A DNA stretch of 64,000 nucleotides from an uncultured Clostridia bacterium (GTDB lineage Bacteria; Bacillota; Clostridia; Oscillospirales; Ruminococcaceae). Position 1 is the stretch's first letter, and each line of letters starts with the position of its first letter. The stretch covers positions 1 through 64,000 of the forward strand of contig CAMVNQ010000002.1 in NCBI GenBank assembly GCA_947168885.1, given 5' to 3'. Below the pieces are notes generated by a model. It was not told the origin of the DNA and searched no databases. It worked only from the letters and a program-made list of their open reading frames with translations. Shown here piece by piece: positions 1-64,000 of this stretch. Both the position numbers and the translations under genes were made by a program.

Positions 1-54
1 CGGGTCGGTGCGCCAAAATGCAGTCCGGCAGAGTCGGTGAAAATACAATACTGT

Positions 55-339
55 AGGGAACCTCTAAAAACCCATTTGATAGAAAAAGAACTGCTTGCAC
101 CAACTGCTTCGTCAAGTCTCCTCACCTTGCGTGGTCTCCCCGGCAGCGGGGAGGTGTCGAGCTTGCGAGACAGAGGGGCTGACCGACAGACCAGCAAGCT
201 TTCGGAGCCTTTCCTTGCATTTGGTGCCAGAGCAGGATGCTCTGACTATGCCGCCAGAAGAGCGCAAGGATGCGCTTTTGAAAGCGGCATAATAATTATA
301 CTCATTTTCTCTATTCAAAGCGGTTTTTAGAGGTACCCT
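55..339 (-). mobile_element. MITE-like element, copy A (long form)
   Basis: The copy begins GGGAACCTCTAAAAACC and ends with the inverted form GGTTTTTAGAGGTACCC, so it has terminal inverted repeats of about 17 bp. It is flanked on both sides by TGTA (52-55 and 339-342), a 4-bp target duplication. It is in the opposite orientation to copies B and C. It carries no convincing reading frame. It contains the 66-bp module at 130-195 that recurs identically in copy C. It lies just beyond the terminator of the minus-strand gene at 402-578. Confidence 0.85.
130..195 (-). repeat. 66-bp module nested in repeat copy A
   Basis: The reverse complement of this segment is identical over 66 bases to 59069-59134 in repeat copy C. 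It is GC-rich and holds an internal hairpin (CTCCCC facing GGGGAG). Copy B lacks it. It could be a separate insertion into the element or an ancestral part lost from B. Confidence 0.8.
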
Positions 340-351
340 GTACAGAAAAAA

Positions 352-390
352 TGCATTACCCACGACGAGAGCAGGGGGTAATGCATTTTT
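352..390. terminator. Bidirectional intrinsic terminator
   Basis: A 10-bp stem (TGCATTACCC with GGGTAATGCA) and a 14-base loop are followed by TTTTT on the plus strand and preceded by AAAAAA. It can therefore work for minus-strand transcripts too. It ends the minus-strand operon whose last gene is at 402-578. Confidence 0.8.
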
Positions 391-401
391 ATTGTGCGTA
401 T

Positions 402-578
402 TTATTGCTTCCTTGCGAGAAAATAGTCGTCGTACTTCGTGTAATACGGACAAGAGTTCCTTCCCTCGGACATAAGCCGACAGTATTCGTCCTCGTCCAT
501 ATTCACCGCGCAGACATAGCCGCCGTACTCGTCGTCATATACGTTGTTCGCACAGGTATCACATGAAATTTCAGCCAT
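402..578 (-). CDS. Small Cys-rich protein, DUF6472-like (58 aa)
   Basis: A 58-residue acidic protein with cysteines at 6, 9, 23, 33 and 43. It has a CxxC near the start and a closing CPYY...RKQ segment. The pattern matches small clostridial proteins of the DUF6472 type, which probably bind zinc; no function is known. The ATG lies 8 bases inside the end of the upstream flavoprotein gene, which implies translational coupling. It is the last gene before the terminator at 352-390. The assignment rests on remembered family pattern, not a search. Confidence 0.75.
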   Translation of the reverse strand: MAEISCDTCANNVYDDEYGGYVCAVNMDEDEYCRLMSEGRNSCPYYTKYDDYFLARKQ

Positions 579-2160
579 TTTCGCTCACCGCCTCCGCGCA
601 TTTAAGTCCGTCAACCGCGGCGGAAACTATCCCGCCCGCATAGCCCGCGCCTTCTCCGCACGGGTACAGTCCTTTGAGTGTCACCGATTCAAGCCTTTCA
701 CCGCGAATTATCCTGACCGGTGACGAGCTCCTTGTCTCCGGCGCTGTTATCACAGCTTCCGGTTCCGCGAAGAACGCCGCTTTTTTCGCAAGAAGCGGCA
801 ATCCGTTCACGAGCGTTTCCGTGATGAACGCTGGGAAAAGCTCGCCGACTCTCGCGAATTTTACCGAGGGCAGAAAGCTCGGCTTTACTTTACCGATACG
901 CTCTGAAAGCCGTGAATGCAGCAGGTCCTCCGCAAGTGTCACCGGAGCCGAGTAGTCCGAGCCGCCCGCGGCGAATGCAGCGTGTTCGATGCTGCGCTGG
1001 AGCTTTATCCCTTCGAGCGGGTCGGTGCCGTTCAGGTCATCGGGCGTAACGTTCACGAGCAGTGCGGAATTGGCGTTGTCCGCGTTTCTCGCGTGAAAGC
1101 TCATGCCGTTGGTAACGACAGTCTCCGCTTCCGAAGCCGCTGCCATGATATGCCCGCCGGGACACATACAGAACGTGTATAAGCTTCTCCCCCCGGGGAG
1201 ATGTACCGCGTATTTGTATTCCGCGGGCGGCAGGGCAGGGTGCCCGGCGAAGCTCCCGTAAAGGCAGGCGTTGACGTCGCTCTGTAAGTGCTCGATCCGC
1301 ACGCCCATTGCGAATATCTTGCGTTCCATAGCGGTTCCGGTACCGCGCAGGTACTCGAACGTATCGCGGGCGCTGTGTCCGACAGCAAGAATGATGCTGT
1401 CAGCAGCAAGTTCGTTCTCCGCGCCGTCCTTCTCATATACTGCGCCTGTAACGCGCCCGTCCTTTTGCTGGATCCGTATCAGTCTGGCATCGAAAATGAC
1501 TTCTCCGCCGAGCGCAGTTACCTCGTTTCGCAGTGCTTTTACGACATTTCGCAGTATATCCGTGCCGATATGCGGTTTCGCGCTGTACAGTATCTCCTCC
1601 GGTGCACCGAATCGCACGAGCTCACGGAAGATGTGTCTTATCCGCGGGTCGCGTATGCCGGTCGTAAGCTTACCGTCGGAGAATGTTCCCGCGCCGCCTT
1701 CTCCGAACTGCACGTTTGTATGCACGGAGAGGACGCCGTTTCTCCGGAAGTTATCGACCGCCGCCGTGCGTGTGTCAACGTCACTGCCACGCTCAAGAAC
1801 AACAGGTCTCAGACCGCTCTGCGCGAGCCGGAGCGCCGCGAACATCCCCGCCGGTCCGAAGCCGACTACCACCGGTCGGTGAGCGAGCGGTTTAAGCTTC
1901 GGGACGGGGTAGGGCATATCATCGGCTCTGTACACCTTGTTCGGCGGGAATTTTTTCAGCACCGCCGCTTCATTCGGTATGTTTAGCTCGATCGAGACCG
2001 TGAAGTGCACATCATTCTTTTTGCGTGCGTCAACGGACTTTTTCGCAAGACGTACTCCGGATATATCTGCGGGTCTTGCGCCTATTGTTTTTGCCGCCCT
2101 CTCCGCGAGCATTTCGTCCGTGAAGCCGAGCGGCATATAAATATCATTTATCCTTATCAT
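571..2160 (-). CDS. FAD-dependent dehydrogenase, COG2509 type
   Basis: A 529-residue flavoprotein. A small N-terminal domain precedes the Rossmann dinucleotide motif GFGPAG at residues 100-105. A FAD-domain segment GEGGAGTFSDGKL follows near residue 155. The C-terminal GEGAGYAGGIVSAA block (about 502-515) closes the FAD site. This layout is that of the uncharacterised COG2509 dehydrogenases; the substrate is unknown. It starts 32 bases after the HI0933-type flavoprotein upstream and overlaps the small Cys protein downstream by 8 bases, so the genes are probably co-transcribed. Confidence 0.88.
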   Translation of the reverse strand: MIRINDIYMPLGFTDEMLAERAAKTIGARPADISGVRLAKKSVDARKKNDVHFTVSIELNIPNEAAVLKKFPPNKVYRADDMPYPVPKLKPLAHRPVVVGFGPAGMFAALRLAQSGLRPVVLERGSDVDTRTAAVDNFRRNGVLSVHTNVQFGEGGAGTFSDGKLTTGIRDPRIRHIFRELVRFGAPEEILYSAKPHIGTDILRNVVKALRNEVTALGGEVIFDARLIRIQQKDGRVTGAVYEKDGAENELAADSIILAVGHSARDTFEYLRGTGTAMERKIFAMGVRIEHLQSDVNACLYGSFAGHPALPPAEYKYAVHLPGGRSLYTFCMCPGGHIMAAASEAETVVTNGMSFHARNADNANSALLVNVTPDDLNGTDPLEGIKLQRSIEHAAFAAGGSDYSAPVTLAEDLLHSRLSERIGKVKPSFLPSVKFARVGELFPAFITETLVNGLPLLAKKAAFFAEPEAVITAPETRSSSPVRIIRGERLESVTLKGLYPCGEGAGYAGGIVSAAVDGLKCAEAVSENG

Positions 2161-2192
2161 TTTTACCGAAATACCTTTGTTTTTCAGAGATC

Positions 2193-3428
2193 TCAGTGGT
2201 GCTTCGTGTCAAGAGCAGCGTTCCTGCCCGCTATCGCGCCTGACGAGAATGCGAAATCGAGGTTGAATCCGCCGCAGCGCCCGTATATGTCGAGAAGCTC
2301 GCCGCAGGCGTACAGCCCCTTGATCTTTTTCAGCTCAAATGTATCGTACAGCTCTTCCGCAGCGATACCGCCTCCTGTTAGCTGAGAGCGCTCGAATCCC
2401 GCCGTCCCCAGTATCGGGAACGCAAGCATCTTTATTGTTGACGCGATCTTCGTTATCATACTTTCGTCTATGTCTGCCGTTTTTTCCGGCGGAGATTTCA
2501 GAGCACGCTTTATGATGTACGCACCAAGAGTCCGTGTGAATATACCGCTAAGAAAATCCTCGGAAGAAGTTTCGGCACGCATAGTTTTTATTGATCTCAG
2601 CAGCTCGGCGACTGCTGTTCCGCTTATATCCGGAAGCAGATCAAGACGTATCTCGCTCTCACTGCTGTAAAGGTTGTACAGATACGAGAGATCGAACACG
2701 CATATTCCCGAAACAAGTCCGTCGGTGAACTGCACTTCGCCGCGCTCGTGCTGAACACATTTTCCGTGGGTGAAGAACATGGCGTTTGCGTCCGCGCGCT
2801 GACCTTTGAGCGGCTTCACGAGCTTCGGGTCTGTCCTGAGCGGGACGAGAACAGGGAAGAGCGGTTTCGTTTCTATCGCGAGACCGCGGCATATATCGAG
2901 AATGCTGCCGTTGCTTCCGAGAGCGGACTGTGACATTCCGCCCCCTGCGAGTATCATTTTCTTTGCGGATATCCCTTCGTCGGAACCCTTTACGAAAAGC
3001 GTCAGATGACCGGAAATATTCTTCCTGTCGATACTGCATACCTCGGTATCGCAAATGACCTCAACGCCGAGCTTCGTACATTCGAGCCGGAGAGCGTCGA
3101 GCACGGATGCCGCTGAATGGCAGCGCGGATAAATGCGTCCGGTGCTGTCGGCTTCACATATAACGCCGAGTGAATAGAAGAATTCGGGAACGGAGAAATT
3201 CTGCGTTGACGACAGAAGTGTCCGGCAGGTCCCGGTGTAAGTCTCGGTGGAAACATAGTTGTTTGAAAGGTTGCAGCGCCCGTTTCCTGTCGCGAGTATC
3301 TTTTTCCCGACCTTCGGAAGACGCTCAATGACTGCTACGGAAAGATTTCTGTCTGTTCTCTTGGCGCTTATCGCCGCGGCAAGACCCGAGGCTCCGCCGC
3401 CTATGACGGCAATATCGTATCGTTTCAT
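2193..3428 (-). CDS. HI0933/YhiN-family flavoprotein (BaiN-like)
   Basis: A 411-residue NAD(P)/FAD-dependent oxidoreductase. It shows GGGASG at residues 10-15 for FAD binding, the family signature GNGRCNLSN starting near residue 48, and the C-terminal CGELLDIYGRCGGFN block. Members include BaiN, implicated in bile-acid dehydroxylation, but most are uncharacterised, so the substrate should not be assumed. The start overlaps the stop of the upstream transporter by 4 bases (ATGA). Confidence 0.9.
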   Translation of the reverse strand: MKRYDIAVIGGGASGLAAAISAKRTDRNLSVAVIERLPKVGKKILATGNGRCNLSNNYVSTETYTGTCRTLLSSTQNFSVPEFFYSLGVICEADSTGRIYPRCHSAASVLDALRLECTKLGVEVICDTEVCSIDRKNISGHLTLFVKGSDEGISAKKMILAGGGMSQSALGSNGSILDICRGLAIETKPLFPVLVPLRTDPKLVKPLKGQRADANAMFFTHGKCVQHERGEVQFTDGLVSGICVFDLSYLYNLYSSESEIRLDLLPDISGTAVAELLRSIKTMRAETSSEDFLSGIFTRTLGAYIIKRALKSPPEKTADIDESMITKIASTIKMLAFPILGTAGFERSQLTGGGIAAEELYDTFELKKIKGLYACGELLDIYGRCGGFNLDFAFSSGAIAGRNAALDTKHH

Positions 3429-4384
3429 ATTGTGTGGAGCACCTCCAGTGCCATTGTTCCGAGCTTAACTATAAGCGGAAGCGTAGCTGCGGAAACCAGT
3501 GTCGATACCGCGAATATCTGCGAAGCGTATTCCGGATCACGGTCGTATTTTATTGCGAACATAGTCCCGATAGTTGCGACAGGGCAGGAGAATTCGATAA
3601 GGGTTATCATCTTCGGCATATCCGCGCAGGGCAGAAATGCTATAAGTATGAATCCGAGTACCGGAAAAGCAATTAGCCTTATTGCCGTGATAAGGTATAT
3701 TTTCGGGTTTTTTATGCTCTTTATGATGCCCGCGCTCATTATCGAGGCTCCCGCGACTATCATAGCGAGCGGTGTTGTCATCTCCGCAACGTGGTCGAGA
3801 GCGGTGCTTACCGGTTCAGGGATCCTTATTCCCGTGAACAGACATATAAGTCCCGCTGCGACAGCTATCACCGCCGGAGTCGTCAGAGCCTTTACGATCG
3901 GCATTCCGCCTTTTTTGCCATCATGGTTTCCGCCGGACATCATCGAAATGCCGTGTGTCCAGATAAAAAGGTTCGATACGGTAACGAAGCCGTTCATCAT
4001 AAATACGCCGTCGTTGCCGAAAACGCCGAAGATAAGCGGAGTTCCCATAAATCCGAAATTTGAGTATATCATTGAGAAGCGCTCGACGGCGGCTTCACGT
4101 TTCTCCTTGTCGCGGATAATTATCTTTGACGCAAGAATGAACGCGGTATAAGTCAGCGCCGCCATTATCGTCGTCCAGAGAAGCCCCATAAGAAGGTCTT
4201 CGCGCATTTCTGTCTGGTACGACATGAATATAAGCAGAGGGTTGACGACGTAAAGCACAAGGTTTGAGAGCTGTTTTTTTCCTTCGTCGTTGATAAGCCT
4301 GAATTTATAGCAAAGCGCGCCGATGATGACGATAATGAACATTATTACCGTCTGTTGAAAAATAGAGTTAGCCGCGTCTGTCAT
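3425..4384 (-). CDS. AEC-family (auxin efflux carrier) permease
   Basis: A 319-residue integral membrane protein with about ten hydrophobic segments split into two halves by a hydrophilic loop near residues 150-165. The pattern N-terminal NPLLIF, central GASIMSAG and late EFSCPVAT resembles AEC/membrane transport family permeases (PF03547). These usually export or import organic acids or amino acids. It overlaps the downstream flavoprotein by 4 bases, which suggests they share a transcript. Confidence 0.85.
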   Translation of the reverse strand: MTDAANSIFQQTVIMFIIVIIGALCYKFRLINDEGKKQLSNLVLYVVNPLLIFMSYQTEMREDLLMGLLWTTIMAALTYTAFILASKIIIRDKEKREAAVERFSMIYSNFGFMGTPLIFGVFGNDGVFMMNGFVTVSNLFIWTHGISMMSGGNHDGKKGGMPIVKALTTPAVIAVAAGLICLFTGIRIPEPVSTALDHVAEMTTPLAMIVAGASIMSAGIIKSIKNPKIYLITAIRLIAFPVLGFILIAFLPCADMPKMITLIEFSCPVATIGTMFAIKYDRDPEYASQIFAVSTLVSAATLPLIVKLGTMALEVLHTI

Positions 4385-4423
4385 ATCATTATGTTCCTTT
4401 GTTCTGCACTCTCTCCGGTAATG

Positions 4424-4963
4424 TCAGATGTTTTCACAGAATTTTATTATTTCGTCTTTCCTCGGTGCTACATTTTCTTTGTATTCTATAGAGCACAAAC
4501 CGAGGTGTCCCGCACATTCTATCTCAAGATGACCGTAAAAATGTTCGATGCTTCCGATTATCCTCTCGCATTCTCTCATTGACGGACCGGTGCGGAGTGC
4601 CACAGCGTATCCCTTTTTGCCTGTGCTTATCGCTGCATGGGGTTCGTGGGTGTTGCACCACGGGGTGCATCTGTCTATGAACGCCTTGAACTGACCGGGA
4701 ATGTCCGCCCAGTACGACGGCGCAACGCAGATAATGATGTCGGCTTTTCCGAACTCGTCCATTATCCTGTCAATGTCATCGTGCATAACACATTCTGCGG
4801 TTTTGTGACAAGTCCGGCAGCCCTTGCAGAACGCGAAGCTGTAATCGTCGATACATACGCTTTTCACTTCGTATCTTGACGAAAGCCGGTCTGCTATTAT
4901 GCCGGATATTTCCGCAGTCGCGCCCGTTCTGACGGGGCTGCAGTTCATTATAAGTGCGGTCAT
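4424..4963 (-). CDS. Flavodoxin-family NAD(P)H:FMN oxidoreductase
   Basis: A 179-residue protein of the flavodoxin/NADPH-dependent FMN reductase fold. The phosphate loop NCSPVRTG lies at residues 7-14, a CKGCRTC cluster at 46-52, and the PSYWADIPGQFKAFIDR motif of this family near residue 80. The ATG at 4963 is chosen because AGGAGG lies 6 bases upstream; the reading frame extends further back without a ribosome site. The cysteine cluster is typical of iron-sulfur or redox-active members; the substrate is unknown. Confidence 0.88.
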   Translation of the reverse strand: MTALIMNCSPVRTGATAEISGIIADRLSSRYEVKSVCIDDYSFAFCKGCRTCHKTAECVMHDDIDRIMDEFGKADIIICVAPSYWADIPGQFKAFIDRCTPWCNTHEPHAAISTGKKGYAVALRTGPSMRECERIIGSIEHFYGHLEIECAGHLGLCSIEYKENVAPRKDEIIKFCENI

Positions 4964-4988
4964 GTAAAACCTCCTGTCTAATATCATA

Positions 4989-5013
4989 CTGCCCCGCCCG
5001 AAGGGCAGGGCAG
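4989..5013 (-). terminator. Hairpin after ahcY (weak terminator)
   Basis: A 10-bp GC-rich stem with one G-U pair and a small CUUCG loop lies between ahcY and the flavodoxin gene. It lacks a strong T-run, so it may be a processing or attenuating hairpin more than a full terminator. Confidence 0.45.
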
Positions 5014-5038
5014 ACAATTATCCGGCATTATGCATATT

Positions 5039-6286
5039 TTATACGTCCCAGCTGTTAAGGTACTTTTCCTGCTCGGGTGTGAGCTTGTCTATCTCAAATC
5101 CCCAGAATTTTATCTTGCGTTCCGCGACAGCCCTGTCAACTTCCTTCGGAACGTTGATTATCTTCTGTGTGAGCTTGTCCTTGTTCTTAACGAGGTACAG
5201 AGCGGACTGCGCCTGAATGGCGAAGCTCATGTCCATTATCTCGGCGGGGTGACCGTCGCCGGCAGCAAGGTTCACAAGTCTGCCCTCGGCGATGATGTTT
5301 ATGGTGTTGCCGTTCGGGAGCTTGTACGCCATGATGTTGTTGCGCGCGAGGTGGCTCTCAACAGCTATCTTACGCAGGCACGCAACATCGACTTCGACAT
5401 CGAAGTGGCCCGCGTTGCAGCAGATAGCGCCGTCGTGCATCTTCATGAAATCATTCTCTGTGATAACGCCGCTGCATCCGGTAACGGTAACGAAGAAATC
5501 GCCTATCTCCGCCGCCTTGTTCATCGGCATTATAGTAAAGCCGTCCATTACCGCTTCCATAGCCTTTATCGGGTCAACCTCGGTTACGATGACTTTCGCT
5601 CCGAGCCCCTTTGCGCGCATAGCAACGCCCTTGCCGCACCAGCCGTAGCCTGCGACAACAACGTTCTTTCCTGCGACGATAAGGTTTGTGGTGCGGTTTA
5701 TGCCGTCCCATACCGACTGACCTGTGCCGTAGCGGTTATCGAAGAGGTGCTTGCAGTCCGCGTCATTTACGAGCATCATCGGGAACTTTAGCTCGCCCGC
5801 CTTGTCCATGGATTTAAGGCGGATGATACCGGTAGTAGTTTCCTCACAGCCGCCGATAACGTTCGGGATAAGGTCTGTGCGCTTGCTGTGGATATAATGA
5901 ACGAGGTCGCCGCCGTCGTCGATGATGATGTTCGGACCCGCGTCTATTACTTTCGAGATGTGGTGCTCATATTCTTCTGCTGTGCAGTCATGCCACGCGA
6001 ATACGTTAAGACCCTCATGAACGAGTGCCGCAGCAACGTCGTCCTGTGTCGAGAGCGGGTTGCTTCCGGTGATGTACATTTCCGCGCCGCCTGCCGCAAG
6101 AGTCTTGCACAGGTAGGCTGTCTTTGCTTCAAGATGCACCGAGAGAGCTATTTTCAGACCCGCAAAGGGTTTGGTCTGCTCAAACTCTGTTTTGTAGCTG
6201 CGGAGCAGGGGCATATTGCGCTCTACCCAGTCTATCTTTCTCTTGCCGCTTTCCCAGAGGTTTTCGTCACGAATTTCACTTGCCAT
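5039..6286 (-). CDS. ahcY: Adenosylhomocysteinase
   Basis: A 415-residue enzyme that hydrolyses S-adenosylhomocysteine to adenosine and homocysteine in the methyl cycle. The substrate segment DDGGDLV lies at 123-129, GGCEETTTG at about 145-153, and NAD binds at GYGWCGKG (213-220). The C-terminal AAGDGHPAEIMDMSFA block is diagnostic. The length matches the short bacterial/archaeal form without the roughly 40-residue insertion. It has its own promoter at 6323-6351 and only a short leader, so a SAH riboswitch is not present. Confidence 0.96.
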   Translation of the reverse strand: MASEIRDENLWESGKRKIDWVERNMPLLRSYKTEFEQTKPFAGLKIALSVHLEAKTAYLCKTLAAGGAEMYITGSNPLSTQDDVAAALVHEGLNVFAWHDCTAEEYEHHISKVIDAGPNIIIDDGGDLVHYIHSKRTDLIPNVIGGCEETTTGIIRLKSMDKAGELKFPMMLVNDADCKHLFDNRYGTGQSVWDGINRTTNLIVAGKNVVVAGYGWCGKGVAMRAKGLGAKVIVTEVDPIKAMEAVMDGFTIMPMNKAAEIGDFFVTVTGCSGVITENDFMKMHDGAICCNAGHFDVEVDVACLRKIAVESHLARNNIMAYKLPNGNTINIIAEGRLVNLAAGDGHPAEIMDMSFAIQAQSALYLVKNKDKLTQKIINVPKEVDRAVAERKIKFWGFEIDKLTPEQEKYLNSWDV

Positions 6287-6322
6287 TTTTTATTACATCC
6301 TTTCGGTTATTTTGCTGAAAAT

Positions 6323-6351
6323 ATTATATCATATTTTGCTTTTATCGTCAA
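6323..6351 (-). promoter_or_regulatory. Promoter of ahcY
   Basis: On the minus strand TTGACG (6346-6351) and TATAAT (6323-6328) are 17 bases apart. The -35 box overlaps the stop codon of the upstream P-loop gene, so ahcY is transcribed independently of it. Confidence 0.7.
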
Positions 6352-7118
6352 GCTTTTATCACTACGTCACACTCGTTTTCTTCGGGAGGCTCGAACATCT
6401 CCCTGAACTTTGCTTTAAGCCCGTCGTCAACATAATAAGCGCTTGTCCGACCGGCGGCTACATCGGCATTCCGCTTTTCGATCCGCCTGTCCCATTCCTC
6501 TTCGGAAATGCTTATGTAGTGCAGTTCGCAGGGTATCCCGTGCTTTTTGTAGAAGCTTCGGGCGTAGTCGCGCTCGCTCTTCAGCCAGAATCCCCAGTCG
6601 AGCACCACGTTCGTGCCGGTCTCAGCTATCTCGGCGGATTTGCCGAACAGATATTCTTCGAGCTTTGCAACGTATTCACTGTGCTTTTCGCCGGCATCCT
6701 GCCCGAACAGCGCAAGGGTTATCTCATCTACGGAGAGGATAACGGCTTTGTTTTCATCGCGCAGTTTCCGTGCATAGGTGCTCTTTCCGCTGCATATCTT
6801 CCCGCAGGTCATGATGACTTTCGGCGTGTCATCGCCTGACGAAGCGCCTTTTTTCTTTATAACAATCAGAACTGTTGTGCTTATGATCGCGGTGATTGCT
6901 GTTATTACATATACGGGCGTGAAAACAAACCAGTACATCACCCATGTGTACATGAACGCGTCGGCTCCATATACCATTTTTGTGGCTTCAAACAGACCGA
7001 CCTCGGTACCGGCGAAGAAGCTGATTATACTTACGCAGAGCGTGAACGCCCACGGGAGCAAGGAAACGGCGAGTATCACGAAAGCTATGATCTTTACTGC
7101 TTTATTCTTCTCTGGCAT
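6348..7118 (-). CDS. Membrane-anchored P-loop kinase-like protein
   Basis: A 256-residue protein with two parts. Residues 7-88 hold two to three membrane segments homologous to the whole of the upstream protein (7102-7401). Residues 100-256 form a cytoplasmic P-loop domain with Walker A GKICSGKST at 106-114. A VVLDWGFW motif near residue 170 and downstream basic residues resemble zeta-toxin/AAA_33-type small-molecule or tRNA-end kinases. The substrate is unknown. The start overlaps the upstream gene by 17 bases. Confidence 0.75.
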   Translation of the reverse strand: MPEKNKAVKIIAFVILAVSLLPWAFTLCVSIISFFAGTEVGLFEATKMVYGADAFMYTWVMYWFVFTPVYVITAITAIISTTVLIVIKKKGASSGDDTPKVIMTCGKICSGKSTYARKLRDENKAVILSVDEITLALFGQDAGEKHSEYVAKLEEYLFGKSAEIAETGTNVVLDWGFWLKSERDYARSFYKKHGIPCELHYISISEEEWDRRIEKRNADVAAGRTSAYYVDDGLKAKFREMFEPPEENECDVVIKA

Positions 7119-7401
7119 TGTTCTTCTCCCTTTGCTTTTTGTCCTTGCTTATAGCTATTATAGCCACTACTACCGAAGCCGCGGTAAGTCCGACCGCGCC
7201 GATATATACGGGAAAAGCGCTGTAAAAGCAGGCTGCCCATGTCCCGAAAAACGCGCCGAAACCGTAAACAGCTTCTCGGTCGGGTAATGCAACGCCGGAA
7301 ATGCTGTTGTATATGCTCAGTCCGAGCGTATAAAGCCACGGTATCTGTGATATTCCGAGCAGAACGAAAGCGATTATCTTTGTTATTCTTGTCTTCACCA
7401 T
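7102..7401 (-). CDS. Small membrane protein, paralogue of adjacent N-terminus
   Basis: A 99-residue protein with three predicted hydrophobic segments and a highly charged tail. It aligns over its length with the membrane part of the next gene: KIIAFVLLGISQIPW against KIIAFVILAVSLLPW, and FPVYIGA against TPVYVIT. The ATG at 7401 is preferred because GAGGAGAG lies just upstream; a longer frame exists with no ribosome site. The function is unknown. It overlaps both neighbours, so the three genes form one coupled operon. Confidence 0.7.
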   Translation of the reverse strand: MVKTRITKIIAFVLLGISQIPWLYTLGLSIYNSISGVALPDREAVYGFGAFFGTWAACFYSAFPVYIGAVGLTAASVVVAIIAISKDKKQREKNNAREE

Positions 7402-7652
7402 TTTCTCTCCTCGTGCGGGCAGTACATTCTCTTTTTGAGCGCCCGGAACTCGACGTAGCACCCGCATTTAGCGCACGTTCCGTCGTTTAGCGCTTCACAC
7501 TCCCTGCATATCGCAAGGCGGCGGGCATACTCGGCGCTGTCGGCTCTGTCCTCTTCGGGCATAGCCGCTTTAAGCTCTTCGAGCGACTTTATAAGCTCGG
7601 TCTCGCCGATCTCTTCAAGCAGGCATTTTCTGCATATACGTTTTTCGTGCAT
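7395..7652 (-). CDS. Small CxxC protein, DUF6171-like
   Basis: An 85-residue protein opening with CRKCLL and closing with CRECEALNDGTCAKCGCYVEFR, giving two or more CxxC zinc-binding knuckles. The pattern fits DUF6171-type small zinc proteins. The ATG at 7652 follows GGAGGGCGG; an upstream ATG in frame has no such site. The stop overlaps the next gene's start by 7 bases. The function is unknown. Confidence 0.7.
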   Translation of the reverse strand: MHEKRICRKCLLEEIGETELIKSLEELKAAMPEEDRADSAEYARRLAICRECEALNDGTCAKCGCYVEFRALKKRMYCPHEERKW

Positions 7653-7740
7653 TTTACCGCCCTCCATTTCTATACAGTATAGCATATCTGCGCGGAAAAA
7701 GCAATACAGTCGGGGTCGTTGATATTTTCATAGATAAACA

Positions 7741-7770
7741 AAAAGACACTGATATTATCAGTGTCTTTTT
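7741..7770. terminator. Bidirectional terminator
   Basis: GACACTGA and TCAGTGTC form a perfect 8-bp stem with a 5-base loop, bordered by AAAAA on the left and TTTTT on the right. It separates the tRNA-Ser pair from the DUF6171-like gene on the minus strand. Confidence 0.8.
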
Positions 7771-7820
7771 GCTGTGATTGCGTTACAGAAAGTATATCTG
7801 CACTTCGGACAGCGTGGCAG

Positions 7821-7856
7821 AAAAATATCCCGCCTCAGGTAAATCCGAGACGGGAT
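7821..7856 (-). terminator. Terminator of the tRNA-Ser transcript
   Basis: On the minus strand ATCCCGTCTC pairs with GAGGCGGGAT (one G-U) and is followed by ATTTTT. It lies 20 bases after the CCA end of tRNA-Ser(GCU). Confidence 0.8.
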
Positions 7857-7876
7857 CGCTGCCGCGCGTCCGCGGC

Positions 7877-7966
7877 TGGCGCAGAAAGAGGGATTTGAAC
7901 CCTCGCGCCGGTTTCCCGACCTACTCCCTTAGCAGGGGAGCCCCTTCACCACTTGGGTATTTCTGC
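7877..7966 (-). tRNA. tRNA-Ser (GCU anticodon)
   Basis: A 90-base class II tRNA with encoded CCA. The acceptor stem GCAGAAA pairs with TTTCTGC. The anticodon loop reads CTGCTAA (anticodon GCT), a long variable arm follows, and the T loop is GTTCAAATC. It reads AGC/AGU serine codons. It is co-transcribed with the second tRNA-Ser 57 bases upstream. Confidence 0.95.
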
Positions 7967-8023
7967 AAGTGCCGATTCCTTTAATATTCTGTTTTCTCTG
8001 TAAATAATAACGGTGAAAACCGT

Positions 8024-8112
<89 letters not shown>

Positions 8113-8150
8113 AAAGTTCATTTATCGAGCCGTGACCCGATTGCTTATCT

Positions 8151-8179
8151 ATTTTAACACATTTTTCTGAATAAGTCAA
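8151..8179 (-). promoter_or_regulatory. Promoter of the tRNA-Ser pair
   Basis: On the minus strand TTGACT (8174-8179) and TAAAAT (8151-8156) are separated by 17 bases. The mature tRNA begins about 39 bases after the -10 box. Confidence 0.75.
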
Positions 8180-8220
8180 GTCTTTTTTGAAAATTTTATT
8201 CAGAAATGAGAAAGATACTA

Positions 8221-8250
8221 AACGGTCCGGCTATATAAGCCGGACTGTTT
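8221..8250 (-). terminator. Terminator after the radical SAM gene
   Basis: AACAGTCCGGCT and AGCCGGACCGTT form a long GC-rich stem with a TATAT loop, 3 bases after the radical SAM stop codon. The T-run is short (GTTTAG), so termination efficiency is uncertain. Confidence 0.6.
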
Positions 8251-8252
8251 CA

Positions 8253-9332
8253 TCAGAATTTCAGTATTTCTTTCATACAAAGCTCCGGTCGGTGCTCGTC
8301 AAAATTCCATGTGTGGAATGAGTCGCCGTTGCAGAACGCCCTGTCGTCACATTTATCGCACATCTCGCAGCTTCTGAACTTCGGGTCGCGGTAGTGAGTA
8401 AATCCGTTTTCCCAAACGTCTTTGAACCGGTCTTTGCGGATATTGCCGTAAATAAGCTCGGGTCTGCGCTCTATGTCAAGACACGCCGCTATATCGCCGT
8501 TCGCCATGATGCTTGCAGTATAAAGACCGGCGTTGCAGATAAAGTACCAGTCGCGCAGCTCGGCTTCGAGATTTGTTCCGAGAAAGTGCGAACAGCCGTA
8601 GCAGAGAGGGTAGCCCGCATCGCGTTTGTCTTTGATGAACGCGAACAGTCGCCTGTAGTCGTCGGGCGTGAGCAGAAGCTCGGGGTATTGCTTCGCACGA
8701 CCGATAGGTTCGAGATTTATCACACGCCACGAATCAATATCGATCTTGTCGAAAATACCGAACAGTTCGTCAAGCTCGTTTATGCTTTCGTGGGTGACAA
8801 CTGTTGTGACCTGAATGTGCTTGAAGCCGCCCTCGTCGATAAGGTTCTGCAAACCTGTCATAGCGCGTCTGTAACCGTCTTTTGTGCGGCGGAACTCATT
8901 ATGGGTGGCTTCGAGACCGTCGATGCTGATAGACACGGTCTTCATTCCCGCTTCGTAGAGTTTATGCGCAGTCTCCTTGTCGATGAGCGTGCCGTTGGTC
9001 GTCATTCCCCAGTTGAACCCGAGCTTATATGCATAGCCCATTATCTCGAAGAAATCCCTGCGGAGAAGCGGTTCGCCGCCGGTGATGCACAGCATGAAGC
9101 CTTTGGTGCCGAAATCTTCTTTTATCTGGTCGAGAATGCGGTAGTATTCTTCGGTCGAAATGATGTCGGGAGCGTTCCCGTCGCCGCAGCTGCTTCCACA
9201 GTGTTTGCAGTGTTCGTTGCAGTTCATCGTGAGCTCAAAGAAAAGGTGGCGGAGTTTCGGTTCTTTGAGCAGCTTTTTTCTGTATTCCGAAAGCTCGGTC
9301 ATGTGTTTTGTCTTGAGTACTCTGTTAGTCAT
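8253..9332 (-). CDS. Radical SAM/SPASM peptide maturase
   Basis: A 359-residue radical SAM enzyme with a SPASM domain. CxxxCxxC at C38, C42 and C45 binds the SAM iron-sulfur cluster, and GGEP at 85-88 is the SAM motif. The C-terminal half has the auxiliary-cluster cysteines C244, C247, C266, C284, C322, C325, C328, C334 and C352. The family includes anSME and RiPP maturases such as PqqE. It is the last gene after three repeat-peptide genes, 20 bases downstream of the nearest, so the likely substrates are the YGPPE peptides. The actual chemistry (side-chain crosslink, epimerisation or other) cannot be told from sequence. AAGGAAG precedes the ATG. Confidence 0.88.
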   Translation of the reverse strand: MTNRVLKTKHMTELSEYRKKLLKEPKLRHLFFELTMNCNEHCKHCGSSCGDGNAPDIISTEEYYRILDQIKEDFGTKGFMLCITGGEPLLRRDFFEIMGYAYKLGFNWGMTTNGTLIDKETAHKLYEAGMKTVSISIDGLEATHNEFRRTKDGYRRAMTGLQNLIDEGGFKHIQVTTVVTHESINELDELFGIFDKIDIDSWRVINLEPIGRAKQYPELLLTPDDYRRLFAFIKDKRDAGYPLCYGCSHFLGTNLEAELRDWYFICNAGLYTASIMANGDIAACLDIERRPELIYGNIRKDRFKDVWENGFTHYRDPKFRSCEMCDKCDDRAFCNGDSFHTWNFDEHRPELCMKEILKF

Positions 9333-9352
9333 AGCGTATCTTCCTTGCGCTT

Positions 9353-9949
9353 TTATTCAAACCATTCCGGCGGACCGTAAACATCTACCGGATCGTTCTC
9401 CTCGGGATCAAAATCGTCATCGTCGTCATACCGGTCAAAGTCTGCGTCGCCGAACCATTCCGGCGGGCCGTAAACATCTTCGGGCTCGTTTTCCTCCGGG
9501 TCGAAAGTGGCAGTGGTGGTCGTGGTTTTCTTGGTTTTTACGGTTGTTTCTGCGGTTGTGGTCTCTTCGGCGGACTTCTTTGTCCTTCCGGCAGTGATCG
9601 CGAGCGGGGGAGAAGTTACCGCTGCCGTAGTCGTAGTTGTGACTTCTTCGGTCGTAGTCTCCGCCACAGACGTTTCGGAAGCGGGAGCGGTAGTGTCCTC
9701 GAAAGTCGTTTCCTCGATACCGAACCATTCGGGCGGCCCGTAAACGCATTCGATCTCGCTGTCAACGGGGTCGTAAGTATCGGATGAAGTGAGTTCGGTC
9801 GTGGTCATTTCCGTTTCGGTCTCTGACTCGTAGTATTCCGGCGGACCGTAAACGTTCTGCTGCTGCGGCGGACCGTACATTCCGCAGGCGCCCAATGAAA
9901 CGGCGGCGGTAAGTGCGGCGGCAGCGCCTGTGATGATACGTTTCTTCAT
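9353..9949 (-). CDS. Lipoprotein-like YGPPE repeat peptide 1 (putative precursor)
   Basis: A 198-residue secreted protein. A basic start and hydrophobic stretch end in the lipobox LGAC with C22. Tyr-Gly-Pro-Pro motifs start at residues 25, 34, 70, 160 and 191. The last three are identical VYGPPEWF, and the final one sits at the extreme C terminus. Spacers are low-complexity, rich in Thr, Glu and Asp, including a run of five Asp. It resembles a multi-core RiPP precursor displayed on the membrane. Its ATG overlaps the stop of peptide 2 by 4 bases with AAGGAG upstream. The role as substrate of the downstream radical SAM enzyme is inferred from context. Confidence 0.8.
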   Translation of the reverse strand: MKKRIITGAAAALTAAVSLGACGMYGPPQQQNVYGPPEYYESETETEMTTTELTSSDTYDPVDSEIECVYGPPEWFGIEETTFEDTTAPASETSVAETTTEEVTTTTTAAVTSPPLAITAGRTKKSAEETTTAETTVKTKKTTTTTATFDPEENEPEDVYGPPEWFGDADFDRYDDDDDFDPEENDPVDVYGPPEWFE

Positions 9950-10323
9950 TCTTTCGTCTCCTTGCTGTCGGCGGCTTTGACTTCATTTTCCGCTTCAATG
10001 CTTTCAAAAAGCTCCGGCGGACCGTAAAGCGGAGCCGCAGTCGTCATTGCGGTATTGTCGGTATTTATCTCATTCTCCGCCGTATCATCTTCCTCATTGT
10101 TAAAATACTCCGGCGGACCGTAGAGCGTAGGTACAAAGTTTTTCCCGCTGTCAGACGCAGTCGTTGTTGTCTCATCCGAGACCGTACCGGACTCAAAATA
10201 CTCCGGCGGACCGTAAAGCGCGGGAACAGTCGAGCTTGCCGGATCGTTGAACAGGTCGCATGAACCGACGGCCGCAACAGCGGTGAGCAGAGCCGCCGCT
10301 CCAATTACAGTACGTTTTTTCAT
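9946..10323 (-). CDS. Lipoprotein-like YGPPE repeat peptide 2 (putative precursor)
   Basis: A 125-residue secreted protein with signal start MKKRTVIGAAALL and lipobox VGSC (C22). The signal closely resembles that of peptide 1, so the two are probably duplicates. The motifs LYGPPEYF, LYGPPEYF and LYGPPELF have their Tyr at residues 37, 68 and 100. Spacers are acidic and Thr-rich. GGAGATGAAG precedes the ATG. It is translationally coupled to peptide 1 through an ATGA overlap. Confidence 0.8.
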   Translation of the reverse strand: MKKRTVIGAAALLTAVAAVGSCDLFNDPASSTVPALYGPPEYFESGTVSDETTTTASDSGKNFVPTLYGPPEYFNNEEDDTAENEINTDNTAMTTAAPLYGPPELFESIEAENEVKAADSKETKE

Positions 10324-10424
10324 GACTTCATCTCCATTCTATATTCGCACCGCGGCTGAAGCGGGGAAGGGCACAGGTGCTTCATAAATAACACCGTGCG
10401 GAGATGAAAAAGGTTACGGAAAAA

Positions 10425-10811
10425 TCATTTTTCGGCAAAGTTGTCTTCATCCGGTTCTTCGGTGACATCGGGCTCTTCCGGCTCATAGCCGATAGCCCCC
10501 AGCATTTCCGGCGGCCCGTAAACATCTTCGGCGACATTGTTCTTCGTCCGTGTGTTCTCGAACCATTCCGGAGGGCCGTAAACACCCTCCGCGGGATTGT
10601 TTTTCCGAGGCGGATATTTCTCTCCGCGTCTGCGCGCTTCAATCATCTCCGGCGGACCGTAGATGCATTTTGCTCTGTTTCTTTTTGCGGAGAAGAAAGA
10701 TTTCTTTGGTTTTATCTCTTTGTTATCACTATTCTCAGCATCTTTAAGCATTTCCGGCGGACCGTAAAGCTTTTGTCCGTGTGATGAGATATTTTTTCTG
10801 AATAATTTCAT
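10425..10811 (-). CDS. YGPPE repeat peptide 3 without signal peptide
   Basis: A 128-residue protein with no hydrophobic signal. The first 70 residues are strongly basic and the last 25 acidic. The motifs LYGPPEML, IYGPPEMI, VYGPPEWF and VYGPPEML have their Tyr at residues 16, 51, 78 and 98. It shares the motif but not the lipoprotein export signal of peptides 1 and 2, so it would stay in the cytoplasm unless exported another way. AGGAG lies 7 bases before the ATG. A 101-base gap separates it from peptide 2. Confidence 0.78.
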   Translation of the reverse strand: MKLFRKNISSHGQKLYGPPEMLKDAENSDNKEIKPKKSFFSAKRNRAKCIYGPPEMIEARRRGEKYPPRKNNPAEGVYGPPEWFENTRTKNNVAEDVYGPPEMLGAIGYEPEEPDVTEEPDEDNFAEK

Positions 10812-10828
10812 ATAAACTCCTGAATAAA

Positions 10829-10859
10829 GATAAAACGGCGGTTATGAGATACCGCCGTT
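10829..10859 (-). terminator. Hairpin between the HExxH gene and peptide 3
   Basis: AACGGCGGT pairs with ACCGCCGTT around an 8-base loop and is followed on the minus strand by TTATCTTTATT. It would terminate or attenuate transcripts of the HExxH gene. No good promoter is visible between it and peptide 3, so partial read-through may feed the peptide operon. Confidence 0.65.
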
Positions 10860-10872
10860 ATAATCTTCCTCG

Positions 10873-11616
10873 TCAGCTTATGACTTTTCCTGCTTCGTCG
10901 GTACCGTCGAAGCCAAGCATAAACATTCTGTGGAAATCTCTCATGTCAGCGCGCGTAACAGTCCTTGTCAGACCGCCCGAAACATAGATGCGCCCGCATT
11001 CGTCACAGGTGTCGGTTTTGATCTGCACCGTCTGGGAAACAACTTGTTTTCCCTCCTGTTTAGCTTTGGCACTTTCTCTGCGAACGTGTTCGAGCTCATG
11101 CATCCTTACTTTGCTTTTAGCAGCGGTAGGAGACATATTGGTCGGCATCTGGAACGAGACCGCAGAATCTTCCGAATCATCCTGATACCGCCTTTTACGG
11201 CAGGTCTCACACTCACAGTTCGGAGGATCCTTTTCAAAGCCGTCCTTCTTTTTGTTACCGAAAAGGTCTTTTTCTTCATCCTTTTCCTTGTCGCGAACGT
11301 CTTTATCGAGAATATTTCCTTCGGTTTTATCGGTTTTTTCAGCTTTTTCAGTCTTACCGGTCTTGTCATTCTTTTTTATGTCAATACCGAGCTTTTCAGC
11401 TTCTTCCTCTTTTTTCTTTGCTTTTTCCAAAGAACCGATGGGCAAATGCTCTTCCTTGAGTGTTCCGTCAAGATCATAACGGCTTTCATTTTTCTGTATG
11501 GTCTGTTCTTCCTTGAGACCGAGTTTTTGTGCGTCTTCCGACATTTTGAGATATGAATTGGCTGCATTCCTGTAGTTTGAAATGCTGTTGTTGAATTTCA
11601 GTGCATCCAGTGTCAT
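10873..11616 (-). CDS. Putative zinc metalloprotease-like protein (SprA-related type)
   Basis: A 247-residue soluble protein. Residues 25-130 are highly charged and Lys/Glu-rich, probably coil. The C-terminal part holds CECETC (134-139), RYQDDS, the zinc-protease motif HELEH at 173-177 and CDECGRIYVSGG (204-215). This order is that of a clostridial family related to SprA-type putative metallopeptidases; activity is unproven. It lies directly upstream of the YGPPE peptide genes on the same strand, so a processing role is possible, but the family also occurs elsewhere. Confidence 0.65.
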   Translation of the reverse strand: MTLDALKFNNSISNYRNAANSYLKMSEDAQKLGLKEEQTIQKNESRYDLDGTLKEEHLPIGSLEKAKKKEEEAEKLGIDIKKNDKTGKTEKAEKTDKTEGNILDKDVRDKEKDEEKDLFGNKKKDGFEKDPPNCECETCRKRRYQDDSEDSAVSFQMPTNMSPTAAKSKVRMHELEHVRRESAKAKQEGKQVVSQTVQIKTDTCDECGRIYVSGGLTRTVTRADMRDFHRMFMLGFDGTDEAGKVIS

Positions 11617-11986
11617 TCATATCCCCCCTTTGATTTCGGCAGCCTCCGAGCCTGTCGCAGCTCTTTGGAGCATTCGGGTAAGATATAGGTACAGGGCAGA
11701 AGTGATCGGTTTCCGCTTATCTGTACGATCCGCCTTTCTGTTCCTCCGAAGCGGCGGCAGGTGGTCAGATGTTGCCTTTTCAAAACACAAATCACGGTAA
11801 TATATTACAATTACCTACGTTAAATATAACATATTAAAATATATATTGCAAGCGTAAAAATCATTTTTGTTTATTATGACAATAAATTTTGTGTATAATT
11901 GTCGCATATTACAACTCTTTTGTTACGGAAAGGATACAAAAAACCCGTGAAAACATTGTGATCTGCTTTCACGGGGGTTGTAGGTT
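11617..11986. other. Intergenic region with promoter and leader
   Basis: No gene is seen in this stretch. It holds the EAL-gene terminator (11937-11975) and a likely minus-strand promoter: TTGCAA at 11846-11851 and TATATT at 11823-11828, 17 bases apart. It also holds an inverted repeat GGTAAT...ATTACC at 11796-11815 just downstream of the start point. A GC-richer leader of about 180 bases then precedes the HExxH gene; it matches no riboswitch I recognise. Confidence 0.55.
11937..11975 (-). terminator. Terminator of the EAL-domain gene
   Basis: CCCGTGAAAGC and GTTTTCACGGG form the stem on the minus strand and are followed by TTTTTTG. Confidence 0.85.
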
Positions 11987-13954
11987 TCAAGCCGTGGCAT
12001 AAACGCCTTTTTTAGAGTCGGATTCGTGCTGTTCTATGAACTGAATGAACTGATCCTTCGGTACGGGACGCGAGTAGAAGTAACCCTGGATATACTCACA
12101 TTCGAGGTTCGTGAATCTGTCAACAAGCTCCTGTGTCTCAACGCCCTCAACAACGATCTCCATATCCATGTCCTTTATCATCTTGACCGTGTTCTGGAGA
12201 ACTATCATAAGGCGCGGATTTGTATCGAAGTTCGCGAACGTCTTATCAAGCTTGACTATCTTGAGCGGCAGAGAAGCCATTCTCTGCATATTCGAGTAAC
12301 CTGTTCCGAAATCATCGAGCGAGAACGAAATACCTGCGTTGAGAAGCGATGTAAGGTTCTCTGCGATTATGTTCTGGGTGTGTGAGTCGGCGGACTCAGT
12401 GATCTCAAGGTTTATCTGGTCGGAATTAACGCCGTATTTCTTCATGACCTGGATAAGGTCTCCGGCGAGACCGCCCTGCATACACTGAACGATAGAGAGG
12501 TTCACTTCGATGTATTCAAGCCCGAGACGCTTGAAATCGTCGCTCGCGATGAATTTGCAGACCTCTTCAAATACGAACATACCTATCTCGTGGATAGTAC
12601 CGGTCTTTTCGGTTATCGGTATGAAAAGCTCGGGGGAGATAAAGCCGTATTTCTCATTGTAAAGGCGGACAAGTGCCTCTGCGGACTTGAATTTATGTTC
12701 CGAAACGTTATATATCGGCTGATAGAAGACCTCGAACTTGTGGTTGAGCACCGCGTCTGAGATTATCTTATCGAGCTCGCCCATAAGGTCGTATCTGCTC
12801 CTGTCAAGAAGCACACCTGCGTGAAGCACTTTTCCGGTGAACGGGAATTTAGTCGAGAGGTCTTTACCGAACTCGTTCAGAGTATTGAAGTCAGAGATCT
12901 CTTCGGGGCACTTTACGATGCAGACGTAAGCGATAATGTTGAGCTCCATGCCGTTGAGAGGAAGCTTCGGCTTAAGCGCGGCATTGAGTGTCTCTGCCGT
13001 GTATTCCGTCTTTTCGGTATCTTCGCCGTTCAGTACGATACGGAAGCGTCCCTTATCGAGATAGTAAAGGTCCGCATTCGTTTTTGCCTGTTTTACAAGG
13101 GCTTCGATACGGTCGGCCACGAGCTTGAGCATATCGTTGGTGGCATCGTAGCTGAGTATTTCCTGTATCTGGAGAAAGTTTGCTATGTTGACGAGGATTA
13201 TCTCGACCGGCTTTTTGTTTGAGAAGTTGCGCTTCATATCGGTCGCGTAAGCGTTGAACTTGTATATACCGGTGTTATAGTCTATCAGGGCTTCGGGACG
13301 CTGGATAAACATAGCTATGAAAAGAAGTCCGATAGCCATTGAGAACATCTCGACACGCAATGTGCGGTCGATGTACTGAAGAATTATCGCGCCGACGAAA
13401 AGCGGGAATGTGCTCAGAAGTGCGAAAAGCTTGGTCTTTGTGAAGAGATGATGGAAAAGCAGCAGATAAGCTATGCAAGCTGCGCCGAACGTGAACGCCA
13501 CGAGGTAAGTCACTCCCATGAGCGGACCGCGTGTATATACGCCGTTCTCATAGTGATATATCAAACCGTTGAAGCAGTTCATAAGAAGTGCGCCGGAGAA
13601 AGCAATGGTCGGTGTAACAAAGAAATATACCGGCATCTTTCCTTTGCCGAAAAAGTGGTAAGTATCGGTAAGTGCGATTATATACATAAGGTAGAGCGGT
13701 GAGAAGAGATTGTGGAAGAAAAGGTATAGCCCGTGAGCAGCAAAACCGAAAGCCTCAAAACCCGGCTTTGCCATTAAATCAACGTAGATAGAGAGAACGT
13801 CGAAGAAGCTTGCGAAGATGCATGATGCGGTGATATACAGGAAATATCTGTTTACCCTTCCGCGTGTCATGCGTCTGAAAATGCTTGCGACGAGAATGAA
13901 CGAAAGAACGACAAAAGCACAAAGATCAAATGTCGGCATCCATGACTGTACCAC
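11987..13954 (-). CDS. Membrane GGDEF-like/EAL c-di-GMP phosphodiesterase
   Basis: A 655-residue protein. Residues 1-215 hold about seven membrane segments, a probable sensor. Residues 225-390 are GGDEF-like but degenerate, with DKGRF where GGDEF would be. Residues 400-640 are an EAL domain with AEALVR, the later EITES, DDFGTGYS, KLDK, EGVET and QGYFYSRP motifs intact. It therefore probably hydrolyses c-di-GMP and does not make it. The start is GTG with AAAGGAGGG 7 bases upstream. A promoter at 14087-14115 gives it a leader of about 130 bases. Confidence 0.9.
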   Translation of the reverse strand: MVQSWMPTFDLCAFVVLSFILVASIFRRMTRGRVNRYFLYITASCIFASFFDVLSIYVDLMAKPGFEAFGFAAHGLYLFFHNLFSPLYLMYIIALTDTYHFFGKGKMPVYFFVTPTIAFSGALLMNCFNGLIYHYENGVYTRGPLMGVTYLVAFTFGAACIAYLLLFHHLFTKTKLFALLSTFPLFVGAIILQYIDRTLRVEMFSMAIGLLFIAMFIQRPEALIDYNTGIYKFNAYATDMKRNFSNKKPVEIILVNIANFLQIQEILSYDATNDMLKLVADRIEALVKQAKTNADLYYLDKGRFRIVLNGEDTEKTEYTAETLNAALKPKLPLNGMELNIIAYVCIVKCPEEISDFNTLNEFGKDLSTKFPFTGKVLHAGVLLDRSRYDLMGELDKIISDAVLNHKFEVFYQPIYNVSEHKFKSAEALVRLYNEKYGFISPELFIPITEKTGTIHEIGMFVFEEVCKFIASDDFKRLGLEYIEVNLSIVQCMQGGLAGDLIQVMKKYGVNSDQINLEITESADSHTQNIIAENLTSLLNAGISFSLDDFGTGYSNMQRMASLPLKIVKLDKTFANFDTNPRLMIVLQNTVKMIKDMDMEIVVEGVETQELVDRFTNLECEYIQGYFYSRPVPKDQFIQFIEQHESDSKKGVYATA

Positions 13955-14086
13955 GAACGAACCCTCCTTTCTTTATTTCTTTCTGTATAAAGGGCGTTAG
14001 CTAATATCACGAAAATTAAGTAAAATATCCGGAATTAAGTAAATTAAGCTGCACAAACGACCTAATTAACCATATTAACCTATGAT

Positions 14087-14115
14087 ATTATACTATATTT
14101 TTTTCAAAAAGTCAA
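14087..14115 (-). promoter_or_regulatory. Promoter of the EAL gene
   Basis: On the minus strand TTGACT (14110-14115) and TATAAT (14087-14092) are 17 bases apart. Confidence 0.75.
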
Positions 14116-14187
14116 TATAGGTTTGCTTTTATTGGCAATATTTGTGCAGGATGCATAATTGACCCGGCTGTTTTTTCAATATATGAC

Positions 14188-14216
14188 TTGACAAAAGGTG
14201 AAATACAGTATAAAAT
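14188..14216 (+). promoter_or_regulatory. Promoter of ppk
   Basis: TTGACA (14188-14193) and TAAAAT (14211-14216) are 17 bases apart, about 30 bases before the ribosome site GGGAGG at 14241. Confidence 0.8.
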
Positions 14217-14253
14217 TAATATATAAAGCTTTTTATTTACGGGAGGTACATAT

Positions 14254-16338
14254 ATGGAAAATTTGTGTTTTGAAAACCGTGAGATCTCGTGGCTGCGGTT
14301 CAATGAAAGAGTCCTTGAAGAAGCCGAGGACGAGCGCCTCCCGCTTTGTGAGCGTTTGTCGTTCCTTTCTATCTTCCAGAGCAATCTCGACGAGTTCTTT
14401 ATGGTGCGTATAGGAAGTCTTCATGACCAGATGCTTCTCGACAGCGAGAGCCGCGAGAACAAGACAAAGATGACTCCCGGTGAACAGATAGCCGCTGCCG
14501 CTGACAGAGTCCGTGTGCTCAACCGCCGCCGCGACGCTGCTTACCGTGTGCTTGTGGCGAAGCTTGAAGAGCAGGGTATAACACTCATCGACTTCTCGAA
14601 CATAAGCGAGAAATCCGAGAAATACCTGCGTACCCTTTTCAAGAATGAGTATATGCCGCTTCTTTCCACATTCGTCGTTGGTAAGAAGCAGTCGTTCCCG
14701 TTCCTTCAGAACAAAGAGATATACGCCGTCGCTTCACTTACCCCGAAAGGCGGCAAGAACGATAAAGACAAAGAAAAGGACAAGACAAAGATAGGCATAG
14801 TTCCGTGCACAAGTCCGGCATTTCCGCGGCTTATCCCGATACCGGAGAGAAAGGGCTGTTTCCTGCTTGCCGAGGAACTTATACTGCATTATCTTCCGCT
14901 TGTTTTCAGCGGCTATAAGGTGAAATATTCCGCTCTCGGACGGATCACGAGAAACGCGGATATAGACGCTGACAGCATCTACGACGAAGATCTCAACTAC
15001 CGCGACCACATGGCAGAGGTGATAAAGCTCCGCAAGAAGCTTTGTCCCGTCCGTATAGAAGTCATGGGCGATATAGAGCACGAGACCGTCAGGAAGCTCT
15101 GCGACCAGATAAAGCTCGACAGCAGCATGGTCTTCCTCTATGACACGCCGCTTGACGTATCGTTCTTCTCCGGTATCTGCGACCAGCTCCGGAGCCGCGC
15201 CGAGCTTTTCTACGCTCCGCGCCACCCGATGAAATCTCCGGATTTCGACGAGTCGCGTTCTATCCTCGACCAGATCGAGGAGGGCGATAAGATGCTCCAC
15301 TACCCCTACCAGAGCATACGTCCGTTCCTGATGATGCTCAACGAAGCCGCTCACGACCCGAGTGTCATCTCGATAAAGATGACGCTTTACCGCCTTGCGA
15401 GCGACAGTAAAGTCGTTGAAAGCCTTGTTGAAGCTGCCGAAAACGGCAAGCAGGTCGATGTTCTTGTCGAGCTCAAGGCACGCTTTGATGAAGAGAACAA
15501 TATCGAGTGGAGCCGCCGTCTCGAACGTGCGGGCTGCCACGTTATCTACGGTCTTGACGGGATAAAGGTGCACAGTAAGCTTTGTCTTATCCTGCGCAAG
15601 AAGAACGACGAGATAAAGTACATCACACAGATCGGTACGGGAAATTATAACGAAAAGACGAGCCGCTTCTATACCGACCTGTCAATAATGACCGCCGACC
15701 CGAATATCGGTCACGAAGCGTCCGCGGTATTTCAGGCGCTTACTCTCGGCGAGACCGTCGATCATGTCCAGCACCTTATGGTCGCACCTCACTGCCTCCA
15801 GAACAAGCTCATCGACCTTATCGACGGCGAGATCACGAAGCAGAACAACGGCGGCAACGGTCATATCCGTCTGAAGCTCAACAGCCTTACCGACAAGGTG
15901 CTCATGGATAAGCTCATAGAAGCGAGCCGTGCAGGCGTAAAGACAGAAATGGTGATTCGCGGTATATGCTGTCTGCGTCCCGGAGTTGAGGGCTTTTCCG
16001 ATAACATCACCGTCCGCAGCATCGTCGGACGCTATCTCGAACATTCCCGCATCTACATCTTCGGCGACGGTAAAGACGCGGTGTATTACATCTCCAGCGC
16101 CGACTGGATGACGCGGAACACCCTGCGCCGCGTTGAAGTTGCGCTTCCTGTTTACTCGGACAGCATAAAGAAGCAGCTTGATGATATTTTTGAGCTCCTT
16201 CAGTCCGACAATGTACAGGCTCGTATCATGCAGCCCGACGGCAGCTACGTCCGCTGCTTCCCGGGTAAGAACACTCCCGTTTCCGCGCAGGACGTTCTCT
16301 ATGACCGAGCTTACCGTCAGGCACCGAGCCTTAATTAA
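14254..16338 (+). CDS. ppk1: Polyphosphate kinase 1
   Basis: A 694-residue enzyme that polymerises the terminal phosphate of ATP into polyphosphate. The N-terminal domain opens with NREISWLRFNERVLEEA. The two phospholipase-D-like C-terminal domains carry the phosphorylated histidine region KVHSKL (H440) and the second histidine EHSRIYIFG (H597). The length is typical. The strong promoter 40 bases upstream and a 44-base gap to tmcAL suggest both are read from it. No exopolyphosphatase gene is near. Confidence 0.95.
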   Translation: MENLCFENREISWLRFNERVLEEAEDERLPLCERLSFLSIFQSNLDEFFMVRIGSLHDQMLLDSESRENKTKMTPGEQIAAAADRVRVLNRRRDAAYRVLVAKLEEQGITLIDFSNISEKSEKYLRTLFKNEYMPLLSTFVVGKKQSFPFLQNKEIYAVASLTPKGGKNDKDKEKDKTKIGIVPCTSPAFPRLIPIPERKGCFLLAEELILHYLPLVFSGYKVKYSALGRITRNADIDADSIYDEDLNYRDHMAEVIKLRKKLCPVRIEVMGDIEHETVRKLCDQIKLDSSMVFLYDTPLDVSFFSGICDQLRSRAELFYAPRHPMKSPDFDESRSILDQIEEGDKMLHYPYQSIRPFLMMLNEAAHDPSVISIKMTLYRLASDSKVVESLVEAAENGKQVDVLVELKARFDEENNIEWSRRLERAGCHVIYGLDGIKVHSKLCLILRKKNDEIKYITQIGTGNYNEKTSRFYTDLSIMTADPNIGHEASAVFQALTLGETVDHVQHLMVAPHCLQNKLIDLIDGEITKQNNGGNGHIRLKLNSLTDKVLMDKLIEASRAGVKTEMVIRGICCLRPGVEGFSDNITVRSIVGRYLEHSRIYIFGDGKDAVYYISSADWMTRNTLRRVEVALPVYSDSIKKQLDDIFELLQSDNVQARIMQPDGSYVRCFPGKNTPVSAQDVLYDRAYRQAPSLN

Positions 16339-16382
16339 CGAATAATTTAATATATAATTATGAATTGAAAAGGGGTGGTTTT

Positions 16383-17552
16383 ATGAAAGTCTGCGGTATA
16401 GTTGCGGAGTACAATCCGTTCCACAACGGGCACAAATACCATATCGAAAAGACAAAGGAGCTCTACGGCGCAACACACATCGCTGTCGTTATGAGCGGAA
16501 ATTTCACGCAGCGCGGCGACCCTGCGATATTCGACAAGTATAAGAGAGCGGAGACTGCACTCAAAAACGGAGCCGACCTTGTTATAGAGCTCCCCGTGCC
16601 TTTCGCTCTCGGAAGCGCGGAGCAGTTCGCGTTCGGTGCCGTGTCGCTTATGAAAGACCTCGGCTGTATTGAGATGATAAGCTTCGGAAGCGAGTGCGGT
16701 GATGTGTCGCTGCTTGAAGAGACTGCCGGAGCCGTTATGTACGCGCAGCAGAACGAGGATTTCTTCAGGTACATGAGAAGCGGCGACAGCTATCCGGTCG
16801 CTCTGCAAAAGACGATAGACAAGTATTACGAGGAAGATATAATAGATGCTCTTACCGCGCCGAACAACACACTCGCGGTAGAGTATCTCAAAGCGCTCGG
16901 TGAGCTCGGCTCGACCATAAAGCCGGTTACGATAAAGCGTGTCGGTACCGACCACGACAGCGGGAAGACAAATGGATACTTCGCGTCTGCGGGTCATATC
17001 CGTAAATCGCTGCTCGCCGGCGAGGATATGAGCGCATTCGTTCCGTCGTTCCCCGACGGGTATGAAAGCAATATGGCGAAGCTTACGAATCTTGAAACAG
17101 CGATACTCGCGAAGATAAGAACGATGTCAAAGGAAGAGCTCGAAAAAGCGCCGAACGTGCTCATGGGTCTTGAAAACAGGATATACAAGGCTGCGCGCGT
17201 TTCGACAAGTCTGGCGGAGCTGTATATGCTCATCAAGACAAAGCGCTATACGATGTCGCGCATACGCCGTATAGTAATGGCGGAGTTCATCGGCATACGC
17301 AAGCTTGACCTTAAAACCCCGCCGCCGTACGTTCACATTCTCGGTATGAACGGAAAGGGAAGGGAGATACTTGCCGCGGCGCAGTGTGAGCTTCCTGTCG
17401 ATACTTCGCTCCGTGCACTTGCCGATTCCGGGCAGAAAGCGAAGCGTTTCGCGTCCCTCGAAGAGCGTGCAGGCGACCTTTACGCCCTTGCATTCGACAA
17501 AAAGCGGGTCTGCGGTCTCGATTACACCGCAAAGCCGGTGATATTACAGTAA
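16383..17552 (+). CDS. tmcAL: tRNA(Met) cytidine acetate ligase
   Basis: A 389-residue nucleotidyltransferase-fold enzyme that makes N4-acetylcytidine at the wobble base of elongator tRNA-Met from acetate and ATP. The opening MKVCGIVAEYNPFHNGH carries the HNGH motif at 14-17, and MSGNFTQRGDPAI follows. The ATG at 16383 follows AGGGGTGG; an in-frame TTG 18 bases earlier has no ribosome site. It ends just before the terminator at 17557. Confidence 0.93.
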   Translation: MKVCGIVAEYNPFHNGHKYHIEKTKELYGATHIAVVMSGNFTQRGDPAIFDKYKRAETALKNGADLVIELPVPFALGSAEQFAFGAVSLMKDLGCIEMISFGSECGDVSLLEETAGAVMYAQQNEDFFRYMRSGDSYPVALQKTIDKYYEEDIIDALTAPNNTLAVEYLKALGELGSTIKPVTIKRVGTDHDSGKTNGYFASAGHIRKSLLAGEDMSAFVPSFPDGYESNMAKLTNLETAILAKIRTMSKEELEKAPNVLMGLENRIYKAARVSTSLAELYMLIKTKRYTMSRIRRIVMAEFIGIRKLDLKTPPPYVHILGMNGKGREILAAAQCELPVDTSLRALADSGQKAKRFASLEERAGDLYALAFDKKRVCGLDYTAKPVILQ

Positions 17553-17556
17553 AAAA

Positions 17557-17587
17557 GCTCGGGAGCCGGAAGCTCCCGAGTTTTCTT
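17557..17587 (+). terminator. Terminator of ppk1-tmcAL
   Basis: CTCGGGAGC and GCTCCCGAG form the stem and are followed by TTTTCTTTG. Confidence 0.85.
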
Positions 17588-17596
17588 TGTTATTTA

Positions 17597-17754
17597 GGGT
17601 ACCTCTAAAAACCACTTTGAAAAGAGAAAATGAGATAGGCGCGTCAGATACAAGGAAAGGCGACGAAGGCAGGCTGTCGCCCGGTTAGGAGGCTTGACGC
17701 AGTAGATGATGCGGATAGCTCTTTTTCTCTCAAAATGGGTTTTTAGAGGTTCCC
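17597..17754 (+). mobile_element. MITE-like element, copy B (short form)
   Basis: The copy begins GGGTACCTCTAAAAACC and ends GGTTTTTAGAGGTTCCC after GTTTTT-type inverted termini. It is flanked by TTTA on both sides (17593-17596 and 17755-17758). Subterminal sequences are also partly complementary, so the element can form a long imperfect hairpin. It lacks the 66-bp module. Its right end changes the stop codon of the CPCC gene. Confidence 0.85.
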
Positions 17755-17946
17755 TTTATTCTGTTCGCCGTCAGAACGTCCCGTTTCTCTGTACATCTCT
17801 CTTGCTTCTGCAAGGCAAAGCTTGTTGGCTCCGCCGCGCATTCCTATGAAGCGCTCCTGTACATGGTCGCATTCCCAGCCGCAGACACGGCAGATGTCGT
17901 ACTCTTCCTCTATCGTTTTCTTGCCGCAGCAGGCACATTTCTTCAT
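17743..17946 (-). CDS. Small Cys-rich CPCC-family protein
   Basis: A 67-residue protein with CxCCG (C4, C6, C7), ICRVCGWECD (C19, C22, C26), and GGANKLCLAEAR, the pattern of the cysteine-rich CPCC family (PF14206). It is probably zinc-binding with no established role. Its last three residues and stop codon come from repeat copy B. Removing the element and one TTTA copy restores TAA directly after Lys. It follows the toxin-like lipoprotein by 13 bases, so the two are likely co-transcribed. Confidence 0.8.
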   Translation of the reverse strand: MKKCACCGKKTIEEEYDICRVCGWECDHVQERFIGMRGGANKLCLAEAREMYRETGRSDGEQNKGNL

Positions 17947-17959
17947 ATCCGCACCTCCG

Positions 17960-18727
17960 TCACTGCCTGTTCCAGTACTTTATTCCCGCACTCGGGATAA
18001 AGAATGTCCGTATATAGCCGTCCTCCGAGAGAACGAGGAAATGTCCCGTATCCTGGTCGAAGTACATATAGTCGCCGTCCTCCGAATACTTGTGCAGTAC
18101 GCGGTCGGAAGATGAGTTTATAAGCTCGTTCGCAAGTTCAAGATACTGCTCTTTCGTTATGTCTCCGAATTCCGCGCCGTGCTTTTCGTAGTGCTCGTCA
18201 TAGCGCTGCTTGTTGCGGAAAGTGTACTGCTTCGTTTCGGGAACAGTCGTTGTATCGTCGGAGCTTATCGACGTTTCCGGTGCGGTGTTCGCGTTAAGGG
18301 AGCTGATCAATTCAGCCCCTTCGCTTATTCCCGCTTCGATCTTTTCGCTTATCTCGTTCGCGAGGGCGTCAAGGCTTTCCGACATGGAGCTCACATCGAC
18401 TGTGGTGACTGTGGTCATAGCATTGGCTGCTTCATCTATTGCCGACGTGATCTTGTCACCGACCATATCCCTTACGCTGCTGACCTGTTCGGATATCTGA
18501 TCTCTTGCGCTGTCGGCAGCACTTGCGGCTTCGGACATACCGCTCTTGATCTCGCTCAGACCGTCGTTGATCGCGCTTCCTATCTCATTGCCGACAGAGG
18601 TTGCCACCGCGTCGATAAGCTTTGAAGCGGAATCAGCGATCTTTCCGCAGGAGCAGAACAGCATCACCGATACGAGTGTAAGCGCGAATATCTTTAATAT
18701 ACCCGTTTTTGCGATTTTTTTCATCAT
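17960..18727 (-). CDS. Lipoprotein with nuclease-toxin-like C-terminal domain
   Basis: A 255-residue lipoprotein. The signal ends in the lipobox FCSC with C27. Residues 33-130 are Ala/Ser/Glu-rich and predicted coiled coil. A Thr-rich linker follows. Residues 165-255 have the pattern HYEKHGAEFG, EYLELANELI, YFDQDTGHFLVL, DGYIRTFF and GIKYWNRQ. This resembles the BECR-fold (Barnase/EndoU/ColicinE5/RelE) nuclease-like domains of secreted toxins. Toxicity is not established. The downstream CPCC protein could be a partner. Confidence 0.65.
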   Translation of the reverse strand: MMKKIAKTGILKIFALTLVSVMLFCSCGKIADSASKLIDAVATSVGNEIGSAINDGLSEIKSGMSEAASAADSARDQISEQVSSVRDMVGDKITSAIDEAANAMTTVTTVDVSSMSESLDALANEISEKIEAGISEGAELISSLNANTAPETSISSDDTTTVPETKQYTFRNKQRYDEHYEKHGAEFGDITKEQYLELANELINSSSDRVLHKYSEDGDYMYFDQDTGHFLVLSEDGYIRTFFIPSAGIKYWNRQ

Positions 18728-18746
18728 ATCATCTCCGGTTATTTAT

Positions 18747-18779
18747 GGGAATCTCTAAAAATCCATTTTAGAGGTACCC
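18747..18779. mobile_element. MITE remnant, copy D (terminal repeats only)
   Basis: A 33-bp relic made only of the two termini: GGGAATCTCTAAAAATCC joined to ATTTTAGAGGTACCC. It is flanked by TTAT on both sides (18743-18746 and 18780-18783). It lies between the GH27 stop codon and the start of the lipoprotein gene. Confidence 0.8.
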
Positions 18780-20045
18780 TTATGAAAGTCTGAATGCCTT
18801 AGCGCCGTGTGGAGCTACGCGGACGTTTATCTTATCCTTGATCGGAGCTTTAAGCCCGCTCCAGAGTTCACAGCAGATACTTCCTTCCGGAAGTTCGAGG
18901 TCTCTGAGTTCTATACCGATCTTGCTCTCTGTTCCGCCGCAGTTGAATATGGCTGCATACTCTCCGCCTTCGGAACAGCCCGCTTTCCACAGGATAAATT
19001 CGTTTCCGTCGATGTTCCGACGCCATACCTGATGCGCGTTTCTGGCGTTGCTGTGCATTTTGAGTATCTCTGTGTTCGTGAGTAACTTCTTTGTGAACTC
19101 ATCGCATTTCGTGAGATCGCCGCCTATGAACAGGGGAGAGCGGAAAATGCTCCAGAGCGTCATCATAGTTATCTGTTCATCCTGCGTGAAGTTTGTGAAA
19201 CCGTTCGGATCATAGTCCTGACGGATAGCACCGACAGGAAGCATATCCGCGTCCGGCCAGCGTCCCGCGCCGGTGTGTATGCTCCACTTTTCCGCGCGCT
19301 CGAACATTGCGTAGAGAAGTTCCCACTTATCCCAGAAATCATCGGTTATGCGCCACATATTTGCGGTCTGTTTGAAGAGCTCTGCTTTTTCGAGCGGCGC
19401 GGGTCCGGGCGATAAGCTGAGCACCATTTCTATCGGACAATTATCAACGGCTCTGCTTATGAGCTTGAGTTCGTCCTCGCACTGAGGGAACTCTCTTGCG
19501 ATATCATCGCATTTTATGAAATCTACGCCCCACTTCGCGTAGAGACGAATGATGCTGTCATAGTAAGCTTTAGCGCCGTCTTTTGTCGGGTCGATGCCGT
19601 ACATATCGGTGTTCCACGCACAGATGCTGTCGGTTTTTACGATGTCTCTTGCCGTTCTGTCGGAGCCGTAGATCGGTGTGTTGCGCTGTACAGCCTGTCT
19701 CGGTATGCCGCGCATTATGTGGATACCGAATTTCAGACCGAGGGAGTGGATATACTCCGCAAGCGGCTCAAATCCCTTTCCGCCCGCCGATGACGGAAAT
19801 CTGTTCTCTGCGGGTATAAGGCGGGAATACTCGTCCATGGCGAGTTCGCAGTAAGGTTCATATTCGTGGTTCTTTGCGCCCGGTGCGCTCCACTGAATAT
19901 CAACGACGACATACTCATAGCCGTACTGCTTTAAATTCTGCGCGATGAATTCGGCATTCTTACGGACGGTGTCCTCGTTTACCGCCGCACCCCAGCAGTC
20001 CCAGCTGTTCCAGCCCATAGGGGCGGTCTTTGTGTAATACAGCAT
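18780..20045 (-). CDS. GH27 alpha-galactosidase
   Basis: A 421-residue glycoside hydrolase of family 27 that would release terminal alpha-galactose. The opening APMGWNSWD is diagnostic. The nucleophile lies in FIKCDD (D180) and the acid/base in WRITDD (about D236). WPDADMLPVG follows. No signal peptide is seen, so it acts in the cytoplasm on imported oligosaccharides. AGGAGGG precedes the ATG. It is the second gene after the GH43 gene (23-base gap). Some GH27 members are beta-L-arabinopyranosidases, which would fit the GH43 neighbour. Confidence 0.9.
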   Translation of the reverse strand: MLYYTKTAPMGWNSWDCWGAAVNEDTVRKNAEFIAQNLKQYGYEYVVVDIQWSAPGAKNHEYEPYCELAMDEYSRLIPAENRFPSSAGGKGFEPLAEYIHSLGLKFGIHIMRGIPRQAVQRNTPIYGSDRTARDIVKTDSICAWNTDMYGIDPTKDGAKAYYDSIIRLYAKWGVDFIKCDDIAREFPQCEDELKLISRAVDNCPIEMVLSLSPGPAPLEKAELFKQTANMWRITDDFWDKWELLYAMFERAEKWSIHTGAGRWPDADMLPVGAIRQDYDPNGFTNFTQDEQITMMTLWSIFRSPLFIGGDLTKCDEFTKKLLTNTEILKMHSNARNAHQVWRRNIDGNEFILWKAGCSEGGEYAAIFNCGGTESKIGIELRDLELPEGSICCELWSGLKAPIKDKINVRVAPHGAKAFRLS

Positions 20046-20068
20046 ATTTGTCCCTCCTGAATAGATTA

Positions 20069-21532
20069 TTATTCATACTTTATTTCAAGATCGGTGAATT
20101 CGGCGGTATTGTTACCTATCGCATAAAGACCTATGACTGTTCCGGTAAATCCGCCGCAGACCTCGCTCGAAAGATACTTGGACTCTGCGCTTCCTATCAT
20201 GAATCCGTTCACCATGAACACATAGCCGCAGTTGTCCGCCGCTATGGAAATGTTGACAGCTCCGCCGCCGAGATAAGCCTTGGTCTGTTCGTGCTTCAGA
20301 CCGCCTATATTCAGACGGAGCACCGCTTCAAATCCGTTTTCTGTCTGACGCACCGCTATATCGTAATGCTCGCTCTCGCAGTAGTAGAGCGATATGCCCG
20401 CTTCACCGCCGTCTGCGAGAACACGTACTTTCATATTGAAGTTGAAGTCGCGCTGGTGCATACAGATAAATGTCGGTGATTCCATAGTGTCGAGCGTTGT
20501 ATCCGTGCCTTTGAGCGTTATCGAATCCTTGCCGAAAATGTAGTTGTCGGGGTCTGGAGTCCTGAGGTACTGCCAGTCGATATTCCAGAGCGTGTTCTCG
20601 AAGGTGAATACACTCTTTTCATGCTGTTCAAAGTCGCCTTCAATATCGTAGTATTCGTCGCAGGTGCCGTCATGTCCCGCCGTGAACCAGCCGTCCGCGC
20701 CGAAGCGAACCGGGATAAGGAATACCTCGCGCCCGAGGTGGTGATAGGTCATCCACGGGTGTATCTGCCTGAAACCGAGACAGAGTATGTGCCAGCCGCC
20801 GTTCTTGTCCTGTATCAGGTCGCCGTGACCGATACCCTGTATTACATACGGAGCCTTGTTGCGGTTGGTAAGCACGGGGTTGTCGAGATAGCCGGTGAAA
20901 GGTCCCCAGACGTTCTCGGAACGCGCATAGGTTATCATGTGACCGTATTCCGTGCCGCCTTCTGCCGCCATAAGATAGTAGTATCCGTTTATCTTATATA
21001 AGTGCGGACCTTCGAGGAATCTTCCGCCCGAACCGCGCCAGATACATCTGCTCTCGGAGAGCTTGCGTCCGGTCGCTATATCTATCTCACACTGCACTAT
21101 ACCGCCTATGCCGCTGTCGTCCGTGCCGTTGCTCATGAAATACACACGTCCGTCGTCAAAGAGAAGGGAAGGGTCGATACCGTCCTGATCGACGACTATC
21201 GGGTCTGACCATTCTCCGTAGATGTCGTCCGTCCACACATAGAAATTCTGATGTGTGGTGTTGTTGGTGGTCACGAGATAGAAACGTCCGTTGTTGAATC
21301 GAAGTGTCGGCGCGAACATACCGCCGTTCGTATTCGTTCCTGCGAGCTTTATCTGCTCGGGACGCGTGAAAGCGAAGCCTATCGGTGTCCAGTTCACAAG
21401 GTCGTCGCTCTCGAAAAGCGGACCTGCGGGGAAGTAGTTGAACGAGCTTGACGCAAGGTAATACTTTCCGTTTGCGAAGCATACCGACGGATCCGGATAA
21501 AAGCCTTTGATAACGGGATTTCTGTATTTCAT
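20069..21532 (-). CDS. GH43 beta-xylosidase/arabinofuranosidase
   Basis: A 487-residue family 43 enzyme. The opening NPVIKGFYPDPS holds the base D14, GIDPS holds D120, and FLEGPHLY holds the acid E174. A C-terminal beta-sandwich (about 320-487) is typical of xylosidase-type members. No signal peptide is present, so it works in the cytoplasm. The ATG at 21532 is chosen for AAGGAG just upstream; an in-frame extension lacks one. It is transcribed divergently from the solute-binding lipoprotein. Confidence 0.88.
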   Translation of the reverse strand: MKYRNPVIKGFYPDPSVCFANGKYYLASSSFNYFPAGPLFESDDLVNWTPIGFAFTRPEQIKLAGTNTNGGMFAPTLRFNNGRFYLVTTNNTTHQNFYVWTDDIYGEWSDPIVVDQDGIDPSLLFDDGRVYFMSNGTDDSGIGGIVQCEIDIATGRKLSESRCIWRGSGGRFLEGPHLYKINGYYYLMAAEGGTEYGHMITYARSENVWGPFTGYLDNPVLTNRNKAPYVIQGIGHGDLIQDKNGGWHILCLGFRQIHPWMTYHHLGREVFLIPVRFGADGWFTAGHDGTCDEYYDIEGDFEQHEKSVFTFENTLWNIDWQYLRTPDPDNYIFGKDSITLKGTDTTLDTMESPTFICMHQRDFNFNMKVRVLADGGEAGISLYYCESEHYDIAVRQTENGFEAVLRLNIGGLKHEQTKAYLGGGAVNISIAADNCGYVFMVNGFMIGSAESKYLSSEVCGGFTGTVIGLYAIGNNTAEFTDLEIKYE

Positions 21533-21636
21533 TTCCAGTCTCCTTGGGATTTTTGATATTGTCTGCTCCGTTTTTGTCCGGAAAAGACGCATTTTACACC
21601 TTTTTGAGCGATTGTTAAGTTAATAACGGATTTCGT

Positions 21637-21649
21637 TTAAGTAAATTAA
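21637..21649 (-). promoter_or_regulatory. Shared 13-mer in GH43 leader
   Basis: TTAAGTAAATTAA occurs here in the leader of the GH43 gene and identically at 14035-14047 in the leader of the EAL gene. Each is followed by a second, related copy (TTAACTTAA or TTTACTTAA on the minus strand). It may be a regulator half-site. Confidence 0.35.
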
Positions 21650-21677
21650 CATGCTGTAAAGTGAAATGTTATAAATA

Positions 21678-21706
21678 ATTATAATATCATTTATGGAATT
21701 TGTCAA
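21678..21706 (-). promoter_or_regulatory. Promoter of GH43-GH27
   Basis: On the minus strand TTGACA (21701-21706) and TATAAT (21678-21683) are 17 bases apart. The -35 box abuts that of the divergent promoter at 21707. Confidence 0.8.
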
Positions 21707-21735
21707 TTGTTTTTATGCATAAATCCGAGTATAAT
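21707..21735 (+). promoter_or_regulatory. Promoter of the solute-binding lipoprotein
   Basis: TTGTTT (21707-21712) and TATAAT (21730-21735) are 17 bases apart. The weak -35 and the abutting divergent promoter suggest joint control by a regulator. Confidence 0.65.
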
Positions 21736-21758
21736 TGAATTGTGATATTATATTATGT

Positions 21759-21785
21759 ACAAGTCCGCATTTAATGCGGACTTGT
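21759..21785 (+). promoter_or_regulatory. Perfect inverted repeat in the 5' leader
   Basis: ACAAGTCCGCAT and ATGCGGACTTGT form a perfect 12-bp stem with a 3-base loop. It lies between the promoter and the ribosome site AAGGAGGAG (from 21795). It has no T-run, so it is more likely an operator or a stabilising mRNA hairpin than a terminator. Confidence 0.6.
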
Positions 21786-21808
21786 GACCGCGTTAAGGAG
21801 GAGCATTT

Positions 21809-23320
21809 ATGAAGAAATACGGAAAACTGATCGCCGGCGCACTTGCGTTAACTACTGTAATTGGCGCAGCATCCTGCGGCGGAGGCGGCGGAAGACCTGC
21901 CGGCACGGAAGCGTCTGGTGATGCAGCTTCTACAACTGCAGCTACAACCACGACTGTTGAGCTTACCACAGCCGAGACTTTCGGTCAGAACGAAGGCGTT
22001 CAGGACGCGGCTTCTTCCGTTACTGTAGAAGAAGATATTCACCCGCAGAAAAAGCTCATATTCCTTTCCTCGTGGTATAATGAGGAGAATACACCGGAAT
22101 ACGAGATATTCAGACAGAACTACGGTGTCCCCGAGGAAGGCGATGTTTCCTACGGCGATTACAAGGATTCGATAATAGTATGGAACAGCTACGCTTACGG
22201 TACAGGCTATGACAAGCTCGCACAGCTCGTTGCTTCGGGCGATTCCCCCGATATGTACGAGTTCACGACGCTTTGCTTCCCGTTCACAGCTTACAGAAAG
22301 ATGTTCCAGCCTATCGATGACATCATCGATATGAGCGGCCCCGAGTGGGACGGCTATCGTGAGATCAGCCAGAAGATAACCTACGGCGGAAAGATGTACT
22401 GCCCCGTAAACCAGCTTCGTGTGGAAGACCTCTGGTACTACCGCAAGAGCGTCATCGAAGAAGCAGGTCTCCAGGATCCTTACGAGCTCTTCCTTGCAGG
22501 CGAGTGGGACTGGGATCACGTTCTCGATTACGGTAAGCAGTTCCAGCAGACTGGCGAGAAGAAGTATCTCGTTGACGGCTGGTACATAACACAGGGCTTC
22601 TTCGGTTCTTCCGGAATCCCGCTTATCGGAATGGACGACAGCGGCAAGATCGTCAATAACCTTTACAACCCCGATATAGAGCGTGCAGCTGGTGTCATCA
22701 GAACACTCTGTGAGCAGAACTACCGTTACCCGCTCGTAGAGAACGGCTGGTCGGTAAACGACAAGGCATGGCTCGCCGGCGATACTCTGTTCTTAACGAA
22801 CGGCGACTGGTTCTGGAGAGGCGACCTCTATAACTACGCTAAGCGCGGAAGAGTTGAGATAGACGATGTATTCTTCGTTCCTACACCCAAGAACCCGAAC
22901 GCTGACGGTCACCCCTGCGATTACGACGTATTCGGCTATGCACTCTGCTCCGGTTCCACTAACTACGATACATACAAGGCTTGGAACAAGTGCCTTATGC
23001 TCGCTAAGTCCGATGAGGCCGTAAAGGCAGCAGGCAAGGCGCAGGATTTCGAGAACTACAAGTGGACAGAAGAAGCTTACGATCTTCTCTGGAACAACTT
23101 TGAAGATCCGGCAAATACCACCCTTACTCCTGTATTTGACTTCAGCTACGGTGTAGGTACAGACGGTATCCACGGAACCACAGGCGACGAGCCTATGGAT
23201 CACATCGTAAAGAAGCCTATCGACGATATGTCCGTTCCGTCCTTTGAGCAGGCTCGTGAAGAGTACGCAAATGTCGTAAATACAAATATCGACGAAGTAA
23301 ACGCAGCTCTTGGTTTCTAA
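21809..23320 (+). CDS. ABC-type sugar solute-binding lipoprotein
   Basis: A 503-residue extracellular solute-binding protein of the family 1 type. The signal ends at C23 (AASC), followed by Gly and Thr-rich linker residues to about 75. The binding fold carries SGDSPDMYEF, WYYRKSVIEEAG and GEWDWD segments typical of carbohydrate binders. No permease or ATPase gene is adjacent, so it must work with a transporter elsewhere. Divergence from GH43/GH27 suggests a plant oligosaccharide ligand. A terminator follows at 23331. Confidence 0.85.
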   Translation: MKKYGKLIAGALALTTVIGAASCGGGGGRPAGTEASGDAASTTAATTTTVELTTAETFGQNEGVQDAASSVTVEEDIHPQKKLIFLSSWYNEENTPEYEIFRQNYGVPEEGDVSYGDYKDSIIVWNSYAYGTGYDKLAQLVASGDSPDMYEFTTLCFPFTAYRKMFQPIDDIIDMSGPEWDGYREISQKITYGGKMYCPVNQLRVEDLWYYRKSVIEEAGLQDPYELFLAGEWDWDHVLDYGKQFQQTGEKKYLVDGWYITQGFFGSSGIPLIGMDDSGKIVNNLYNPDIERAAGVIRTLCEQNYRYPLVENGWSVNDKAWLAGDTLFLTNGDWFWRGDLYNYAKRGRVEIDDVFFVPTPKNPNADGHPCDYDVFGYALCSGSTNYDTYKAWNKCLMLAKSDEAVKAAGKAQDFENYKWTEEAYDLLWNNFEDPANTTLTPVFDFSYGVGTDGIHGTTGDEPMDHIVKKPIDDMSVPSFEQAREEYANVVNTNIDEVNAALGF

Positions 23321-23330
23321 AATGAAACAA

Positions 23331-23363
23331 AACAGCTCCTTCCTTTCGGGGGAGCTGTTTTTT
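23331..23363 (+). terminator. Terminator of the solute-binding gene
   Basis: AACAGCTCC and GGAGCTGTT form the stem around a C/T-rich loop and are followed by TTTTT. Confidence 0.85.
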
Positions 23364-23407
23364 CGTTTTATGTACAAAAAGAAAACCGCTAAAATGTTTG
23401 TTTCTTA

Positions 23408-23437
23408 TTGACAGAGACATACAAAAAATGTTATAAT
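23408..23437 (+). promoter_or_regulatory. Promoter of rubrerythrin
   Basis: TTGACA (23408-23413) and TATAAT (23432-23437) are 18 bases apart; both hexamers are consensus. Confidence 0.8.
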
Positions 23438-23480
23438 AAATCAGCAGAAATGCACACAACATAAACGGAGGTACATAATT

Positions 23481-24014
23481 ATGGAATTAAAAGGCTCAAA
23501 GACCGAACAGAATCTTCTTACCGCTTTTGCCGGAGAATCTCAGGCTCGCAACAAGTACACCTACTTCGCTTCCGTGGCGAAGAAAGAGGGTTATGAGCAG
23601 ATAGCCGCTATCTTCGAGGCTACCGCAAATAACGAGAAAGAGCACGCAAAGCTCTGGTTCAAGGCGTTGGGTGAGCTTGGCGATACAGCAAAGAACCTTG
23701 CCGCTGCGGCAGACGGCGAGAACTACGAGTGGTCCGATATGTACGAAAGATTTGCGAAGGAAGCCGAGGAAGAAGGCTTCACAAAGCTCGCCGCACAGTT
23801 CAAAATGGTCGGAGCTATCGAAAAGCATCACGAAGAAAGATACCGTGCTCTCCTCAACAACATCGAGATGCAGAAAGTATTTGAAAAGAGCGAAGAGACG
23901 ATGTGGGAATGCCGCAACTGCGGTCACCTTGTTATCGGCAAGAAGGCTCCGCAGGTATGTCCCGTATGCAATCACCCGCAGAGCTTCTTCGAGGTAAGAA
24001 AAGAAAACTATTGA
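23481..24014 (+). CDS. rbr: Rubrerythrin
   Basis: A 177-residue peroxide-reducing non-haem iron protein of anaerobes. The ferritin-like four-helix domain (1-135) carries [19 protein letters not shown] and EKHHEERY, the di-iron ligands. The C-terminal rubredoxin domain carries CRNCG and CPVCNHPQ. It is a single-gene unit with its own consensus promoter and a hairpin downstream, which suits a highly expressed stress protein. Confidence 0.96.
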
Positions 24015-24071
24015 TCTGAAAAGAATAAGCGACAGTCCCCCGTCTAAGGCGGAACGTGGGAAAGAAGTTTT

Positions 24072-24101
24072 GCCCCCGAGCGTTGAAAGGCGCTCGGGGG
24101 C
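24072..24101. terminator. GC-rich hairpin after rubrerythrin
   Basis: GCCCCCGAGCG and CGCTCGGGGGC form a perfect 11-bp stem with an 8-base loop between two convergent genes. The trailing T-run is weak on both strands. Confidence 0.7.
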
Positions 24102-24128
24102 ATTATGTTTATTCTTTGCTAAGATAAA

Positions 24129-24578
24129 TCAGAATTTAGCATAGGGTTTGTTATGTTTATTTGCCCTAATGTATAAATAATGATCGGCTTCATCTATAAG
24201 CTGCTTCAATTCTTTTCTTCTACGCTCAAAATCTGTTTCGGAATCTTCATAAACGAACCATTTTACCCAGTCTTCAAAATTATCTCTGAAGTCATTCAAT
24301 AACATATATGTAATATCCATAAAATCAAGATCTTCTATGGTTTTGAGACTTCGGTTTAATTCTTCATCTTCAATTATTATATGTGTACTGTAATAGTATG
24401 TAACTATTATGCTGTTGCTCCCTTCCTCTTCAATATAAAGCGATATTGGTAACCCATATTCAAGACCATTTTTACAAGCTCTAAGCCAATCAAACGGTAC
24501 ATCATCTAAATTACTTGCACTTGTTTTGAAGTCACCTAATGTAACTTCAGACCAACCATAACGAGGTTTTGACAACAT
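24129..24578 (-). CDS. Hypothetical acidic protein, AT-rich gene
   Basis: A 149-residue soluble acidic protein I do not recognise. Aromatic and acidic residues dominate, with a Lys/Arg/Glu-rich helix near the C terminus. The gene uses many AT-ending codons, unlike the GC-ending neighbours, which suggests recent acquisition. Size and composition are like small immunity proteins, but no toxin gene is adjacent. It has a consensus promoter at 24617-24645 and GGGAG before the ATG, so it is probably expressed alone. Confidence 0.65.
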   Translation of the reverse strand: MLSKPRYGWSEVTLGDFKTSASNLDDVPFDWLRACKNGLEYGLPISLYIEEEGSNSIIVTYYYSTHIIIEDEELNRSLKTIEDLDFMDITYMLLNDFRDNFEDWVKWFVYEDSETDFERRRKELKQLIDEADHYLYIRANKHNKPYAKF

Positions 24579-24616
24579 TTTTTCACTCCCTTAAATTCCG
24601 ATTTATCTTAATAACA

Positions 24617-24645
24617 ATTATAGCACACTGTTTAAGCTCTGTCAA
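24617..24645 (-). promoter_or_regulatory. Promoter of the 149-aa gene
   Basis: On the minus strand TTGACA (24640-24645) and TATAAT (24617-24622) are 17 bases apart, both consensus. Confidence 0.8.
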
Positions 24646-24659
24646 ATCAAACGCAAAGA

Positions 24660-24686
24660 GACTTCCGACACCAAGCATCGGAAGTC
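24660..24686 (-). terminator. Terminator of the yfmFH-lgt-folD operon
   Basis: GACTTCCGA and TCGGAAGTC form a perfect 9-bp stem with a 9-base loop, followed on the minus strand by TCTCTTTG. Confidence 0.7.
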
Positions 24687-24738
24687 TATGATAATACTTC
24701 TTTATCGCGCCCTACTTTATGACGGGGGACTGTTGATA

Positions 24739-24933
24739 TTATTTCTTCTTTTTCGGATTTCTGAAGAACATATACCAGATGATGAACTGACCCGCAGTAA
24801 GAAGCGCGAGCACAAGTGTAACTATGACGGTCGCGGGGTTCCACATTCCGTTCGCCGAGAAATACCATATCAGGTATATCGTTACCGCGCCGAGCAGAAA
24901 GCCGTTTATTATCGGCGGATTGCCTTTTTTCAT
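24739..24933 (-). CDS. Small two-helix membrane protein
   Basis: A 64-residue protein with two hydrophobic segments (about 10-27 and 33-57) and a KKKK tail. It overlaps the folD stop by 4 bases (ATGA), so it is translated after folD. It is the last gene of the operon. I do not recognise a family. Confidence 0.65.
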
Positions 24934-25769
24934 TTGCTCTGTAAGCGCTTGGCCATAAGCGTGTTCTTCATGAGCATGGCTATTGTCATGGGTCCTACAC
25001 CGCCCGGAACAGGTGTGATGTACGACGCTTTCGGCTCGACTTCATCGAATTTGACATCGCCGCAGAGCTTGTTCTCTGCGTTCCGGTTCATTCCGACATC
25101 AATAACTATCGCGCCTTCCTTTACCATGTCAGCCGTAACGAAATCTGCCTTGCCGACTGCGCTTACGAGAATGTCTGCGCGCCTGCAAACCGCCGCGAGG
25201 TCTTTCGTGCGGGAGTGGCATATCGTTACCGTTGCGTTCTCATGCAGAAGCAGCATAGCCATAGGCTTTCCGACGATATTGGAGCGTCCGATAACAACGC
25301 ATTCCTTGCCGCTCACGTCCGTGCCGGTGCTGTGGATAAGCTCCATAACGCCCGCCGGTGTGCAGGGCAGGAAAGAGTAGTTGCCGATCATTATTTTCCC
25401 GACATTTACCGCGTGGAACGCATCAACGTCCTTTTCGGGGGAGATGCGTGCGATTATCTTTTCTTCGTCTATGTGCTTCGGGAGAGGGAGCTGTACGAGG
25501 ATACCGTTCACGTTCGGGTCCTTGTTGAGCGTGTCAACGAGATCAAGCAGCTCGGATTCGGGTGTCTCTTCGGGGAGAGCGTACTCGAACGACTGTATGC
25601 CGCATACTTCGCAGGCTTTTTTCTTATTGTTGACATAAACGCGGCTCGCCTGATTATTTCCGACTATGACTACCGCAAGTCCGACCTTGAGACCGTCGCG
25701 TTCTATCTCCGCACGCACTTCGTCCTTGACTTTCTGTGATACTGCTTTTCCGTCAATAAGCTTTGCCAT
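24930..25769 (-). CDS. folD: Methylenetetrahydrofolate dehydrogenase/cyclohydrolase
   Basis: A 279-residue bifunctional enzyme interconverting methylene-, methenyl- and formyl-tetrahydrofolate. It shows [19 protein letters not shown], the active-site [17 protein letters not shown], the NADP loop GRSNIVGKP and the end motif [11 protein letters not shown]. The ATG at 25769 follows TGGAGG; five upstream codons in frame are less likely. It follows lgt by 46 bases. Confidence 0.95.
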
Positions 25770-25815
25770 TTTGATTTCCTCCATGTTGTTTTGTCAGCTG
25801 AAATAATATTATGAA

Positions 25816-26877
25816 TTATGAATTCTTATTGTCATCATCGAAAATACTTGGTGCCGCTGCTGTCTGAGCCTGTTCCTTTTCGACGCGTCTGAACGCTTTA
25901 AGCGCCTTGTCTGTCTCGTTGCTGTTCTTTATATCCGCATAGAACCTGTCCATACGCTTTTTGCAGGCGTCTGTGTCTTTCCAGCGCTTGTAATCCTTCA
26001 TATTCTTGACTTTTATCTTGAAGTAAACGAGAAGTATCACGCAGAATAATGCTGTTGCAAAACCGATAAGCTGGGAAACGCGTATGCCTGTTCCGCCGAC
26101 ATAAAGGCTGTCTGTGCGGAGACCTTCGATAAAGCCTCTGCCGGAGCCGTACCAGATGATGTACCAGATGAACTGTTCGCCGTCGAACGTCTGTAATCTC
26201 GATATAACGAAGTGAATGAACAGAAGTCCGAGGAAGCACCAAAGGCTCTCATAGAGGAAGCACGGGTGAACAAGCGCGTATTCGCCGGCGGGAAGGGAAG
26301 CCTGCGCCTCCTGAACGATCGGGTCGATCTTGATTATGTTTCCGGTCATTCCCCACGGAAGGTTTCCTGCCGTCGGAGCACCGTAGGCTTCCTGATTGAC
26401 GAAGTTGCCCCAGCGTCCTATCGCCTGTCCGATAAGAAATCCGCAGCCGCCCATATCGCATATCGGAAGTACGGGAGCATTGCGTATCTTACAGGTGAGT
26501 ACACCCGCTATCGTGCCCATTATGATACCGCCGTAGATCGCGAGTCCTCCGTCGTGTATCGTCGTGAACGTCGTTATGAAGTCGTATTTGAACGTATTCT
26601 CGGGGTTTATGTTCCAGAAAATGACGTAGAATATCCTTGCGCCGAGAAAACCGAAGAGACCGCCGAAAAGCGCTACGTCGAAAACGTCGTCACTCGTGAG
26701 CCCGACTTTCTTGCCGCGCTTTGTACAGTAAACCACGGCGAGTATGAGACCTGCCGCGATTATGACCGCGTACCAGAATATCTTGAATCCGAAGATATCA
26801 AGAGCGACGCGGTTCAGACTTATCTCTCCGGAGAACAGATTCGGAAATTCCACACGTCTGAAATAGATGTCATCCAT
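25816..26877 (-). CDS. lgt: Prolipoprotein diacylglyceryl transferase
   Basis: A 353-residue membrane enzyme that attaches diacylglycerol to lipobox cysteines. The signature HDGGLAIYGG lies at 108-117 and GRWGNFVNQEAYG at 154-166; a further HPCFLYES follows. The C terminus carries an extra hydrophilic tail of about 60 residues beyond the usual length. It serves the several lipoproteins in this window. It follows the M16 pair by 27 bases. Confidence 0.95.
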   Translation of the reverse strand: MDDIYFRRVEFPNLFSGEISLNRVALDIFGFKIFWYAVIIAAGLILAVVYCTKRGKKVGLTSDDVFDVALFGGLFGFLGARIFYVIFWNINPENTFKYDFITTFTTIHDGGLAIYGGIIMGTIAGVLTCKIRNAPVLPICDMGGCGFLIGQAIGRWGNFVNQEAYGAPTAGNLPWGMTGNIIKIDPIVQEAQASLPAGEYALVHPCFLYESLWCFLGLLFIHFVISRLQTFDGEQFIWYIIWYGSGRGFIEGLRTDSLYVGGTGIRVSQLIGFATALFCVILLVYFKIKVKNMKDYKRWKDTDACKKRMDRFYADIKNSNETDKALKAFRRVEKEQAQTAAAPSIFDDDNKNS

Positions 26878-26904
26878 TTTTTTATGTCCTTTCTTTTGTC
26901 TTTA

Positions 26905-28185
26905 TCAGCGTTCGAGCGGTTCGATCACCGACAGGCTGCTGTTTTCCGTGTCAAGGTCTGTAAGCGCTTGCATAACGTCGTCGTATGTCACGTCCGCAGC
27001 GATTTCAAGGTTGTCGTAAATGTTAATGCCGTTGAAGTCCGCGTTCATAAGCGATCTCGCGACAGCGCCGACATTGTTGAATATACCGCCGACGACAGAG
27101 CCGTAAAAAGCTTTTTTGTCTGTCTCGAAATCGGCTTTCGGAATACCGTCATTTTTGAGACGATTAAGCTCTTTTATCACTTCTTCGGCAGTCTTGTCCG
27201 GATCGCGTGAATCACCGCTTACTATCGGCAGGAAAAATCCGCGTCCCTTGAACACACCCGCCGAGAATGTGTCGTTTATGAGACCGCTGTCATATAAGCG
27301 GCTGTAGAAAGGTGAAAAACTTCCGAGCGCAGAATCAAGCATTATGCTGTAAATAAAAAAGTTCTTTACGGTATCACACCTTGAGAATGAAGGCATCTTG
27401 AATCCGAGCTGGAACAGCGGTATCGCGCAGTAAAGCTTTTCCGAAACGCGCTTTTCTTTTATCTGCGGAGGCTCGTCGGGGACGATCGTTTTAAGCCCCA
27501 TATCCTTTGAGGGCCTGAGCCTTTCGTCGCATATCTTAAGTGCTTCGTCGGGGTCGAAATTGCCCGCGATCGTAAGCGTCATATTGTTGAGATTGTAGAA
27601 TGTGTTGTAGCAGCGGTAGAGAAGGTCCTTGTTGATCTGCGCGATGCTTTCCACTGTTCCCGCGATGTCTATTCTTACGGGGTTGTTGTGATACACAGCG
27701 CCGAGCCCGTTGAAGAACACCCTCCAGCCCGGATCGTCGAGATACATCTTGATCTCCTGCGCTATGATGCCTTGCTCTTTCTGAATGTTCTCGTCGGTGA
27801 AATAAGGTTCCTGAACGAAATCGAGCAGTATCCGCAGATTTTCTCCGAAGTGGTCGGCACAGGAAAAATGGTAAGCGGTCGTGTCGAATGACGTAGATGC
27901 GTTTGAGTATGCACCCGTCTCGGCAAATCTCTCAAAGACGTTGCATTCCTCGCCCTCGAAGAGCTTGTGTTCGAGATAGTGGGCGATACCCTCCGGAACG
28001 GTCACGAAATCTGCGTCGTCATTGGTTTTGAACGTCGTATCTACCGAGCCGTAGCGCGTTCCGAAGATCGCGAAAGCGGAGCTGTAACCTTTCATGGGGT
28101 AAAGGCATATCGTAAGACCGCTGTCATGCTTTATCCGTGTATAGCTCTCACCGAGACGTGCGCTTGTGATGATCTCTTTATTCAT
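26905..28185 (-). CDS. yfmH: M16 zinc peptidase, YfmH type (catalytic)
   Basis: A 426-residue peptidase of the insulinase/processing-peptidase family. The inverted zinc motif HYLEH lies at 69-73, so this subunit is predicted active. The ATG at 28185 overlaps the end of the partner gene by 8 bases and lies close to a GGGAGGTG site; an N-terminal frame extension is not credible. YfmH/YfmF pairs in Bacillus are linked to EF-P modification. Confidence 0.88.
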   Translation of the reverse strand: MNKEIITSARLGESYTRIKHDSGLTICLYPMKGYSSAFAIFGTRYGSVDTTFKTNDDADFVTVPEGIAHYLEHKLFEGEECNVFERFAETGAYSNASTSFDTTAYHFSCADHFGENLRILLDFVQEPYFTDENIQKEQGIIAQEIKMYLDDPGWRVFFNGLGAVYHNNPVRIDIAGTVESIAQINKDLLYRCYNTFYNLNNMTLTIAGNFDPDEALKICDERLRPSKDMGLKTIVPDEPPQIKEKRVSEKLYCAIPLFQLGFKMPSFSRCDTVKNFFIYSIMLDSALGSFSPFYSRLYDSGLINDTFSAGVFKGRGFFLPIVSGDSRDPDKTAEEVIKELNRLKNDGIPKADFETDKKAFYGSVVGGIFNNVGAVARSLMNADFNGINIYDNLEIAADVTYDDVMQALTDLDTENSSLSVIEPLER

Positions 28186-29455
28186 TTTCCGCACCTCCCT
28201 TTGAGCTGAGAACAAAAACTGTATCGAGAGTGAGCGACCCCGCTGCTTCGATAATATCCTCACGGGTCACAGAATTGACTTCTTCTACGGCTTCTTCTAT
28301 CGAAAACGCGTTTTCCGGGAAGAGAATGCATAAAAGCGTATGTGATGCTATGCCGCCGACAGTATCACGGACAGTCAGAAGATTGTTCGTGATGTCGAGC
28401 TTCGTGTGCATGATGTCATCGTCGGTGAAATCGCCCTTTACTATGTCTGAAAGCTGATTCAGGCATTCTTTTTCTGTCTGTTCAAGGTTTTTTCGGTCAA
28501 CGCCGCATTCCGTGCTTACAAAACCTTTCGCAAATCCGAGACGCGAGAAGCAGAAGTAGCAGAGTGACATATTTTCACGGACGTTCAGAAACAGTTTCGA
28601 TGTTTCCGTTCCGCCGTAAAGCATCTGCATGACAAGAAGTTTGTATTTATCACGGATAGGAGTCTTGAAGAACATGACGAGCTTGCTCTGCTCTATGTCA
28701 AGATTTTCTATTGTCCGTGAGACTTCTTTTTTCGGTGTGCTGACCGAAGCCTTCGGAAGACCCATAGGTCTGCGCTCTATGCCGGAGAACGCTTCGGCAA
28801 ACATTTCGGCGATACCGTCGAAGTCGCTCTCACCGACGCAGATGATCTCAGTGCGCATCTCGCTTATAATGCGTCTGTACGCGTTCATAGCGTCTTCCGA
28901 TGTGATCGCGGAGACCTGTTCGTTCGTACCGCCCCAGCGTATCTCGGCAGGCTCGCCGCGAAAAGCTTCCTCGTATCCTTTGAGGTAAGCGTAATGGGTC
29001 ATATCGTTGATCTCGGCATCGTTGTCGTCGATCTGATTCTGCTTTTCAAGCTCAAGGCTCTGTGCGGGAAATGCGCCGTTTTCAAGATACGGGTGAAAAA
29101 TGCAGTCTATCAGTATTTTCGTAGCTTCTTTGAGTATCTGTTCGCCGTCAAGAGCAAATTTGTCCGCGAGAACTGATGCGGACAGCTCGCAGAACTGATA
29201 GTCCGCATCGGCTCTGACCGACCAGTTTATGCTCGTCTCGTAAAGTTCGGCGAGTCTTCGGTTGAGTTTCGCCATAGTATCGAACTTTTCATTGCATTTT
29301 GAGATTATCCTCGGAATAACGGCATTTACCGCCGCATTCTCCGAAAGTTTTGATATAAATATTACATTTACCTTATTGACCTTGAATTTTTTATCGGTCA
29401 CTGATGTGAAATAAACATCTTCCGCTATGCTTCGTCTGTTGTTGAGAGCGCTCAT
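28178..29455 (-). CDS. yfmF: M16 family partner protein, YfmF type (non-catalytic)
   Basis: A 425-residue M16-fold protein lacking the HxxEH zinc motif, as expected for the inactive half of a heterodimeric processing peptidase. The opening VYFTSVTDKKFKVNKVNVIF and the central MLYGGTETSKLFLNVREN segment fit the YfmF type. AAAGGGG precedes the ATG. It is read before yfmH and overlaps it. Confidence 0.85.
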   Translation of the reverse strand: MSALNNRRSIAEDVYFTSVTDKKFKVNKVNVIFISKLSENAAVNAVIPRIISKCNEKFDTMAKLNRRLAELYETSINWSVRADADYQFCELSASVLADKFALDGEQILKEATKILIDCIFHPYLENGAFPAQSLELEKQNQIDDNDAEINDMTHYAYLKGYEEAFRGEPAEIRWGGTNEQVSAITSEDAMNAYRRIISEMRTEIICVGESDFDGIAEMFAEAFSGIERRPMGLPKASVSTPKKEVSRTIENLDIEQSKLVMFFKTPIRDKYKLLVMQMLYGGTETSKLFLNVRENMSLCYFCFSRLGFAKGFVSTECGVDRKNLEQTEKECLNQLSDIVKGDFTDDDIMHTKLDITNNLLTVRDTVGGIASHTLLCILFPENAFSIEEAVEEVNSVTREDIIEAAGSLTLDTVFVLSSKGGAENE

Positions 29456-29472
29456 TTAAGCCCCTTTCTTGT

Positions 29473-29955
29473 TCACACTTTTATTTCTTTGTGTACAGCT
29501 TTTGTGATGCCGTCATCACTGACGGTGATTATCCCGTATGTCGGAGCGTTCCCGCCGCGCGGCAGAACAGCGCTTCCGGGGTTGAACAGCAGCACCCCGT
29601 TCACGTATTCGTTCACAGGAACGTGCGTATGTCCGAAAAGTGCCGTATCGCAGCCGTTTGTGACTGCGGTAGCCGAAAGATACTCTTTGAGCCGCATTCT
29701 GTCGAACCTGTGGCCGTGGCAGAGATAAAACTTCTTCCCGCCGAGTTCGGTAACGAGACACTGGGGATAGTCCTCCCAGTCGTTATTTCCTTTGATGAAT
29801 ATGAACGCCTTGTCGTAAAAGGCAGAACGGACATCATAGAACTCGCGTTCTCCGTCTCCGAGGTGTATGAACAGATCGCTGTCGGTATTGCGGGTGACTA
29901 TCTGATAAAGCGTTTCAAAGTCGCCGTGAGTATCGGAAACGACGGTTATCTTCAT
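29473..29955 (-). CDS. Metallophosphoesterase, YfcE/MJ0936 type
   Basis: A 160-residue phosphodiesterase. It shows SDTHG at 7-11, HLGDGE, GNND, the CHGH motif and GHTHVP, the full set of dinuclear metal ligands. The ATG at 29955 follows GGGGG by about 9 bases; an ATG five codons earlier has no ribosome site. It is first in the operon with yfmF, 17 bases away. Confidence 0.9.
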   Translation of the reverse strand: MKITVVSDTHGDFETLYQIVTRNTDSDLFIHLGDGEREFYDVRSAFYDKAFIFIKGNNDWEDYPQCLVTELGGKKFYLCHGHRFDRMRLKEYLSATAVTNGCDTALFGHTHVPVNEYVNGVLLFNPGSAVLPRGGNAPTYGIITVSDDGITKAVHKEIKV

Positions 29956-29990
29956 ACGGTCTGCCCCCATTGTCTGAACATCAATAATTT

Positions 29991-30019
29991 ATTATACCAC
30001 ATCACGAAGAAAAAATCAA
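29991..30019 (-). promoter_or_regulatory. Promoter of the phosphoesterase-yfmFH-lgt-folD operon
   Basis: On the minus strand TTGATT (30014-30019) and TATAAT (29991-29996) are 17 bases apart. It is back-to-back with the plus-strand promoter at 30027. Confidence 0.75.
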
Positions 30020-30026
30020 CTTTTAA

Positions 30027-30055
30027 TTGACAATAGACGAATAAAATAGTAAAAT
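30027..30055 (+). promoter_or_regulatory. Promoter of the OadG-like/mnmA pair
   Basis: TTGACA (30027-30032) and TAAAAT (30050-30055) are 17 bases apart. Confidence 0.75.
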
Positions 30056-30097
30056 ATTATATGAAGATTAATGATACATTCCGGAAAGGTGAAAGCT

Positions 30098-30346
30098 ATG
30101 ACCTTCAGTATTATGTCTCTTGGTGATACTCCGGCGGGCGAAGGATTCGGCGGTGTCCTTATGTCGGCACTTCTCGTTATCGGAACAATGGCTCTTATTT
30201 ACGGCGTACTCGTACTGATAGACCGCTACCATAAGAAACACATGAACGACAAAAAGCCTCCCGAGCAGTTACCTGCGCCGCCCGACCCGAAGACATTCCC
30301 ACAGGTGCTCGATGAACAGATAAAGAAGAATGAGGATAAGCAATGA
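30098..30346 (+). CDS. Small single-span membrane protein, OadG-like
   Basis: An 82-residue protein with one membrane segment (about residues 13-38) followed by a Pro- and Lys-rich cytoplasmic tail. This is the layout of the gamma subunit of sodium-pumping decarboxylases (OadG). No decarboxylase subunits are adjacent, so the assignment is tentative. The ATG at 30098 follows GGAAAGG. The stop overlaps mnmA by 4 bases. Confidence 0.6.
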   Translation: MTFSIMSLGDTPAGEGFGGVLMSALLVIGTMALIYGVLVLIDRYHKKHMNDKKPPEQLPAPPDPKTFPQVLDEQIKKNEDKQ

Positions 30347-31419
30347 AGAAAGTAATGGTAGCCATGAGCGGCGGCGTTGACAGCTCTGCGGCAATGGTGA
30401 TGCTTAAAGGTCAGTATGAGGTCATAGGTGTGACGCTCAAGCTCCACGACGGCGAGCTCGATAATGCCGGTCAGAAGACCTGCTGTTCGCTTCGTGACAT
30501 AGATGATGCGCGTGAGGTCGCTTCACGGTTCGACGTAATGCACTATGTTTATAATATGAAAGACATTTTCCGCGAAAAAGTCATAGACAACTTCATCTCG
30601 TTCTATGAGCGCGGACTTACTCCGAACCCGTGTATAGACTGCAACCGGTACATAAAATTCGAGGCATTGCTCGAACGCGCTTTGGCTCTTGGCTGTGACT
30701 ATATCTCAACGGGGCACTACGCCCGCATAGAATACGATGAGGGCAGGGGACGCTGGCTGCTGAAGAAGGCGGTTTCCGATGAGGGCGCGAACGACAAGGA
30801 TCAGTCATACGTCCTGTACGACCTCACGCAGGAGCAGCTCGCGCATACGCTTTTTCCGCTCGGAAGCATGAAAAAGTCCGAAGTCCGCGCTTTTGCGGAG
30901 CAAAACGGGCTTGTTAATGCCCACAAATCCGACAGTCAGGATATCTGTTTCGTCCCTGACGGCGATTACGGCGCGTTTATCCGCCGCACAACAGGGAAGA
31001 CCTACCCCGGGGGCGACGTTGCCGATACCGCCGGAAAGGTCTGGGGAAGGCACGACGGGCTTATAAACTATACTATCGGTCAGCGCAAAGGATTGGGTAT
31101 AGCTTTCGGCAAGCCAATGTACGTTATCGGCAAGGATATGGCGCACAACACCCTGCTTGTCGGTGACGGTGATGAGCTCATGAACAGTACGCTGACCGCA
31201 TCCGACCTGAACTGGATAGCTTTTGAGAAGCCCGATAAACCATTCCCGTGCAAAGCCAAGACCCGTTATCGCATGACCGAACAGCCGTGTACAGTTTACC
31301 CGCTTGATAACGGCACCGTCCGCGTCGAATTCGATGCTCCGCAGCGTGCCGTTACTCCGGGACAGCGCGTTGTATTCTACGACGGCGACATCGTCCTCGG
31401 CGGAGGAATCATTGCTTGA
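30343..31419 (+). CDS. mnmA: tRNA-specific 2-thiouridylase
   Basis: A 358-residue enzyme that thiolates U34 of Lys, Glu and Gln tRNAs. The PP-loop SGGVDSS lies at 9-15. The catalytic cysteines are in NPCIDCN (near residue 97) and DICFVPDGDY (near 197). The middle GHYARIE and KDQSYVLY motifs are intact. Translation is coupled to the small membrane protein upstream. Confidence 0.95.
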   Translation: MKKVMVAMSGGVDSSAAMVMLKGQYEVIGVTLKLHDGELDNAGQKTCCSLRDIDDAREVASRFDVMHYVYNMKDIFREKVIDNFISFYERGLTPNPCIDCNRYIKFEALLERALALGCDYISTGHYARIEYDEGRGRWLLKKAVSDEGANDKDQSYVLYDLTQEQLAHTLFPLGSMKKSEVRAFAEQNGLVNAHKSDSQDICFVPDGDYGAFIRRTTGKTYPGGDVADTAGKVWGRHDGLINYTIGQRKGLGIAFGKPMYVIGKDMAHNTLLVGDGDELMNSTLTASDLNWIAFEKPDKPFPCKAKTRYRMTEQPCTVYPLDNGTVRVEFDAPQRAVTPGQRVVFYDGDIVLGGGIIA

Positions 31420-31440
31420 ATTCACAATTGTATATAACCA

Positions 31441-31467
31441 AACAGACCGATAATAAATCGGTCTGTT
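31441..31467 (+). terminator. Terminator after mnmA
   Basis: AACAGACCGAT and ATCGGTCTGTT form a perfect 11-bp stem with loop AATAA. It ends with TTT; upstream A residues may let it act in reverse too. Confidence 0.75.
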
Positions 31468-31524
31468 TGCTTTCTGTAAAGTCTCGTCACGATTCGGACA
31501 AACGCGCACAATTAAAATACATTT

Positions 31525-32442
31525 CTATATATATTCGCCCTGATAAGTGTCGAGGTCTGCCATGCGTTTGTCTATCCCGCCGAGGACGGAGAGCTTATCG
31601 ACGCTCCACATCGGAGCTATGAGCGTTCGTTTGTCGCCGTCGCCCGTGATGCGCTCTATCACCGTTTCGGGCGGGATATAACCGAGCTGCTGCACGACCG
31701 TGTCAATATACTCTTCTTTAGTCATGGGAATGTAATCGCCGCGGGCGTACATTTCCGCGAGAACAGTTCCCTTTATGACGTGCATAAGCTGTATTTTTAC
31801 CGCATCGGGGCGCTGTTCACCGACAGCTTTTGCCGTTTCAAGCATCATTTCCTGCGTCTCGCCGGGAAGTCCGTCTATGATATGAACACAGGTGCGTATC
31901 CCGTGCTTTTTCAGTATATCCATTGCCGCTGTGAAGGAAGCTGTGTCATGTATGCAGTTCATAGCCTGCTTTGTGCAGTCATGTATCGACTGTAATCCGA
32001 GCTCTGCTGTTGCCGGAACGCCGAGGGACTGTATAAGAGCGGCTGTTTCGTTGTCAATGCAGTCCGTGCGCGTCGCGATAGAGATACCGTCTATTCCTGC
32101 CGAAACAGCCTCACGGTACCGCGCTTCAAGCGTTTTTATATCCGCGTATGTGTTGGTGTGTGCCTGGAAGTACGCTATAATGAGTGCGTCGGGGTATTTG
32201 CGGTATATCCGTTCTTTCTCCCGCTTAACCTGTTCCGCTATCGGTATCTCCGGTCCGGCGGTGAAGTAGCCGCTCCCGCCGCTGCAAAAATAACAGCCGC
32301 CGTGTCCTTTAGTGCCGTCGATATTCGGGCAGGTGAACCCTGCGTCGATAACGGCTTTTACCGCGCGGCGGCCGTAAGTATGCTTGTTGTGGTAATAAAG
32401 CGTGTGATAGCGCTTGTTATCGTCTGAGTAGATAAAGCTCAT
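31525..32442 (-). CDS. TIGR01212-family radical SAM protein (YtqA-like)
   Basis: A 305-residue radical SAM protein with an unusual wide cysteine motif: C38, C50 and C53 in FTCPNIDG...GGCYFC. The signatures YFQAHTNTYAD and ELGLQSIHD place it in the TIGR01212/YtqA group, related to Elp3-like enzymes. The substrate is unknown. No peptide precursor is nearby, so it is not part of the YGPPE system. Confidence 0.88.
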   Translation of the reverse strand: MSFIYSDDNKRYHTLYYHNKHTYGRRAVKAVIDAGFTCPNIDGTKGHGGCYFCSGGSGYFTAGPEIPIAEQVKREKERIYRKYPDALIIAYFQAHTNTYADIKTLEARYREAVSAGIDGISIATRTDCIDNETAALIQSLGVPATAELGLQSIHDCTKQAMNCIHDTASFTAAMDILKKHGIRTCVHIIDGLPGETQEMMLETAKAVGEQRPDAVKIQLMHVIKGTVLAEMYARGDYIPMTKEEYIDTVVQQLGYIPPETVIERITGDGDKRTLIAPMWSVDKLSVLGGIDKRMADLDTYQGEYI

Positions 32443-32486
32443 TGTTCAATCCGTTATGTGTTCGTTGAATTCATAAGCCCTGCCTT

Positions 32487-33275
32487 TTAAACTGCGATAG
32501 CCTTTCCTGTTCCGACAACCGCAGCCGCGTCGAGAACGTAGTCTCTGCCGCGCACCGCACCGAAAGCCGCAAGAGCACTCTCGACTGTATTCAGAGCTAT
32601 TTCGGGAGTATTGTTGTTCTGGCTGAGATGACCGAGCAGAAGTGACACAGTGCCGCTTGCGACAAGCTCACGCGCGAACGCTGCGCAGTCTCCGTTGGCA
32701 AGATGTCCGCGGTCAGAGCGAATGCGCTGTTTGAGTACGTAAGGGTATTCCATATTCCTTGTCATCATCTCGGGGTCATAGTTAGCTTCAAGAAGAACGA
32801 ACCGCGAGCCGATCAGATTATCACGCACTTCGGGAGTGACGTGTCCGAGGTCTGTGCAGACCGCGATCTTGTTCTCGCCGTCGTGAAAGGTGTAGCAGAC
32901 GCTCTCTGCGCTGTCGTGCGGGGTATGGAAAGCGGTGACTTTCACGTTGACCGGCGCGTTCCCGAGTTCATCGACAGTGAACAGCTTTGTACCTGCGCTT
33001 ACCTTGCCTTTTTCGATTATCATGCTCATCGTACCCTCGGAAGCGTAGATCGGAACATTCAGCTTTTTTGAGAGAGTAAGAAGTCCGCCGATATGATCGG
33101 AATGTTCATGGGTGATGAAAACAGCGTTTATGTCGGAAACATCACGCCCTGCAAGCCTGAGCCCGTCGCAGAGAGCTTTATATGTACAGCCGACATCGAC
33201 GATAAATCCTTTTCCGCCGCTTTCGATATAAGTGCAGTTGGCTTTGCTCGAACTGCATAACGAAATTACACGCAT
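32487..33275 (-). CDS. MBL-fold hydrolase, WalJ/YycJ-like
   Basis: A 262-residue metallo-beta-lactamase-fold protein. HEHSDH at 56-61 is the first metal motif, and CTDLGH and LLGHLSQNNN supply further ligands. The opening SLCSSSKANCTYIE is typical of YycJ/WalJ hydrolases, linked to DNA replication-coupled repair and cell wall control. No walKR genes are adjacent. The ATG at 33275 lies next to the stop of the DUF1846 gene, within the same transcript. Confidence 0.85.
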   Translation of the reverse strand: MRVISLCSSSKANCTYIESGGKGFIVDVGCTYKALCDGLRLAGRDVSDINAVFITHEHSDHIGGLLTLSKKLNVPIYASEGTMSMIIEKGKVSAGTKLFTVDELGNAPVNVKVTAFHTPHDSAESVCYTFHDGENKIAVCTDLGHVTPEVRDNLIGSRFVLLEANYDPEMMTRNMEYPYVLKQRIRSDRGHLANGDCAAFARELVASGTVSLLLGHLSQNNNTPEIALNTVESALAAFGAVRGRDYVLDAAAVVGTGKAIAV

Positions 33276-33276
33276 A

Positions 33277-34776
33277 TCAGTTCTCTTCCGCGCGGCTTTC
33301 GGGTGTGCCGTATTTAGGCTCACAGGTGAGGTTCACACCGAGACGCTTGAATGTACGCTCGTCAACTGCGGACAGGATAACGGTGGAATGCACCTCACAG
33401 CCGCGAAGTTTCGAGAGCTGATCCATAGCCTTCTTGGCATCATCGTTCGTGGTGGCGCATATAGAAAGGGCAAGGAGCGTCTCGTCTGTATGCAGGCGGG
33501 GGTTTGCGTTGCCGAAATGGTTGACTTTAAGATCCTGTATAGGCTCAATGACCTGCGGGGACATAAGCAGCTTCTCGTCATCAATCTCACCGAAGTATTT
33601 GAGCGCGTTGAGAAGCAGGGCAGAGGAAGCACCGAGAAGGTTCGATGTCTTTCCGGTGAGTATGGTCCCGTCAGGAAGCTCCATAGCCGCCGCGGGATTT
33701 CCGGTAGCCTGTTCTTTAGCGAGCGCCGGAGCTACAACGGCTCTGTCTGCGGTGGTAACGCCCGCCTGTTTCATAAGGAGTTCGAGTTTGATAAGTTCGT
33801 CCTCCGAAATGAGCCCCTTACGCTTATCACAGAGTCCTATATAGTAACGTCTGATGATCTCGTCTTTTGCCGCCTGACTTACCACATCGTCGTCAACGAT
33901 ACAGTTTCCCGCCATATTTACGCCCATATCCGTCGGCGATTTATACGGCGAGGTGCCGAAGATGCTCTCGAACATATTGTTGAGAACAGGGAATATCTCG
34001 ACATCGCGGTTATAGTTCACGGTGGTCTTGCCATAGGCTTCGAGGTGGAACGGGTCTATCATATTGACATCGTTCAGGTCGGCTGTCGCAGCTTCATAAG
34101 CGAGATTTACGGGGTGCTTGAGCGGGAGGTTCCATATCGGGAATGTCTCGAACTTCGCATAGCCTGCGTTTCTGCCGCGCTTGTGCTCATGATAGAGCTG
34201 GGAAAGGCAGGTCGCCATTTTTCCGCTTCCGGGGCCGGGAGCCGTAACAACAACGAGGTGGCGTGTAGTTTCGATAAAGTCGTTCTTTCCGTAGCCTTCG
34301 TCACTCATTATGAGCTGTATGTTTGAAGGGTAGCCGTTAATGCGATAGTGGTGATATACCCTGACACCCATAGACGCAAGTCTTTCTGCGAATGCGTCGG
34401 CAGATGCCTGACCTTCATACTGTGTGAGGACTATGCTGCTGACGAGCATACCGAACTTTCTGAAAACGCCGATAAGACGGATAACATCAACATCGTATGT
34501 AATACCGAGGTCGCCTCTGACTTTGTTCTTTTCTATATCGGAAGAGTTTATTACAATAACGATCTCCGCGTCATTCTTCAGCTGAAGCAGCATTTTGAGC
34601 TTACTGTCCGGCTGGAATCCTGGAAGCACTCTCGATGCGTGATAGTCGTCAAAAAGCTTTCCGCCGAATTCGAGGTAAAGCTTGTCTCCGAAATGCGAGA
34701 TGCGTTCACGGATATGTTCGGACTGGGTCTTAAGATACATATCGTTGTCAAAACCTGTTTTTGCTGTTATAGTCAT
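33277..34776 (-). CDS. DUF1846 domain protein
   Basis: A 499-residue cytoplasmic protein. The opening GFDNDMYLKTQSEHIRERI and the block RHLVVVTAPGPGSGKMATC, with a P-loop-like GPGSGK, are characteristic of DUF1846. Structures of the family exist but the function is unknown. The ATG at 34776 follows AAAGGAG; an 11-codon extension lacks a ribosome site. Confidence 0.9.
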   Translation of the reverse strand: MTITAKTGFDNDMYLKTQSEHIRERISHFGDKLYLEFGGKLFDDYHASRVLPGFQPDSKLKMLLQLKNDAEIVIVINSSDIEKNKVRGDLGITYDVDVIRLIGVFRKFGMLVSSIVLTQYEGQASADAFAERLASMGVRVYHHYRINGYPSNIQLIMSDEGYGKNDFIETTRHLVVVTAPGPGSGKMATCLSQLYHEHKRGRNAGYAKFETFPIWNLPLKHPVNLAYEAATADLNDVNMIDPFHLEAYGKTTVNYNRDVEIFPVLNNMFESIFGTSPYKSPTDMGVNMAGNCIVDDDVVSQAAKDEIIRRYYIGLCDKRKGLISEDELIKLELLMKQAGVTTADRAVVAPALAKEQATGNPAAAMELPDGTILTGKTSNLLGASSALLLNALKYFGEIDDEKLLMSPQVIEPIQDLKVNHFGNANPRLHTDETLLALSICATTNDDAKKAMDQLSKLRGCEVHSTVILSAVDERTFKRLGVNLTCEPKYGTPESRAEEN

Positions 34777-34879
34777 TTTAAGGCTCCTTTCTTTGAGGAA
34801 ACACAACATATTGATAAAAATAATAGTACTATTATACTACAAATTCGTGATAATTTCAAGATTATTTTTGAATTTACTC

Positions 34880-34910
34880 AAAAAAAGACTGCCGCGGATA
34901 AGCGACAGTC
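34880..34910 (-). terminator. Terminator of the prepilin gene
   Basis: On the minus strand GACTGTCGC and GCGGCAGTC form the stem (one G-U pair), followed by TTTTTTT. Confidence 0.85.
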
Positions 34911-34922
34911 GCAAAATTTTCA

Positions 34923-35720
34923 TCAATAATGGTTACAAGGTCCCAATTCAATAACAGGAGCGGTGCCGACAACATAACCCTCTTTGTCAATTCCCGCCAT
35001 TCCTGACCAGAATTCTTCGTCCGCGGTCTTCGGCCATACACCGGCCCACGGTGAGAATTCCTTAAGACTCGGTCTTGGGTCTGTACGTCCGTGAACGATA
35101 AGGGGGCGTTTCTGTACGCCGAGTCCCTTTGTGTATTCGGCGGGTATTCCGCTGTAATTTCCCGGCCACTTGAAGCAAACATCGGGGTAATACACAACAC
35201 CTCTGCACTGACCGTCGGTGAAGAATGCCATTATAAAACCATTCTGTAAACCGGGGCAGCAGTCTGCAACCGCTCTGCACATTGCGAGCTGGTGGTTAGG
35301 ATCCTGTCTCGTGTTCATATCGGTCAGATATCCGTTAGCGTTGTTCTTCCACCAGTTTTCATGATCGTTGAAGGTAAGGCTTCCGTTGGGATCGTTCTTT
35401 CCGTTTACCTTACATTCGGTCTTTACCATCCATTTCCCGTTGTTGACCATGAACATGAATTGAGCATTGATGTCCTGACCGTGTTTCATCCCTTTACCGG
35501 TTATAGATACTTCCATAAGGAAATACTGTATGTGATTTTTGATCTCGGCAGCGGTGGCATTGGCTGTAGCCACTTTTGAGCGACGCAGATAATCCGTCAC
35601 CGTGGGTACTATAATTGCCGCAAGCACGCCGATAATAGCTACGATAATGATAAGCTCGACAAGAGTAAATCCTTTTCTCTTCTTTTTCTTCCTTAGCTGT
35701 TTCAGAAAAAAGTTCAGCAT
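34923..35720 (-). CDS. Type IV prepilin-like protein
   Basis: A 265-residue prepilin. A basic leader (KKKKRKG, residues 11-17) precedes the cleavage site G17/F18 and the conserved Glu at E22. A 23-residue hydrophobic helix and a helix of polar heptads follow. The globular part (70-265) is Trp-, Asn- and Cys-containing and I do not recognise it. No pilus assembly genes are within the window. Ruminococcus albus has pilin-like proteins implicated in cellulose adhesion. The ATG at 35720 lies 8 bases after AGGAGG. Confidence 0.85.
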   Translation of the reverse strand: MLNFFLKQLRKKKKRKGFTLVELIIIVAIIGVLAAIIVPTVTDYLRRSKVATANATAAEIKNHIQYFLMEVSITGKGMKHGQDINAQFMFMVNNGKWMVKTECKVNGKNDPNGSLTFNDHENWWKNNANGYLTDMNTRQDPNHQLAMCRAVADCCPGLQNGFIMAFFTDGQCRGVVYYPDVCFKWPGNYSGIPAEYTKGLGVQKRPLIVHGRTDPRPSLKEFSPWAGVWPKTADEEFWSGMAGIDKEGYVVGTAPVIELGPCNHY

Positions 35721-36082
35721 AATGCTCACCTCCTTGTGAGATTATAAAATATATCTCCCCATATTCTATTATACTCATTTTTTGCGTTTTGTCAATACAT
35801 CACTGGTCGAAACGACAAAATTGTTAAAAATAAGTTAAAACAATTGTGCAAAATAAATAATGTTGTTTAGATTAAATAACAATAAGCATTCGCTTTTCTC
35901 ATATTGCCGTTAAAAATGTTCAGAGAATTTTAACGCTTAGTCAGGTGAATCTCTGAAAGAAACTGATGCGGCATAATTTTGGTCCTGCTTGTCATAACAA
36001 GTACATATCACGAATATATTTTTTCTGACAGGGCATGTTCATACAGGTTCGCATCATGCTCAATAAAATACGGAGGTAAACT
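35721..36082. other. Divergent intergenic region, prepilin and sporulation genes
   Basis: No gene is seen. The prepilin promoter lies at 35768-35795. The rest is AT-rich. A sequence resembling a sigma-E promoter occurs on the plus strand (GTCATAAC at 35991 and GAATATAT at 36012, 13 bases apart), which would suit the SPOCS/LysM gene, but the match is weak. Confidence 0.45.
35768..35795 (-). promoter_or_regulatory. Promoter of the prepilin gene
   Basis: On the minus strand TTGACA (35790-35795) and TATAAT (35768-35773) are both consensus and 16 bases apart, so expression should be strong. Confidence 0.8.
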
Positions 36083-37627
36083 ATGGAACTTAAACTTGAT
36101 AAAGAACCGGTGCTGCTCACCGAGACCGTGTATGACGGTCAGACAGAGCAGGGTATTGAGATCGAGCATGTTCTGCCGGATTACTGTCCGGACGTGTTCA
36201 AGCTCATAAAAAGCACACTCACGCCGAGGATAGTGTCATACAGCGTTTCCGGAAGCAAGCTCTTCATTGACGGAGTGGTATATGTAAAGGTGCTTTATAT
36301 CGGTGAGGAAGGCAGCGGTATCAATGTTGTCGATCAGCGGTACACATACTCAAAGACCGTTGACCTTGCGCGGGAGATAAGAGACCCGGTGGTATATATA
36401 TTCCCGTCTGTTGAATACTGTACAGCGAGGGCGGTAAGCGGGAGGCGCATTGACATCCGCGGAGCCGTAAGCCTTCGCATAAAGGTCAGGGGCGTTTATG
36501 ACAGCGAGATACTTTGCGGCGCAGAGGGAATGGGTACAGAAGTGCTGACGGATACAGTTTCGGTATGTGATGAGCGGCTCTGCGGCGGTTCACAGTACAT
36601 AGTCCGCGAAGATATAGAGACCGGAGCCGGCGGCGGAATATCCGCGGTTATCTCGTCCTCCGCGACCGCTGTCGTTACCGATACCAAAGTGATCGCTGAC
36701 AAGGTAGTTGTAAAGGGTGAAGCAGGCATCAAAGCGCTGTATATCATAAAAAACAGCTCGGGAGAGTCGTCCGTTGAGTCAATGGAAGCGTCGGTGCCGC
36801 TTAGCCGCATAGTCGATCTGAACGGTGTTACGGAACAGCATATTGTCCTGTCGGAGCTCGATATCATGGATATGTCTCTCGATATAAAGCAGGGTGATGA
36901 CGGTGAGAGCCGTACATTCGGCTGCGATATGACAATAGAATGCAGAGTGTGCGCATACAAAGAATCGCAGATAAAGGCGGTAAAAGACCTTTACTCAACG
37001 GATTACGATTCCTCGTTCACTGTAACTCCGGTGAAGCTTGAAAGCGCGCCGAAGCCTGTTACTGCGCAGTACAGCGCAAGGACAGACATCGAATACAACG
37101 ACGGAAATATAGACGAGATATACGATGCGGACTGCACGATACTCGGTATAACTTCCGGTGCCTCGGAAAACGGCAGGACAAAGCTTAATATCCGGCTCCT
37201 TTTCCGTATGACCGGACGGAATTCCGAAGGTGTACCGATCGCCTGTGAAAAGAACGAAACTCTCGATGTCGGTATAGATGTTCCACAGGATGAGAGCTTT
37301 ACGATACTTCCGGGAACTCATGTCTCAGGAATAAGCTTCGGCATCACCGGTGACAATACCGCCGAGATCCGCGCTCAGGTAAATGTGATCGGTACGTCCG
37401 GGCGCACAGAGACTATAAATGTGATAAACGAGATCACGATAAACGAGGATAAGCCCAGACAGAAGGACACCGAATATGCACTCCGGCTTTATTTTGCCGA
37501 CGAGGGTGAGAAGGTATGGGATATATCCAAGCACTACAACACATCGGCAGCCGCTATGATCGCGGAGAACGATCTTGACGGCGAATCGGCGGAGGTATCG
37601 GGAATGATACTTATCCCGATAGTCTGA
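36083..37627 (+). CDS. SPOCS (DUF3794)/LysM sporulation protein
   Basis: A 514-residue protein. Two or more SPOCS/DUF3794 domains fill residues 1-440, with the opening VYDGQTEQGIEIEHVLPDY typical of the family. The last 50 residues form a LysM domain (EKVWDISKHYNTSAAAM...). Such proteins bind peptidoglycan in the spore coat or cortex, as SpoVID and SafA do. CGGAGG precedes the ATG. It is 27 bases before spoIVA, which supports a joint forespore-coat role. Confidence 0.85.
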   Translation: MELKLDKEPVLLTETVYDGQTEQGIEIEHVLPDYCPDVFKLIKSTLTPRIVSYSVSGSKLFIDGVVYVKVLYIGEEGSGINVVDQRYTYSKTVDLAREIRDPVVYIFPSVEYCTARAVSGRRIDIRGAVSLRIKVRGVYDSEILCGAEGMGTEVLTDTVSVCDERLCGGSQYIVREDIETGAGGGISAVISSSATAVVTDTKVIADKVVVKGEAGIKALYIIKNSSGESSVESMEASVPLSRIVDLNGVTEQHIVLSELDIMDMSLDIKQGDDGESRTFGCDMTIECRVCAYKESQIKAVKDLYSTDYDSSFTVTPVKLESAPKPVTAQYSARTDIEYNDGNIDEIYDADCTILGITSGASENGRTKLNIRLLFRMTGRNSEGVPIACEKNETLDVGIDVPQDESFTILPGTHVSGISFGITGDNTAEIRAQVNVIGTSGRTETINVINEITINEDKPRQKDTEYALRLYFADEGEKVWDISKHYNTSAAAMIAENDLDGESAEVSGMILIPIV

Positions 37628-37654
37628 AAATAATATCTGCGAAAGGAAGATACA

Positions 37655-39130
37655 ATGAACAGATCAATATACCACGATATTTCCGAGAGAACGGACGGAA
37701 ATATCTACATAGGTATCGTCGGACCCGTTCGTTCGGGAAAATCAACGTTTATCAGCAAATTCATGCAGACTATCGTTATCCCGAATATAGAAAGCAGTTT
37801 CCGCCGTGAGCGTGCGGTCGATGAATTGCCGCAGTCGGCAGCGGGCAGGACGATCATGACGACCGAGCCCAAATTTGTGCCGGAGGAGTCTGTCTCCGTC
37901 CGTCTCGACGAAAACACATATATGAACGTGCGTCTGATCGACTGCGTAGGCTATATCGTCCCGAGTGCTATAGGATATATAGAAAACGAACAGCCGCGAA
38001 TGGTCATGACCCCGTGGTTCGATACCGAGATACCGTTCAATATGGCTGCCGAGGTCGGCACCCAGAAGGTAATAAACGAACATAGCACCATAGGACTTGT
38101 AATTACCACCGACGGAAGTATCACCGACATACCGCGGGAAGAATACGAGGAAGCCGAAAAGCGTGTTATCGACGAGCTTAATAATATCAACAAGCCGTTC
38201 GCGGTGATCCTTAACTGCAAGGATCCGGAGAGCGCCGAAAGCAAAGCGCTCGCGGAAAAGCTCTCGGATGAGTATGGAAAGCCGGTTATACCGCTCAACT
38301 GTACGGAGATAGGGGAGAAGGAGGTAAAGGAAATACTTACCGAAGTTCTGCTCCAGTTCCCGGTAAAAGAGATATGCATAAAAATGCCGAAGTGGGTGAA
38401 CGCACTCGAAAAGGATCACCCGCTCAAACGCGAACTTTTCACGGCGATAAAGAACGCGGCGGCGGAGATAGGTTCCGTCGGTGAGATAAAGAAGATAACA
38501 GGCTGCATGAACGGCGAGGATAACATAGAGGACTGCTCGATAGAAGAGATCGATCTCGGAAAAGGCGCGGGATACATCAATATAACACTGCGTCCCGACC
38601 TGTTCTATAAGATACTCGGCGAAACGACGGGACTTGAGCTGAATGACGAGGGTGACCTTATGCCGTGCATGATCGAGCTCGCCGCAATAAAGAAGCGCTA
38701 TGAAAAGGTGAAGAACGCGCTCGACGAGGTGCAGGCTACCGGTTACGGGATAGTTATGCCCGATATAGAGGAGCTCAGCCTTGAGGAGCCGGAGATCGTG
38801 AAGCAGGGCGGAAAGTACGGAGTGCGTCTGCGTGCCCACGCTCCGTCGATACACATGATGTCGGCGGACATAGAGACGGAAGTCTCGCCGATAGTCGGTT
38901 CCGAGCGTCAGAGTGAGGAGCTTATACGCTACCTGCTCAACGAGTTCGAGGAGGACCCGATAAAACTCTGGGAAAGCAACATCTTCGGCAAGTCGCTCCA
39001 CGAGCTTGTGAACGAGGGACTTCGCAACAAGCTGTTCCGTATGCCTGCGGACGCACGCGGAAAGCTCCGCGAGACGATAGAGCGCATCATCAATGAGGGC
39101 TGCGGCGGACTTATCTGTATCATACTGTGA
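37655..39130 (+). CDS. spoIVA: Stage IV sporulation protein A
   Basis: A 491-residue ATPase that polymerises on the forespore surface as the coat basement layer. The opening IYHDISERTDGNIYIGIVG and Walker A GPVRSGKST at 23-31 are diagnostic, as is the C-terminal segment ending GGLICIIL. AAAGGAAG precedes the ATG. Its presence shows the organism has the genes for endospore formation, though sporulation itself cannot be concluded. Confidence 0.97.
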   Translation: MNRSIYHDISERTDGNIYIGIVGPVRSGKSTFISKFMQTIVIPNIESSFRRERAVDELPQSAAGRTIMTTEPKFVPEESVSVRLDENTYMNVRLIDCVGYIVPSAIGYIENEQPRMVMTPWFDTEIPFNMAAEVGTQKVINEHSTIGLVITTDGSITDIPREEYEEAEKRVIDELNNINKPFAVILNCKDPESAESKALAEKLSDEYGKPVIPLNCTEIGEKEVKEILTEVLLQFPVKEICIKMPKWVNALEKDHPLKRELFTAIKNAAAEIGSVGEIKKITGCMNGEDNIEDCSIEEIDLGKGAGYINITLRPDLFYKILGETTGLELNDEGDLMPCMIELAAIKKRYEKVKNALDEVQATGYGIVMPDIEELSLEEPEIVKQGGKYGVRLRAHAPSIHMMSADIETEVSPIVGSERQSEELIRYLLNEFEEDPIKLWESNIFGKSLHELVNEGLRNKLFRMPADARGKLRETIERIINEGCGGLICIIL

Positions 39131-39147
39131 AAGCGGCAATATGAAAA

Positions 39148-39178
39148 ATACCCCGAATGCTTACGTCATTCGGGGTAT
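39148..39178 (+). terminator. Terminator after spoIVA
   Basis: ATACCCCGAATG and CATTCGGGGTAT form a perfect 12-bp stem with a 7-base loop, followed by CATTATTTCT. Confidence 0.75.
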
Positions 39179-39180
39179 CA

Positions 39181-39348
39181 TTATTTCTCATTTGTTGTGA
39201 GTTTCAGAAACGCTTTTCCGGTAATTCGCTTATTGGTATCGGCAATAACAAATTTCTTCGGTACGTCGATCCTGTCATGAACAATGAGGTTTGAAGCGTA
39301 TAACATCAGTATGCTCATAAGGTTCTTGAAGCGTCTTATCGAATTCAT
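39181..39348 (-). CDS. Possible small protein (55 aa)
   Basis: A 55-codon frame opens MNSIRRFKNLMSI and is strongly basic, preceded by AAAGGAACGG. It would fill the gap between the spoIVA terminator and the DUF308-like gene. I recognise no family, and chance cannot be excluded. Confidence 0.3.
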   Translation of the reverse strand: MNSIRRFKNLMSILMLYASNLIVHDRIDVPKKFVIADTNKRITGKAFLKLTTNEK

Positions 39349-39437
39349 TGATTATCACCGTTCCTTTCATTGTAACCATAATAGCACGGCTTTGTGAAAA
39401 CTGTATGAAATCGGTGAAAATAAGTTCTGAAATATCG

Positions 39438-40085
39438 TTACTTTTTGGTGATCTGGGAATTGACTTCCACGATAGCTGTTTCATTGCTTTTGCTGCTCTC
39501 ATATCCTTTCTTCCGCCATTTTCCGCGGAGATAGGACATAAAGATGATAGCGTAGGCATCGAGCAAGGCTTCAAATATCATTATGACACCAAGTATGAGG
39601 GAGAGAACTTCGCCGAACATACCGGGATAAATGCATATAAGAATACCGAAAGCAATGAGCGCACATGAAGCGAAAAGAAGAACAAACCAGTTCCCGTAGC
39701 CGAAGTTCTTCAGGATCAGCGCACGTCGGCAGTTCACTATGCTTTCTATAAGTATGAGAGCTCCGATGATTATCGAAAGCAGATTTTTAAGTCCCTCTGC
39801 CTGTACTATGAAAGCGACGCCTATTATAGTTATAAGAACTCCGGAGGTAAGCCCGCGCCGGAAGCTGTAATTCCGGTTGTTCGTAACAAAGGCGATAAGG
39901 TCGAATACCCCGTAGCATACCATCATAGCGCCTATAACGATAAACAGGACATTTGTCGTCATATCGCGGTATATTATCAGGAAAATACCGATCACCAACT
40001 CCACAACTACCTGAAATATAAGCGGAACTCGTGTTTCCTCCTCGGATTCGCTCATAACTATGGAGATGTCTTTTCCTTCGCGCAT
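39438..40085 (-). CDS. HdeD/DUF308-like membrane protein
   Basis: A 215-residue protein with six hydrophobic segments (about residues 20-170) in three pairs, each with a G-rich turn. This is the DUF308/HdeD pattern. The C-terminal 40 residues are hydrophilic. AGGAGGCAG precedes the ATG. It follows the transglutaminase-like gene by 31 bases. The function is unknown. Confidence 0.75.
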   Translation of the reverse strand: MREGKDISIVMSESEEETRVPLIFQVVVELVIGIFLIIYRDMTTNVLFIVIGAMMVCYGVFDLIAFVTNNRNYSFRRGLTSGVLITIIGVAFIVQAEGLKNLLSIIIGALILIESIVNCRRALILKNFGYGNWFVLLFASCALIAFGILICIYPGMFGEVLSLILGVIMIFEALLDAYAIIFMSYLRGKWRKKGYESSKSNETAIVEVNSQITKK

Positions 40086-40116
40086 GATCTGCCTCCTGTA
40101 ATATTAGTTTTCCCGA

Positions 40117-41760
40117 CTATTTCTTCTTGATGTACTTTATTGTGAGGATTATCGCGGCAACCGCTATTATGATGAAAACGCCCGCTATACCGAGATAAAG
40201 ATAAGCACCGACACGTTTTCCCATGACCTGCGCTTCTTCCATTGCGGCCTTATCCTCATCGCTTAAGCTGCTTTTCTTGTTCGGATCACTGCCGGGTCTT
40301 GTAAGAGCTGCCGGCTCTTTTAATTCGGTTTCTTTTCCGACAGTCGAACCGTCGTCATCAAAGCCCTCGCCTTTATCAAAGGGGATATCGCTCATTCTTT
40401 CGACTTCCGACATAGGATATACCGTAGTTTGGAAAGTCGCGTCCTTGTATTCACCGTCTTCATCAAACGTATATTTAGCTCTGGTGAGCGACATCTCGTT
40501 GTTAATGATGCTCATTTCGCTGAATGAATCGGTCTGGCGCTCTTCATCTGTCAGCATCATTATTCTGCTGAATTTTCCGCTCATTGTGTCATAGCGGAGC
40601 ACAGACGAGTTTGTGCAGATATACAGATCATTTCCGTATCCATAGCTGTATTTCGGGACAAAGTCCTTCGGCATTTCGATGTATTGCGGCTCCATGCCGT
40701 ATATAATGTTGACTATAGACACAGACTTGAGATCTATGAAATACCAGCTTCCGTTGATATAGTTCATAAGTGTACAGCATGCGAAATTCTCATTGTTCGG
40801 CGAGAAGAACTGGTCGTCGAATGCACCGGACTTGCCTGATACCGGCGGTTCGGTCATATTGTCCGGATTAACGGAGTATGATATGTCCCAGTCAGGGTGA
40901 TCATTTTCCTTTATCTCTTCGTCGCTTTTAAGGAAGTAATAGTGTCCGGCACAGCCTCTGTCCCAGTAGTCGTCGTTGAGATCCCAAAGGCAGGTACAGC
41001 CGTCCTCAAAAGTATAGTCGTCCCATGTCGGGTCACAGTGATACCATTCTCCGTCAACCTTTACCATTACCCATTCATGATTTATGGTATCGCTGTCAAC
41101 AGTTATTGCGGGAACTCCGGCATCGTTGAGGAGAATAGCGTAGAGCTTTGCGTAAGCTGCGCACACCGCTTTTCCGTCGCAGAGCAGCCCCACGATCGTG
41201 TAAACGTCGTCGGGATAGATCTCCTCGCCCGAGTCGGAGAATTCATCGGTAATAGGATAGTCCGCTATCGAGATGATATAATCATACAGTGCGAGCGCTT
41301 TTTCAACGTCCGACATTTTTCTTTTCGCAATATCCTTAGCGGCGGTGAACCTTTCTGTCACGGTCTTCTGATCCGCATTTACACGATCCATATCGCAGGT
41401 ACCGTCGTCCTTCAGATACCTGTCCCAGTATTTTATCGTAACTCCGCTTATCGAGCCGGATGACGAGTCTATCGTGGTTGTGACATAGCTGTCGCCGTAT
41501 TTGCCGTAGTCTATGCTTCCGAGTTCACCGTTCGCGCGGTAAAAGAAATCGTATAGCTCGTTTTCTGCCGCTGAACCGGATATTCCGTACTTCGACAGTG
41601 AAACATAGCTTTCCCCCGATTTGAGTGCGCTTCGGTAGTCTGTGAGAATTTTGTTGAGTGTGGCGGTCGGGATAACGGACTTTGTCGTAAGCGCGAAAGC
41701 TCCCGTACTCATCACGAACGCCGTTATAAGTGTAAGAACCAGTGCTGCGATCTTTTTCAT
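40117..41760 (-). CDS. Secreted, membrane-anchored transglutaminase-like protein
   Basis: A 547-residue exported protein. A signal peptide (1-23) is followed by a transglutaminase-like protease domain: GKAVCAAYA (C200), NHEW (H228) and YHCDPTWDD (D243) form the triad. A C-terminal membrane helix (about 523-545) with KYIKKK anchors it. The middle region after 290 is unassigned. The substrate is unknown. It starts 20 bases after argF, so it could be read at the end of the arginine cluster. Confidence 0.85.
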   Translation of the reverse strand: MKKIAALVLTLITAFVMSTGAFALTTKSVIPTATLNKILTDYRSALKSGESYVSLSKYGISGSAAENELYDFFYRANGELGSIDYGKYGDSYVTTTIDSSSGSISGVTIKYWDRYLKDDGTCDMDRVNADQKTVTERFTAAKDIAKRKMSDVEKALALYDYIISIADYPITDEFSDSGEEIYPDDVYTIVGLLCDGKAVCAAYAKLYAILLNDAGVPAITVDSDTINHEWVMVKVDGEWYHCDPTWDDYTFEDGCTCLWDLNDDYWDRGCAGHYYFLKSDEEIKENDHPDWDISYSVNPDNMTEPPVSGKSGAFDDQFFSPNNENFACCTLMNYINGSWYFIDLKSVSIVNIIYGMEPQYIEMPKDFVPKYSYGYGNDLYICTNSSVLRYDTMSGKFSRIMMLTDEERQTDSFSEMSIINNEMSLTRAKYTFDEDGEYKDATFQTTVYPMSEVERMSDIPFDKGEGFDDDGSTVGKETELKEPAALTRPGSDPNKKSSLSDEDKAAMEEAQVMGKRVGAYLYLGIAGVFIIIAVAAIILTIKYIKKK

Positions 41761-41780
41761 TTTTCCCTCCGGAAGTAGGA

Positions 41781-42686
41781 TTATTTCATAAGAAGTACCA
41801 TAACTGCCTTCTGTGCGTGAAGTCTGTTCTCTGCTTCGTCAAATATCTCCGCTGCGTGAGCTTCAAATACCTTCTCTGTGATCTCTTCCTCTCTGTGAGC
41901 AGGGAGACAGTGCTGTACGATAGCGTCGGGCTTTGCGGAAGCCATTACCGCGTCGTTGACCTGATAGCCCTTGAATGCGAGCTTTCTCTTCTCGGCTTCA
42001 CCTTCCTGACCCATGGATGCCCATACGTCGGTGTAGATGACATCAGCATTTTCTGCTGCCTTTACAGGGTCGTTTATAAGCTCGAACTTGTCGCCGTATG
42101 TCTTTGCGAAGTCAAGTATCTCTGCCGGAGGATAATAACCCTCGGGGCAGGCAAGTGAAACGCTCATGCCCATTTTCAGGCAGCCTACGGTAAGCGAATT
42201 TGCCATATTGTTGCCGTCCCCGATGAAACAGAATTTGAGTCCGTCGAGCTTGTTCTTGTACTCCCTTATGGTCATAAGGTCGGCGAGTACCTGACACGGG
42301 TGAGCAAAGTCGGTAAGTCCGTTGATTACCGGTATCGAGCCGTACTTGACGAGATCCTCGACTTCCTTCTGATCGAAGGTTCTTATCATTATTCCGTCGA
42401 GGTATCTCGAAAGAACCCTTGCTGTGTCCTGTACAGGTTCGCCTCTGCCTATCTGAAGATCCTTCGACGAGAGGAAGAGCGGGTGACCGCCGAGCTGGTA
42501 CATACCGGTCTCGAATGAAACTCTCGTTCTTGTCGAGGACTTCTGGAATATCATGCCGAGTGTCTTGCCCTCAAGGTGTTTATGCGGAATGCCGTTTTTA
42601 AGCTCATACTTGAGCTGGTCGGCAAGATTGAGTATCTCTGTTATTTCTTCCGTGCTCAGGTCGAGCATTTTCAGTAAGTGTTTCAT
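41781..42686 (-). CDS. argF: Ornithine carbamoyltransferase
   Basis: A 301-residue enzyme making citrulline from ornithine and carbamoyl phosphate. The carbamoyl phosphate motif SSTRTR lies at 50-55, with HPCQVLADLMT and HCLPAHR downstream. It is the last of the arg genes, 17 bases after argD. A catabolic role is unlikely given the biosynthetic neighbours. Confidence 0.95.
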   Translation of the reverse strand: MKHLLKMLDLSTEEITEILNLADQLKYELKNGIPHKHLEGKTLGMIFQKSSTRTRVSFETGMYQLGGHPLFLSSKDLQIGRGEPVQDTARVLSRYLDGIMIRTFDQKEVEDLVKYGSIPVINGLTDFAHPCQVLADLMTIREYKNKLDGLKFCFIGDGNNMANSLTVGCLKMGMSVSLACPEGYYPPAEILDFAKTYGDKFELINDPVKAAENADVIYTDVWASMGQEGEAEKRKLAFKGYQVNDAVMASAKPDAIVQHCLPAHREEEITEKVFEAHAAEIFDEAENRLHAQKAVMVLLMK

Positions 42687-42703
42687 TTCGTAATTTCCTT
42701 TCT

Positions 42704-43867
42704 TTATTTCAATATGTCCGCGAGTATCTTCATTCCCGCGTCTATCTCGTCATAAGTTATCGTGAGCGGCGGAAGAAGTCTTACCTTGTCCTTAGCCGTA
42801 AGTACCAGAAGTCCGTTGTCAAGCGCCGATTTTGCGACTTCCTTCGCGTCCTTTGTCTTAAGCGAAATACCTATCATAAGTCCTATCCCGCTTACTCCGC
42901 TTACTTCGGGTATCTCCGAAAGCTTTTTGCGGAAGTACTCGCCCTTCTTCGTTACTTCAGCAAGGAAAGCCGGATCGGCTGCTTTTCTGAGGACTTCGAG
43001 ACCGCCCGCGCAGCATACCGGATTGCCGCCGAAGGTCGAGCCGTGAGTGCCCGATGTGAGCACACCCGCGCATTTCTTTCCGGTGAGACAGGCTCCCATA
43101 GGAAGTCCGCCCGCTATGCCCTTTGCGAGAGTAACTATATCAGGCTTGTGACCGAAGTTGTCCCCCGCGAGGAATTTTCCGGTCCGTCCGATACCGGTCT
43201 GGACTTCATCAGCAATCGTGAGAACATCTTTTGCAGCTGTAAGCTCGTAAATAGCGTCAACGAAAGCCTGATCGAGAGCGTTGACTCCGCCCTCGCCCTG
43301 TATGTGCTCGAACATGACCGCGCAAACCGTGTCATCAAGCTTTGCTCTGAGGTCGTCAATGTCGTTCGCCTTTACGAAGATGAAACCTTCGGTGAAAGGG
43401 AAGAAGTAGTTGTGGAAAACATCCTGACCCGTTGCGGAAAGCGTCGTTATCGTCCTGCCGTGGAACGAGTTCACAAGGGTGATGATGTTGTGTCTGCCCT
43501 TGCCGTACTTGTCGAAGCTGTACTTTCTTGCAATCTTTATCGCGCATTCATTTGCTTCCGCACCGGAATTTCCGAAGAAAACCTTCTCCATTCCCGCTGC
43601 CTCGGTGAGCTTTTCGGCGAAGTCAGCCTGAACTTTCGTATAGTAGTAGTTGGATGTGTGCTGAATCTTTCTTACCTGCTCACATACCGCATCTGCCCAG
43701 TCGTCGTTGCAGTATCCGAGTGAATTTGTGCCGATGCCGCTTCCGAAGTCTATGTATTTTTTTCCGTTATCGTCGGTTGCGGTCTCGCCGCTTCCGCTGT
43801 CCATAACGAGGGAATACCGTCCGTATGTCCCCATAACATGTTCATTGAATTTATCTATCGTATTCAT
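42704..43867 (-). CDS. argD: Acetylornithine aminotransferase
   Basis: A 387-residue PLP enzyme. It shows GIGTNSLGY, NSGAEANECAIKIAR, NSFHGRT and the lysine segment TLAKGIAGGLPMGA. The ATG at 43867 is preferred: AAGGAG sits 6 bases before it and only 3 bases before the adjoining ATG at 43870; a 20-codon extension has no site. It follows argB by 149 bases containing three hairpins. Confidence 0.94.
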   Translation of the reverse strand: MNTIDKFNEHVMGTYGRYSLVMDSGSGETATDDNGKKYIDFGSGIGTNSLGYCNDDWADAVCEQVRKIQHTSNYYYTKVQADFAEKLTEAAGMEKVFFGNSGAEANECAIKIARKYSFDKYGKGRHNIITLVNSFHGRTITTLSATGQDVFHNYFFPFTEGFIFVKANDIDDLRAKLDDTVCAVMFEHIQGEGGVNALDQAFVDAIYELTAAKDVLTIADEVQTGIGRTGKFLAGDNFGHKPDIVTLAKGIAGGLPMGACLTGKKCAGVLTSGTHGSTFGGNPVCCAGGLEVLRKAADPAFLAEVTKKGEYFRKKLSEIPEVSGVSGIGLMIGISLKTKDAKEVAKSALDNGLLVLTAKDKVRLLPPLTITYDEIDAGMKILADILK

Positions 43868-43884
43868 CATATTCTCCTTACAAA

Positions 43885-44012
43885 ATGCGCGAAGCGCATT
43901 GCGTGTCGCGCCTGCGACCGCGGGTTCCAAGGGCGGCGTAAGCCCTTGGTCGGGTTACAGGGCGAAGCACTGTCATTATGTAGTTAAATGGGGTGTGGGG
44001 CGAAGCCCCACA
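43885..44012. repeat. Cluster of three GC-rich hairpins between argB and argD
   Basis: Three inverted repeats lie in tandem: AATGCGC/GCGCATT (43885-43901), CCAAGGGC/GCCCTTGG (43927-43949) and TGTGGGGC/GCCCCACA (43994-44012). Two share a 3-base GAA loop on the plus strand. They may tune expression of argD relative to argB or be REP-like extragenic palindromes. Confidence 0.6.
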
Positions 44013-44016
44013 AACA

Positions 44017-44871
44017 TCACTTTATCATCGTACCGATGCCCTTGCTTGTCAGAAGCTCTATAAGTATCGAGTGCGGTATGCGTCCGTCTATGATTATTGA
44101 CTGCTTTACGCCGCGTCGTACCGCTTCTACACAGCAGTCTATCTTCGGTATCATACCGCCGGAGATGATGCCCTGATTTTTCAGGTAGGGAACTTCGCTT
44201 AATCCTACCTGCGGGATAAGCGTGCTCTCATCGTCCTTGTCCCTCAGAAGTCCTACTATGTCGGTCATGAGCACGAGGTTTTCCGCGTGCATCTCCGCTG
44301 CTATGCGTGCTGCGGCAGTATCGGCATTGATGTTATAGACGTTGCCGTCCTTGCCTCCCGCAACAGTAGATATAACGGGGATATATCCGTGGTCAAGCGC
44401 ATCGTGTATCACGGTCGTGTCGATGTTGGTGATCTCGCCGACAAGTCCGAGGTCGGGGTTGAGCTGTTTCGCTTCAATAAGTCGGTTATCGAGACCGCAG
44501 AGACCGAGAGCCTTTCCGTTGTGCTGATAAAGCTTGTTCACGAGATCCTTGTTGAGCTTTCCGCAGAGTACCATCTGCACTATCTCGACGGTCTCCTCGT
44601 CTGTGTATCGGAGTCCGTTCACGAACTTGCTTTCTTTTCCTACGCGCTTCAACATAGCGTTTATCTCGGGACCGCCGCCGTGCACGAGTACGATCTTGAC
44701 ACCGATAGTGCTCAGAAGCACGATATCCGACATTACCGCGTCCTTGAGCTCGTCATTCGTCATTGCGTTTCCGCCGTACTTGATGACAACGACCTTGTTG
44801 TTGTATTTCTGGATGTAGGGAAGGGCGTCGCTTAAAATGCCCGCGCGAATTTCGTTTGAGATGTTTTCCAT
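44017..44871 (-). CDS. argB: Acetylglutamate kinase
   Basis: A 284-residue kinase. It shows VIKYGGNAM, LVHGGGPEIN, NADTAAARIAAE and the end motif GGMIPKIDCC. The length is standard. It is preceded by argJ (25-base gap). Whether arginine inhibits it cannot be told here. Confidence 0.96.
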   Translation of the reverse strand: MENISNEIRAGILSDALPYIQKYNNKVVVIKYGGNAMTNDELKDAVMSDIVLLSTIGVKIVLVHGGGPEINAMLKRVGKESKFVNGLRYTDEETVEIVQMVLCGKLNKDLVNKLYQHNGKALGLCGLDNRLIEAKQLNPDLGLVGEITNIDTTVIHDALDHGYIPVISTVAGGKDGNVYNINADTAAARIAAEMHAENLVLMTDIVGLLRDKDDESTLIPQVGLSEVPYLKNQGIISGGMIPKIDCCVEAVRRGVKQSIIIDGRIPHSILIELLTSKGIGTMIK

Positions 44872-44896
44872 TTCTTTTGTCCGTCCTTTATATAAT

Positions 44897-46243
44897 TTAG
44901 CTTCTGTAGTCGCCGTTTATCTTAACGTAATCATAAGTAAGGTCGCAGCCCCAGGCCATTGCGCCGTTATCGCCCTGATTGAGGTCAATTATTATCGTGA
45001 TATCAGTCTCGACAAGTATCTTCTTCGCGAGGGCTTCGTCGAAGTCGAGCAGAGAACCCTGCTTGCAGACGTTAAGATATCCGCCTGTGGATGCTATGTC
45101 AATGTCTATCTTGTTAACGTCATAGTCTGCGTTCGCGTAGCCGAGAGCGCACATTATACGTCCGCAGTTCGCGTCCTCGCCGAACATAGCCGCCTTGAAC
45201 AGGCTAGACATGATGACCGACTTCGCCGCGATCTTTGCTGTCTCGAAGCTTTCCGCGCCCTTGACGTTGCATTCGATGAGCTTTGTTGCACCTTCGCCGT
45301 CGCGAGCCATCATTCTCGCAAGGTTCACCATGACTGTCCAGAGTGCTTCGCAGAAAATGCCATAATCGTCGTTCTCTTCGGTGATCTCCGCGTTCTCTGC
45401 CATTCCGTTTGCCATAACAACGCACATATCGTTGGTTGACATATCGCCGTCAACACTAACGCAGTTGAGAGTTATCTGAACGTTCTCGCAGAGCGCTTTC
45501 TTCACCATTTCCGGCGTTATCGCCACATCACTTGTGATAAACGTGAGTGTTGTAGCCATATTCGGGTGTATCATACCGCTGCCTTTGAGCATACCGCCGA
45601 TGTGACAGGTCTTTCCGCCGATTTCAAACTCGACTGCGATCTCTTTCGGCTTGGTGTCGGTGGTCATTATCGCCTTTACCGCTTCATCATTTCCCGTGTA
45701 CGAAAGTCCCGCATACAGTCCCGGAATGCCTTTTTCAATCGGCTCTATCGGTAATACCTGACCTATGACACCGGTAGAAGCTATTACCATATCGGAAGGG
45801 GAGATGCCCATTGCTTTTGCAGCGAGTTCGCCCATTTTCTTTGCTTTCTCGATACCGTCCGCGTTGCAGGTGTTCGCGTTTACCGAGTTCACGATAACGC
45901 CCTGCGCATAGCCGTCAGTGAGGTTTTCCTTTGTTACTGTGAGAGGTGCGCCCTTGACCTTGTTGGTCGTGTAAACTGCCGCAGCCGCCGCGCGTTTGTC
46001 GGACATTATCATCGCGAGGTCGTTCTTCTTGTTGGTCGGAAGAGCGTTGTTTGCCGCCTGTGATTTTTCTTCGGTATCGGTTAGTGCCTTATGTGCAAGT
46101 CCGCAGTGTACGCCGTTGGCTTTCCAGCCCTTCGACGCGCACACGCCGCCGTCAACGAAATTATTTATGTCTGTGCTTACAAGCCCTATTCCAAGCTCGT
46201 CGATAAGTTTCTGAAGCTTTTCAGCTATTTTTACATCACTCAT
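44897..46243 (-). CDS. argJ: Glutamate N-acetyltransferase (ornithine acetyltransferase)
   Basis: A 448-residue self-cleaving enzyme that recycles acetyl groups in the cyclic arginine pathway. The cleavage site is in MIHPNMATTLTF, between Ala and Thr. DGDMSTNDM follows. It carries an N-terminal segment of about 40 residues ahead of the usual opening. AGGAG precedes the ATG. No argA or argE is present, consistent with the cyclic route. Confidence 0.94.
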   Translation of the reverse strand: MSDVKIAEKLQKLIDELGIGLVSTDINNFVDGGVCASKGWKANGVHCGLAHKALTDTEEKSQAANNALPTNKKNDLAMIMSDKRAAAAAVYTTNKVKGAPLTVTKENLTDGYAQGVIVNSVNANTCNADGIEKAKKMGELAAKAMGISPSDMVIASTGVIGQVLPIEPIEKGIPGLYAGLSYTGNDEAVKAIMTTDTKPKEIAVEFEIGGKTCHIGGMLKGSGMIHPNMATTLTFITSDVAITPEMVKKALCENVQITLNCVSVDGDMSTNDMCVVMANGMAENAEITEENDDYGIFCEALWTVMVNLARMMARDGEGATKLIECNVKGAESFETAKIAAKSVIMSSLFKAAMFGEDANCGRIMCALGYANADYDVNKIDIDIASTGGYLNVCKQGSLLDFDEALAKKILVETDITIIIDLNQGDNGAMAWGCDLTYDYVKINGDYRS

Positions 46244-46296
46244 AATAAAGTCTCCTTTAAACCTGTCTGTAAATTAGTCCGTTCAATAATGTTGTA

Positions 46297-47241
46297 TTAT
46301 ACAAGTCCTGTTGTTTCGTCAATGCCCATCATTATGTTAAGGCACTGGACTGCCGCACCGCTCGCGCCCTTGCCGAGATTGTCAAGGCGGGAAACGACGA
46401 GAAGTCTCATCTCGTTTCCGCTTACGATTATCTGCATATTGTTTGTGCCTTCAAGAGTGTTCGCGCCGATAAATCCGTCGGGGAGCACATCTTTTCCGTC
46501 AAGCTCGGCGACCTTCACGAAATTGCAGCCCTTATAGTGCTCTGCAAACATATCGCGGACGTCGGAGGGTGTTACCTGCTTTGAAAGCATTCTTGTATGG
46601 AGGGGCAGGGAAACGGTCATTCCTGCGTAGTAGTCGCATACATACGGGTTGAATGTCGGCTCGTGGTCGAGACCGGAAATAACGCGCATTTCGGGAAGGT
46701 GCTTGTGCTGCTGAGTCAATGCGTACTGGCGCGGAGAATCGAATTCCTTTGCGCGGTTCGGGTCCTCGTACTGCGCTATGCCGCGCTTGCCTGCGCCGCT
46801 GTAGCCGGAGACGGCATGAACTGAAACGGGATAGTCCTTCGGAAGTATCCCGCTCTTTATAAGCGGATATACCATTGAGTTGAATCCGCTCGCGTAGCAG
46901 CCCGGGACTGCGACACGCTTGGAGGTGCGTATCTTCTCACGGAATTCCGGTGAAAGCTCGGGAAAACCGTATGCCCAGTCGGGGTGTATGCGGTGAGCCG
47001 TGGAAGCGTCGATGATACGGGTGTGGTCGTTCTCGACGAGAGATACCGCTTCGATCGCCGCGTTGTCGGGCAGGCAGAGGATAGTGAAATCAGAAGCATT
47101 GATAAACCTGCGTCGTTCCTCGGTGTCCTTGCGCTTTGCTTCGTCTATACGAAGCAGCTCTATGTCTGTTCTGTTTACAAGGCGCTCAACGATCTTAAGA
47201 CCGGTCGTGCCTTCCTGTCCGTCGATAAATACCTTAGTCAT
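46297..47241 (-). CDS. argC: N-acetyl-gamma-glutamyl-phosphate reductase (type 2)
   Basis: A 314-residue enzyme reducing acetylglutamyl phosphate. The opening MTKVFIDGQEGTTG and catalytic VPGCYASGF place it in the shorter type 2 group. The ATG at 47241 lies 9 bases after AAAGGG; an ATG 6 bases earlier is also possible. The start overlaps the end of the upstream membrane-protein gene by 8 bases. Confidence 0.93.
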   Translation of the reverse strand: MTKVFIDGQEGTTGLKIVERLVNRTDIELLRIDEAKRKDTEERRRFINASDFTILCLPDNAAIEAVSLVENDHTRIIDASTAHRIHPDWAYGFPELSPEFREKIRTSKRVAVPGCYASGFNSMVYPLIKSGILPKDYPVSVHAVSGYSGAGKRGIAQYEDPNRAKEFDSPRQYALTQQHKHLPEMRVISGLDHEPTFNPYVCDYYAGMTVSLPLHTRMLSKQVTPSDVRDMFAEHYKGCNFVKVAELDGKDVLPDGFIGANTLEGTNNMQIIVSGNEMRLLVVSRLDNLGKGASGAAVQCLNIMMGIDETTGLV

Positions 47242-47752
47242 TTTCATTTGCCCTTTCTCTGTCATTATATTCAAGCATTTCTGCATTGTTTTCTTTGTTG
47301 ATGATACCGTATCGTCCTATTGCAACGAATAAGAGCACAGTCGAAACTGTTACAAACGGCGAAGTGAATGTCCCGATAAAATTCTTGAGACTTGCCATAG
47401 CTGCGAGTCCGTTCTCGCCCTGAAAAATCGCAGTCATACGGGTAACCTGTATATCGATGAACGGCATAACTATGTTTACGACGCAGTAAACAACTATCAT
47501 AACAATACCCGCAACTCGCCGCGCATGACCCTTGTAAAAGAGCATTACCAGAAAGAACGATATGAACATTGCCATTACAATGATCTGGCAGACAGTCGTG
47601 AATGGGAAAAAGAGACTGTCGAGATGAATACCTGAAGCCCCCATAAAGTCAAACACGGCTTTCTGAGCAAATACACCTATAAGATCTATTATCAGAGCAA
47701 TGCCGTATAAAACTATCCCTATGATCATCGGGATCTTAACTTCTTTTTTCAT
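47234..47752 (-). CDS. Four-helix membrane protein in the arg cluster
   Basis: A 172-residue protein with four hydrophobic segments and charged ends. I do not recognise the family. It overlaps the acetyltransferase upstream by 4 bases and argC downstream by 8 bases, so it is firmly inside the arginine transcript. A transport or regulatory part is possible but nothing in the sequence shows it. Confidence 0.7.
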   Translation of the reverse strand: MKKEVKIPMIIGIVLYGIALIIDLIGVFAQKAVFDFMGASGIHLDSLFFPFTTVCQIIVMAMFISFFLVMLFYKGHARRVAGIVMIVVYCVVNIVMPFIDIQVTRMTAIFQGENGLAAMASLKNFIGTFTSPFVTVSTVLLFVAIGRYGIINKENNAEMLEYNDRERANEND

Positions 47753-48183
47753 TTCTTTACCTGTGTGTAGAACTGGCTCATTCCCGCACCGCGCTCGTCG
47801 TTCGGGCGGCGGAAAAAGCCGAATTTCTCATAGAACGGCTCCTTGTCCTTTGCGGAAAGGAGCGACACCATTGTCGTTTCGCCGTCCTCGATATATTCCG
47901 TATGTACGAAGTCCATAAGCTGAGTTATCATCTGCTTTCCGATGCCCTGGCGCTGATAGTCGGGGTGGACGATGACATCAACGACGAGCAGGTGATACCC
48001 GCCGTCACCTACCGCGCGCGCCATTGATACAGCTTTACCTGTCTCACTGTCGCGGCCTACGGTGATGAATATGGATTTCGGTATGCTTTTGATGAACTGG
48101 CGCTCGGAGACCTGATACCAGTCAACGAGGCTGCGCAGATAGTTGTATTCTTCGAGGGAGATCGTCTTGTCAAATGTTATCAT
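47749..48183 (-). CDS. GNAT-family N-acetyltransferase
   Basis: A 144-residue acetyltransferase. The acetyl-CoA loop is VHPDYQRQGIGKQM, preceded by strand LLVVDVIV and followed by FYEKFGFFRRP. It lies between argH and the membrane protein, overlapping both by 4 bases. The position invites the idea of an ArgA-like glutamate acetylase, but the sequence looks like a general GNAT protein, and argJ already supplies that activity. Confidence 0.85.
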   Translation of the reverse strand: MITFDKTISLEEYNYLRSLVDWYQVSERQFIKSIPKSIFITVGRDSETGKAVSMARAVGDGGYHLLVVDVIVHPDYQRQGIGKQMITQLMDFVHTEYIEDGETTMVSLLSAKDKEPFYEKFGFFRRPNDERGAGMSQFYTQVKK

Positions 48184-49550
48184 AATCTTTCACGCACATA
48201 TCCTATCTGCTTCTTTACGCTCTCCGGAGCGGGTCCGCCGTATGAAGTACGGCATTTTACACAGTGCTCAAGGCTTATCGCTTCATAAAGGTCGTTGTCG
48301 AACAGCCCGCTCTTTTCCTTGTAGCACTCTATCGGGAGCTCTTCAAGCGTCGTGTTCTTCGCGATGCACTCCGCAACGAGACCGCCTGTGATTTTATAAG
48401 CGTCGCGGAACGGCATACCTTTCTTCACGAGATAGTCCGCACAGTCAGTAGCGTTGATGAATCCCTTAGCCGCTGCTTTTCTCATATTGTCCTTGAGTAC
48501 GGTCATGGTCGCGAGCATAGGGGTGAATGTCGAGATGCAGAGCTTTACGTTATCGACTGCATCGAATATCGCTTCCTTGTCCTCCTGCATATCCTTGTTG
48601 TAGGCGAGGGGAAGACCTTTCATCATAGCGAGGAGCGTCATATTGTCGCCGAAAACACGAGCAGCTTTACCGCGTACGAGTTCCGCGACATCAGGGTTCT
48701 TTTTCTGCGGCATTATGCTTGAACCGGTAGCGAACGCATCGTCAAGCTCGATGAACTTGAACTCCCAGCTGCACCACATTATTATTTCCTCGGAAAAGCG
48801 GGAAAGATGCATCATTATAGTAGATATTGCGCTTGCGAGCTCAATGCAGAAGTCCCTGTCCGAAACTCCGTCAAGCGAATTCACCATAGGTTCGGTGAAA
48901 CCGAGCAGCTTTGTAGTGAGAAAACGGTCGATAGGGTAGGTGGTCCCAGCGAGAGCTCCGCTTCCGAGAGGGTTGACGTTCATGCGCTTTGCTGTGTCGT
49001 CGAGACGTCCGATATCGCGTAAAAGCATCTGTGCATACGCCATAAGGTGATGACCGAAGGTGATAGGCTGTGCGCGCTGTAAATGCGTGTAGCCCGGCAT
49101 TATAGTGTCGGTGTGCTTTTCGGCAGTATCACATATCGTTGTGATAAGCTTTTCAAGCAGCCCCCTGATCTCCTTTATCTCGTCACGCAGATAAAGGCGT
49201 ATATCTACCGCGACCTGATCGTTGCGGGAACGTGATGTGTGCAGGCGCTTTCCGATACTTCCGAGCCGCTTGGTAAGCTCGGCTTCGATGAACATATGGA
49301 TATCCTCTGCGTTCATATCGAGTTCGAGCTTTCCGACTTCAATATCGGCTAGGATGGACTGTAAGCCCGCAATAATAGCTTCGCTGTCCTCTTTTGAGAT
49401 TATTCCTGCTTCGCCGAGCATTGTCGCGTGTGCGATGCTGCCCGCGATGTCGTTTCTGTACATACGTCCGTCAAACGAGATAGAAGAGTTGAAAGCATTA
49501 ACTCCGCTGTCTGTCTCTTTTGAAAAACGTCCTGCCCACATTTTGTCCAT
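48180..49550 (-). CDS. argH: Argininosuccinate lyase
   Basis: A 456-residue enzyme splitting argininosuccinate into arginine and fumarate. It shows WAGRFSKETD at the start, HTSRSRNDQVA, and the signature GSSIMPQKKNPD. The ATG at 49550 follows AAAAGG; a 34-codon basic extension is not credible. It overlaps the GNAT gene by 4 bases. Confidence 0.95.
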   Translation of the reverse strand: MDKMWAGRFSKETDSGVNAFNSSISFDGRMYRNDIAGSIAHATMLGEAGIISKEDSEAIIAGLQSILADIEVGKLELDMNAEDIHMFIEAELTKRLGSIGKRLHTSRSRNDQVAVDIRLYLRDEIKEIRGLLEKLITTICDTAEKHTDTIMPGYTHLQRAQPITFGHHLMAYAQMLLRDIGRLDDTAKRMNVNPLGSGALAGTTYPIDRFLTTKLLGFTEPMVNSLDGVSDRDFCIELASAISTIMMHLSRFSEEIIMWCSWEFKFIELDDAFATGSSIMPQKKNPDVAELVRGKAARVFGDNMTLLAMMKGLPLAYNKDMQEDKEAIFDAVDNVKLCISTFTPMLATMTVLKDNMRKAAAKGFINATDCADYLVKKGMPFRDAYKITGGLVAECIAKNTTLEELPIECYKEKSGLFDNDLYEAISLEHCVKCRTSYGGPAPESVKKQIGYVRERL

Positions 49551-49572
49551 AATAATTATCCTTTTCTTTAGT

Positions 49573-50322
49573 TTAAGTTTTAGCCGATACCTTGATGCCT
49601 GCCGTAGTAAGCTTTTCTGTGTTCTCGGGAGAGAACACTCCCTCGCCTGCAACGATCTCCTGAAGGTTGGCCATACCGATAAATCCGCTTACGTCTTCAA
49701 AAACGATATTGTCAAAGTAAAGCTTTTTTACGCCCGCAAGTCCGGAAAAGGCACTGCTATCCTTTACGACCTGACCTTTATTGTCATAAGTGAGAGTGTA
49801 TGAAAAATCCTCTTTGTCAAAAAAGCAATTGCTGAAAGTGAGCTCTTCGAGACTTGAAAAATGTCCGTGTTTTCCGAGATCGAAAATACCGCATGACACG
49901 AATGAAAGATTTTTTACATCTCTTGATCCGAACCCGTCAAAATACACCTTCGAGCCGTAAAAATGGAGATTTTCGGTACAGTCGAAAGCTTTTACCGATG
50001 AGGCATCTTTTATCTCCGCGAAACTCAGGGTTATATCTTTAAGCGTCCTTGTTTCCGGGATATATTTCAGATCATCCTGTACCGGCTCATACAGATTGAG
50101 CTTCTGAAGCTTCTTGAAAAACTGAAGGTAATACATCGGCCAGTCAAAAGAAAAACCGTGAAGATCAAGTTCCTTTGTGGTAGCACAAACATAGAACTGC
50201 TTGTTGTAGCAGGCGACCGGCGGCCAGAAAATAAAAACAAGAACGGTAGCTATAATTATAAGAAATATAACGACTGCTGCTACGGCTTTTTCTTTTTTTA
50301 CTTTTTTGTTCATATCACTCAC
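49573..50322 (-). CDS. Membrane-anchored leucine-rich-like protein
   Basis: A 249-residue protein. A basic start and one membrane helix (about 13-34) are followed by an extracellular part with spaced hydrophobic LxxLxL-type strands such as KLQKLNLYEP and SLEELTFSN. This suggests a short leucine-rich repeat or beta-helix. The start taken is GTG because GAGG lies 8-9 bases upstream; the ATG nine bases on is too far. It lies between argG and argH. The function is unknown. Confidence 0.65.
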   Translation of the reverse strand: MSDMNKKVKKEKAVAAVVIFLIIIATVLVFIFWPPVACYNKQFYVCATTKELDLHGFSFDWPMYYLQFFKKLQKLNLYEPVQDDLKYIPETRTLKDITLSFAEIKDASSVKAFDCTENLHFYGSKVYFDGFGSRDVKNLSFVSCGIFDLGKHGHFSSLEELTFSNCFFDKEDFSYTLTYDNKGQVVKDSSAFSGLAGVKKLYFDNIVFEDVSGFIGMANLQEIVAGEGVFSPENTEKLTTAGIKVSAKT

Positions 50323-50415
50323 AGTTTTTACCTCGTTAAAAGAAACAACCGATATATGCGGGTCTGAGCCCGCATATATCGTAGCTGTTCATGTTCTTGA
50401 AATAAATGCAAGAGG

Positions 50416-51639
50416 TTATTTGTTCCTGTTTTCGTCGAGGAGTGCCTTCACCTTTATCGGCAGACCGAACAGGTTTATGAAGCCTGCGCTGTCCTTCTGA
50501 TCATAAACATCGTCCTCACCGAACGAAGCGAAATCTTCGCTGTAAAGAGTATAGGGTGAAGTAACGCCGGCGTTGATGATGTTGCCCTTATAGAGCTTGA
50601 GCTTTACTTCGCCTGTGCAGGTCTCCTGTGTCTTGTCAACGAAAGCGTCCATAGCTTCTCTTAAAGGAGTGAACCACTGTCCGTTGTAAACGAGGTCTGC
50701 GTACTTCTGTGCAAGTCCTGCCTTATAGTGCTGTGTTTCCTTGTCAAGGCAGATAGTTTCGAGAACTTCATGCGCGTGGTAAAGGATCGTACCGCCGGGA
50801 GTCTCATAAACGCCTCTCGACTTCATTCCGACGAGTCTGTTCTCAACAACATCGAAAAGACCGATACCGTTTTCGCCGCCGAGCTTGTTGAGCTTCTTGA
50901 TGAGTGTTACGCCGTCCATTTTCTCACCGTCGAGAGCAACCGGGATGCCCTTTTCAAACGAGATGGTAACGTAAGTGGGCTTGTCGGGAGCCTGTTCGGG
51001 CGAAACACCGAGCTCAAGGAAGCCGGGCTTGTTGTACTGAGGCTCATTTGCGGGATCTTCGAGGTCGAGACCTTCGTGAGAGAGATGCCAGAGGTTCATA
51101 TCCTTTGAGTAGTTTGTCTCTCTTGTGATCTTTATCGGAACGTTGTGAGCCTCGGCATAGTCGATCTCCTGATCTCTGGACTTGATGTCCCATATTCTCC
51201 ACGGAGCGATTATCTTGAGGTTGGGGGCGAGAGCCTTTATAGTGAGCTCGAAACGTACCTGATCGTTGCCCTTTCCGGTGCAGCCGTGGCAGATAGCGTC
51301 GGCATTCTCTTTCTTTGCGATCTCAACGAGTCTCTTCGCGATAGGGGGACGTGCGAATGAAGTACCGAGAAGATAGCCTTCGTATTTTGCACCAGCCTTT
51401 AATGTCGGGAATATGAAGTCGTTGACGAATTCGTCCTGTATATCTTCTATGTAGAGTTTGGAAGCACCTGTCTTCTTCGCGCGCTCTTCAAGACCAACGA
51501 TCTCGGAGTCCTGACCGACATTTCCTGCAACGCAGATGACTTCACAGCCCTCATAGTTTTCCTTGAGCCACGGGATTATGATAGATGTATCAAGTCCGCC
51601 GGAATATGCAAGTACGATTTTTTTGATGTCATTAGCCAT
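50416..51639 (-). CDS. argG: Argininosuccinate synthase
   Basis: A 407-residue enzyme joining citrulline and aspartate. The ATP loop AYSGGLDTS lies at 10-18, with [15 protein letters not shown] and the later [16 protein letters not shown]-type block. AAGGAG precedes the ATG. It is first in the arginine cluster and has its own strong promoter and a leader hairpin at 51664-51705. Confidence 0.95.
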
Positions 51640-51725
51640 TTTTGTATTCTCCTTCTGAATATGTTCCGACCGCTGATCCTGATAAGCTTTTCAGAACGAT
51701 CGGAAAGAATTGTTTTATACATTCT

Positions 51726-51753
51726 ATTATACACCAAATATTCATAATGTCAA
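51726..51753 (-). promoter_or_regulatory. Promoter of argG
   Basis: On the minus strand TTGACA (51748-51753) and TATAAT (51726-51731) are consensus and 16 bases apart. The spacer contains ATGAATATT, which resembles an arginine-repressor half-site. Confidence 0.8.
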
Positions 51754-51905
51754 GCTTTTTTATGCGCATTTATGTATATTATACTGTATAAAATGAATAA
51801 TGAGTGTATAAATCGAAAATAAATCAATTGTTCATATTATTGTCAAATGTCCATAAACGTTTTGTAGCAGAATTGCCGAAAAAACAGGTAAAAACGGAAA
51901 ATTTT

Positions 51906-51972
51906 GTTCATATGTGCTTGACAAAATAAGTGTTCTTATGTATAATAGAGATATGAACGGAATTATATGAAC
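51906..51972 (+). promoter_or_regulatory. Promoter and putative operators of the XRE regulator
   Basis: TTGACA (51918-51923) and TATAAT (51941-51946) are 17 bases apart. GTTCATAT lies just before the -35 box (51906-51913). The reverse form ATATGAAC lies after the -10 box at 51951-51958 and again at 51965-51972. A fourth copy is at 51830-51837. This layout suits self-repression. Confidence 0.65.
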
Positions 51973-52033
51973 AAATCGCATCCGGCGACCTGTTCACGTT
52001 TTGTCGTAAAATGTATTCGGAAAGGATATTACA

Positions 52034-52426
52034 ATGCTTTTAGGAGAGAAACTTGAGATCCTTATCGAGCGCCGCAATATGAGCAAGACAGAGTTTGCGG
52101 AGAGCGTCGGTATTACATACAGAGGACTTGCGAATTATCTCAACGGTTCAAGAAAGCCCAAGAAGGAAGTCCTTGAAAAGATATGTGAACAGCTCCAGAT
52201 CACTCCGGAGTTCATTACCGATGATACAAAAAATCTTATCCTTGACAGCAAAGAGAGATTTGTTTTCAATTCCAAGTCTGATTCGTCATCAATACGCGAG
52301 GCTGCTGATTACCTTGAAAAAGGCAAACAGATATTCGAGAGCAGCAGCATAAGCAGCGAGGACAAGCAGGCTCTTTTCTCGTGCCTTACAGAGCTTTATT
52401 TCAAATCGGCACAGTCGCGGAACTGA
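52034..52426 (+). CDS. XRE-family transcriptional regulator
   Basis: A 130-residue regulator. Residues 5-60 are a helix-turn-helix of the Cro/C1 type (KTEFAESVGITYRGLANYLNGSRKPKKEVLEKIC). The rest is helical and probably dimerises. The repeated GTTCATAT sites around its promoter suggest it controls itself. It is first of three plus-strand genes with the DUF896 protein and the kinase-like protein. Confidence 0.85.
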   Translation: MLLGEKLEILIERRNMSKTEFAESVGITYRGLANYLNGSRKPKKEVLEKICEQLQITPEFITDDTKNLILDSKERFVFNSKSDSSSIREAADYLEKGKQIFESSSISSEDKQALFSCLTELYFKSAQSRN

Positions 52427-52473
52427 CGTTCACCATATAATACAACAAGAACAGAGAACGAAAGGACGGCTAA

Positions 52474-52674
52474 ATGGATAAAGCAAAGATCGAAAGGATC
52501 AATTTCCTTGCGAGAAAATCAAGAACAGAACAGCTTTCCGAAGAAGAAAAGCAGGAACAGACCGAGCTTCGGAACGAGTATCGCCGGTTTATGAGAAACG
52601 GCTATATGGCTCAGTTTGAGAATACATATATTATTGATGGTTCGGGCAATAAAAAGAGGCTTATCAAACAATGA
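52474..52674 (+). CDS. DUF896 family protein
   Basis: A 66-residue helical protein opening with KIERINFLARKSRTEQLSEEE, the signature of DUF896 (YnzC-like). Its role is unknown; in Bacillus a relative lies in an SOS-controlled operon. GAAAGGACGG precedes the ATG. The stop overlaps the next start by 4 bases. Confidence 0.9.
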   Translation: MDKAKIERINFLARKSRTEQLSEEEKQEQTELRNEYRRFMRNGYMAQFENTYIIDGSGNKKRLIKQ

Positions 52675-53777
52675 ACAGACTGACGGATAAATTCGGTCGT
52701 ATTGGCTTCAGTGCTATATTTGATTCTGATACGAAAGTCGCATGGAGCAACGAAAAGCGTCTGTTCAGAAAAATAGCTTCGTCTGATATATTTATGAATG
52801 CGTACAGGGACGCTGCCGATAAACGTGATCCCTTCGAGAATAAGCTTACATATAACGGTGTACGGTTCAAAGCCGTTTTTATTCCTATCGCTGACCGCAG
52901 ATACCTTTGCATAGCATATCCGGAGGACAGGTTCGTCCGGTTCGCTTATTCAGAGATGTATATGCGGATTTTTAATATCCGGAGCTGTGCGGAGAAGATG
53001 ATCGCCGGCTGTCCGGATATACTTGAAGCCGCCGGTAAGTGCTCTGTTCCCGATGATGTACTGAAGATGATAGAAGATCAGCTTCGTTTTGCGGAAAGTG
53101 TAAAGTATGATGCAGACGGTATCGCAAGGATATACGATGCGGACCGTATGTGCGAATATGTCAGTATCCGTGAAAAGGTAGCCGAAACATTCGGAAATAT
53201 TAAGAAGTACAATAAGATACTTTCGAGAAATATAACATTTGACGCGGATATAGAATGTTCGGTGGCTAAGATCAATTATTCTGTGTTTGAAGCGGCTTTG
53301 CTGGGTATTGTGCGTATGATGTACAAATGTATCCCGAAAGACGGGGACGGCAGGATAATTATTAAAGGAAACAGGGACACAGGACTTCATATCCGTACTT
53401 TCTGTGAACACGGTTCCGAGGGTTTCAGCTTAAAAGACATCGACTATGAGATAAGAGATATTAAATGTGCTTTCGAGTATCTCGGCGGAAGTGCAGAGAT
53501 CATGCTCGGCGAGAACGGTCTGTCGGTAAAAGCTTCCGCACCCGCAAGCCTTTCCAACTTCAATTGCAGGGTTAAGTCCTATGATCTTACCGATACTCCC
53601 GAAGACGACCCTTACGAGATATTGACCGGATATACCGGACTTACTGCCGAAGAAATAATGCACGCCGAGGGCGCTGTTCAGTTCAGATGTCCCGTAACAG
53701 AGCCGGAATATCCTATCTCCGAGGTGCTCGCGGACGCTATGCTCCGACCTCTTGCAGAGGAAATGAACTTAGATTAA
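52671..53777 (+). CDS. Degenerate histidine-kinase-like protein
   Basis: A 368-residue soluble protein I cannot place firmly. Residues 185-300 echo a GHKL ATPase: a helix ending in GDGRIIIKG where the N-box region falls, then FEYLGGSAEIMLGENGLSVKASAP, like the closing strands of a sensor kinase. The N-box Asn, DxGxG and phospho-acceptor His are not apparent, so kinase activity is unlikely. It is coupled to the DUF896 gene by an ATGA overlap. Confidence 0.55.
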   Translation: MNRLTDKFGRIGFSAIFDSDTKVAWSNEKRLFRKIASSDIFMNAYRDAADKRDPFENKLTYNGVRFKAVFIPIADRRYLCIAYPEDRFVRFAYSEMYMRIFNIRSCAEKMIAGCPDILEAAGKCSVPDDVLKMIEDQLRFAESVKYDADGIARIYDADRMCEYVSIREKVAETFGNIKKYNKILSRNITFDADIECSVAKINYSVFEAALLGIVRMMYKCIPKDGDGRIIIKGNRDTGLHIRTFCEHGSEGFSLKDIDYEIRDIKCAFEYLGGSAEIMLGENGLSVKASAPASLSNFNCRVKSYDLTDTPEDDPYEILTGYTGLTAEEIMHAEGAVQFRCPVTEPEYPISEVLADAMLRPLAEEMNLD

Positions 53778-54049
53778 TAAAATATATTGTTGAATTTATC
53801 TCTTTTTTTTCAATTTATCACATAATTATCACATAAACGGGTTATACTGTAAAACAGTTAAGGGGTCACCCTTGACTATGATTAATGGTGAGTTAATCAT
53901 AATTTCCTCTCCCAACATTTCATTGTTATTATTTGATTTAATCTTTTCCCGCGTAGGGAAAACCCGTTCAGTATAAGAACATCGGTTCTTTACTGAACAT
54001 TTTTTTTAAACATTATAATATTTTACATTATTTTCAAACGGAGGATAAT
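53778..54049 (+). ncRNA. Candidate structured leader or small RNA
   Basis: The region holds four successive stem-loops: AAGGG/CCCTT (53860-53873), ATGATTAA/TTAATCAT (53878-53900), TTTTCCC/GGGAAAA (53944-53962), and the strong terminator at 53966-54007. A TATACT box at 53843 could be a -10. It lies just upstream of the response-regulator gene. It could be an attenuator or a separate short RNA; I match it to no known RNA family. Confidence 0.4.
53966..54007 (+). terminator. Strong terminator before the response-regulator gene
   Basis: GTTCAGTA/TACTGAAC plus AAGAAC/GTTCTT form a 14-bp stem with one bulge and a 4-base loop, followed by eight T residues. It sits only about 43 bases before the ATG at 54050, so the regulator needs read-through or a promoter within those bases. 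Confidence 0.85.
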
Positions 54050-54718
54050 ATGTACAAAATACTTGTTGCGGACGATGAAAAGAATATCAGAGAAGTTATC
54101 CGCGAATACGCGGAATTTGAAGGTCATGAGGTAAAGGAAGCCGTTGACGGTATGCAGGTCGTTGAAATGGCGAAAAACGAAGATTTTGATATTATAATCC
54201 TCGATGTTATGATGCCTAAGCTCGACGGTTTTTCCGCCTGCAAGGAGATACGCAAGACAAAGAATACTCCCGTGCTTATGCTTTCGGCAAGGGGTGAAGA
54301 GTACGACAAGCTCTTCGGCTTTGAGATAGGTGCTGACGATTACGTCGTAAAGCCGTTCTCGCCGAAAGAGGTACTTGCGAGAGTCAACGCCATAATCAAG
54401 CGTAATCAGCCCGCAGCAGCAGCTTCGGAGATAGTGCGCTTCGAGGGTCTTGAGATAAACTTCACATCGAGAAGTGTTTCGATAGACGGCGAAAAGGCTA
54501 ACCTTACTCCAAAGGAGTATGATCTGCTTTTCTATCTCGTACGAAACAAGAATATCGCACTCACGAGAGACAAGCTTCTGTCCGAGGTCTGGGGATATGA
54601 TTTCTTCGGAGACGACAGAACGATAGATACGCACATAAAGATGCTCCGCAACAATCTGGGTGAGTACCGTAAATTCATTGTTACTTTAAGAGGAATGGGT
54701 TACAAATTTGAGGTATGA
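54050..54718 (+). CDS. OmpR-family response regulator
   Basis: A 222-residue regulator. The receiver domain has the acidic pair DD at 8-9, the phosphorylated D52 in ILDVMMPKLDG, and K in VVKPFSPKE. The C-terminal winged helix (about 130-222) carries LTPKEYDLLFYLVRN and DDRTIDTHIKMLRNNL. CGGAGG precedes the ATG. It overlaps the sensor kinase gene by 4 bases. Confidence 0.94.
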   Translation: MYKILVADDEKNIREVIREYAEFEGHEVKEAVDGMQVVEMAKNEDFDIIILDVMMPKLDGFSACKEIRKTKNTPVLMLSARGEEYDKLFGFEIGADDYVVKPFSPKEVLARVNAIIKRNQPAAAASEIVRFEGLEINFTSRSVSIDGEKANLTPKEYDLLFYLVRNKNIALTRDKLLSEVWGYDFFGDDRTIDTHIKMLRNNLGEYRKFIVTLRGMGYKFEV

Positions 54719-56175
54719 CAAAATCAGAAGAAAAATCAAAGATAGATCTCTTTCGCCGCAGTATCAGATTCAGGATATGGAGAACCTTCCTCCTGTTTAC
54801 TGTGGCGATACTTGCATTTCTGTTCATATCGCAGGTCGTGCTTATGCCTGCGATATATCGTTTCATAAAGACACAGGAATGCATATCGACTGCCATAGAG
54901 ATAAAGAATGCATGGAACACCGACGAGCTCAATACCGTTATAGACGAAAACGCGAAAAGAAAGCAGCTCGGAATACTGATCCATTTTCCCACATCGTCAA
55001 TAGGCGGACTTCCGTTTACCTATTCCCGTGATACGACAGGTTCGTCGGTTTCGATAGACCGTCGTGTAAGCGACGAGATGGTCGATGAACTAAAAGCGTC
55101 GAAAAGCGGTATGGTATTCTTTCAGGTGGACGACGATACAAAGGAATCGTTCCTTCTCGCGACCTATGTCGGAACTGCGCAGGACCCGTCGGGCTATATC
55201 TTTATCTATGCTTTTCTTGAGCCGACGGGAACAACGACGCAGATCCTTGCAAACATCTTCCTTATGTCGTCTCTCGTTATAATCTTTGGTTCGCTCATAG
55301 TTGCAGTAATAATATCGTCGAGCATATCAAAGCCGATAATAAGCATTTCAAAATCCGCCGATAAGCTCATCACCGGTGATTTCGATGTAAAGCCGTCGTC
55401 CCGCGATTACAGCGAGATAGTTGTGCTTACAGACAACCTTAATAAAGCGTCCGCCGAGATCTCAAAGACAGAAAAGCTGAGAAAAGACCTTCTCGCGAAC
55501 ATTTCCCACGATCTGCGCACGCCGCTTACCATGATAAAAGCTTACGCTGAGATGATACGCGATCTTTCGGGAAACAATCCGGAGAAGCGTGAAAAGCATC
55601 TCGGCGTAATAATAGATGAAACGGACAGGCTTACACTGCTCGTAAACGACATTCTCAACCTTTCAAAGCTCCAGAGCGGAAATGTTGAGCTTGACAGGAA
55701 AGTTATCAATTTCAGCTCGCTGCTGCGTGATATTGTTTCGCGCTTCTCAATGCTCGACGAAACGAAGATTGAGCTGAACTGCGACGAGAATATCCATATA
55801 AACGCGGACTCGAAACAGCTCGGGCAGGCGGTATATAACCTTATAATCAATGCAATAAACTATTCGGGCGTAGATACGGTAACTGTAAATCTTTACGGCG
55901 TCGGACTCAGCAATGTCCGATTCGAGGTATCAGACAAGGGCGTCGGTATCTCCGCGGATCAGCTCCCGTATATCTGGGACAGATACTATAAAGTGAACCG
56001 CTCGGAGAACTATAAACGCGCTGTCAAAGGTACAGGTCTCGGCCTTTCCATTGTAAAGAGCGTGTTTGAATGCCACGGTTTCAGATACGGCGTTGAGAGC
56101 GAAGAGGGAAGCGGCACGACGTTCTGGTTTGAGTGTCCGCGGGAGAGAACGGATAATGAGAGAGATAACGTATGA
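54715..56175 (+). CDS. Two-component sensor histidine kinase
   Basis: A 486-residue kinase. Two membrane helices (about 22-45 and 180-202) flank an extracellular sensor. HAMP follows at 203-255, then the HisKA motif NISHDLRTPLTMI with H265, and the ATPase domain with NAINYS, DKGVGI and GTGLGLSI. It pairs with the regulator upstream. The signal is unknown. The last 20 bases overlap the pseudouridine synthase gene. Confidence 0.94.
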   Translation: MTKSEEKSKIDLFRRSIRFRIWRTFLLFTVAILAFLFISQVVLMPAIYRFIKTQECISTAIEIKNAWNTDELNTVIDENAKRKQLGILIHFPTSSIGGLPFTYSRDTTGSSVSIDRRVSDEMVDELKASKSGMVFFQVDDDTKESFLLATYVGTAQDPSGYIFIYAFLEPTGTTTQILANIFLMSSLVIIFGSLIVAVIISSSISKPIISISKSADKLITGDFDVKPSSRDYSEIVVLTDNLNKASAEISKTEKLRKDLLANISHDLRTPLTMIKAYAEMIRDLSGNNPEKREKHLGVIIDETDRLTLLVNDILNLSKLQSGNVELDRKVINFSSLLRDIVSRFSMLDETKIELNCDENIHINADSKQLGQAVYNLIINAINYSGVDTVTVNLYGVGLSNVRFEVSDKGVGISADQLPYIWDRYYKVNRSENYKRAVKGTGLGLSIVKSVFECHGFRYGVESEEGSGTTFWFECPRERTDNERDNV

Positions 56176-57043
56176 GATTGATGAACGTCACGACGGTATG
56201 CAGGTCGGGGCGTTTCTCCGCGGGAGAGGATTCAGCCGTGCGGTGCTGACCCGCCTCAAGCAGGGTGACAGACTCAAGTGCAACGGGTCGCATATCCGGA
56301 CAGTTGATACTGTAAAAACGGGTGATGTTGTAAGTGTCGCATTCGACGACAGGTCGGAGACTTTTCCGAATCCTGACCTGAAAGCCGACGTTGTATATGA
56401 TGATGATGATATTGTCGTATTCGACAAGCCTGCTAATATGCCTGTCCATACTTCGATATGGCACGGAAAGGACACGCTCGCGAATCTGTTTGCCGCGCTT
56501 TATCCCGATTCTTACTTTCATTCTGTTGGACGGCTCGATAAAGACACGTCAGGGCTTGTCACGATAGCCAAAAACAAGATCGCTGCGTGTGTACTTATGA
56601 CCACCGGAGATAAGCGTCCCGAAAAGGTATATTACGCTGTAACAGACCGTGGTTTCGCCGATTCCTGCGGGACCGAGGGTGAGATCATAGCGCCTGTTGC
56701 CAGGGAAAAGGATGACTATATGCGCCGCACCGTTCGTGAGGACGGTGAATATGCACATACTAAGTACCGCGTGATAAGAAGCACCGGAAAATACTGCTTA
56801 AGCGAAATATCGCTCGTTACCGGAAGAACGCACCAGATACGCGTGCATTTTGCGTACATGGGCTTTCCGCTTATCGGAGACGAGCTTTACGGCGGAGATA
56901 CATCTGTGCTGAAACGCCATGCGCTTCACTGTGGAAAGCTTTTTCTGCGCCAGCCTGTGACAGGAGCGGAGATAAGCCTTTCGTCACCGCTTCCGGAGGA
57001 TATGGAGTCGCTTTTTGACGAATCACAGAAAGAACGTTCATGA
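56156..57043 (+). CDS. RluA-family pseudouridine synthase
   Basis: A 295-residue enzyme. An S4-like N-terminal part (RAVLTRLKQGD) precedes the catalytic domain with GRLDKDTSG, where D128 is the catalytic Asp, and RTHQIRVHFAYMG. The target uridine in rRNA is not predictable. The ATG at 56156 follows GGGAGAG inside the kinase gene; the longer upstream frame is a shadow of the kinase. Confidence 0.92.
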   Translation: MREITYEIDERHDGMQVGAFLRGRGFSRAVLTRLKQGDRLKCNGSHIRTVDTVKTGDVVSVAFDDRSETFPNPDLKADVVYDDDDIVVFDKPANMPVHTSIWHGKDTLANLFAALYPDSYFHSVGRLDKDTSGLVTIAKNKIAACVLMTTGDKRPEKVYYAVTDRGFADSCGTEGEIIAPVAREKDDYMRRTVREDGEYAHTKYRVIRSTGKYCLSEISLVTGRTHQIRVHFAYMGFPLIGDELYGGDTSVLKRHALHCGKLFLRQPVTGAEISLSSPLPEDMESLFDESQKERS

Positions 57044-57072
57044 TTTCTTTTGTGAAAATGTGGTAGTTTGTC

Positions 57073-57101
57073 TTGATTTTTCTGACTATATATAGTATAA
57101 T
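57073..57101 (+). promoter_or_regulatory. Promoter of the glycosyltransferase gene
   Basis: TTGATT (57073-57078) and TATAAT (57096-57101) are 17 bases apart. Confidence 0.75.
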
Positions 57102-57144
57102 ATAATGTATATAAAAATATCAGTATTGTTACGGAGAGCAAAAA

Positions 57145-58494
57145 ATGAACGAAAAGCTTAATGTATGTCTTCTGAACGACTCGTTCCCGCCTCTGATAGA
57201 CGGCGTAGCTACGGCTGTCATAAACTATGCCAATATAATTCAGCACGAGCTCGGAAATGCTACGGTCGTTTGTCCTTCTTACCCGGGCGCAGAGGATAAC
57301 TATGATTTCCCTGTCGTCCGTTATTCGAGCCTTGCTACCGAAAAGCAGATAGGCTACCGCGCGGGATATCCGTTCAGTGCCTCTAAGCTCGAAGCCATGA
57401 AGAACAGTATGTTCGATGTTATACACAGCCATTGCCCGTTCGCTTCGACCGTTTTTGCGCGCAACTTAAAGGCTAAAACCGGTGCGCCGCTCATAATGAC
57501 GTATCACACGAAGTTCAACGAGGATATAAGGCGTGTCATTGATAATCCGCTTCTTGAAAAGCAGATAACCAAGTTCGTTGTGCAGAATATCTCGGTATGT
57601 GACGAGGTATGGACAGTAAGCCGCGGTGCCGGCGAAAATCTGCGCAGTATCGGCTATGAAGGCGATTATGTCATAATGCCGAACGGGGTCGATTTTCCTA
57701 AAGGCAGAGCGTCAGATGAAGCGGCAGAAGCCCTTCGCGCAGAATACGGCATTCAGCCGGATATGCCGCTTTTCCTGTTCGTCGGTCGTCTGTTCTGGTA
57801 CAAGGGCTTCAAAGTCATACTCGGAGCGCTCAAATACCTTGATGAGCACGGGATAGATTACAGAATGCTGGTTGTCGGTGACGGAGGAGATGCCGAAGAG
57901 ATAAAGGCTGAAGCTGAGAAGCTCGGTCTTTCCGACAGGATCATTTTCGTCGGTGCGATAAATGACCGGAATGAGCTTCGGGTCTATTACACAGCCGCGG
58001 ATCTGTTCGTTTTCCCGTCGGAATACGATACGAACGGTATCGTCGTGCGCGAAGCGGCAGCCTGCGGACTTCCGAGTATGCTTGTGAAGGGAAGCTGTGC
58101 GTCCGAGGATTTCACCCACTACAAGAACGCGATACTTATCGAAAACAATGCCGAATCGGCTGCGAAGGAGCTTGCTTATGCCACTTCGCACCTTGACGCG
58201 CTTAAAGATATGGGCGAGCACGCTATGAACGATGTTTATCTTTCGTGGGAGGATGCGGTCAAGAACGCCTTCAACCGGTATAATATCGTACTTCAGAATT
58301 ACAAGCAGGGAATTACCCAGTGCAGAGAGACAAAGACACAGGAAATTCTTTATTCTTCCGTATCCAACATCACCGACTCGATACAGAAGGTACGAAGCAT
58401 AACCGCGTCCGCGAAACGTCTTACGATAAAGACGAGCAAGACGCTTACCCACGCAATAACCGCGAATATGACAAAAAAGGAAAAAGATAAATAA
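57145..58494 (+). CDS. GT4-family glycosyltransferase
   Basis: A 449-residue GT-B fold enzyme. The N-terminal acceptor domain shows FPPLIDGVATAVINYA and IHSHCPFASTVFAR. The donor domain shows VGRLFWYKGF, VGDGGD and the FPSEYDTNGIVVREAAACGLP block that binds the nucleotide sugar. Family members of this shape make glycolipids or lipoteichoic acid anchors. The last 70 residues are basic and Thr/Ser-rich, perhaps a membrane contact. Confidence 0.9.
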   Translation: MNEKLNVCLLNDSFPPLIDGVATAVINYANIIQHELGNATVVCPSYPGAEDNYDFPVVRYSSLATEKQIGYRAGYPFSASKLEAMKNSMFDVIHSHCPFASTVFARNLKAKTGAPLIMTYHTKFNEDIRRVIDNPLLEKQITKFVVQNISVCDEVWTVSRGAGENLRSIGYEGDYVIMPNGVDFPKGRASDEAAEALRAEYGIQPDMPLFLFVGRLFWYKGFKVILGALKYLDEHGIDYRMLVVGDGGDAEEIKAEAEKLGLSDRIIFVGAINDRNELRVYYTAADLFVFPSEYDTNGIVVREAAACGLPSMLVKGSCASEDFTHYKNAILIENNAESAAKELAYATSHLDALKDMGEHAMNDVYLSWEDAVKNAFNRYNIVLQNYKQGITQCRETKTQEILYSSVSNITDSIQKVRSITASAKRLTIKTSKTLTHAITANMTKKEKDK

Positions 58495-58889
58495 TGGAAA
58501 CTATATGGAAAGAGCTTTATGAAGCCGCAAGATCAAAGCTTGCACCGAAACAGATCTCTGATTATATCAGCGGCGGGGAAGTTGCTGCTGCGGTTCTTTC
58601 CTCATCCGGGAAGATATATACCGGTGTGTGTATCGACACCTGCTCGACACTCGGTATCTGCGCCGAAAGAAACGCGATGTTCAATATGATAACGAACGGC
58701 GAGTATGAGATAACTAAAGTACTCGCGATACTTCCTGACGGAAAGACCGGAGCGCCCTGCGGTGCCTGCCGCGAGTTTATGGTCCAGCTCATGCCCGGAA
58801 AGTACAAGGACATAGAGATAATGGCTGACTACGAAACGGGCAGGGTAGTGAAGCTCGGAGATATAACGCCGGAATGGTGGATAAAGTGA
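58494..58889 (+). CDS. Cytidine deaminase-like protein
   Basis: A 131-residue zinc deaminase. CAE at 56-58 and PCGAC with C89 and C92 supply the zinc ligands and proton shuttle. The length and single-domain form fit homotetrameric cytidine deaminases or the related blasticidin-S deaminases. The ATG shares a base with the stop of the glycosyltransferase gene (TAATG), so the two are coupled. Confidence 0.88.
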   Translation: METIWKELYEAARSKLAPKQISDYISGGEVAAAVLSSSGKIYTGVCIDTCSTLGICAERNAMFNMITNGEYEITKVLAILPDGKTGAPCGACREFMVQLMPGKYKDIEIMADYETGRVVKLGDITPEWWIK

Positions 58890-58897
58890 AAAGAAAG

Positions 58898-58935
58898 ATC
58901 CCGCTTATTGCCGAAAGGCAAAAGGCGGGATTTTT
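58898..58935 (+). terminator. Terminator of the glycosyltransferase-deaminase pair
   Basis: ATCCCGC/GCGGGAT and an inner TTGCC/GGCAA form the stem around a GAAA loop, followed by TTTTT. Confidence 0.85.
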
Positions 58936-58992
58936 ATGTACGCTCGTTATTTCTGAACGATCTGATATTCTGTGAAAATGCGGATCACTTTA

Positions 58993-59274
58993 GGGTACCT
59001 CTAAAAACCGCTTTGAAAAGAGAAAATGAGATAGCTGCGTCGGATACAAGGAAAGCCGACGCAGCCGGGCTGGTCTGTCGGTCAGCCCCTCTGTCTCGCA
59101 AGCTCGACACCTCCCCGCTGCCGGGGAGACCACGCCCGGTTAGGAGGTTTGACGCAGCAGACGGTCACGGCAGGAAGCCGTGGTATTGCCGCCAAAAGCG
59201 CGCAGGACGCGCGCATACAAAGCGGCATAAAGTGGATAGCTCTTTTTCTCTCAAATTGGGTTTTTAGAGGTTCC
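58993..59274 (+). mobile_element. MITE-like element, copy C (long form)
   Basis: The copy begins GGGTACCTCTAAAAACC and ends GGTTTTTAGAGGTTCCC. It is flanked by TTTA (58989-58992 and 59275-59278). The outer parts match copy B. It also carries the 66-bp module and an extra segment shared in outline with copy A. Its right end supplies the last seven codons and stop of the diguanylate cyclase gene. Confidence 0.88.
59069..59134 (+). repeat. 66-bp module nested in repeat copy C
   Basis: Identical over 66 bases to the reverse complement of 130-195. The relative orientation inside the element is the same in both copies. Confidence 0.85.
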
Positions 59275-60531
59275 CTTTATCTTCCAGTTGTTCCTTCCGG
59301 CTTTCTTAGCCTCATATACTGCTTCATCGGCTCTGGTAAGTGTGTCCTCTATGCTTCTGTCGTGCTTGCTGATGTAGGCGAAGCCCATTGAAGCGGTGAT
59401 CTGTTTTCCGTCGAGTTCCGGAAGATCTATATTTCTTATCGTATCAAGGATATTGTCTCCGAGCTGCGGCTGCTTATCGTGCGGTATATTCCTGAACACC
59501 GCAACAAATTCGTCGCCGCCCCATCTTATGACAGCATCGTCATCGCTGATATTCATTTTTATAGCGTCAACAAAGTGACTGAGTACCTTGTCGCCGACTG
59601 CGTGTCCGTAAGTGTCATTGAATTGCTTGAAATAATCCACATCGAGCATGAGAACGAGCGTATTGAGATTATTTTCCTTTGAATGCTCGAAATACTCCTC
59701 AAGCAGTGTCTGCCCGCGTATTCTTGAGTTTGCTCCGCTTACCGCGTCCCAATAAAGCTTGTCGCTAAGTTCTCGTTTCTGGTCTTCATAGACACGTCCT
59801 TTTGTCGAACTGTAAGCACGGAACATAGCAAAAAGCATTATCAGCCATACAAGAGAGCTGAATGTGATTATAAGCGTCTGCGGCAGTATCAGCCGTCTCA
59901 TTGCTCCGTCCTGATAATGCTCCATATCGTCCATGTTGACGCCCATGCAGACGATCCAGTCAAAACGCTTGTACAGGCTTGAATAAGTGATCTTTGTGGT
60001 TACGTCGTCGGAATTAAGCTTCTTGAAATCGTAAATCAGATAGACCGAGCCGTTCTCACGTACACCGTTCAGCTCCTCTTCATACGCTTTGATACCGGCG
60101 GGGTTAGGTGTTTCGGTGGACAGATAACAACCCTCTGTGTCGCTGAGATTCGGGTGGATAAGGCGTATTGCATAGTTGTCGCCGCCGTTGTAATCGAGAA
60201 CCTTCTGTACCCACATATATGTGCCGTCGATATGCACCTCGGAGTATATTTTCTCATGGGCTATCTTTGTCATAGCGGCTTCTGTTTCCTCCGGTGATGC
60301 ACCCGGATTTTCGGTCAGAAATCTGTTCGCACAGGTATCTATGTATGATATAGTATTTTCGACGTTTTCCTTCAGCATTGTCCGCTTGACTTCAAGAGCC
60401 GCGTCATATGCCGCCTGTGCTGTGATTCGTGAAACAATGTAAGCGAACACTGCGATGATCAATATTGACAGAATCGTACCCGAGAGAATATATATCTGAT
60501 ATTTCCTGTATTCCTTTTCCTTAGATCTCAT
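59251..60531 (-). CDS. Membrane diguanylate cyclase with Cache-type sensor
   Basis: A 426-residue enzyme that would make c-di-GMP. A membrane helix (about 13-33) is followed by an extracellular Cache-like domain, a second helix (about 210-232), and a GGDEF domain with intact RWGGDEF near residue 345. The C terminus was changed by insertion of repeat copy C: the last residues GTSKNPI come from the element. Removing the element and one TTTA copy gives TGA directly after WKIK. This is a functional extension, not a truncation. Confidence 0.9.
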   Translation of the reverse strand: MRSKEKEYRKYQIYILSGTILSILIIAVFAYIVSRITAQAAYDAALEVKRTMLKENVENTISYIDTCANRFLTENPGASPEETEAAMTKIAHEKIYSEVHIDGTYMWVQKVLDYNGGDNYAIRLIHPNLSDTEGCYLSTETPNPAGIKAYEEELNGVRENGSVYLIYDFKKLNSDDVTTKITYSSLYKRFDWIVCMGVNMDDMEHYQDGAMRRLILPQTLIITFSSLVWLIMLFAMFRAYSSTKGRVYEDQKRELSDKLYWDAVSGANSRIRGQTLLEEYFEHSKENNLNTLVLMLDVDYFKQFNDTYGHAVGDKVLSHFVDAIKMNISDDDAVIRWGGDEFVAVFRNIPHDKQPQLGDNILDTIRNIDLPELDGKQITASMGFAYISKHDRSIEDTLTRADEAVYEAKKAGRNNWKIKGTSKNPI

Positions 60532-60653
60532 TCCGGTTCACCAGCTTTTTAGCGATCTCCGATACCGGAAATACGTCCGCAAAAAGTGTGCGGCGGTACG
60601 GTAATTCCGGCGATCGCATTACAAAAGTATGTAAGAGCTCCGGACGGCGGAGC

Positions 60654-60703
60654 AAAAATCGCCCGTTACTGAAAAGTAACAGGCGTAAAAACGGCAAAAG
60701 CCG
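60654..60703 (-). terminator. Tandem terminators after tRNA-Arg
   Basis: On the minus strand ACGGC/GCCGT with a TTTT loop is followed by TTTTT. GCCTGTTAC/GTAACGGGC is then followed by ATTTTT. Confidence 0.75.
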
Positions 60704-60780
60704 TGGTGCGCCTGACGGGATTCGAACCCACCGCACGCAGCGTCGGAGGCTGCTGCTCTATCCAAATGAGCTACAGACGC
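60704..60780 (-). tRNA. tRNA-Arg (CCG anticodon)
   Basis: A 77-base class I tRNA with encoded CCA. The acceptor GCGTCTG pairs with CAGGCGC (one G-U). The anticodon loop is CTCCGAC (anticodon CCG), and the T loop is TTCGAAT. It reads CGG codons. A hairpin of GCGGC/GCCGC lies just upstream in the precursor at 60787-60810. Confidence 0.95.
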
Positions 60781-60814
60781 AAATTTGCGGCAGTACATCA
60801 GTACCGCCGCAATT

Positions 60815-60843
60815 ATTATAACACATTTTCGCTTATAATGCAA
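60815..60843 (-). promoter_or_regulatory. Promoter of tRNA-Arg
   Basis: On the minus strand TTGCAT (60838-60843) and TATAAT (60815-60820) are 17 bases apart. The -35 box lies inside the end of the aminotransferase gene. Confidence 0.7.
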
Positions 60844-62104
60844 GCATTTTTTCTACAGTTGCATATTTTACGCTGTTGCAGAAAATATCCATAGCCTTTG
60901 AAAGCTCTTCCTCGGTCGGATACGTCGGTGCAATGCGGATATTATTGTCGAATGGATCATTTCCATAGGGGTAGGTAGCACCCGCGCCGGTAAGGACAAC
61001 ACCAGCATCTTTACAAAGTTCGACAATTCTTTTTGCTGTTCCGTCGAAGCCTGTGAACGAGATGAAGTATCCGCCCTTAGGTCTGTGCCAGCCGCCGATA
61101 GCGTGGGGAGCGATCTCCTTTTCGAGCTTGTCGAGAACTATCTCGAACTTAGGTGCGATTATCGCCTTGTGAAGCTCCATGTGCTTTACCATACCGTCGA
61201 AATTCTTGAAGAAACGAACATGACGGAGCTGATTGAGCTTATCGAAGCCGATAGTCTGATATGTCATCTTGCTCTTGATGTAATCTATGTTTGCCTTGCT
61301 TGCGCCTATGCAGGCGATACCGGCACCGGGGAAGGAAACTTTTGATGTTGACGCGAACATCATCACCATATTCTCGTTTCCGTTCTTCTTGCACTCATCA
61401 AGTATGTTGAGCAGATTGTCGTGGTCATCGGAAAGATGATGGATGCAGTAAGCGTTGTCCCAGTAGATGCGGAAATCATCTGCTTTCGGTTTAAGAGCCG
61501 CAAAACGCTTTACGACCTCATCGGAATATGTAATACCTGTCGGGTTCGAGTACATAGGAACGCACCAGATACCCTTTATTTCTTCATCTTCCGAAACGAG
61601 CTTTTCGACCATATCCATGTCGGGTCCGTCGTTGCGGTAAGGAACTGTAATCATCTCGATGCCGAGGCTCTGGCATATAGCGAAATGTCTGTCATATCCG
61701 GGGGCAGGGCAGAGGAACTTCACTTTGTCATACTTGCCCCAAGGCTTTTTCCCGCCGACAACACCGAAATGCAGCGACATCATTATGGTATCATACATAA
61801 GCTGAAGACTTGAGTTTCCGCCGACAATGATCTCGTCCATTCCCACGCCGAGCATAGGGCGAAGAAGCTCTTTTGCTTCCGGAATACCATCAAGTATGCC
61901 ATAGTTGCGGCAGTCTGTGCCGTCGGCAGCAAGACAGTCACCAAGGTCGTCCTTCAGCATAGCTTCCGAAAGTTTAAGCTGTACGGGAGCAGGCTTTCCT
62001 CTCGCCATATTGAGTTTGAGTCCCTGAGCCTTAAACTCATCATGTTCCTTCCGGAGCTCTTCCAGAAGTTGTTTAAGCTGTTCCATAGCCAGATCCTTAT
62101 ACAT
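60833..62104 (-). CDS. PLP aminotransferase (aspartate aminotransferase-like, PF12897 type)
   Basis: A 423-residue class I/II aminotransferase. It shows LNMARGKP near the start, VGGNSSLQLMYD, the cofactor contacts MYSNPTG and YWDNAYC, and the lysine segment ASTSKVSFPGAG. The opening and the PYRNDGPDMD segment fit the PF12897 group, predicted aspartate aminotransferases. GGAGG precedes the ATG. Confidence 0.88.
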   Translation of the reverse strand: MYKDLAMEQLKQLLEELRKEHDEFKAQGLKLNMARGKPAPVQLKLSEAMLKDDLGDCLAADGTDCRNYGILDGIPEAKELLRPMLGVGMDEIIVGGNSSLQLMYDTIMMSLHFGVVGGKKPWGKYDKVKFLCPAPGYDRHFAICQSLGIEMITVPYRNDGPDMDMVEKLVSEDEEIKGIWCVPMYSNPTGITYSDEVVKRFAALKPKADDFRIYWDNAYCIHHLSDDHDNLLNILDECKKNGNENMVMMFASTSKVSFPGAGIACIGASKANIDYIKSKMTYQTIGFDKLNQLRHVRFFKNFDGMVKHMELHKAIIAPKFEIVLDKLEKEIAPHAIGGWHRPKGGYFISFTGFDGTAKRIVELCKDAGVVLTGAGATYPYGNDPFDNNIRIAPTYPTEEELSKAMDIFCNSVKYATVEKMLAL

Positions 62105-62144
62105 TTTGATCCTCCGATAAAAAGTAGTATATTTTCAACTATAT

Positions 62145-62172
62145 ATTATACACAAATTATCGGAAATTGCAA
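62145..62172 (-). promoter_or_regulatory. Promoter of the aminotransferase gene
   Basis: On the minus strand TTGCAA (62167-62172) and TATAAT (62145-62150) are 16 bases apart. Confidence 0.65.
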
Positions 62173-62245
62173 GTTGTTTTTTTGATTCCTGCAAAAAATG
62201 AAATAACTTTTGTAGAATTTACCGATTGAGCAGACATTTTTGGAA

Positions 62246-62992
62246 TTATTCCTGTTCAATATATTCATCAAGTGTCGAGATAGGATCAAGCTTGTAGGTT
62301 ATTTCCGTCTCTCCCTCGGCGTTGGTTATGATATTTATCCTTATCATTACCATACATCCCGTCAGGGCTGTGCGGGGAAGGAGCGTGTTCTTTTTTATAT
62401 CGTATGAGAACTGGAGAGCTACGCTTCCCGTTATACCGTCAAGTGTCAGCTTTGCCGTACCGTAGTCGTTTAGCTCTACCATCATTCCGGTTCCGTCGTC
62501 ATTCTTGAGGATAGCCTCGTTTACAGAGCGGTTAAGGCTGTCTATGCCGACCGCCTCGGCTTCGGTGATAGAAATGCCGGTGGTGAGGACTTCAAGTTTC
62601 AGCTTATCCATACTGTAATCTGTATTCTTCTGACCGGGAGCTACCTGCTGTTCCGCGAAAATATCCATATAAATGATGTCTTCCTTTAGTGACGGACGGT
62701 ATGTATGGATACGGAAAGCCGGGTAAAACTCGGGAGTGCCTGCTTCAAGAGCGGCTGCGAGGACATCTTCCTCAGAGAACTCGACCATAACGAGCTTTTC
62801 GACTTTTTCGTTGAAAGCGTCAATATCTATATCCGAGCTGTAAAGACGCTTGACGGAATATCTTCCGTCGCCTACATTGTGCTCAAGGTCGGAAACGTAG
62901 GTTATTTCCTTAACGGAGATCTCGTTGTAAACGAAATAACCGACGATACCGAGAACGAGCAGCATAAGCATTACTATGACTGCTTTTTTCAT
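62246..62992 (-). CDS. Membrane-anchored protein of unknown function
   Basis: A 248-residue protein with one N-terminal membrane helix (about 4-22) and an extracellular beta-rich part. I do not recognise a domain. It follows the FkbM methyltransferase gene by 27 bases on the same strand, so the two may share a transcript. AAAGGA lies 11 bases before the ATG. Confidence 0.65.
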   Translation of the reverse strand: MKKAVIVMLMLLVLGIVGYFVYNEISVKEITYVSDLEHNVGDGRYSVKRLYSSDIDIDAFNEKVEKLVMVEFSEEDVLAAALEAGTPEFYPAFRIHTYRPSLKEDIIYMDIFAEQQVAPGQKNTDYSMDKLKLEVLTTGISITEAEAVGIDSLNRSVNEAILKNDDGTGMMVELNDYGTAKLTLDGITGSVALQFSYDIKKNTLLPRTALTGCMVMIRINIITNAEGETEITYKLDPISTLDEYIEQE

Positions 62993-63019
62993 TTGTCTGA
63001 AATATCCTTTTTCAATGCA

Positions 63020-64000
63020 TCAGATGCAGTATAAATTAGTATCCCACGCCGGAATGTATGGGTGATGCCGCAGGAACATACGGTAACCGGGATTGAGTTC
63101 GTGGATAAGAAGCGGAAGCTCGACAAGATCTTCAACTCTGTGATAGAGCGAAACGATAAGTCTGGGCTTATATTTCCTTATCGTTTCTTCCGAGCCTAAA
63201 AGAGCCTCGTGCTCACTTCCTTCGACATCATATTTGATCAGAGTCGCGGGTTTTCCGTCAAGAAGGCTGTCAACGCTTAACGCGTCTATCTCATACCCGC
63301 GGCCGTCAGATTTTTCCGGGTCGGTTATGAGTGCAGAACCTCTGCCTGCCTTATTGTTGAATATAAGCTTTGTATCGCTGCTCCATGCCGCGGCGTTTTT
63401 TGCGGTAAGCAGGGCAGAGCTTATGTAGTAAAGCCGTCTTCTTAGTTTTGAGAAGTTCCGTCTGTCCGGTTCGAGCGCGTAAATATGCCTGAAACGCTTT
63501 CCGGTAAGCTTCAGGAAAGCTTCGACCGTATCGCCGTTGTACGCTCCGAGATCGACATAGGTTTCGTCCGGACCGATATTCAGCATTCCTATCATTTCTT
63601 GCAAAGGACTCTCACATTTGCGAAGCGTTCCAATGTCGCCTGTTATGCGGTATTTCATGAGCACATCGAGACATTCTCTCGATGCGTCGTCGGCAAGATA
63701 AGATTTGAGCTGCATTATCTCAAACTCATGATCGGAAATATAATCGCCGTCGAACAGCCCGTCACCGACAACAGGGACATCGGGTGCGTATGTTTCGTAT
63801 TTTTCCCTGATACGGTCGATGCGCTCCATAACATCCGGGAGAGCGCTTCCGAAGCATATCACAACAATGAAGTCATTGTAAAGCTCCTCTATCTCTGAAA
63901 GCTTTTTTACACGGTGTCCTCTGAAACTGTGACCGCGGACGAATTCATCACTTGCCATGAAATCCGCCGGTTCAATGCCGTATTTTTCCATAACGGAGAG
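63020..64000 (-). CDS. FkbM-family methyltransferase, 5' end uncertain at window edge
   Basis: At least 323 residues are visible. The C-terminal half (about 130-320) is an FkbM methyltransferase domain: YVDLGAYNGDTVEAFLK binds SAM, and ALEPDRRNF, IKYDVEGSEHEALLG and SLYHR follow. The N-terminal 120 residues resemble a nucleotide-binding or sugar-phosphate domain often joined to FkbM. The frame stays open to the edge, with an ATG at 63991, so the true start may lie outside. Such enzymes often act on glycans or secreted metabolites. Confidence 0.8.
   Translation of the reverse strand, partial: LSVMEKYGIEPADFMASDEFVRGHSFRGHRVKKLSEIEELYNDFIVVICFGSALPDVMERIDRIREKYETYAPDVPVVGDGLFDGDYISDHEFEIMQLKSYLADDASRECLDVLMKYRITGDIGTLRKCESPLQEMIGMLNIGPDETYVDLGAYNGDTVEAFLKLTGKRFRHIYALEPDRRNFSKLRRRLYYISSALLTAKNAAAWSSDTKLIFNNKAGRGSALITDPEKSDGRGYEIDALSVDSLLDGKPATLIKYDVEGSEHEALLGSEETIRKYKPRLIVSLYHRVEDLVELPLLIHELNPGYRMFLRHHPYIPAWDTNLYCI

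Follow-up and report, generated by a model that had tools for sequence, protein, structure and literature searches.

Three small genes and a radical SAM/SPASM gene form an operon in a Ruminococcus-type gut bacterium that probably serves to mark surface proteins chemically, in a little-known way, and not to make a small-peptide antibiotic. The window (the whole 64-kb stretch of DNA analysed) holds three co-directional genes on the minus strand (9353-10811), whose products carry repeated Tyr-Gly-Pro-Pro (YGPP) sites, then the enzyme gene; nothing else belongs to the operon (Table 1). That enzyme and YGPP proteins belong together is supported by their co-occurrence, and this linkage strongly supports that the enzyme modifies YGPP. 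The explanation we favour, to which we give an even chance, is a system that modifies proteins at [V/L/I]-Tyr-Gly-Pro-Pro, in which tyramine excision would leave ketoamide arrays on surface proteins.

Table 1. Features of the YGPP operon (positions in the window).
Feature	Position	Strand	Remarks
Terminator-like stem	10834..10859	-	between gene 10873-11616 and operon; consensus match only
Substrate 1	10425..10811	-	128 aa, 4 YGPP; start MKLFRKN..., not signal-like
Substrate 2	9946..10323	-	125 aa, 3 YGPP; signal/lipobox-like start MKKRTVIGAAALLTAVAAVGSC
Substrate 3	9353..9949	-	198 aa, 5 YGPP; signal/lipobox-like start MKKRIITGAAAALTAAVSLGACGMYGPP
YGPP site VYGPPEWFE	9368..9379	-	C-terminus of substrate 3; one of 12
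Other 11 YGPP sites	starts 9461, 9731, 9839, 9866, 10015, 10111, 10204, 10509, 10569, 10650, 10755	-	
Enzyme	8253..9332	-	359-aa radical SAM/SPASM
Terminator-like stem	8225..8245	-	directly past enzyme gene; consensus match only

As the earlier note had it, the three consecutive genes carry 12 YGPP sites, 11 of them YGPPE, and a gene with matched Radical_SAM (PF04055) and SPASM (PF13186) domains follows on the same strand. The genes of substrates 2 and 3 overlap by 4 bp, and lipobox-like N-termini are visible by eye in both (AVGSCDLF and LGACGMYGPP, respectively). The span first proposed covers the operon but runs on to 11616, taking in a separate gene beyond a terminator-like stem; such stems, called by consensus, number 9 versus 6.6 expected in shuffles. 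Six-frame translation of the window gives no YGPP outside the 12 copies, and 20000 shuffles of each precursor never yield more than one, where 5, 3 and 4 are observed in substrates 3, 2 and 1. In 11 copies V, L or I precedes YGPP, as described earlier; the twelfth has M there (MYGPPQQQ) and is also the sole window copy lacking E after YGPP. X-Tyr-Gly is present in 12/12 copies. The variation at third codon positions from which selection on the peptide had been argued is present but modest (Tyr TAC 12/12; first and second Pro CCG 11/12 each; Gly GGT 8, GGC 2, GGG 2), so that the selection argument rests better on relatives.

YGPP proteins adjoin the enzyme in all 80 ortholog loci fetched, with 351 of 353 YGPP copies on the enzyme's strand; a recount of these loci finds the upstream YGPP ORF missing only in L092, L101 and L113. 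At genus level, clustered YGPPE is seen by eye in 5/7 enzyme-positive versus 0/64 enzyme-negative genomes (Fisher p 1.6e-6). The co-occurrence anticipated by the earlier note is thus borne out. YGPPE without a nearby enzyme gene, which the note held to speak against the pairing if widespread, does exist, but the plausible cases read all come from enzyme-positive genomes. In enzyme-negative genomes, every hit of the genus was read (six, in five genomes), and from the family both hits in G337, both in G150 and one of the three in G209. Each stands singly, in an ORF that spans 42-188 codons from stop to stop or, at L163, in no ORF of 25 codons; no repeats and no signal-like start are visible. They were set aside as chance codons rather than real substrates. 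Among viral contigs one stretch fits a pattern, and no relative of the enzyme is encoded on any of them.

Of the 23 YGPP sites counted in the bacterium's own genome, 12 belong to the operon and 2 to a zinc-ribbon-like protein; 7 fall in ORFs of 22-105 codons, and proteins that we take to resemble FtsZ and RuvB contain one each. The last two sites would suit an alternative in which YGPP serves surface proteins as a binding motif and stays unmodified, the radical SAM gene being a neighbour with another substrate. We consider this very improbable in view of the pairing at 80/80 loci, of the confinement of plausible in-trans YGPP proteins to enzyme-positive genomes among those read, and of the YGxP lipoprotein that the sister family TIGR04133 has of its own.

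In rumen-bacterial relatives the same enzyme is paired with cell-surface and cellulosome-type proteins. Dockerin_1 matches 64 of 140 substrates (E 0.001), and other YGPP substrates include lipoproteins, membrane proteins with DUF805 and one protein of the purine nucleoside phosphorylase type. The residue before YGPP (n=351) is V in 224 cases, L in 76, I in 16, A in 15, T in 8, M in 5, E in 3, S in 3 and D in 1; X-Tyr-Gly is true of these substrates by construction, YGPP being what was counted. Variants in substrate ORFs include YGAP (13), YGPA (12), YGPM (7) and rarer YGxx. The residue after YGPP varies (E 97 and P 73 of 351) and none is fixed, which makes it unlikely that a constant residue downstream serves as cross-link partner.

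These substrates bear directly on the earlier reading of the operon as a classical multi-core RiPP, in which short modified YGPPExx peptides would be cut out and leave the cell as signals or antimicrobials. Small genes with repeated short cores do share one operon with a radical SAM/SPASM enzyme, as that reading has it. An N-terminal segment of the type MKK[TS]..T.L[TI].A, present in 78 of 141 YGPP ORFs and in 4 other ORFs, all in the same operons, could be a leader; it resembles a Sec signal, however, and descent of tandem paralogs explains it as well as recognition does. The pattern was composed after inspecting the substrates, and a looser form covers 98/141 YGPP ORFs along with 12 further ORFs, of which several are unrelated. 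Within 4 kb of the enzyme no protease or exporter is conserved: the commonest are M42-type peptidases (7/80 loci, in four of them 118-134 bp past the enzyme) and assorted ABC ATPases (6/80), in a survey where 45/80 loci span at least 4 kb on each side. Both would fit peptide release and export, but each family occupies a small minority of loci and none occurs in the window operon. No third conserved gene emerges over the 80 loci in a survey of ORFs of 90 aa or more. The spacers are long and variable, and sites lie within proteins that have dockerin, DUF805 or nucleoside phosphorylase domains. Most of the substrates do not resemble those of a RiPP, and we hold excision of short peptides to be improbable.

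The enzyme has the CxxxCxxC motif at C38/C42/C45 and SPASM cysteines at 266, 284, 325, 328, 334 and 352. Its best match among 77 families is TIGR04133 (rSAM_w_lipo) with 284.6 bits, below the cut-off of 425 that positive controls from Parabacteroides (607.9), Phocaeicola (617.5) and Treponema (451.4) exceed. The enzyme is sister to TIGR04133 in two trees, at 96/97 in the first and 92/93 in the second. The second tree, from which five long-branch own-genome paralogs were dropped and in which ends were trimmed, groups the enzyme, TIGR04133 and PlpX-type families against MftC, NirJ, TIGR04053 and two Paenibacillus enzymes at 99/96, these being its only five outgroup rows. In the first tree, with the five paralogs kept, the deeper order including the PlpX link has 30/30 support. 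The FibroRumin-type radical SAM family does not appear within the 25 top-scoring of the 77. Fold search gives SkfB, SuiB and anSME as top matches, from which the chemistry cannot be read. The anaerobic sulfatase maturase anSME acts on a single sulfatase motif, whose Cys/Ser it oxidises and which is unrelated to YGPP. SuiB, the streptide maturase, differs in its substrate motif and in the part before residue 97, its peptide-binding RRE, to which nothing corresponds in the window enzyme as aligned.

TIGR04133 and its lipoprotein partner TIGR04134 of Bacteroidota and Treponema share with the window the minimal logic of enzyme plus lipoprotein. Both enzymes have a Cys at position 247, and both lack the fourth Cys of the SPASM motif CX2CX5CX3C, which is present in the PlpX-family enzyme; the window enzyme has Ser at this place (position 338). 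The TIGR04134 lipoproteins next to TIGR04133 read CEYGSP, CEYGTP and SCYGMP, to be compared with GACGMYGPP in substrate 3; judging from these three members, YGxP shortly past the lipobox Cys may be a family-defining trait of the pair. The three window substrates give no match to TIGR04134 at E 0.1 (controls 207.1, 138.8 and 43.7 bits), and in the YGPP system the motif stands in arrays, on dockerin, DUF805 and cytosolic proteins.

In the spliceotide system PlpXY (TIGR04103 family) a SPASM radical SAM enzyme likewise adjoins X-Tyr-Gly substrates, and a Nostoc PlpX-family precursor ends in ALYGLPPELF where the window has LYGPPELF. The YGPP system differs in having no Nif11/NHLP leader and in Pro-Pro directly following Gly. 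A PlpY-type partner (truncated RRE) is found neither in the window operon nor as a conserved gene among the 80 loci (ORFs of at least 90 aa). X-Tyr-Gly also occurs near other enzymes of the group: MLYGG, KPYGV and RPYGP in Azospirillum, QPYGA in Aureibacter, VMYGTG in Agathobacter, and AYG in NHLP-like precursors. Three Azospirillum and two Aureibacter paralogs have YM or YA instead of YG, and no X-Tyr-Gly peptide was seen next to the Tropicibacter enzyme or the L140 enzyme, whose contig ends about 1.1 kb upstream.

Several observations speak against a PlpX-like chemistry. The enzyme scores 114.9 bits against TIGR04103 (cut-off 725; Nostoc control 853.1), below its scores to AhbD (156.8), MftC (145.7) and NirJ2 (141.9). 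The tree split joining it to PlpX appears only without the five long-branch paralogs, a PlpY-like partner was not found at the loci surveyed, and the fourth SPASM Cys is missing. Pro-Pro is invariant here, though dispensable in PlpXY tags according to the literature.

In excerpts of PMC10533398 and PMC11002830, PlpX excises tyramine from X-Tyr-Gly, and the leader is not required for ketoamide formation. Tyramine excision is expected in the YGPP system because X-Tyr-Gly adjoins this enzyme type; the mass change predicted per site, -135 Da (-135.07), is our leading expectation over the -2 Da of the earlier note. The same protein-modification system may instead run another radical reaction at YGPP: for instance a cross-link that joins the Tyr beta-carbon or ring to the adjacent X or Pro, Tyr oxidation of the mycofactocin kind, epimerisation of X/Tyr, or hydroxylation/dehydrogenation. 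We regard this as a serious possibility, though one short of probable, given that X-Tyr-Gly recurs next to most of the enzymes inspected in this part of the tree and that no cross-link partner is fixed outside X, Y, G, P, P.

Enzyme class, motif, co-occurrence and substrate classes are observed; for tyramine excision we infer from them the following reaction, timing and role. The enzyme would recognise [V/L/I/M]-Tyr-Gly-Pro-Pro where co-encoded proteins, and some proteins encoded elsewhere, look disordered, and would do so without the aid of a separate RRE partner. Modification would take place in the cytosol, ahead of export, tyramine being excised at X-Tyr-Gly and a ketoamide left. The modified proteins would then be exported as lipoproteins or secreted proteins, and the dockerins of relatives would tie them to cellulosome-type scaffolds. 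The cell would display arrays of electrophilic ketoamides, perhaps acting, by analogy, as covalent-reversible protease inhibitors. Spliceotides are described as protease inhibitors in part of PMC11117315, and for Ruminococcus flavefaciens FD-1 PMC2930009 reports dockerin-serpins, dockerin-peptidases and 118 dockerin proteins of unknown function.

The open-access literature yields no paper on YGPPE together with radical SAM or on the names TIGR04133 and TIGR04134. Among the matches listed there for the string YGPP, many concern NMR and none the present subject; those for dockerin with radical SAM deal, by title, with Clostridium thermocellum expression and Klebsiella. The Bacteroidales RiPP survey PMC10352776 does not contain the words lipoprotein, TIGR0413 or splice, and passages of PMC9062424 and PMC9484694 hold nothing decisive.

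The most far-reaching form of the proposal is that, in rumen and gut Clostridia, one stand-alone radical SAM enzyme turns Tyr of dozens of YGPP sites into backbone ketoamides on lipoproteins, membrane and dockerin proteins and a metabolic enzyme, furnishing cellulosome-type complexes with arrays of reversible covalent protease inhibitors or anchors. We judge it unlikely in this full extent; it would describe a general protein modification with Tyr-Gly-Pro-Pro as its code, and no natural-product pathway. If the proposal is true, radical SAM chemistry at the backbone would no longer be a matter of small RiPPs and would reach exported proteins modified at many sites, in gut bacteria that degrade fibre; Scott et al. 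2022 (Chem 8:2659) calls for caution in such claims of significance. Some of the many dockerin proteins of R. flavefaciens whose function is unknown could then be assigned one, and YGPP would be a short tag for putting reactive ketoamides into proteins. A testable chemistry is also suggested for the TIGR04133/TIGR04134 pair of Bacteroidota.

The three small YGPP genes and the radical SAM/SPASM gene lie together on one strand of the window, as the earlier note had read them, with 12 YGPP motifs in 4, 3 and 5 copies (see table). Genes 9946-10323 and 9353-9949 overlap by 4 bp and a 20 bp gap separates the last precursor gene from the enzyme start. Over the six frames of the window every YGPP copy falls inside the three precursors, whose shuffled versions (20000 shuffles per precursor) have at most one copy each versus the numbers observed. 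The same note had extended the unit over 8253..11616; its operon part stands and gene 10873-11616 is outside the unit. Two tRNA-Ser genes are found directly 3' of the operon (window 7877-8112). Eight loci were scanned for such a pair: L048, L049 and L050 also have it after the enzyme, and it was not found in L047, L051, L052, L057 and L116.

Coordinates of the YGPP operon (window positions) and of aminopeptidase genes next to related enzymes (L-numbered loci)
Feature	Position	Strand	Remarks
Substrate 1	10425-10811	-	128 aa, 4 YGPP
Substrate 2	9946-10323	-	125 aa, 3 YGPP; contains ...PLYGPPELF
Substrate 3	9353-9949	-	198 aa, 5 YGPP
Radical SAM/SPASM enzyme	8253-9332	-	359 aa; downstream of the three small genes
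Terminator-like stem before operon	10859-10834	-	consensus match only
Terminator-like stem after operon	8245-8225	-	consensus match only
Paired M42-type aminopeptidase genes, Ruminococcus	L090:6847-8939		directly after enzyme; M42 match obtained with L090:6847-7932, the one gene scanned
Paired M42-type aminopeptidase genes, Ruminococcus	L094:3119-5190		directly after enzyme
Paired M42-type aminopeptidase genes, Ruminococcus	L096:3179-5250		directly after enzyme
Paired M42-type aminopeptidase genes, Ruminococcus	L085:9205-11264		directly after enzyme

The earlier note had proposed a search for co-occurrence of enzyme and motif, and the association of the enzyme with YGPP proteins is real. YGPP ORFs are present at all 80 enzyme loci examined in genome records (the best 80 of 518 relatives), with 351 of 353 YGPP copies on the same strand as the enzyme; an upstream YGPP ORF is missing only in L092, L101 and L113, which have downstream ones. 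The hosts include Ruminococcus flavefaciens isolates MA2007, SAb67, YAD2003 (L104), MC2020 (L116), YRD2003 (L118) and XPD3002. Numerous bins from rumen and gut metagenomes, with the labels Ruminococcus, Lachnospiraceae, Erysipelotrichaceae or Solobacterium, are hosts as well. The distribution of the system is patchy, since orthologs occur in 7/71 genomes of the genus (E 1e-60 or better) and in 20/297 genomes sampled from the family (E 1e-50 or better). A YGPP ORF lies within ~1.5 kb of the enzyme at 23 of the 26 loci of these two sets, our own locus being counted once. Locus L014 ends at a contig edge, and L033 and L036 have no YGPP ORF within 12 kb of the enzyme; their genomes hold dockerin-matching YGPP proteins at other sites (L174 and L173). 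Clusters of YGPPE, defined as two or more codon sites within 2 kb and counted by eye, are found in 5 genomes of the genus, all enzyme-positive, versus none of 64 enzyme-negative ones (Fisher p 1.6e-6). Enzyme-positive genomes G019 and G055 lack a cluster; in both the enzyme is truncated by the contig end, and its neighbour in G019 reads YGPPP. Within the family, 6 of the 20 enzyme-positive genomes have clusters by eye and many others carry YGPP without the E. One enzyme-negative family genome, G337, also displays a cluster by eye; its two sites, one in an ORF of 51 codons and the other in an ORF of 44, both read FLYPQSQYGPPEA. This string recurs in the enzyme-negative G033 and G049, and in G337 we take it as a putative other frame of some common stretch.

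The residue preceding YGPP (n=351) is V in 224 copies, L in 76, I in 16, A in 15, T in 8, M in 5, E and S in 3 each and D in 1, while the residue right after is most often E (97), P (73), S (37), V (32) or W (28); F is found two places later in 140/351 copies. The same ORFs hold the variants YGAP (13), YGPA (12) and YGPM (7). Tyr-Gly with a nearby Pro is therefore the fixed part, and the variable residues after YGPP leave no fixed downstream partner for a cross-link. An N-terminal segment resembling MKK[TS]..T.L[TI].A is shared by 78 of 141 YGPP ORFs and 4 other ORFs, all 4 in the same operons, and either serves in recognition or simply reflects paralogy. Operon members L057:6240-7118 and L063:4531-5568 have this segment and only YGxP-type variants of the motif (LYGPAP in L063), and may indicate how much drift the recognition motif tolerates.

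Judged from their sequences, the substrates are proteins and not peptides alone. Dockerin_1 matches at E 0.001 were obtained for 64 of 140 same-strand YGPP ORFs, whose N-termini comprise 49 with a lipobox, 78 other signal-like and 13 neither according to a crude in-house pattern. DUF805 membrane proteins are among the substrates in L038 and L042, and L046 is similar in appearance. YGPP lipoproteins with an extra region of ~200 aa (FAVLRIVSVP...) are encoded downstream of the enzyme (L092:9142-10579, L101:3334-4917, L113:9064-9780); L092:9854-10579, L101:3334-4104 and L113:9064-9780, scanned singly, gave no Pfam match. Enzyme-positive genomes G348 and G140 encode, apart from the enzyme, nucleoside phosphorylase-type YGPP proteins (L171:817-1980 and L172:865-1980) that start MKLFKxK, resembling signal-less substrates. 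Their PNP_UDP_1 domains (E 7e-57 and 1e-56) begin at ORF residues 133 and 117 and are preceded by 3 and 2 YGPP sites, respectively. One more candidate of our own genome, on a contig other than the operon's, is the zinc-ribbon-like protein L160:4591-5214, with LYGPPEML and AYGPPPMM in its N-terminal part and no Pfam match at E 0.01.

Apart from the YGPP genes, the 4 kb on either side of the enzyme hold no conserved gene family (80 loci, ORFs of at least 90 aa; 45 loci include 4 kb on both sides). The commonest neighbour cluster without YGPP, at 14/80 loci, is mixed, UvrA-like in 8 and made of differing ABC ATPases in 6 (L047, L052, L056, L058, L072, L081). M42-type peptidases are found at 7/80 loci, 118-134 bp 3' of the enzyme in four.

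The best NCBIfam match of the enzyme is TIGR04133 (rSAM_w_lipo) with 284.6 bits, short of the 425-bit cut-off, followed by AhbD (156.8), MftC (145.7), NirJ2 (141.9) and, further down, the PlpX family (114.9). A 24-row tree built without five long paralogs of our own genome splits the YGPP, TIGR04133, PlpX/GDL and NHLP/Agathobacter types from MftC, NirJ, TIGR04053 and two Paenibacillus enzymes (99/96); with these paralogs the deeper order is not resolved. In each of the two trees a single branch separates the YGPP and TIGR04133 enzymes from the rest (92/93 without these paralogs, 96/97 with them). In Parabacteroides, Phocaeicola and Treponema, TIGR04133 enzymes encoded on plasmids adjoin TIGR04134 lipoproteins reading CEYGSPHANF, CEYGTPSADY and SCYGMPENYY. 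On a Nostoc plasmid, an enzyme of the PlpX family (TIGR04103, 853 bits) comes after a Nif11-type precursor whose C-terminal end, ALYGLPPELF, is strikingly similar to the ...PLYGPPELF of window gene 9946-10323. X-Tyr-Gly precursors also lie beside enzymes on the PlpX side of the tree in Azospirillum, Aureibacter, Agathobacter and two NHLP-like systems, some Azospirillum and Aureibacter paralogs having YM or YA in place of YG; none was seen for the L140 and Tropicibacter enzymes.

Enzyme class, linkage, motif and substrate classes are shown, and we infer that the enzyme very probably acts on YGPP. The likeliest reaction, to which we give an even chance, would be excision of tyramine at X-Tyr-Gly. 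Passages of two papers describe this activity for PlpXY, with a net loss of C8H9NO and a dispensable leader (PMC10533398, PMC11002830). Ketoamide arrays would then be displayed on the cell surface, plausibly as a protease-inhibitor or anchoring device by analogy with spliceotides, which have been described as protease inhibitors (PMC11117315). R. flavefaciens FD-1 encodes dockerin-serpins and dockerin-peptidases, and a further 118 of its dockerin proteins have domains of unknown function (PMC2930009). We see the system as a variation on a known type, in which enzymes of a clade sister to TIGR04133 have their sites arrayed in surface and dockerin proteins; the open-access literature searched yielded no paper on YGPPE with radical SAM, nor on the names TIGR04133/TIGR04134. 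Scott et al. 2022 (Chem), whose subject is the wide occurrence of ribosomal beta-amino acids in both peptides and proteins, may overlap with the YGPP system.

Some related loci have features of their own. On a Treponema saccharophilum plasmid (L145:3770-4975) an Mpi-type DNA invertase gene lies directly 5' of the TIGR04134 lipoprotein and TIGR04133 enzyme genes, hinting at phase variation. L141:1124-3030 and L142:1145-2994 encode NHLP-like precursors with AYG cores, then radical SAM proteins with, by eye, a C-terminal TPR-like extension. The Agathobacter rectalis plasmid sequence L146:4722-6173, beside rpsG-fusA-tuf and absent from the PLSDB gene table, encodes a short peptide ending NLFGPVMYGTGVRM directly 5' of a PlpX-related radical SAM gene. 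This arrangement resembles an X-Tyr-Gly system, here from a human gut bacterium.
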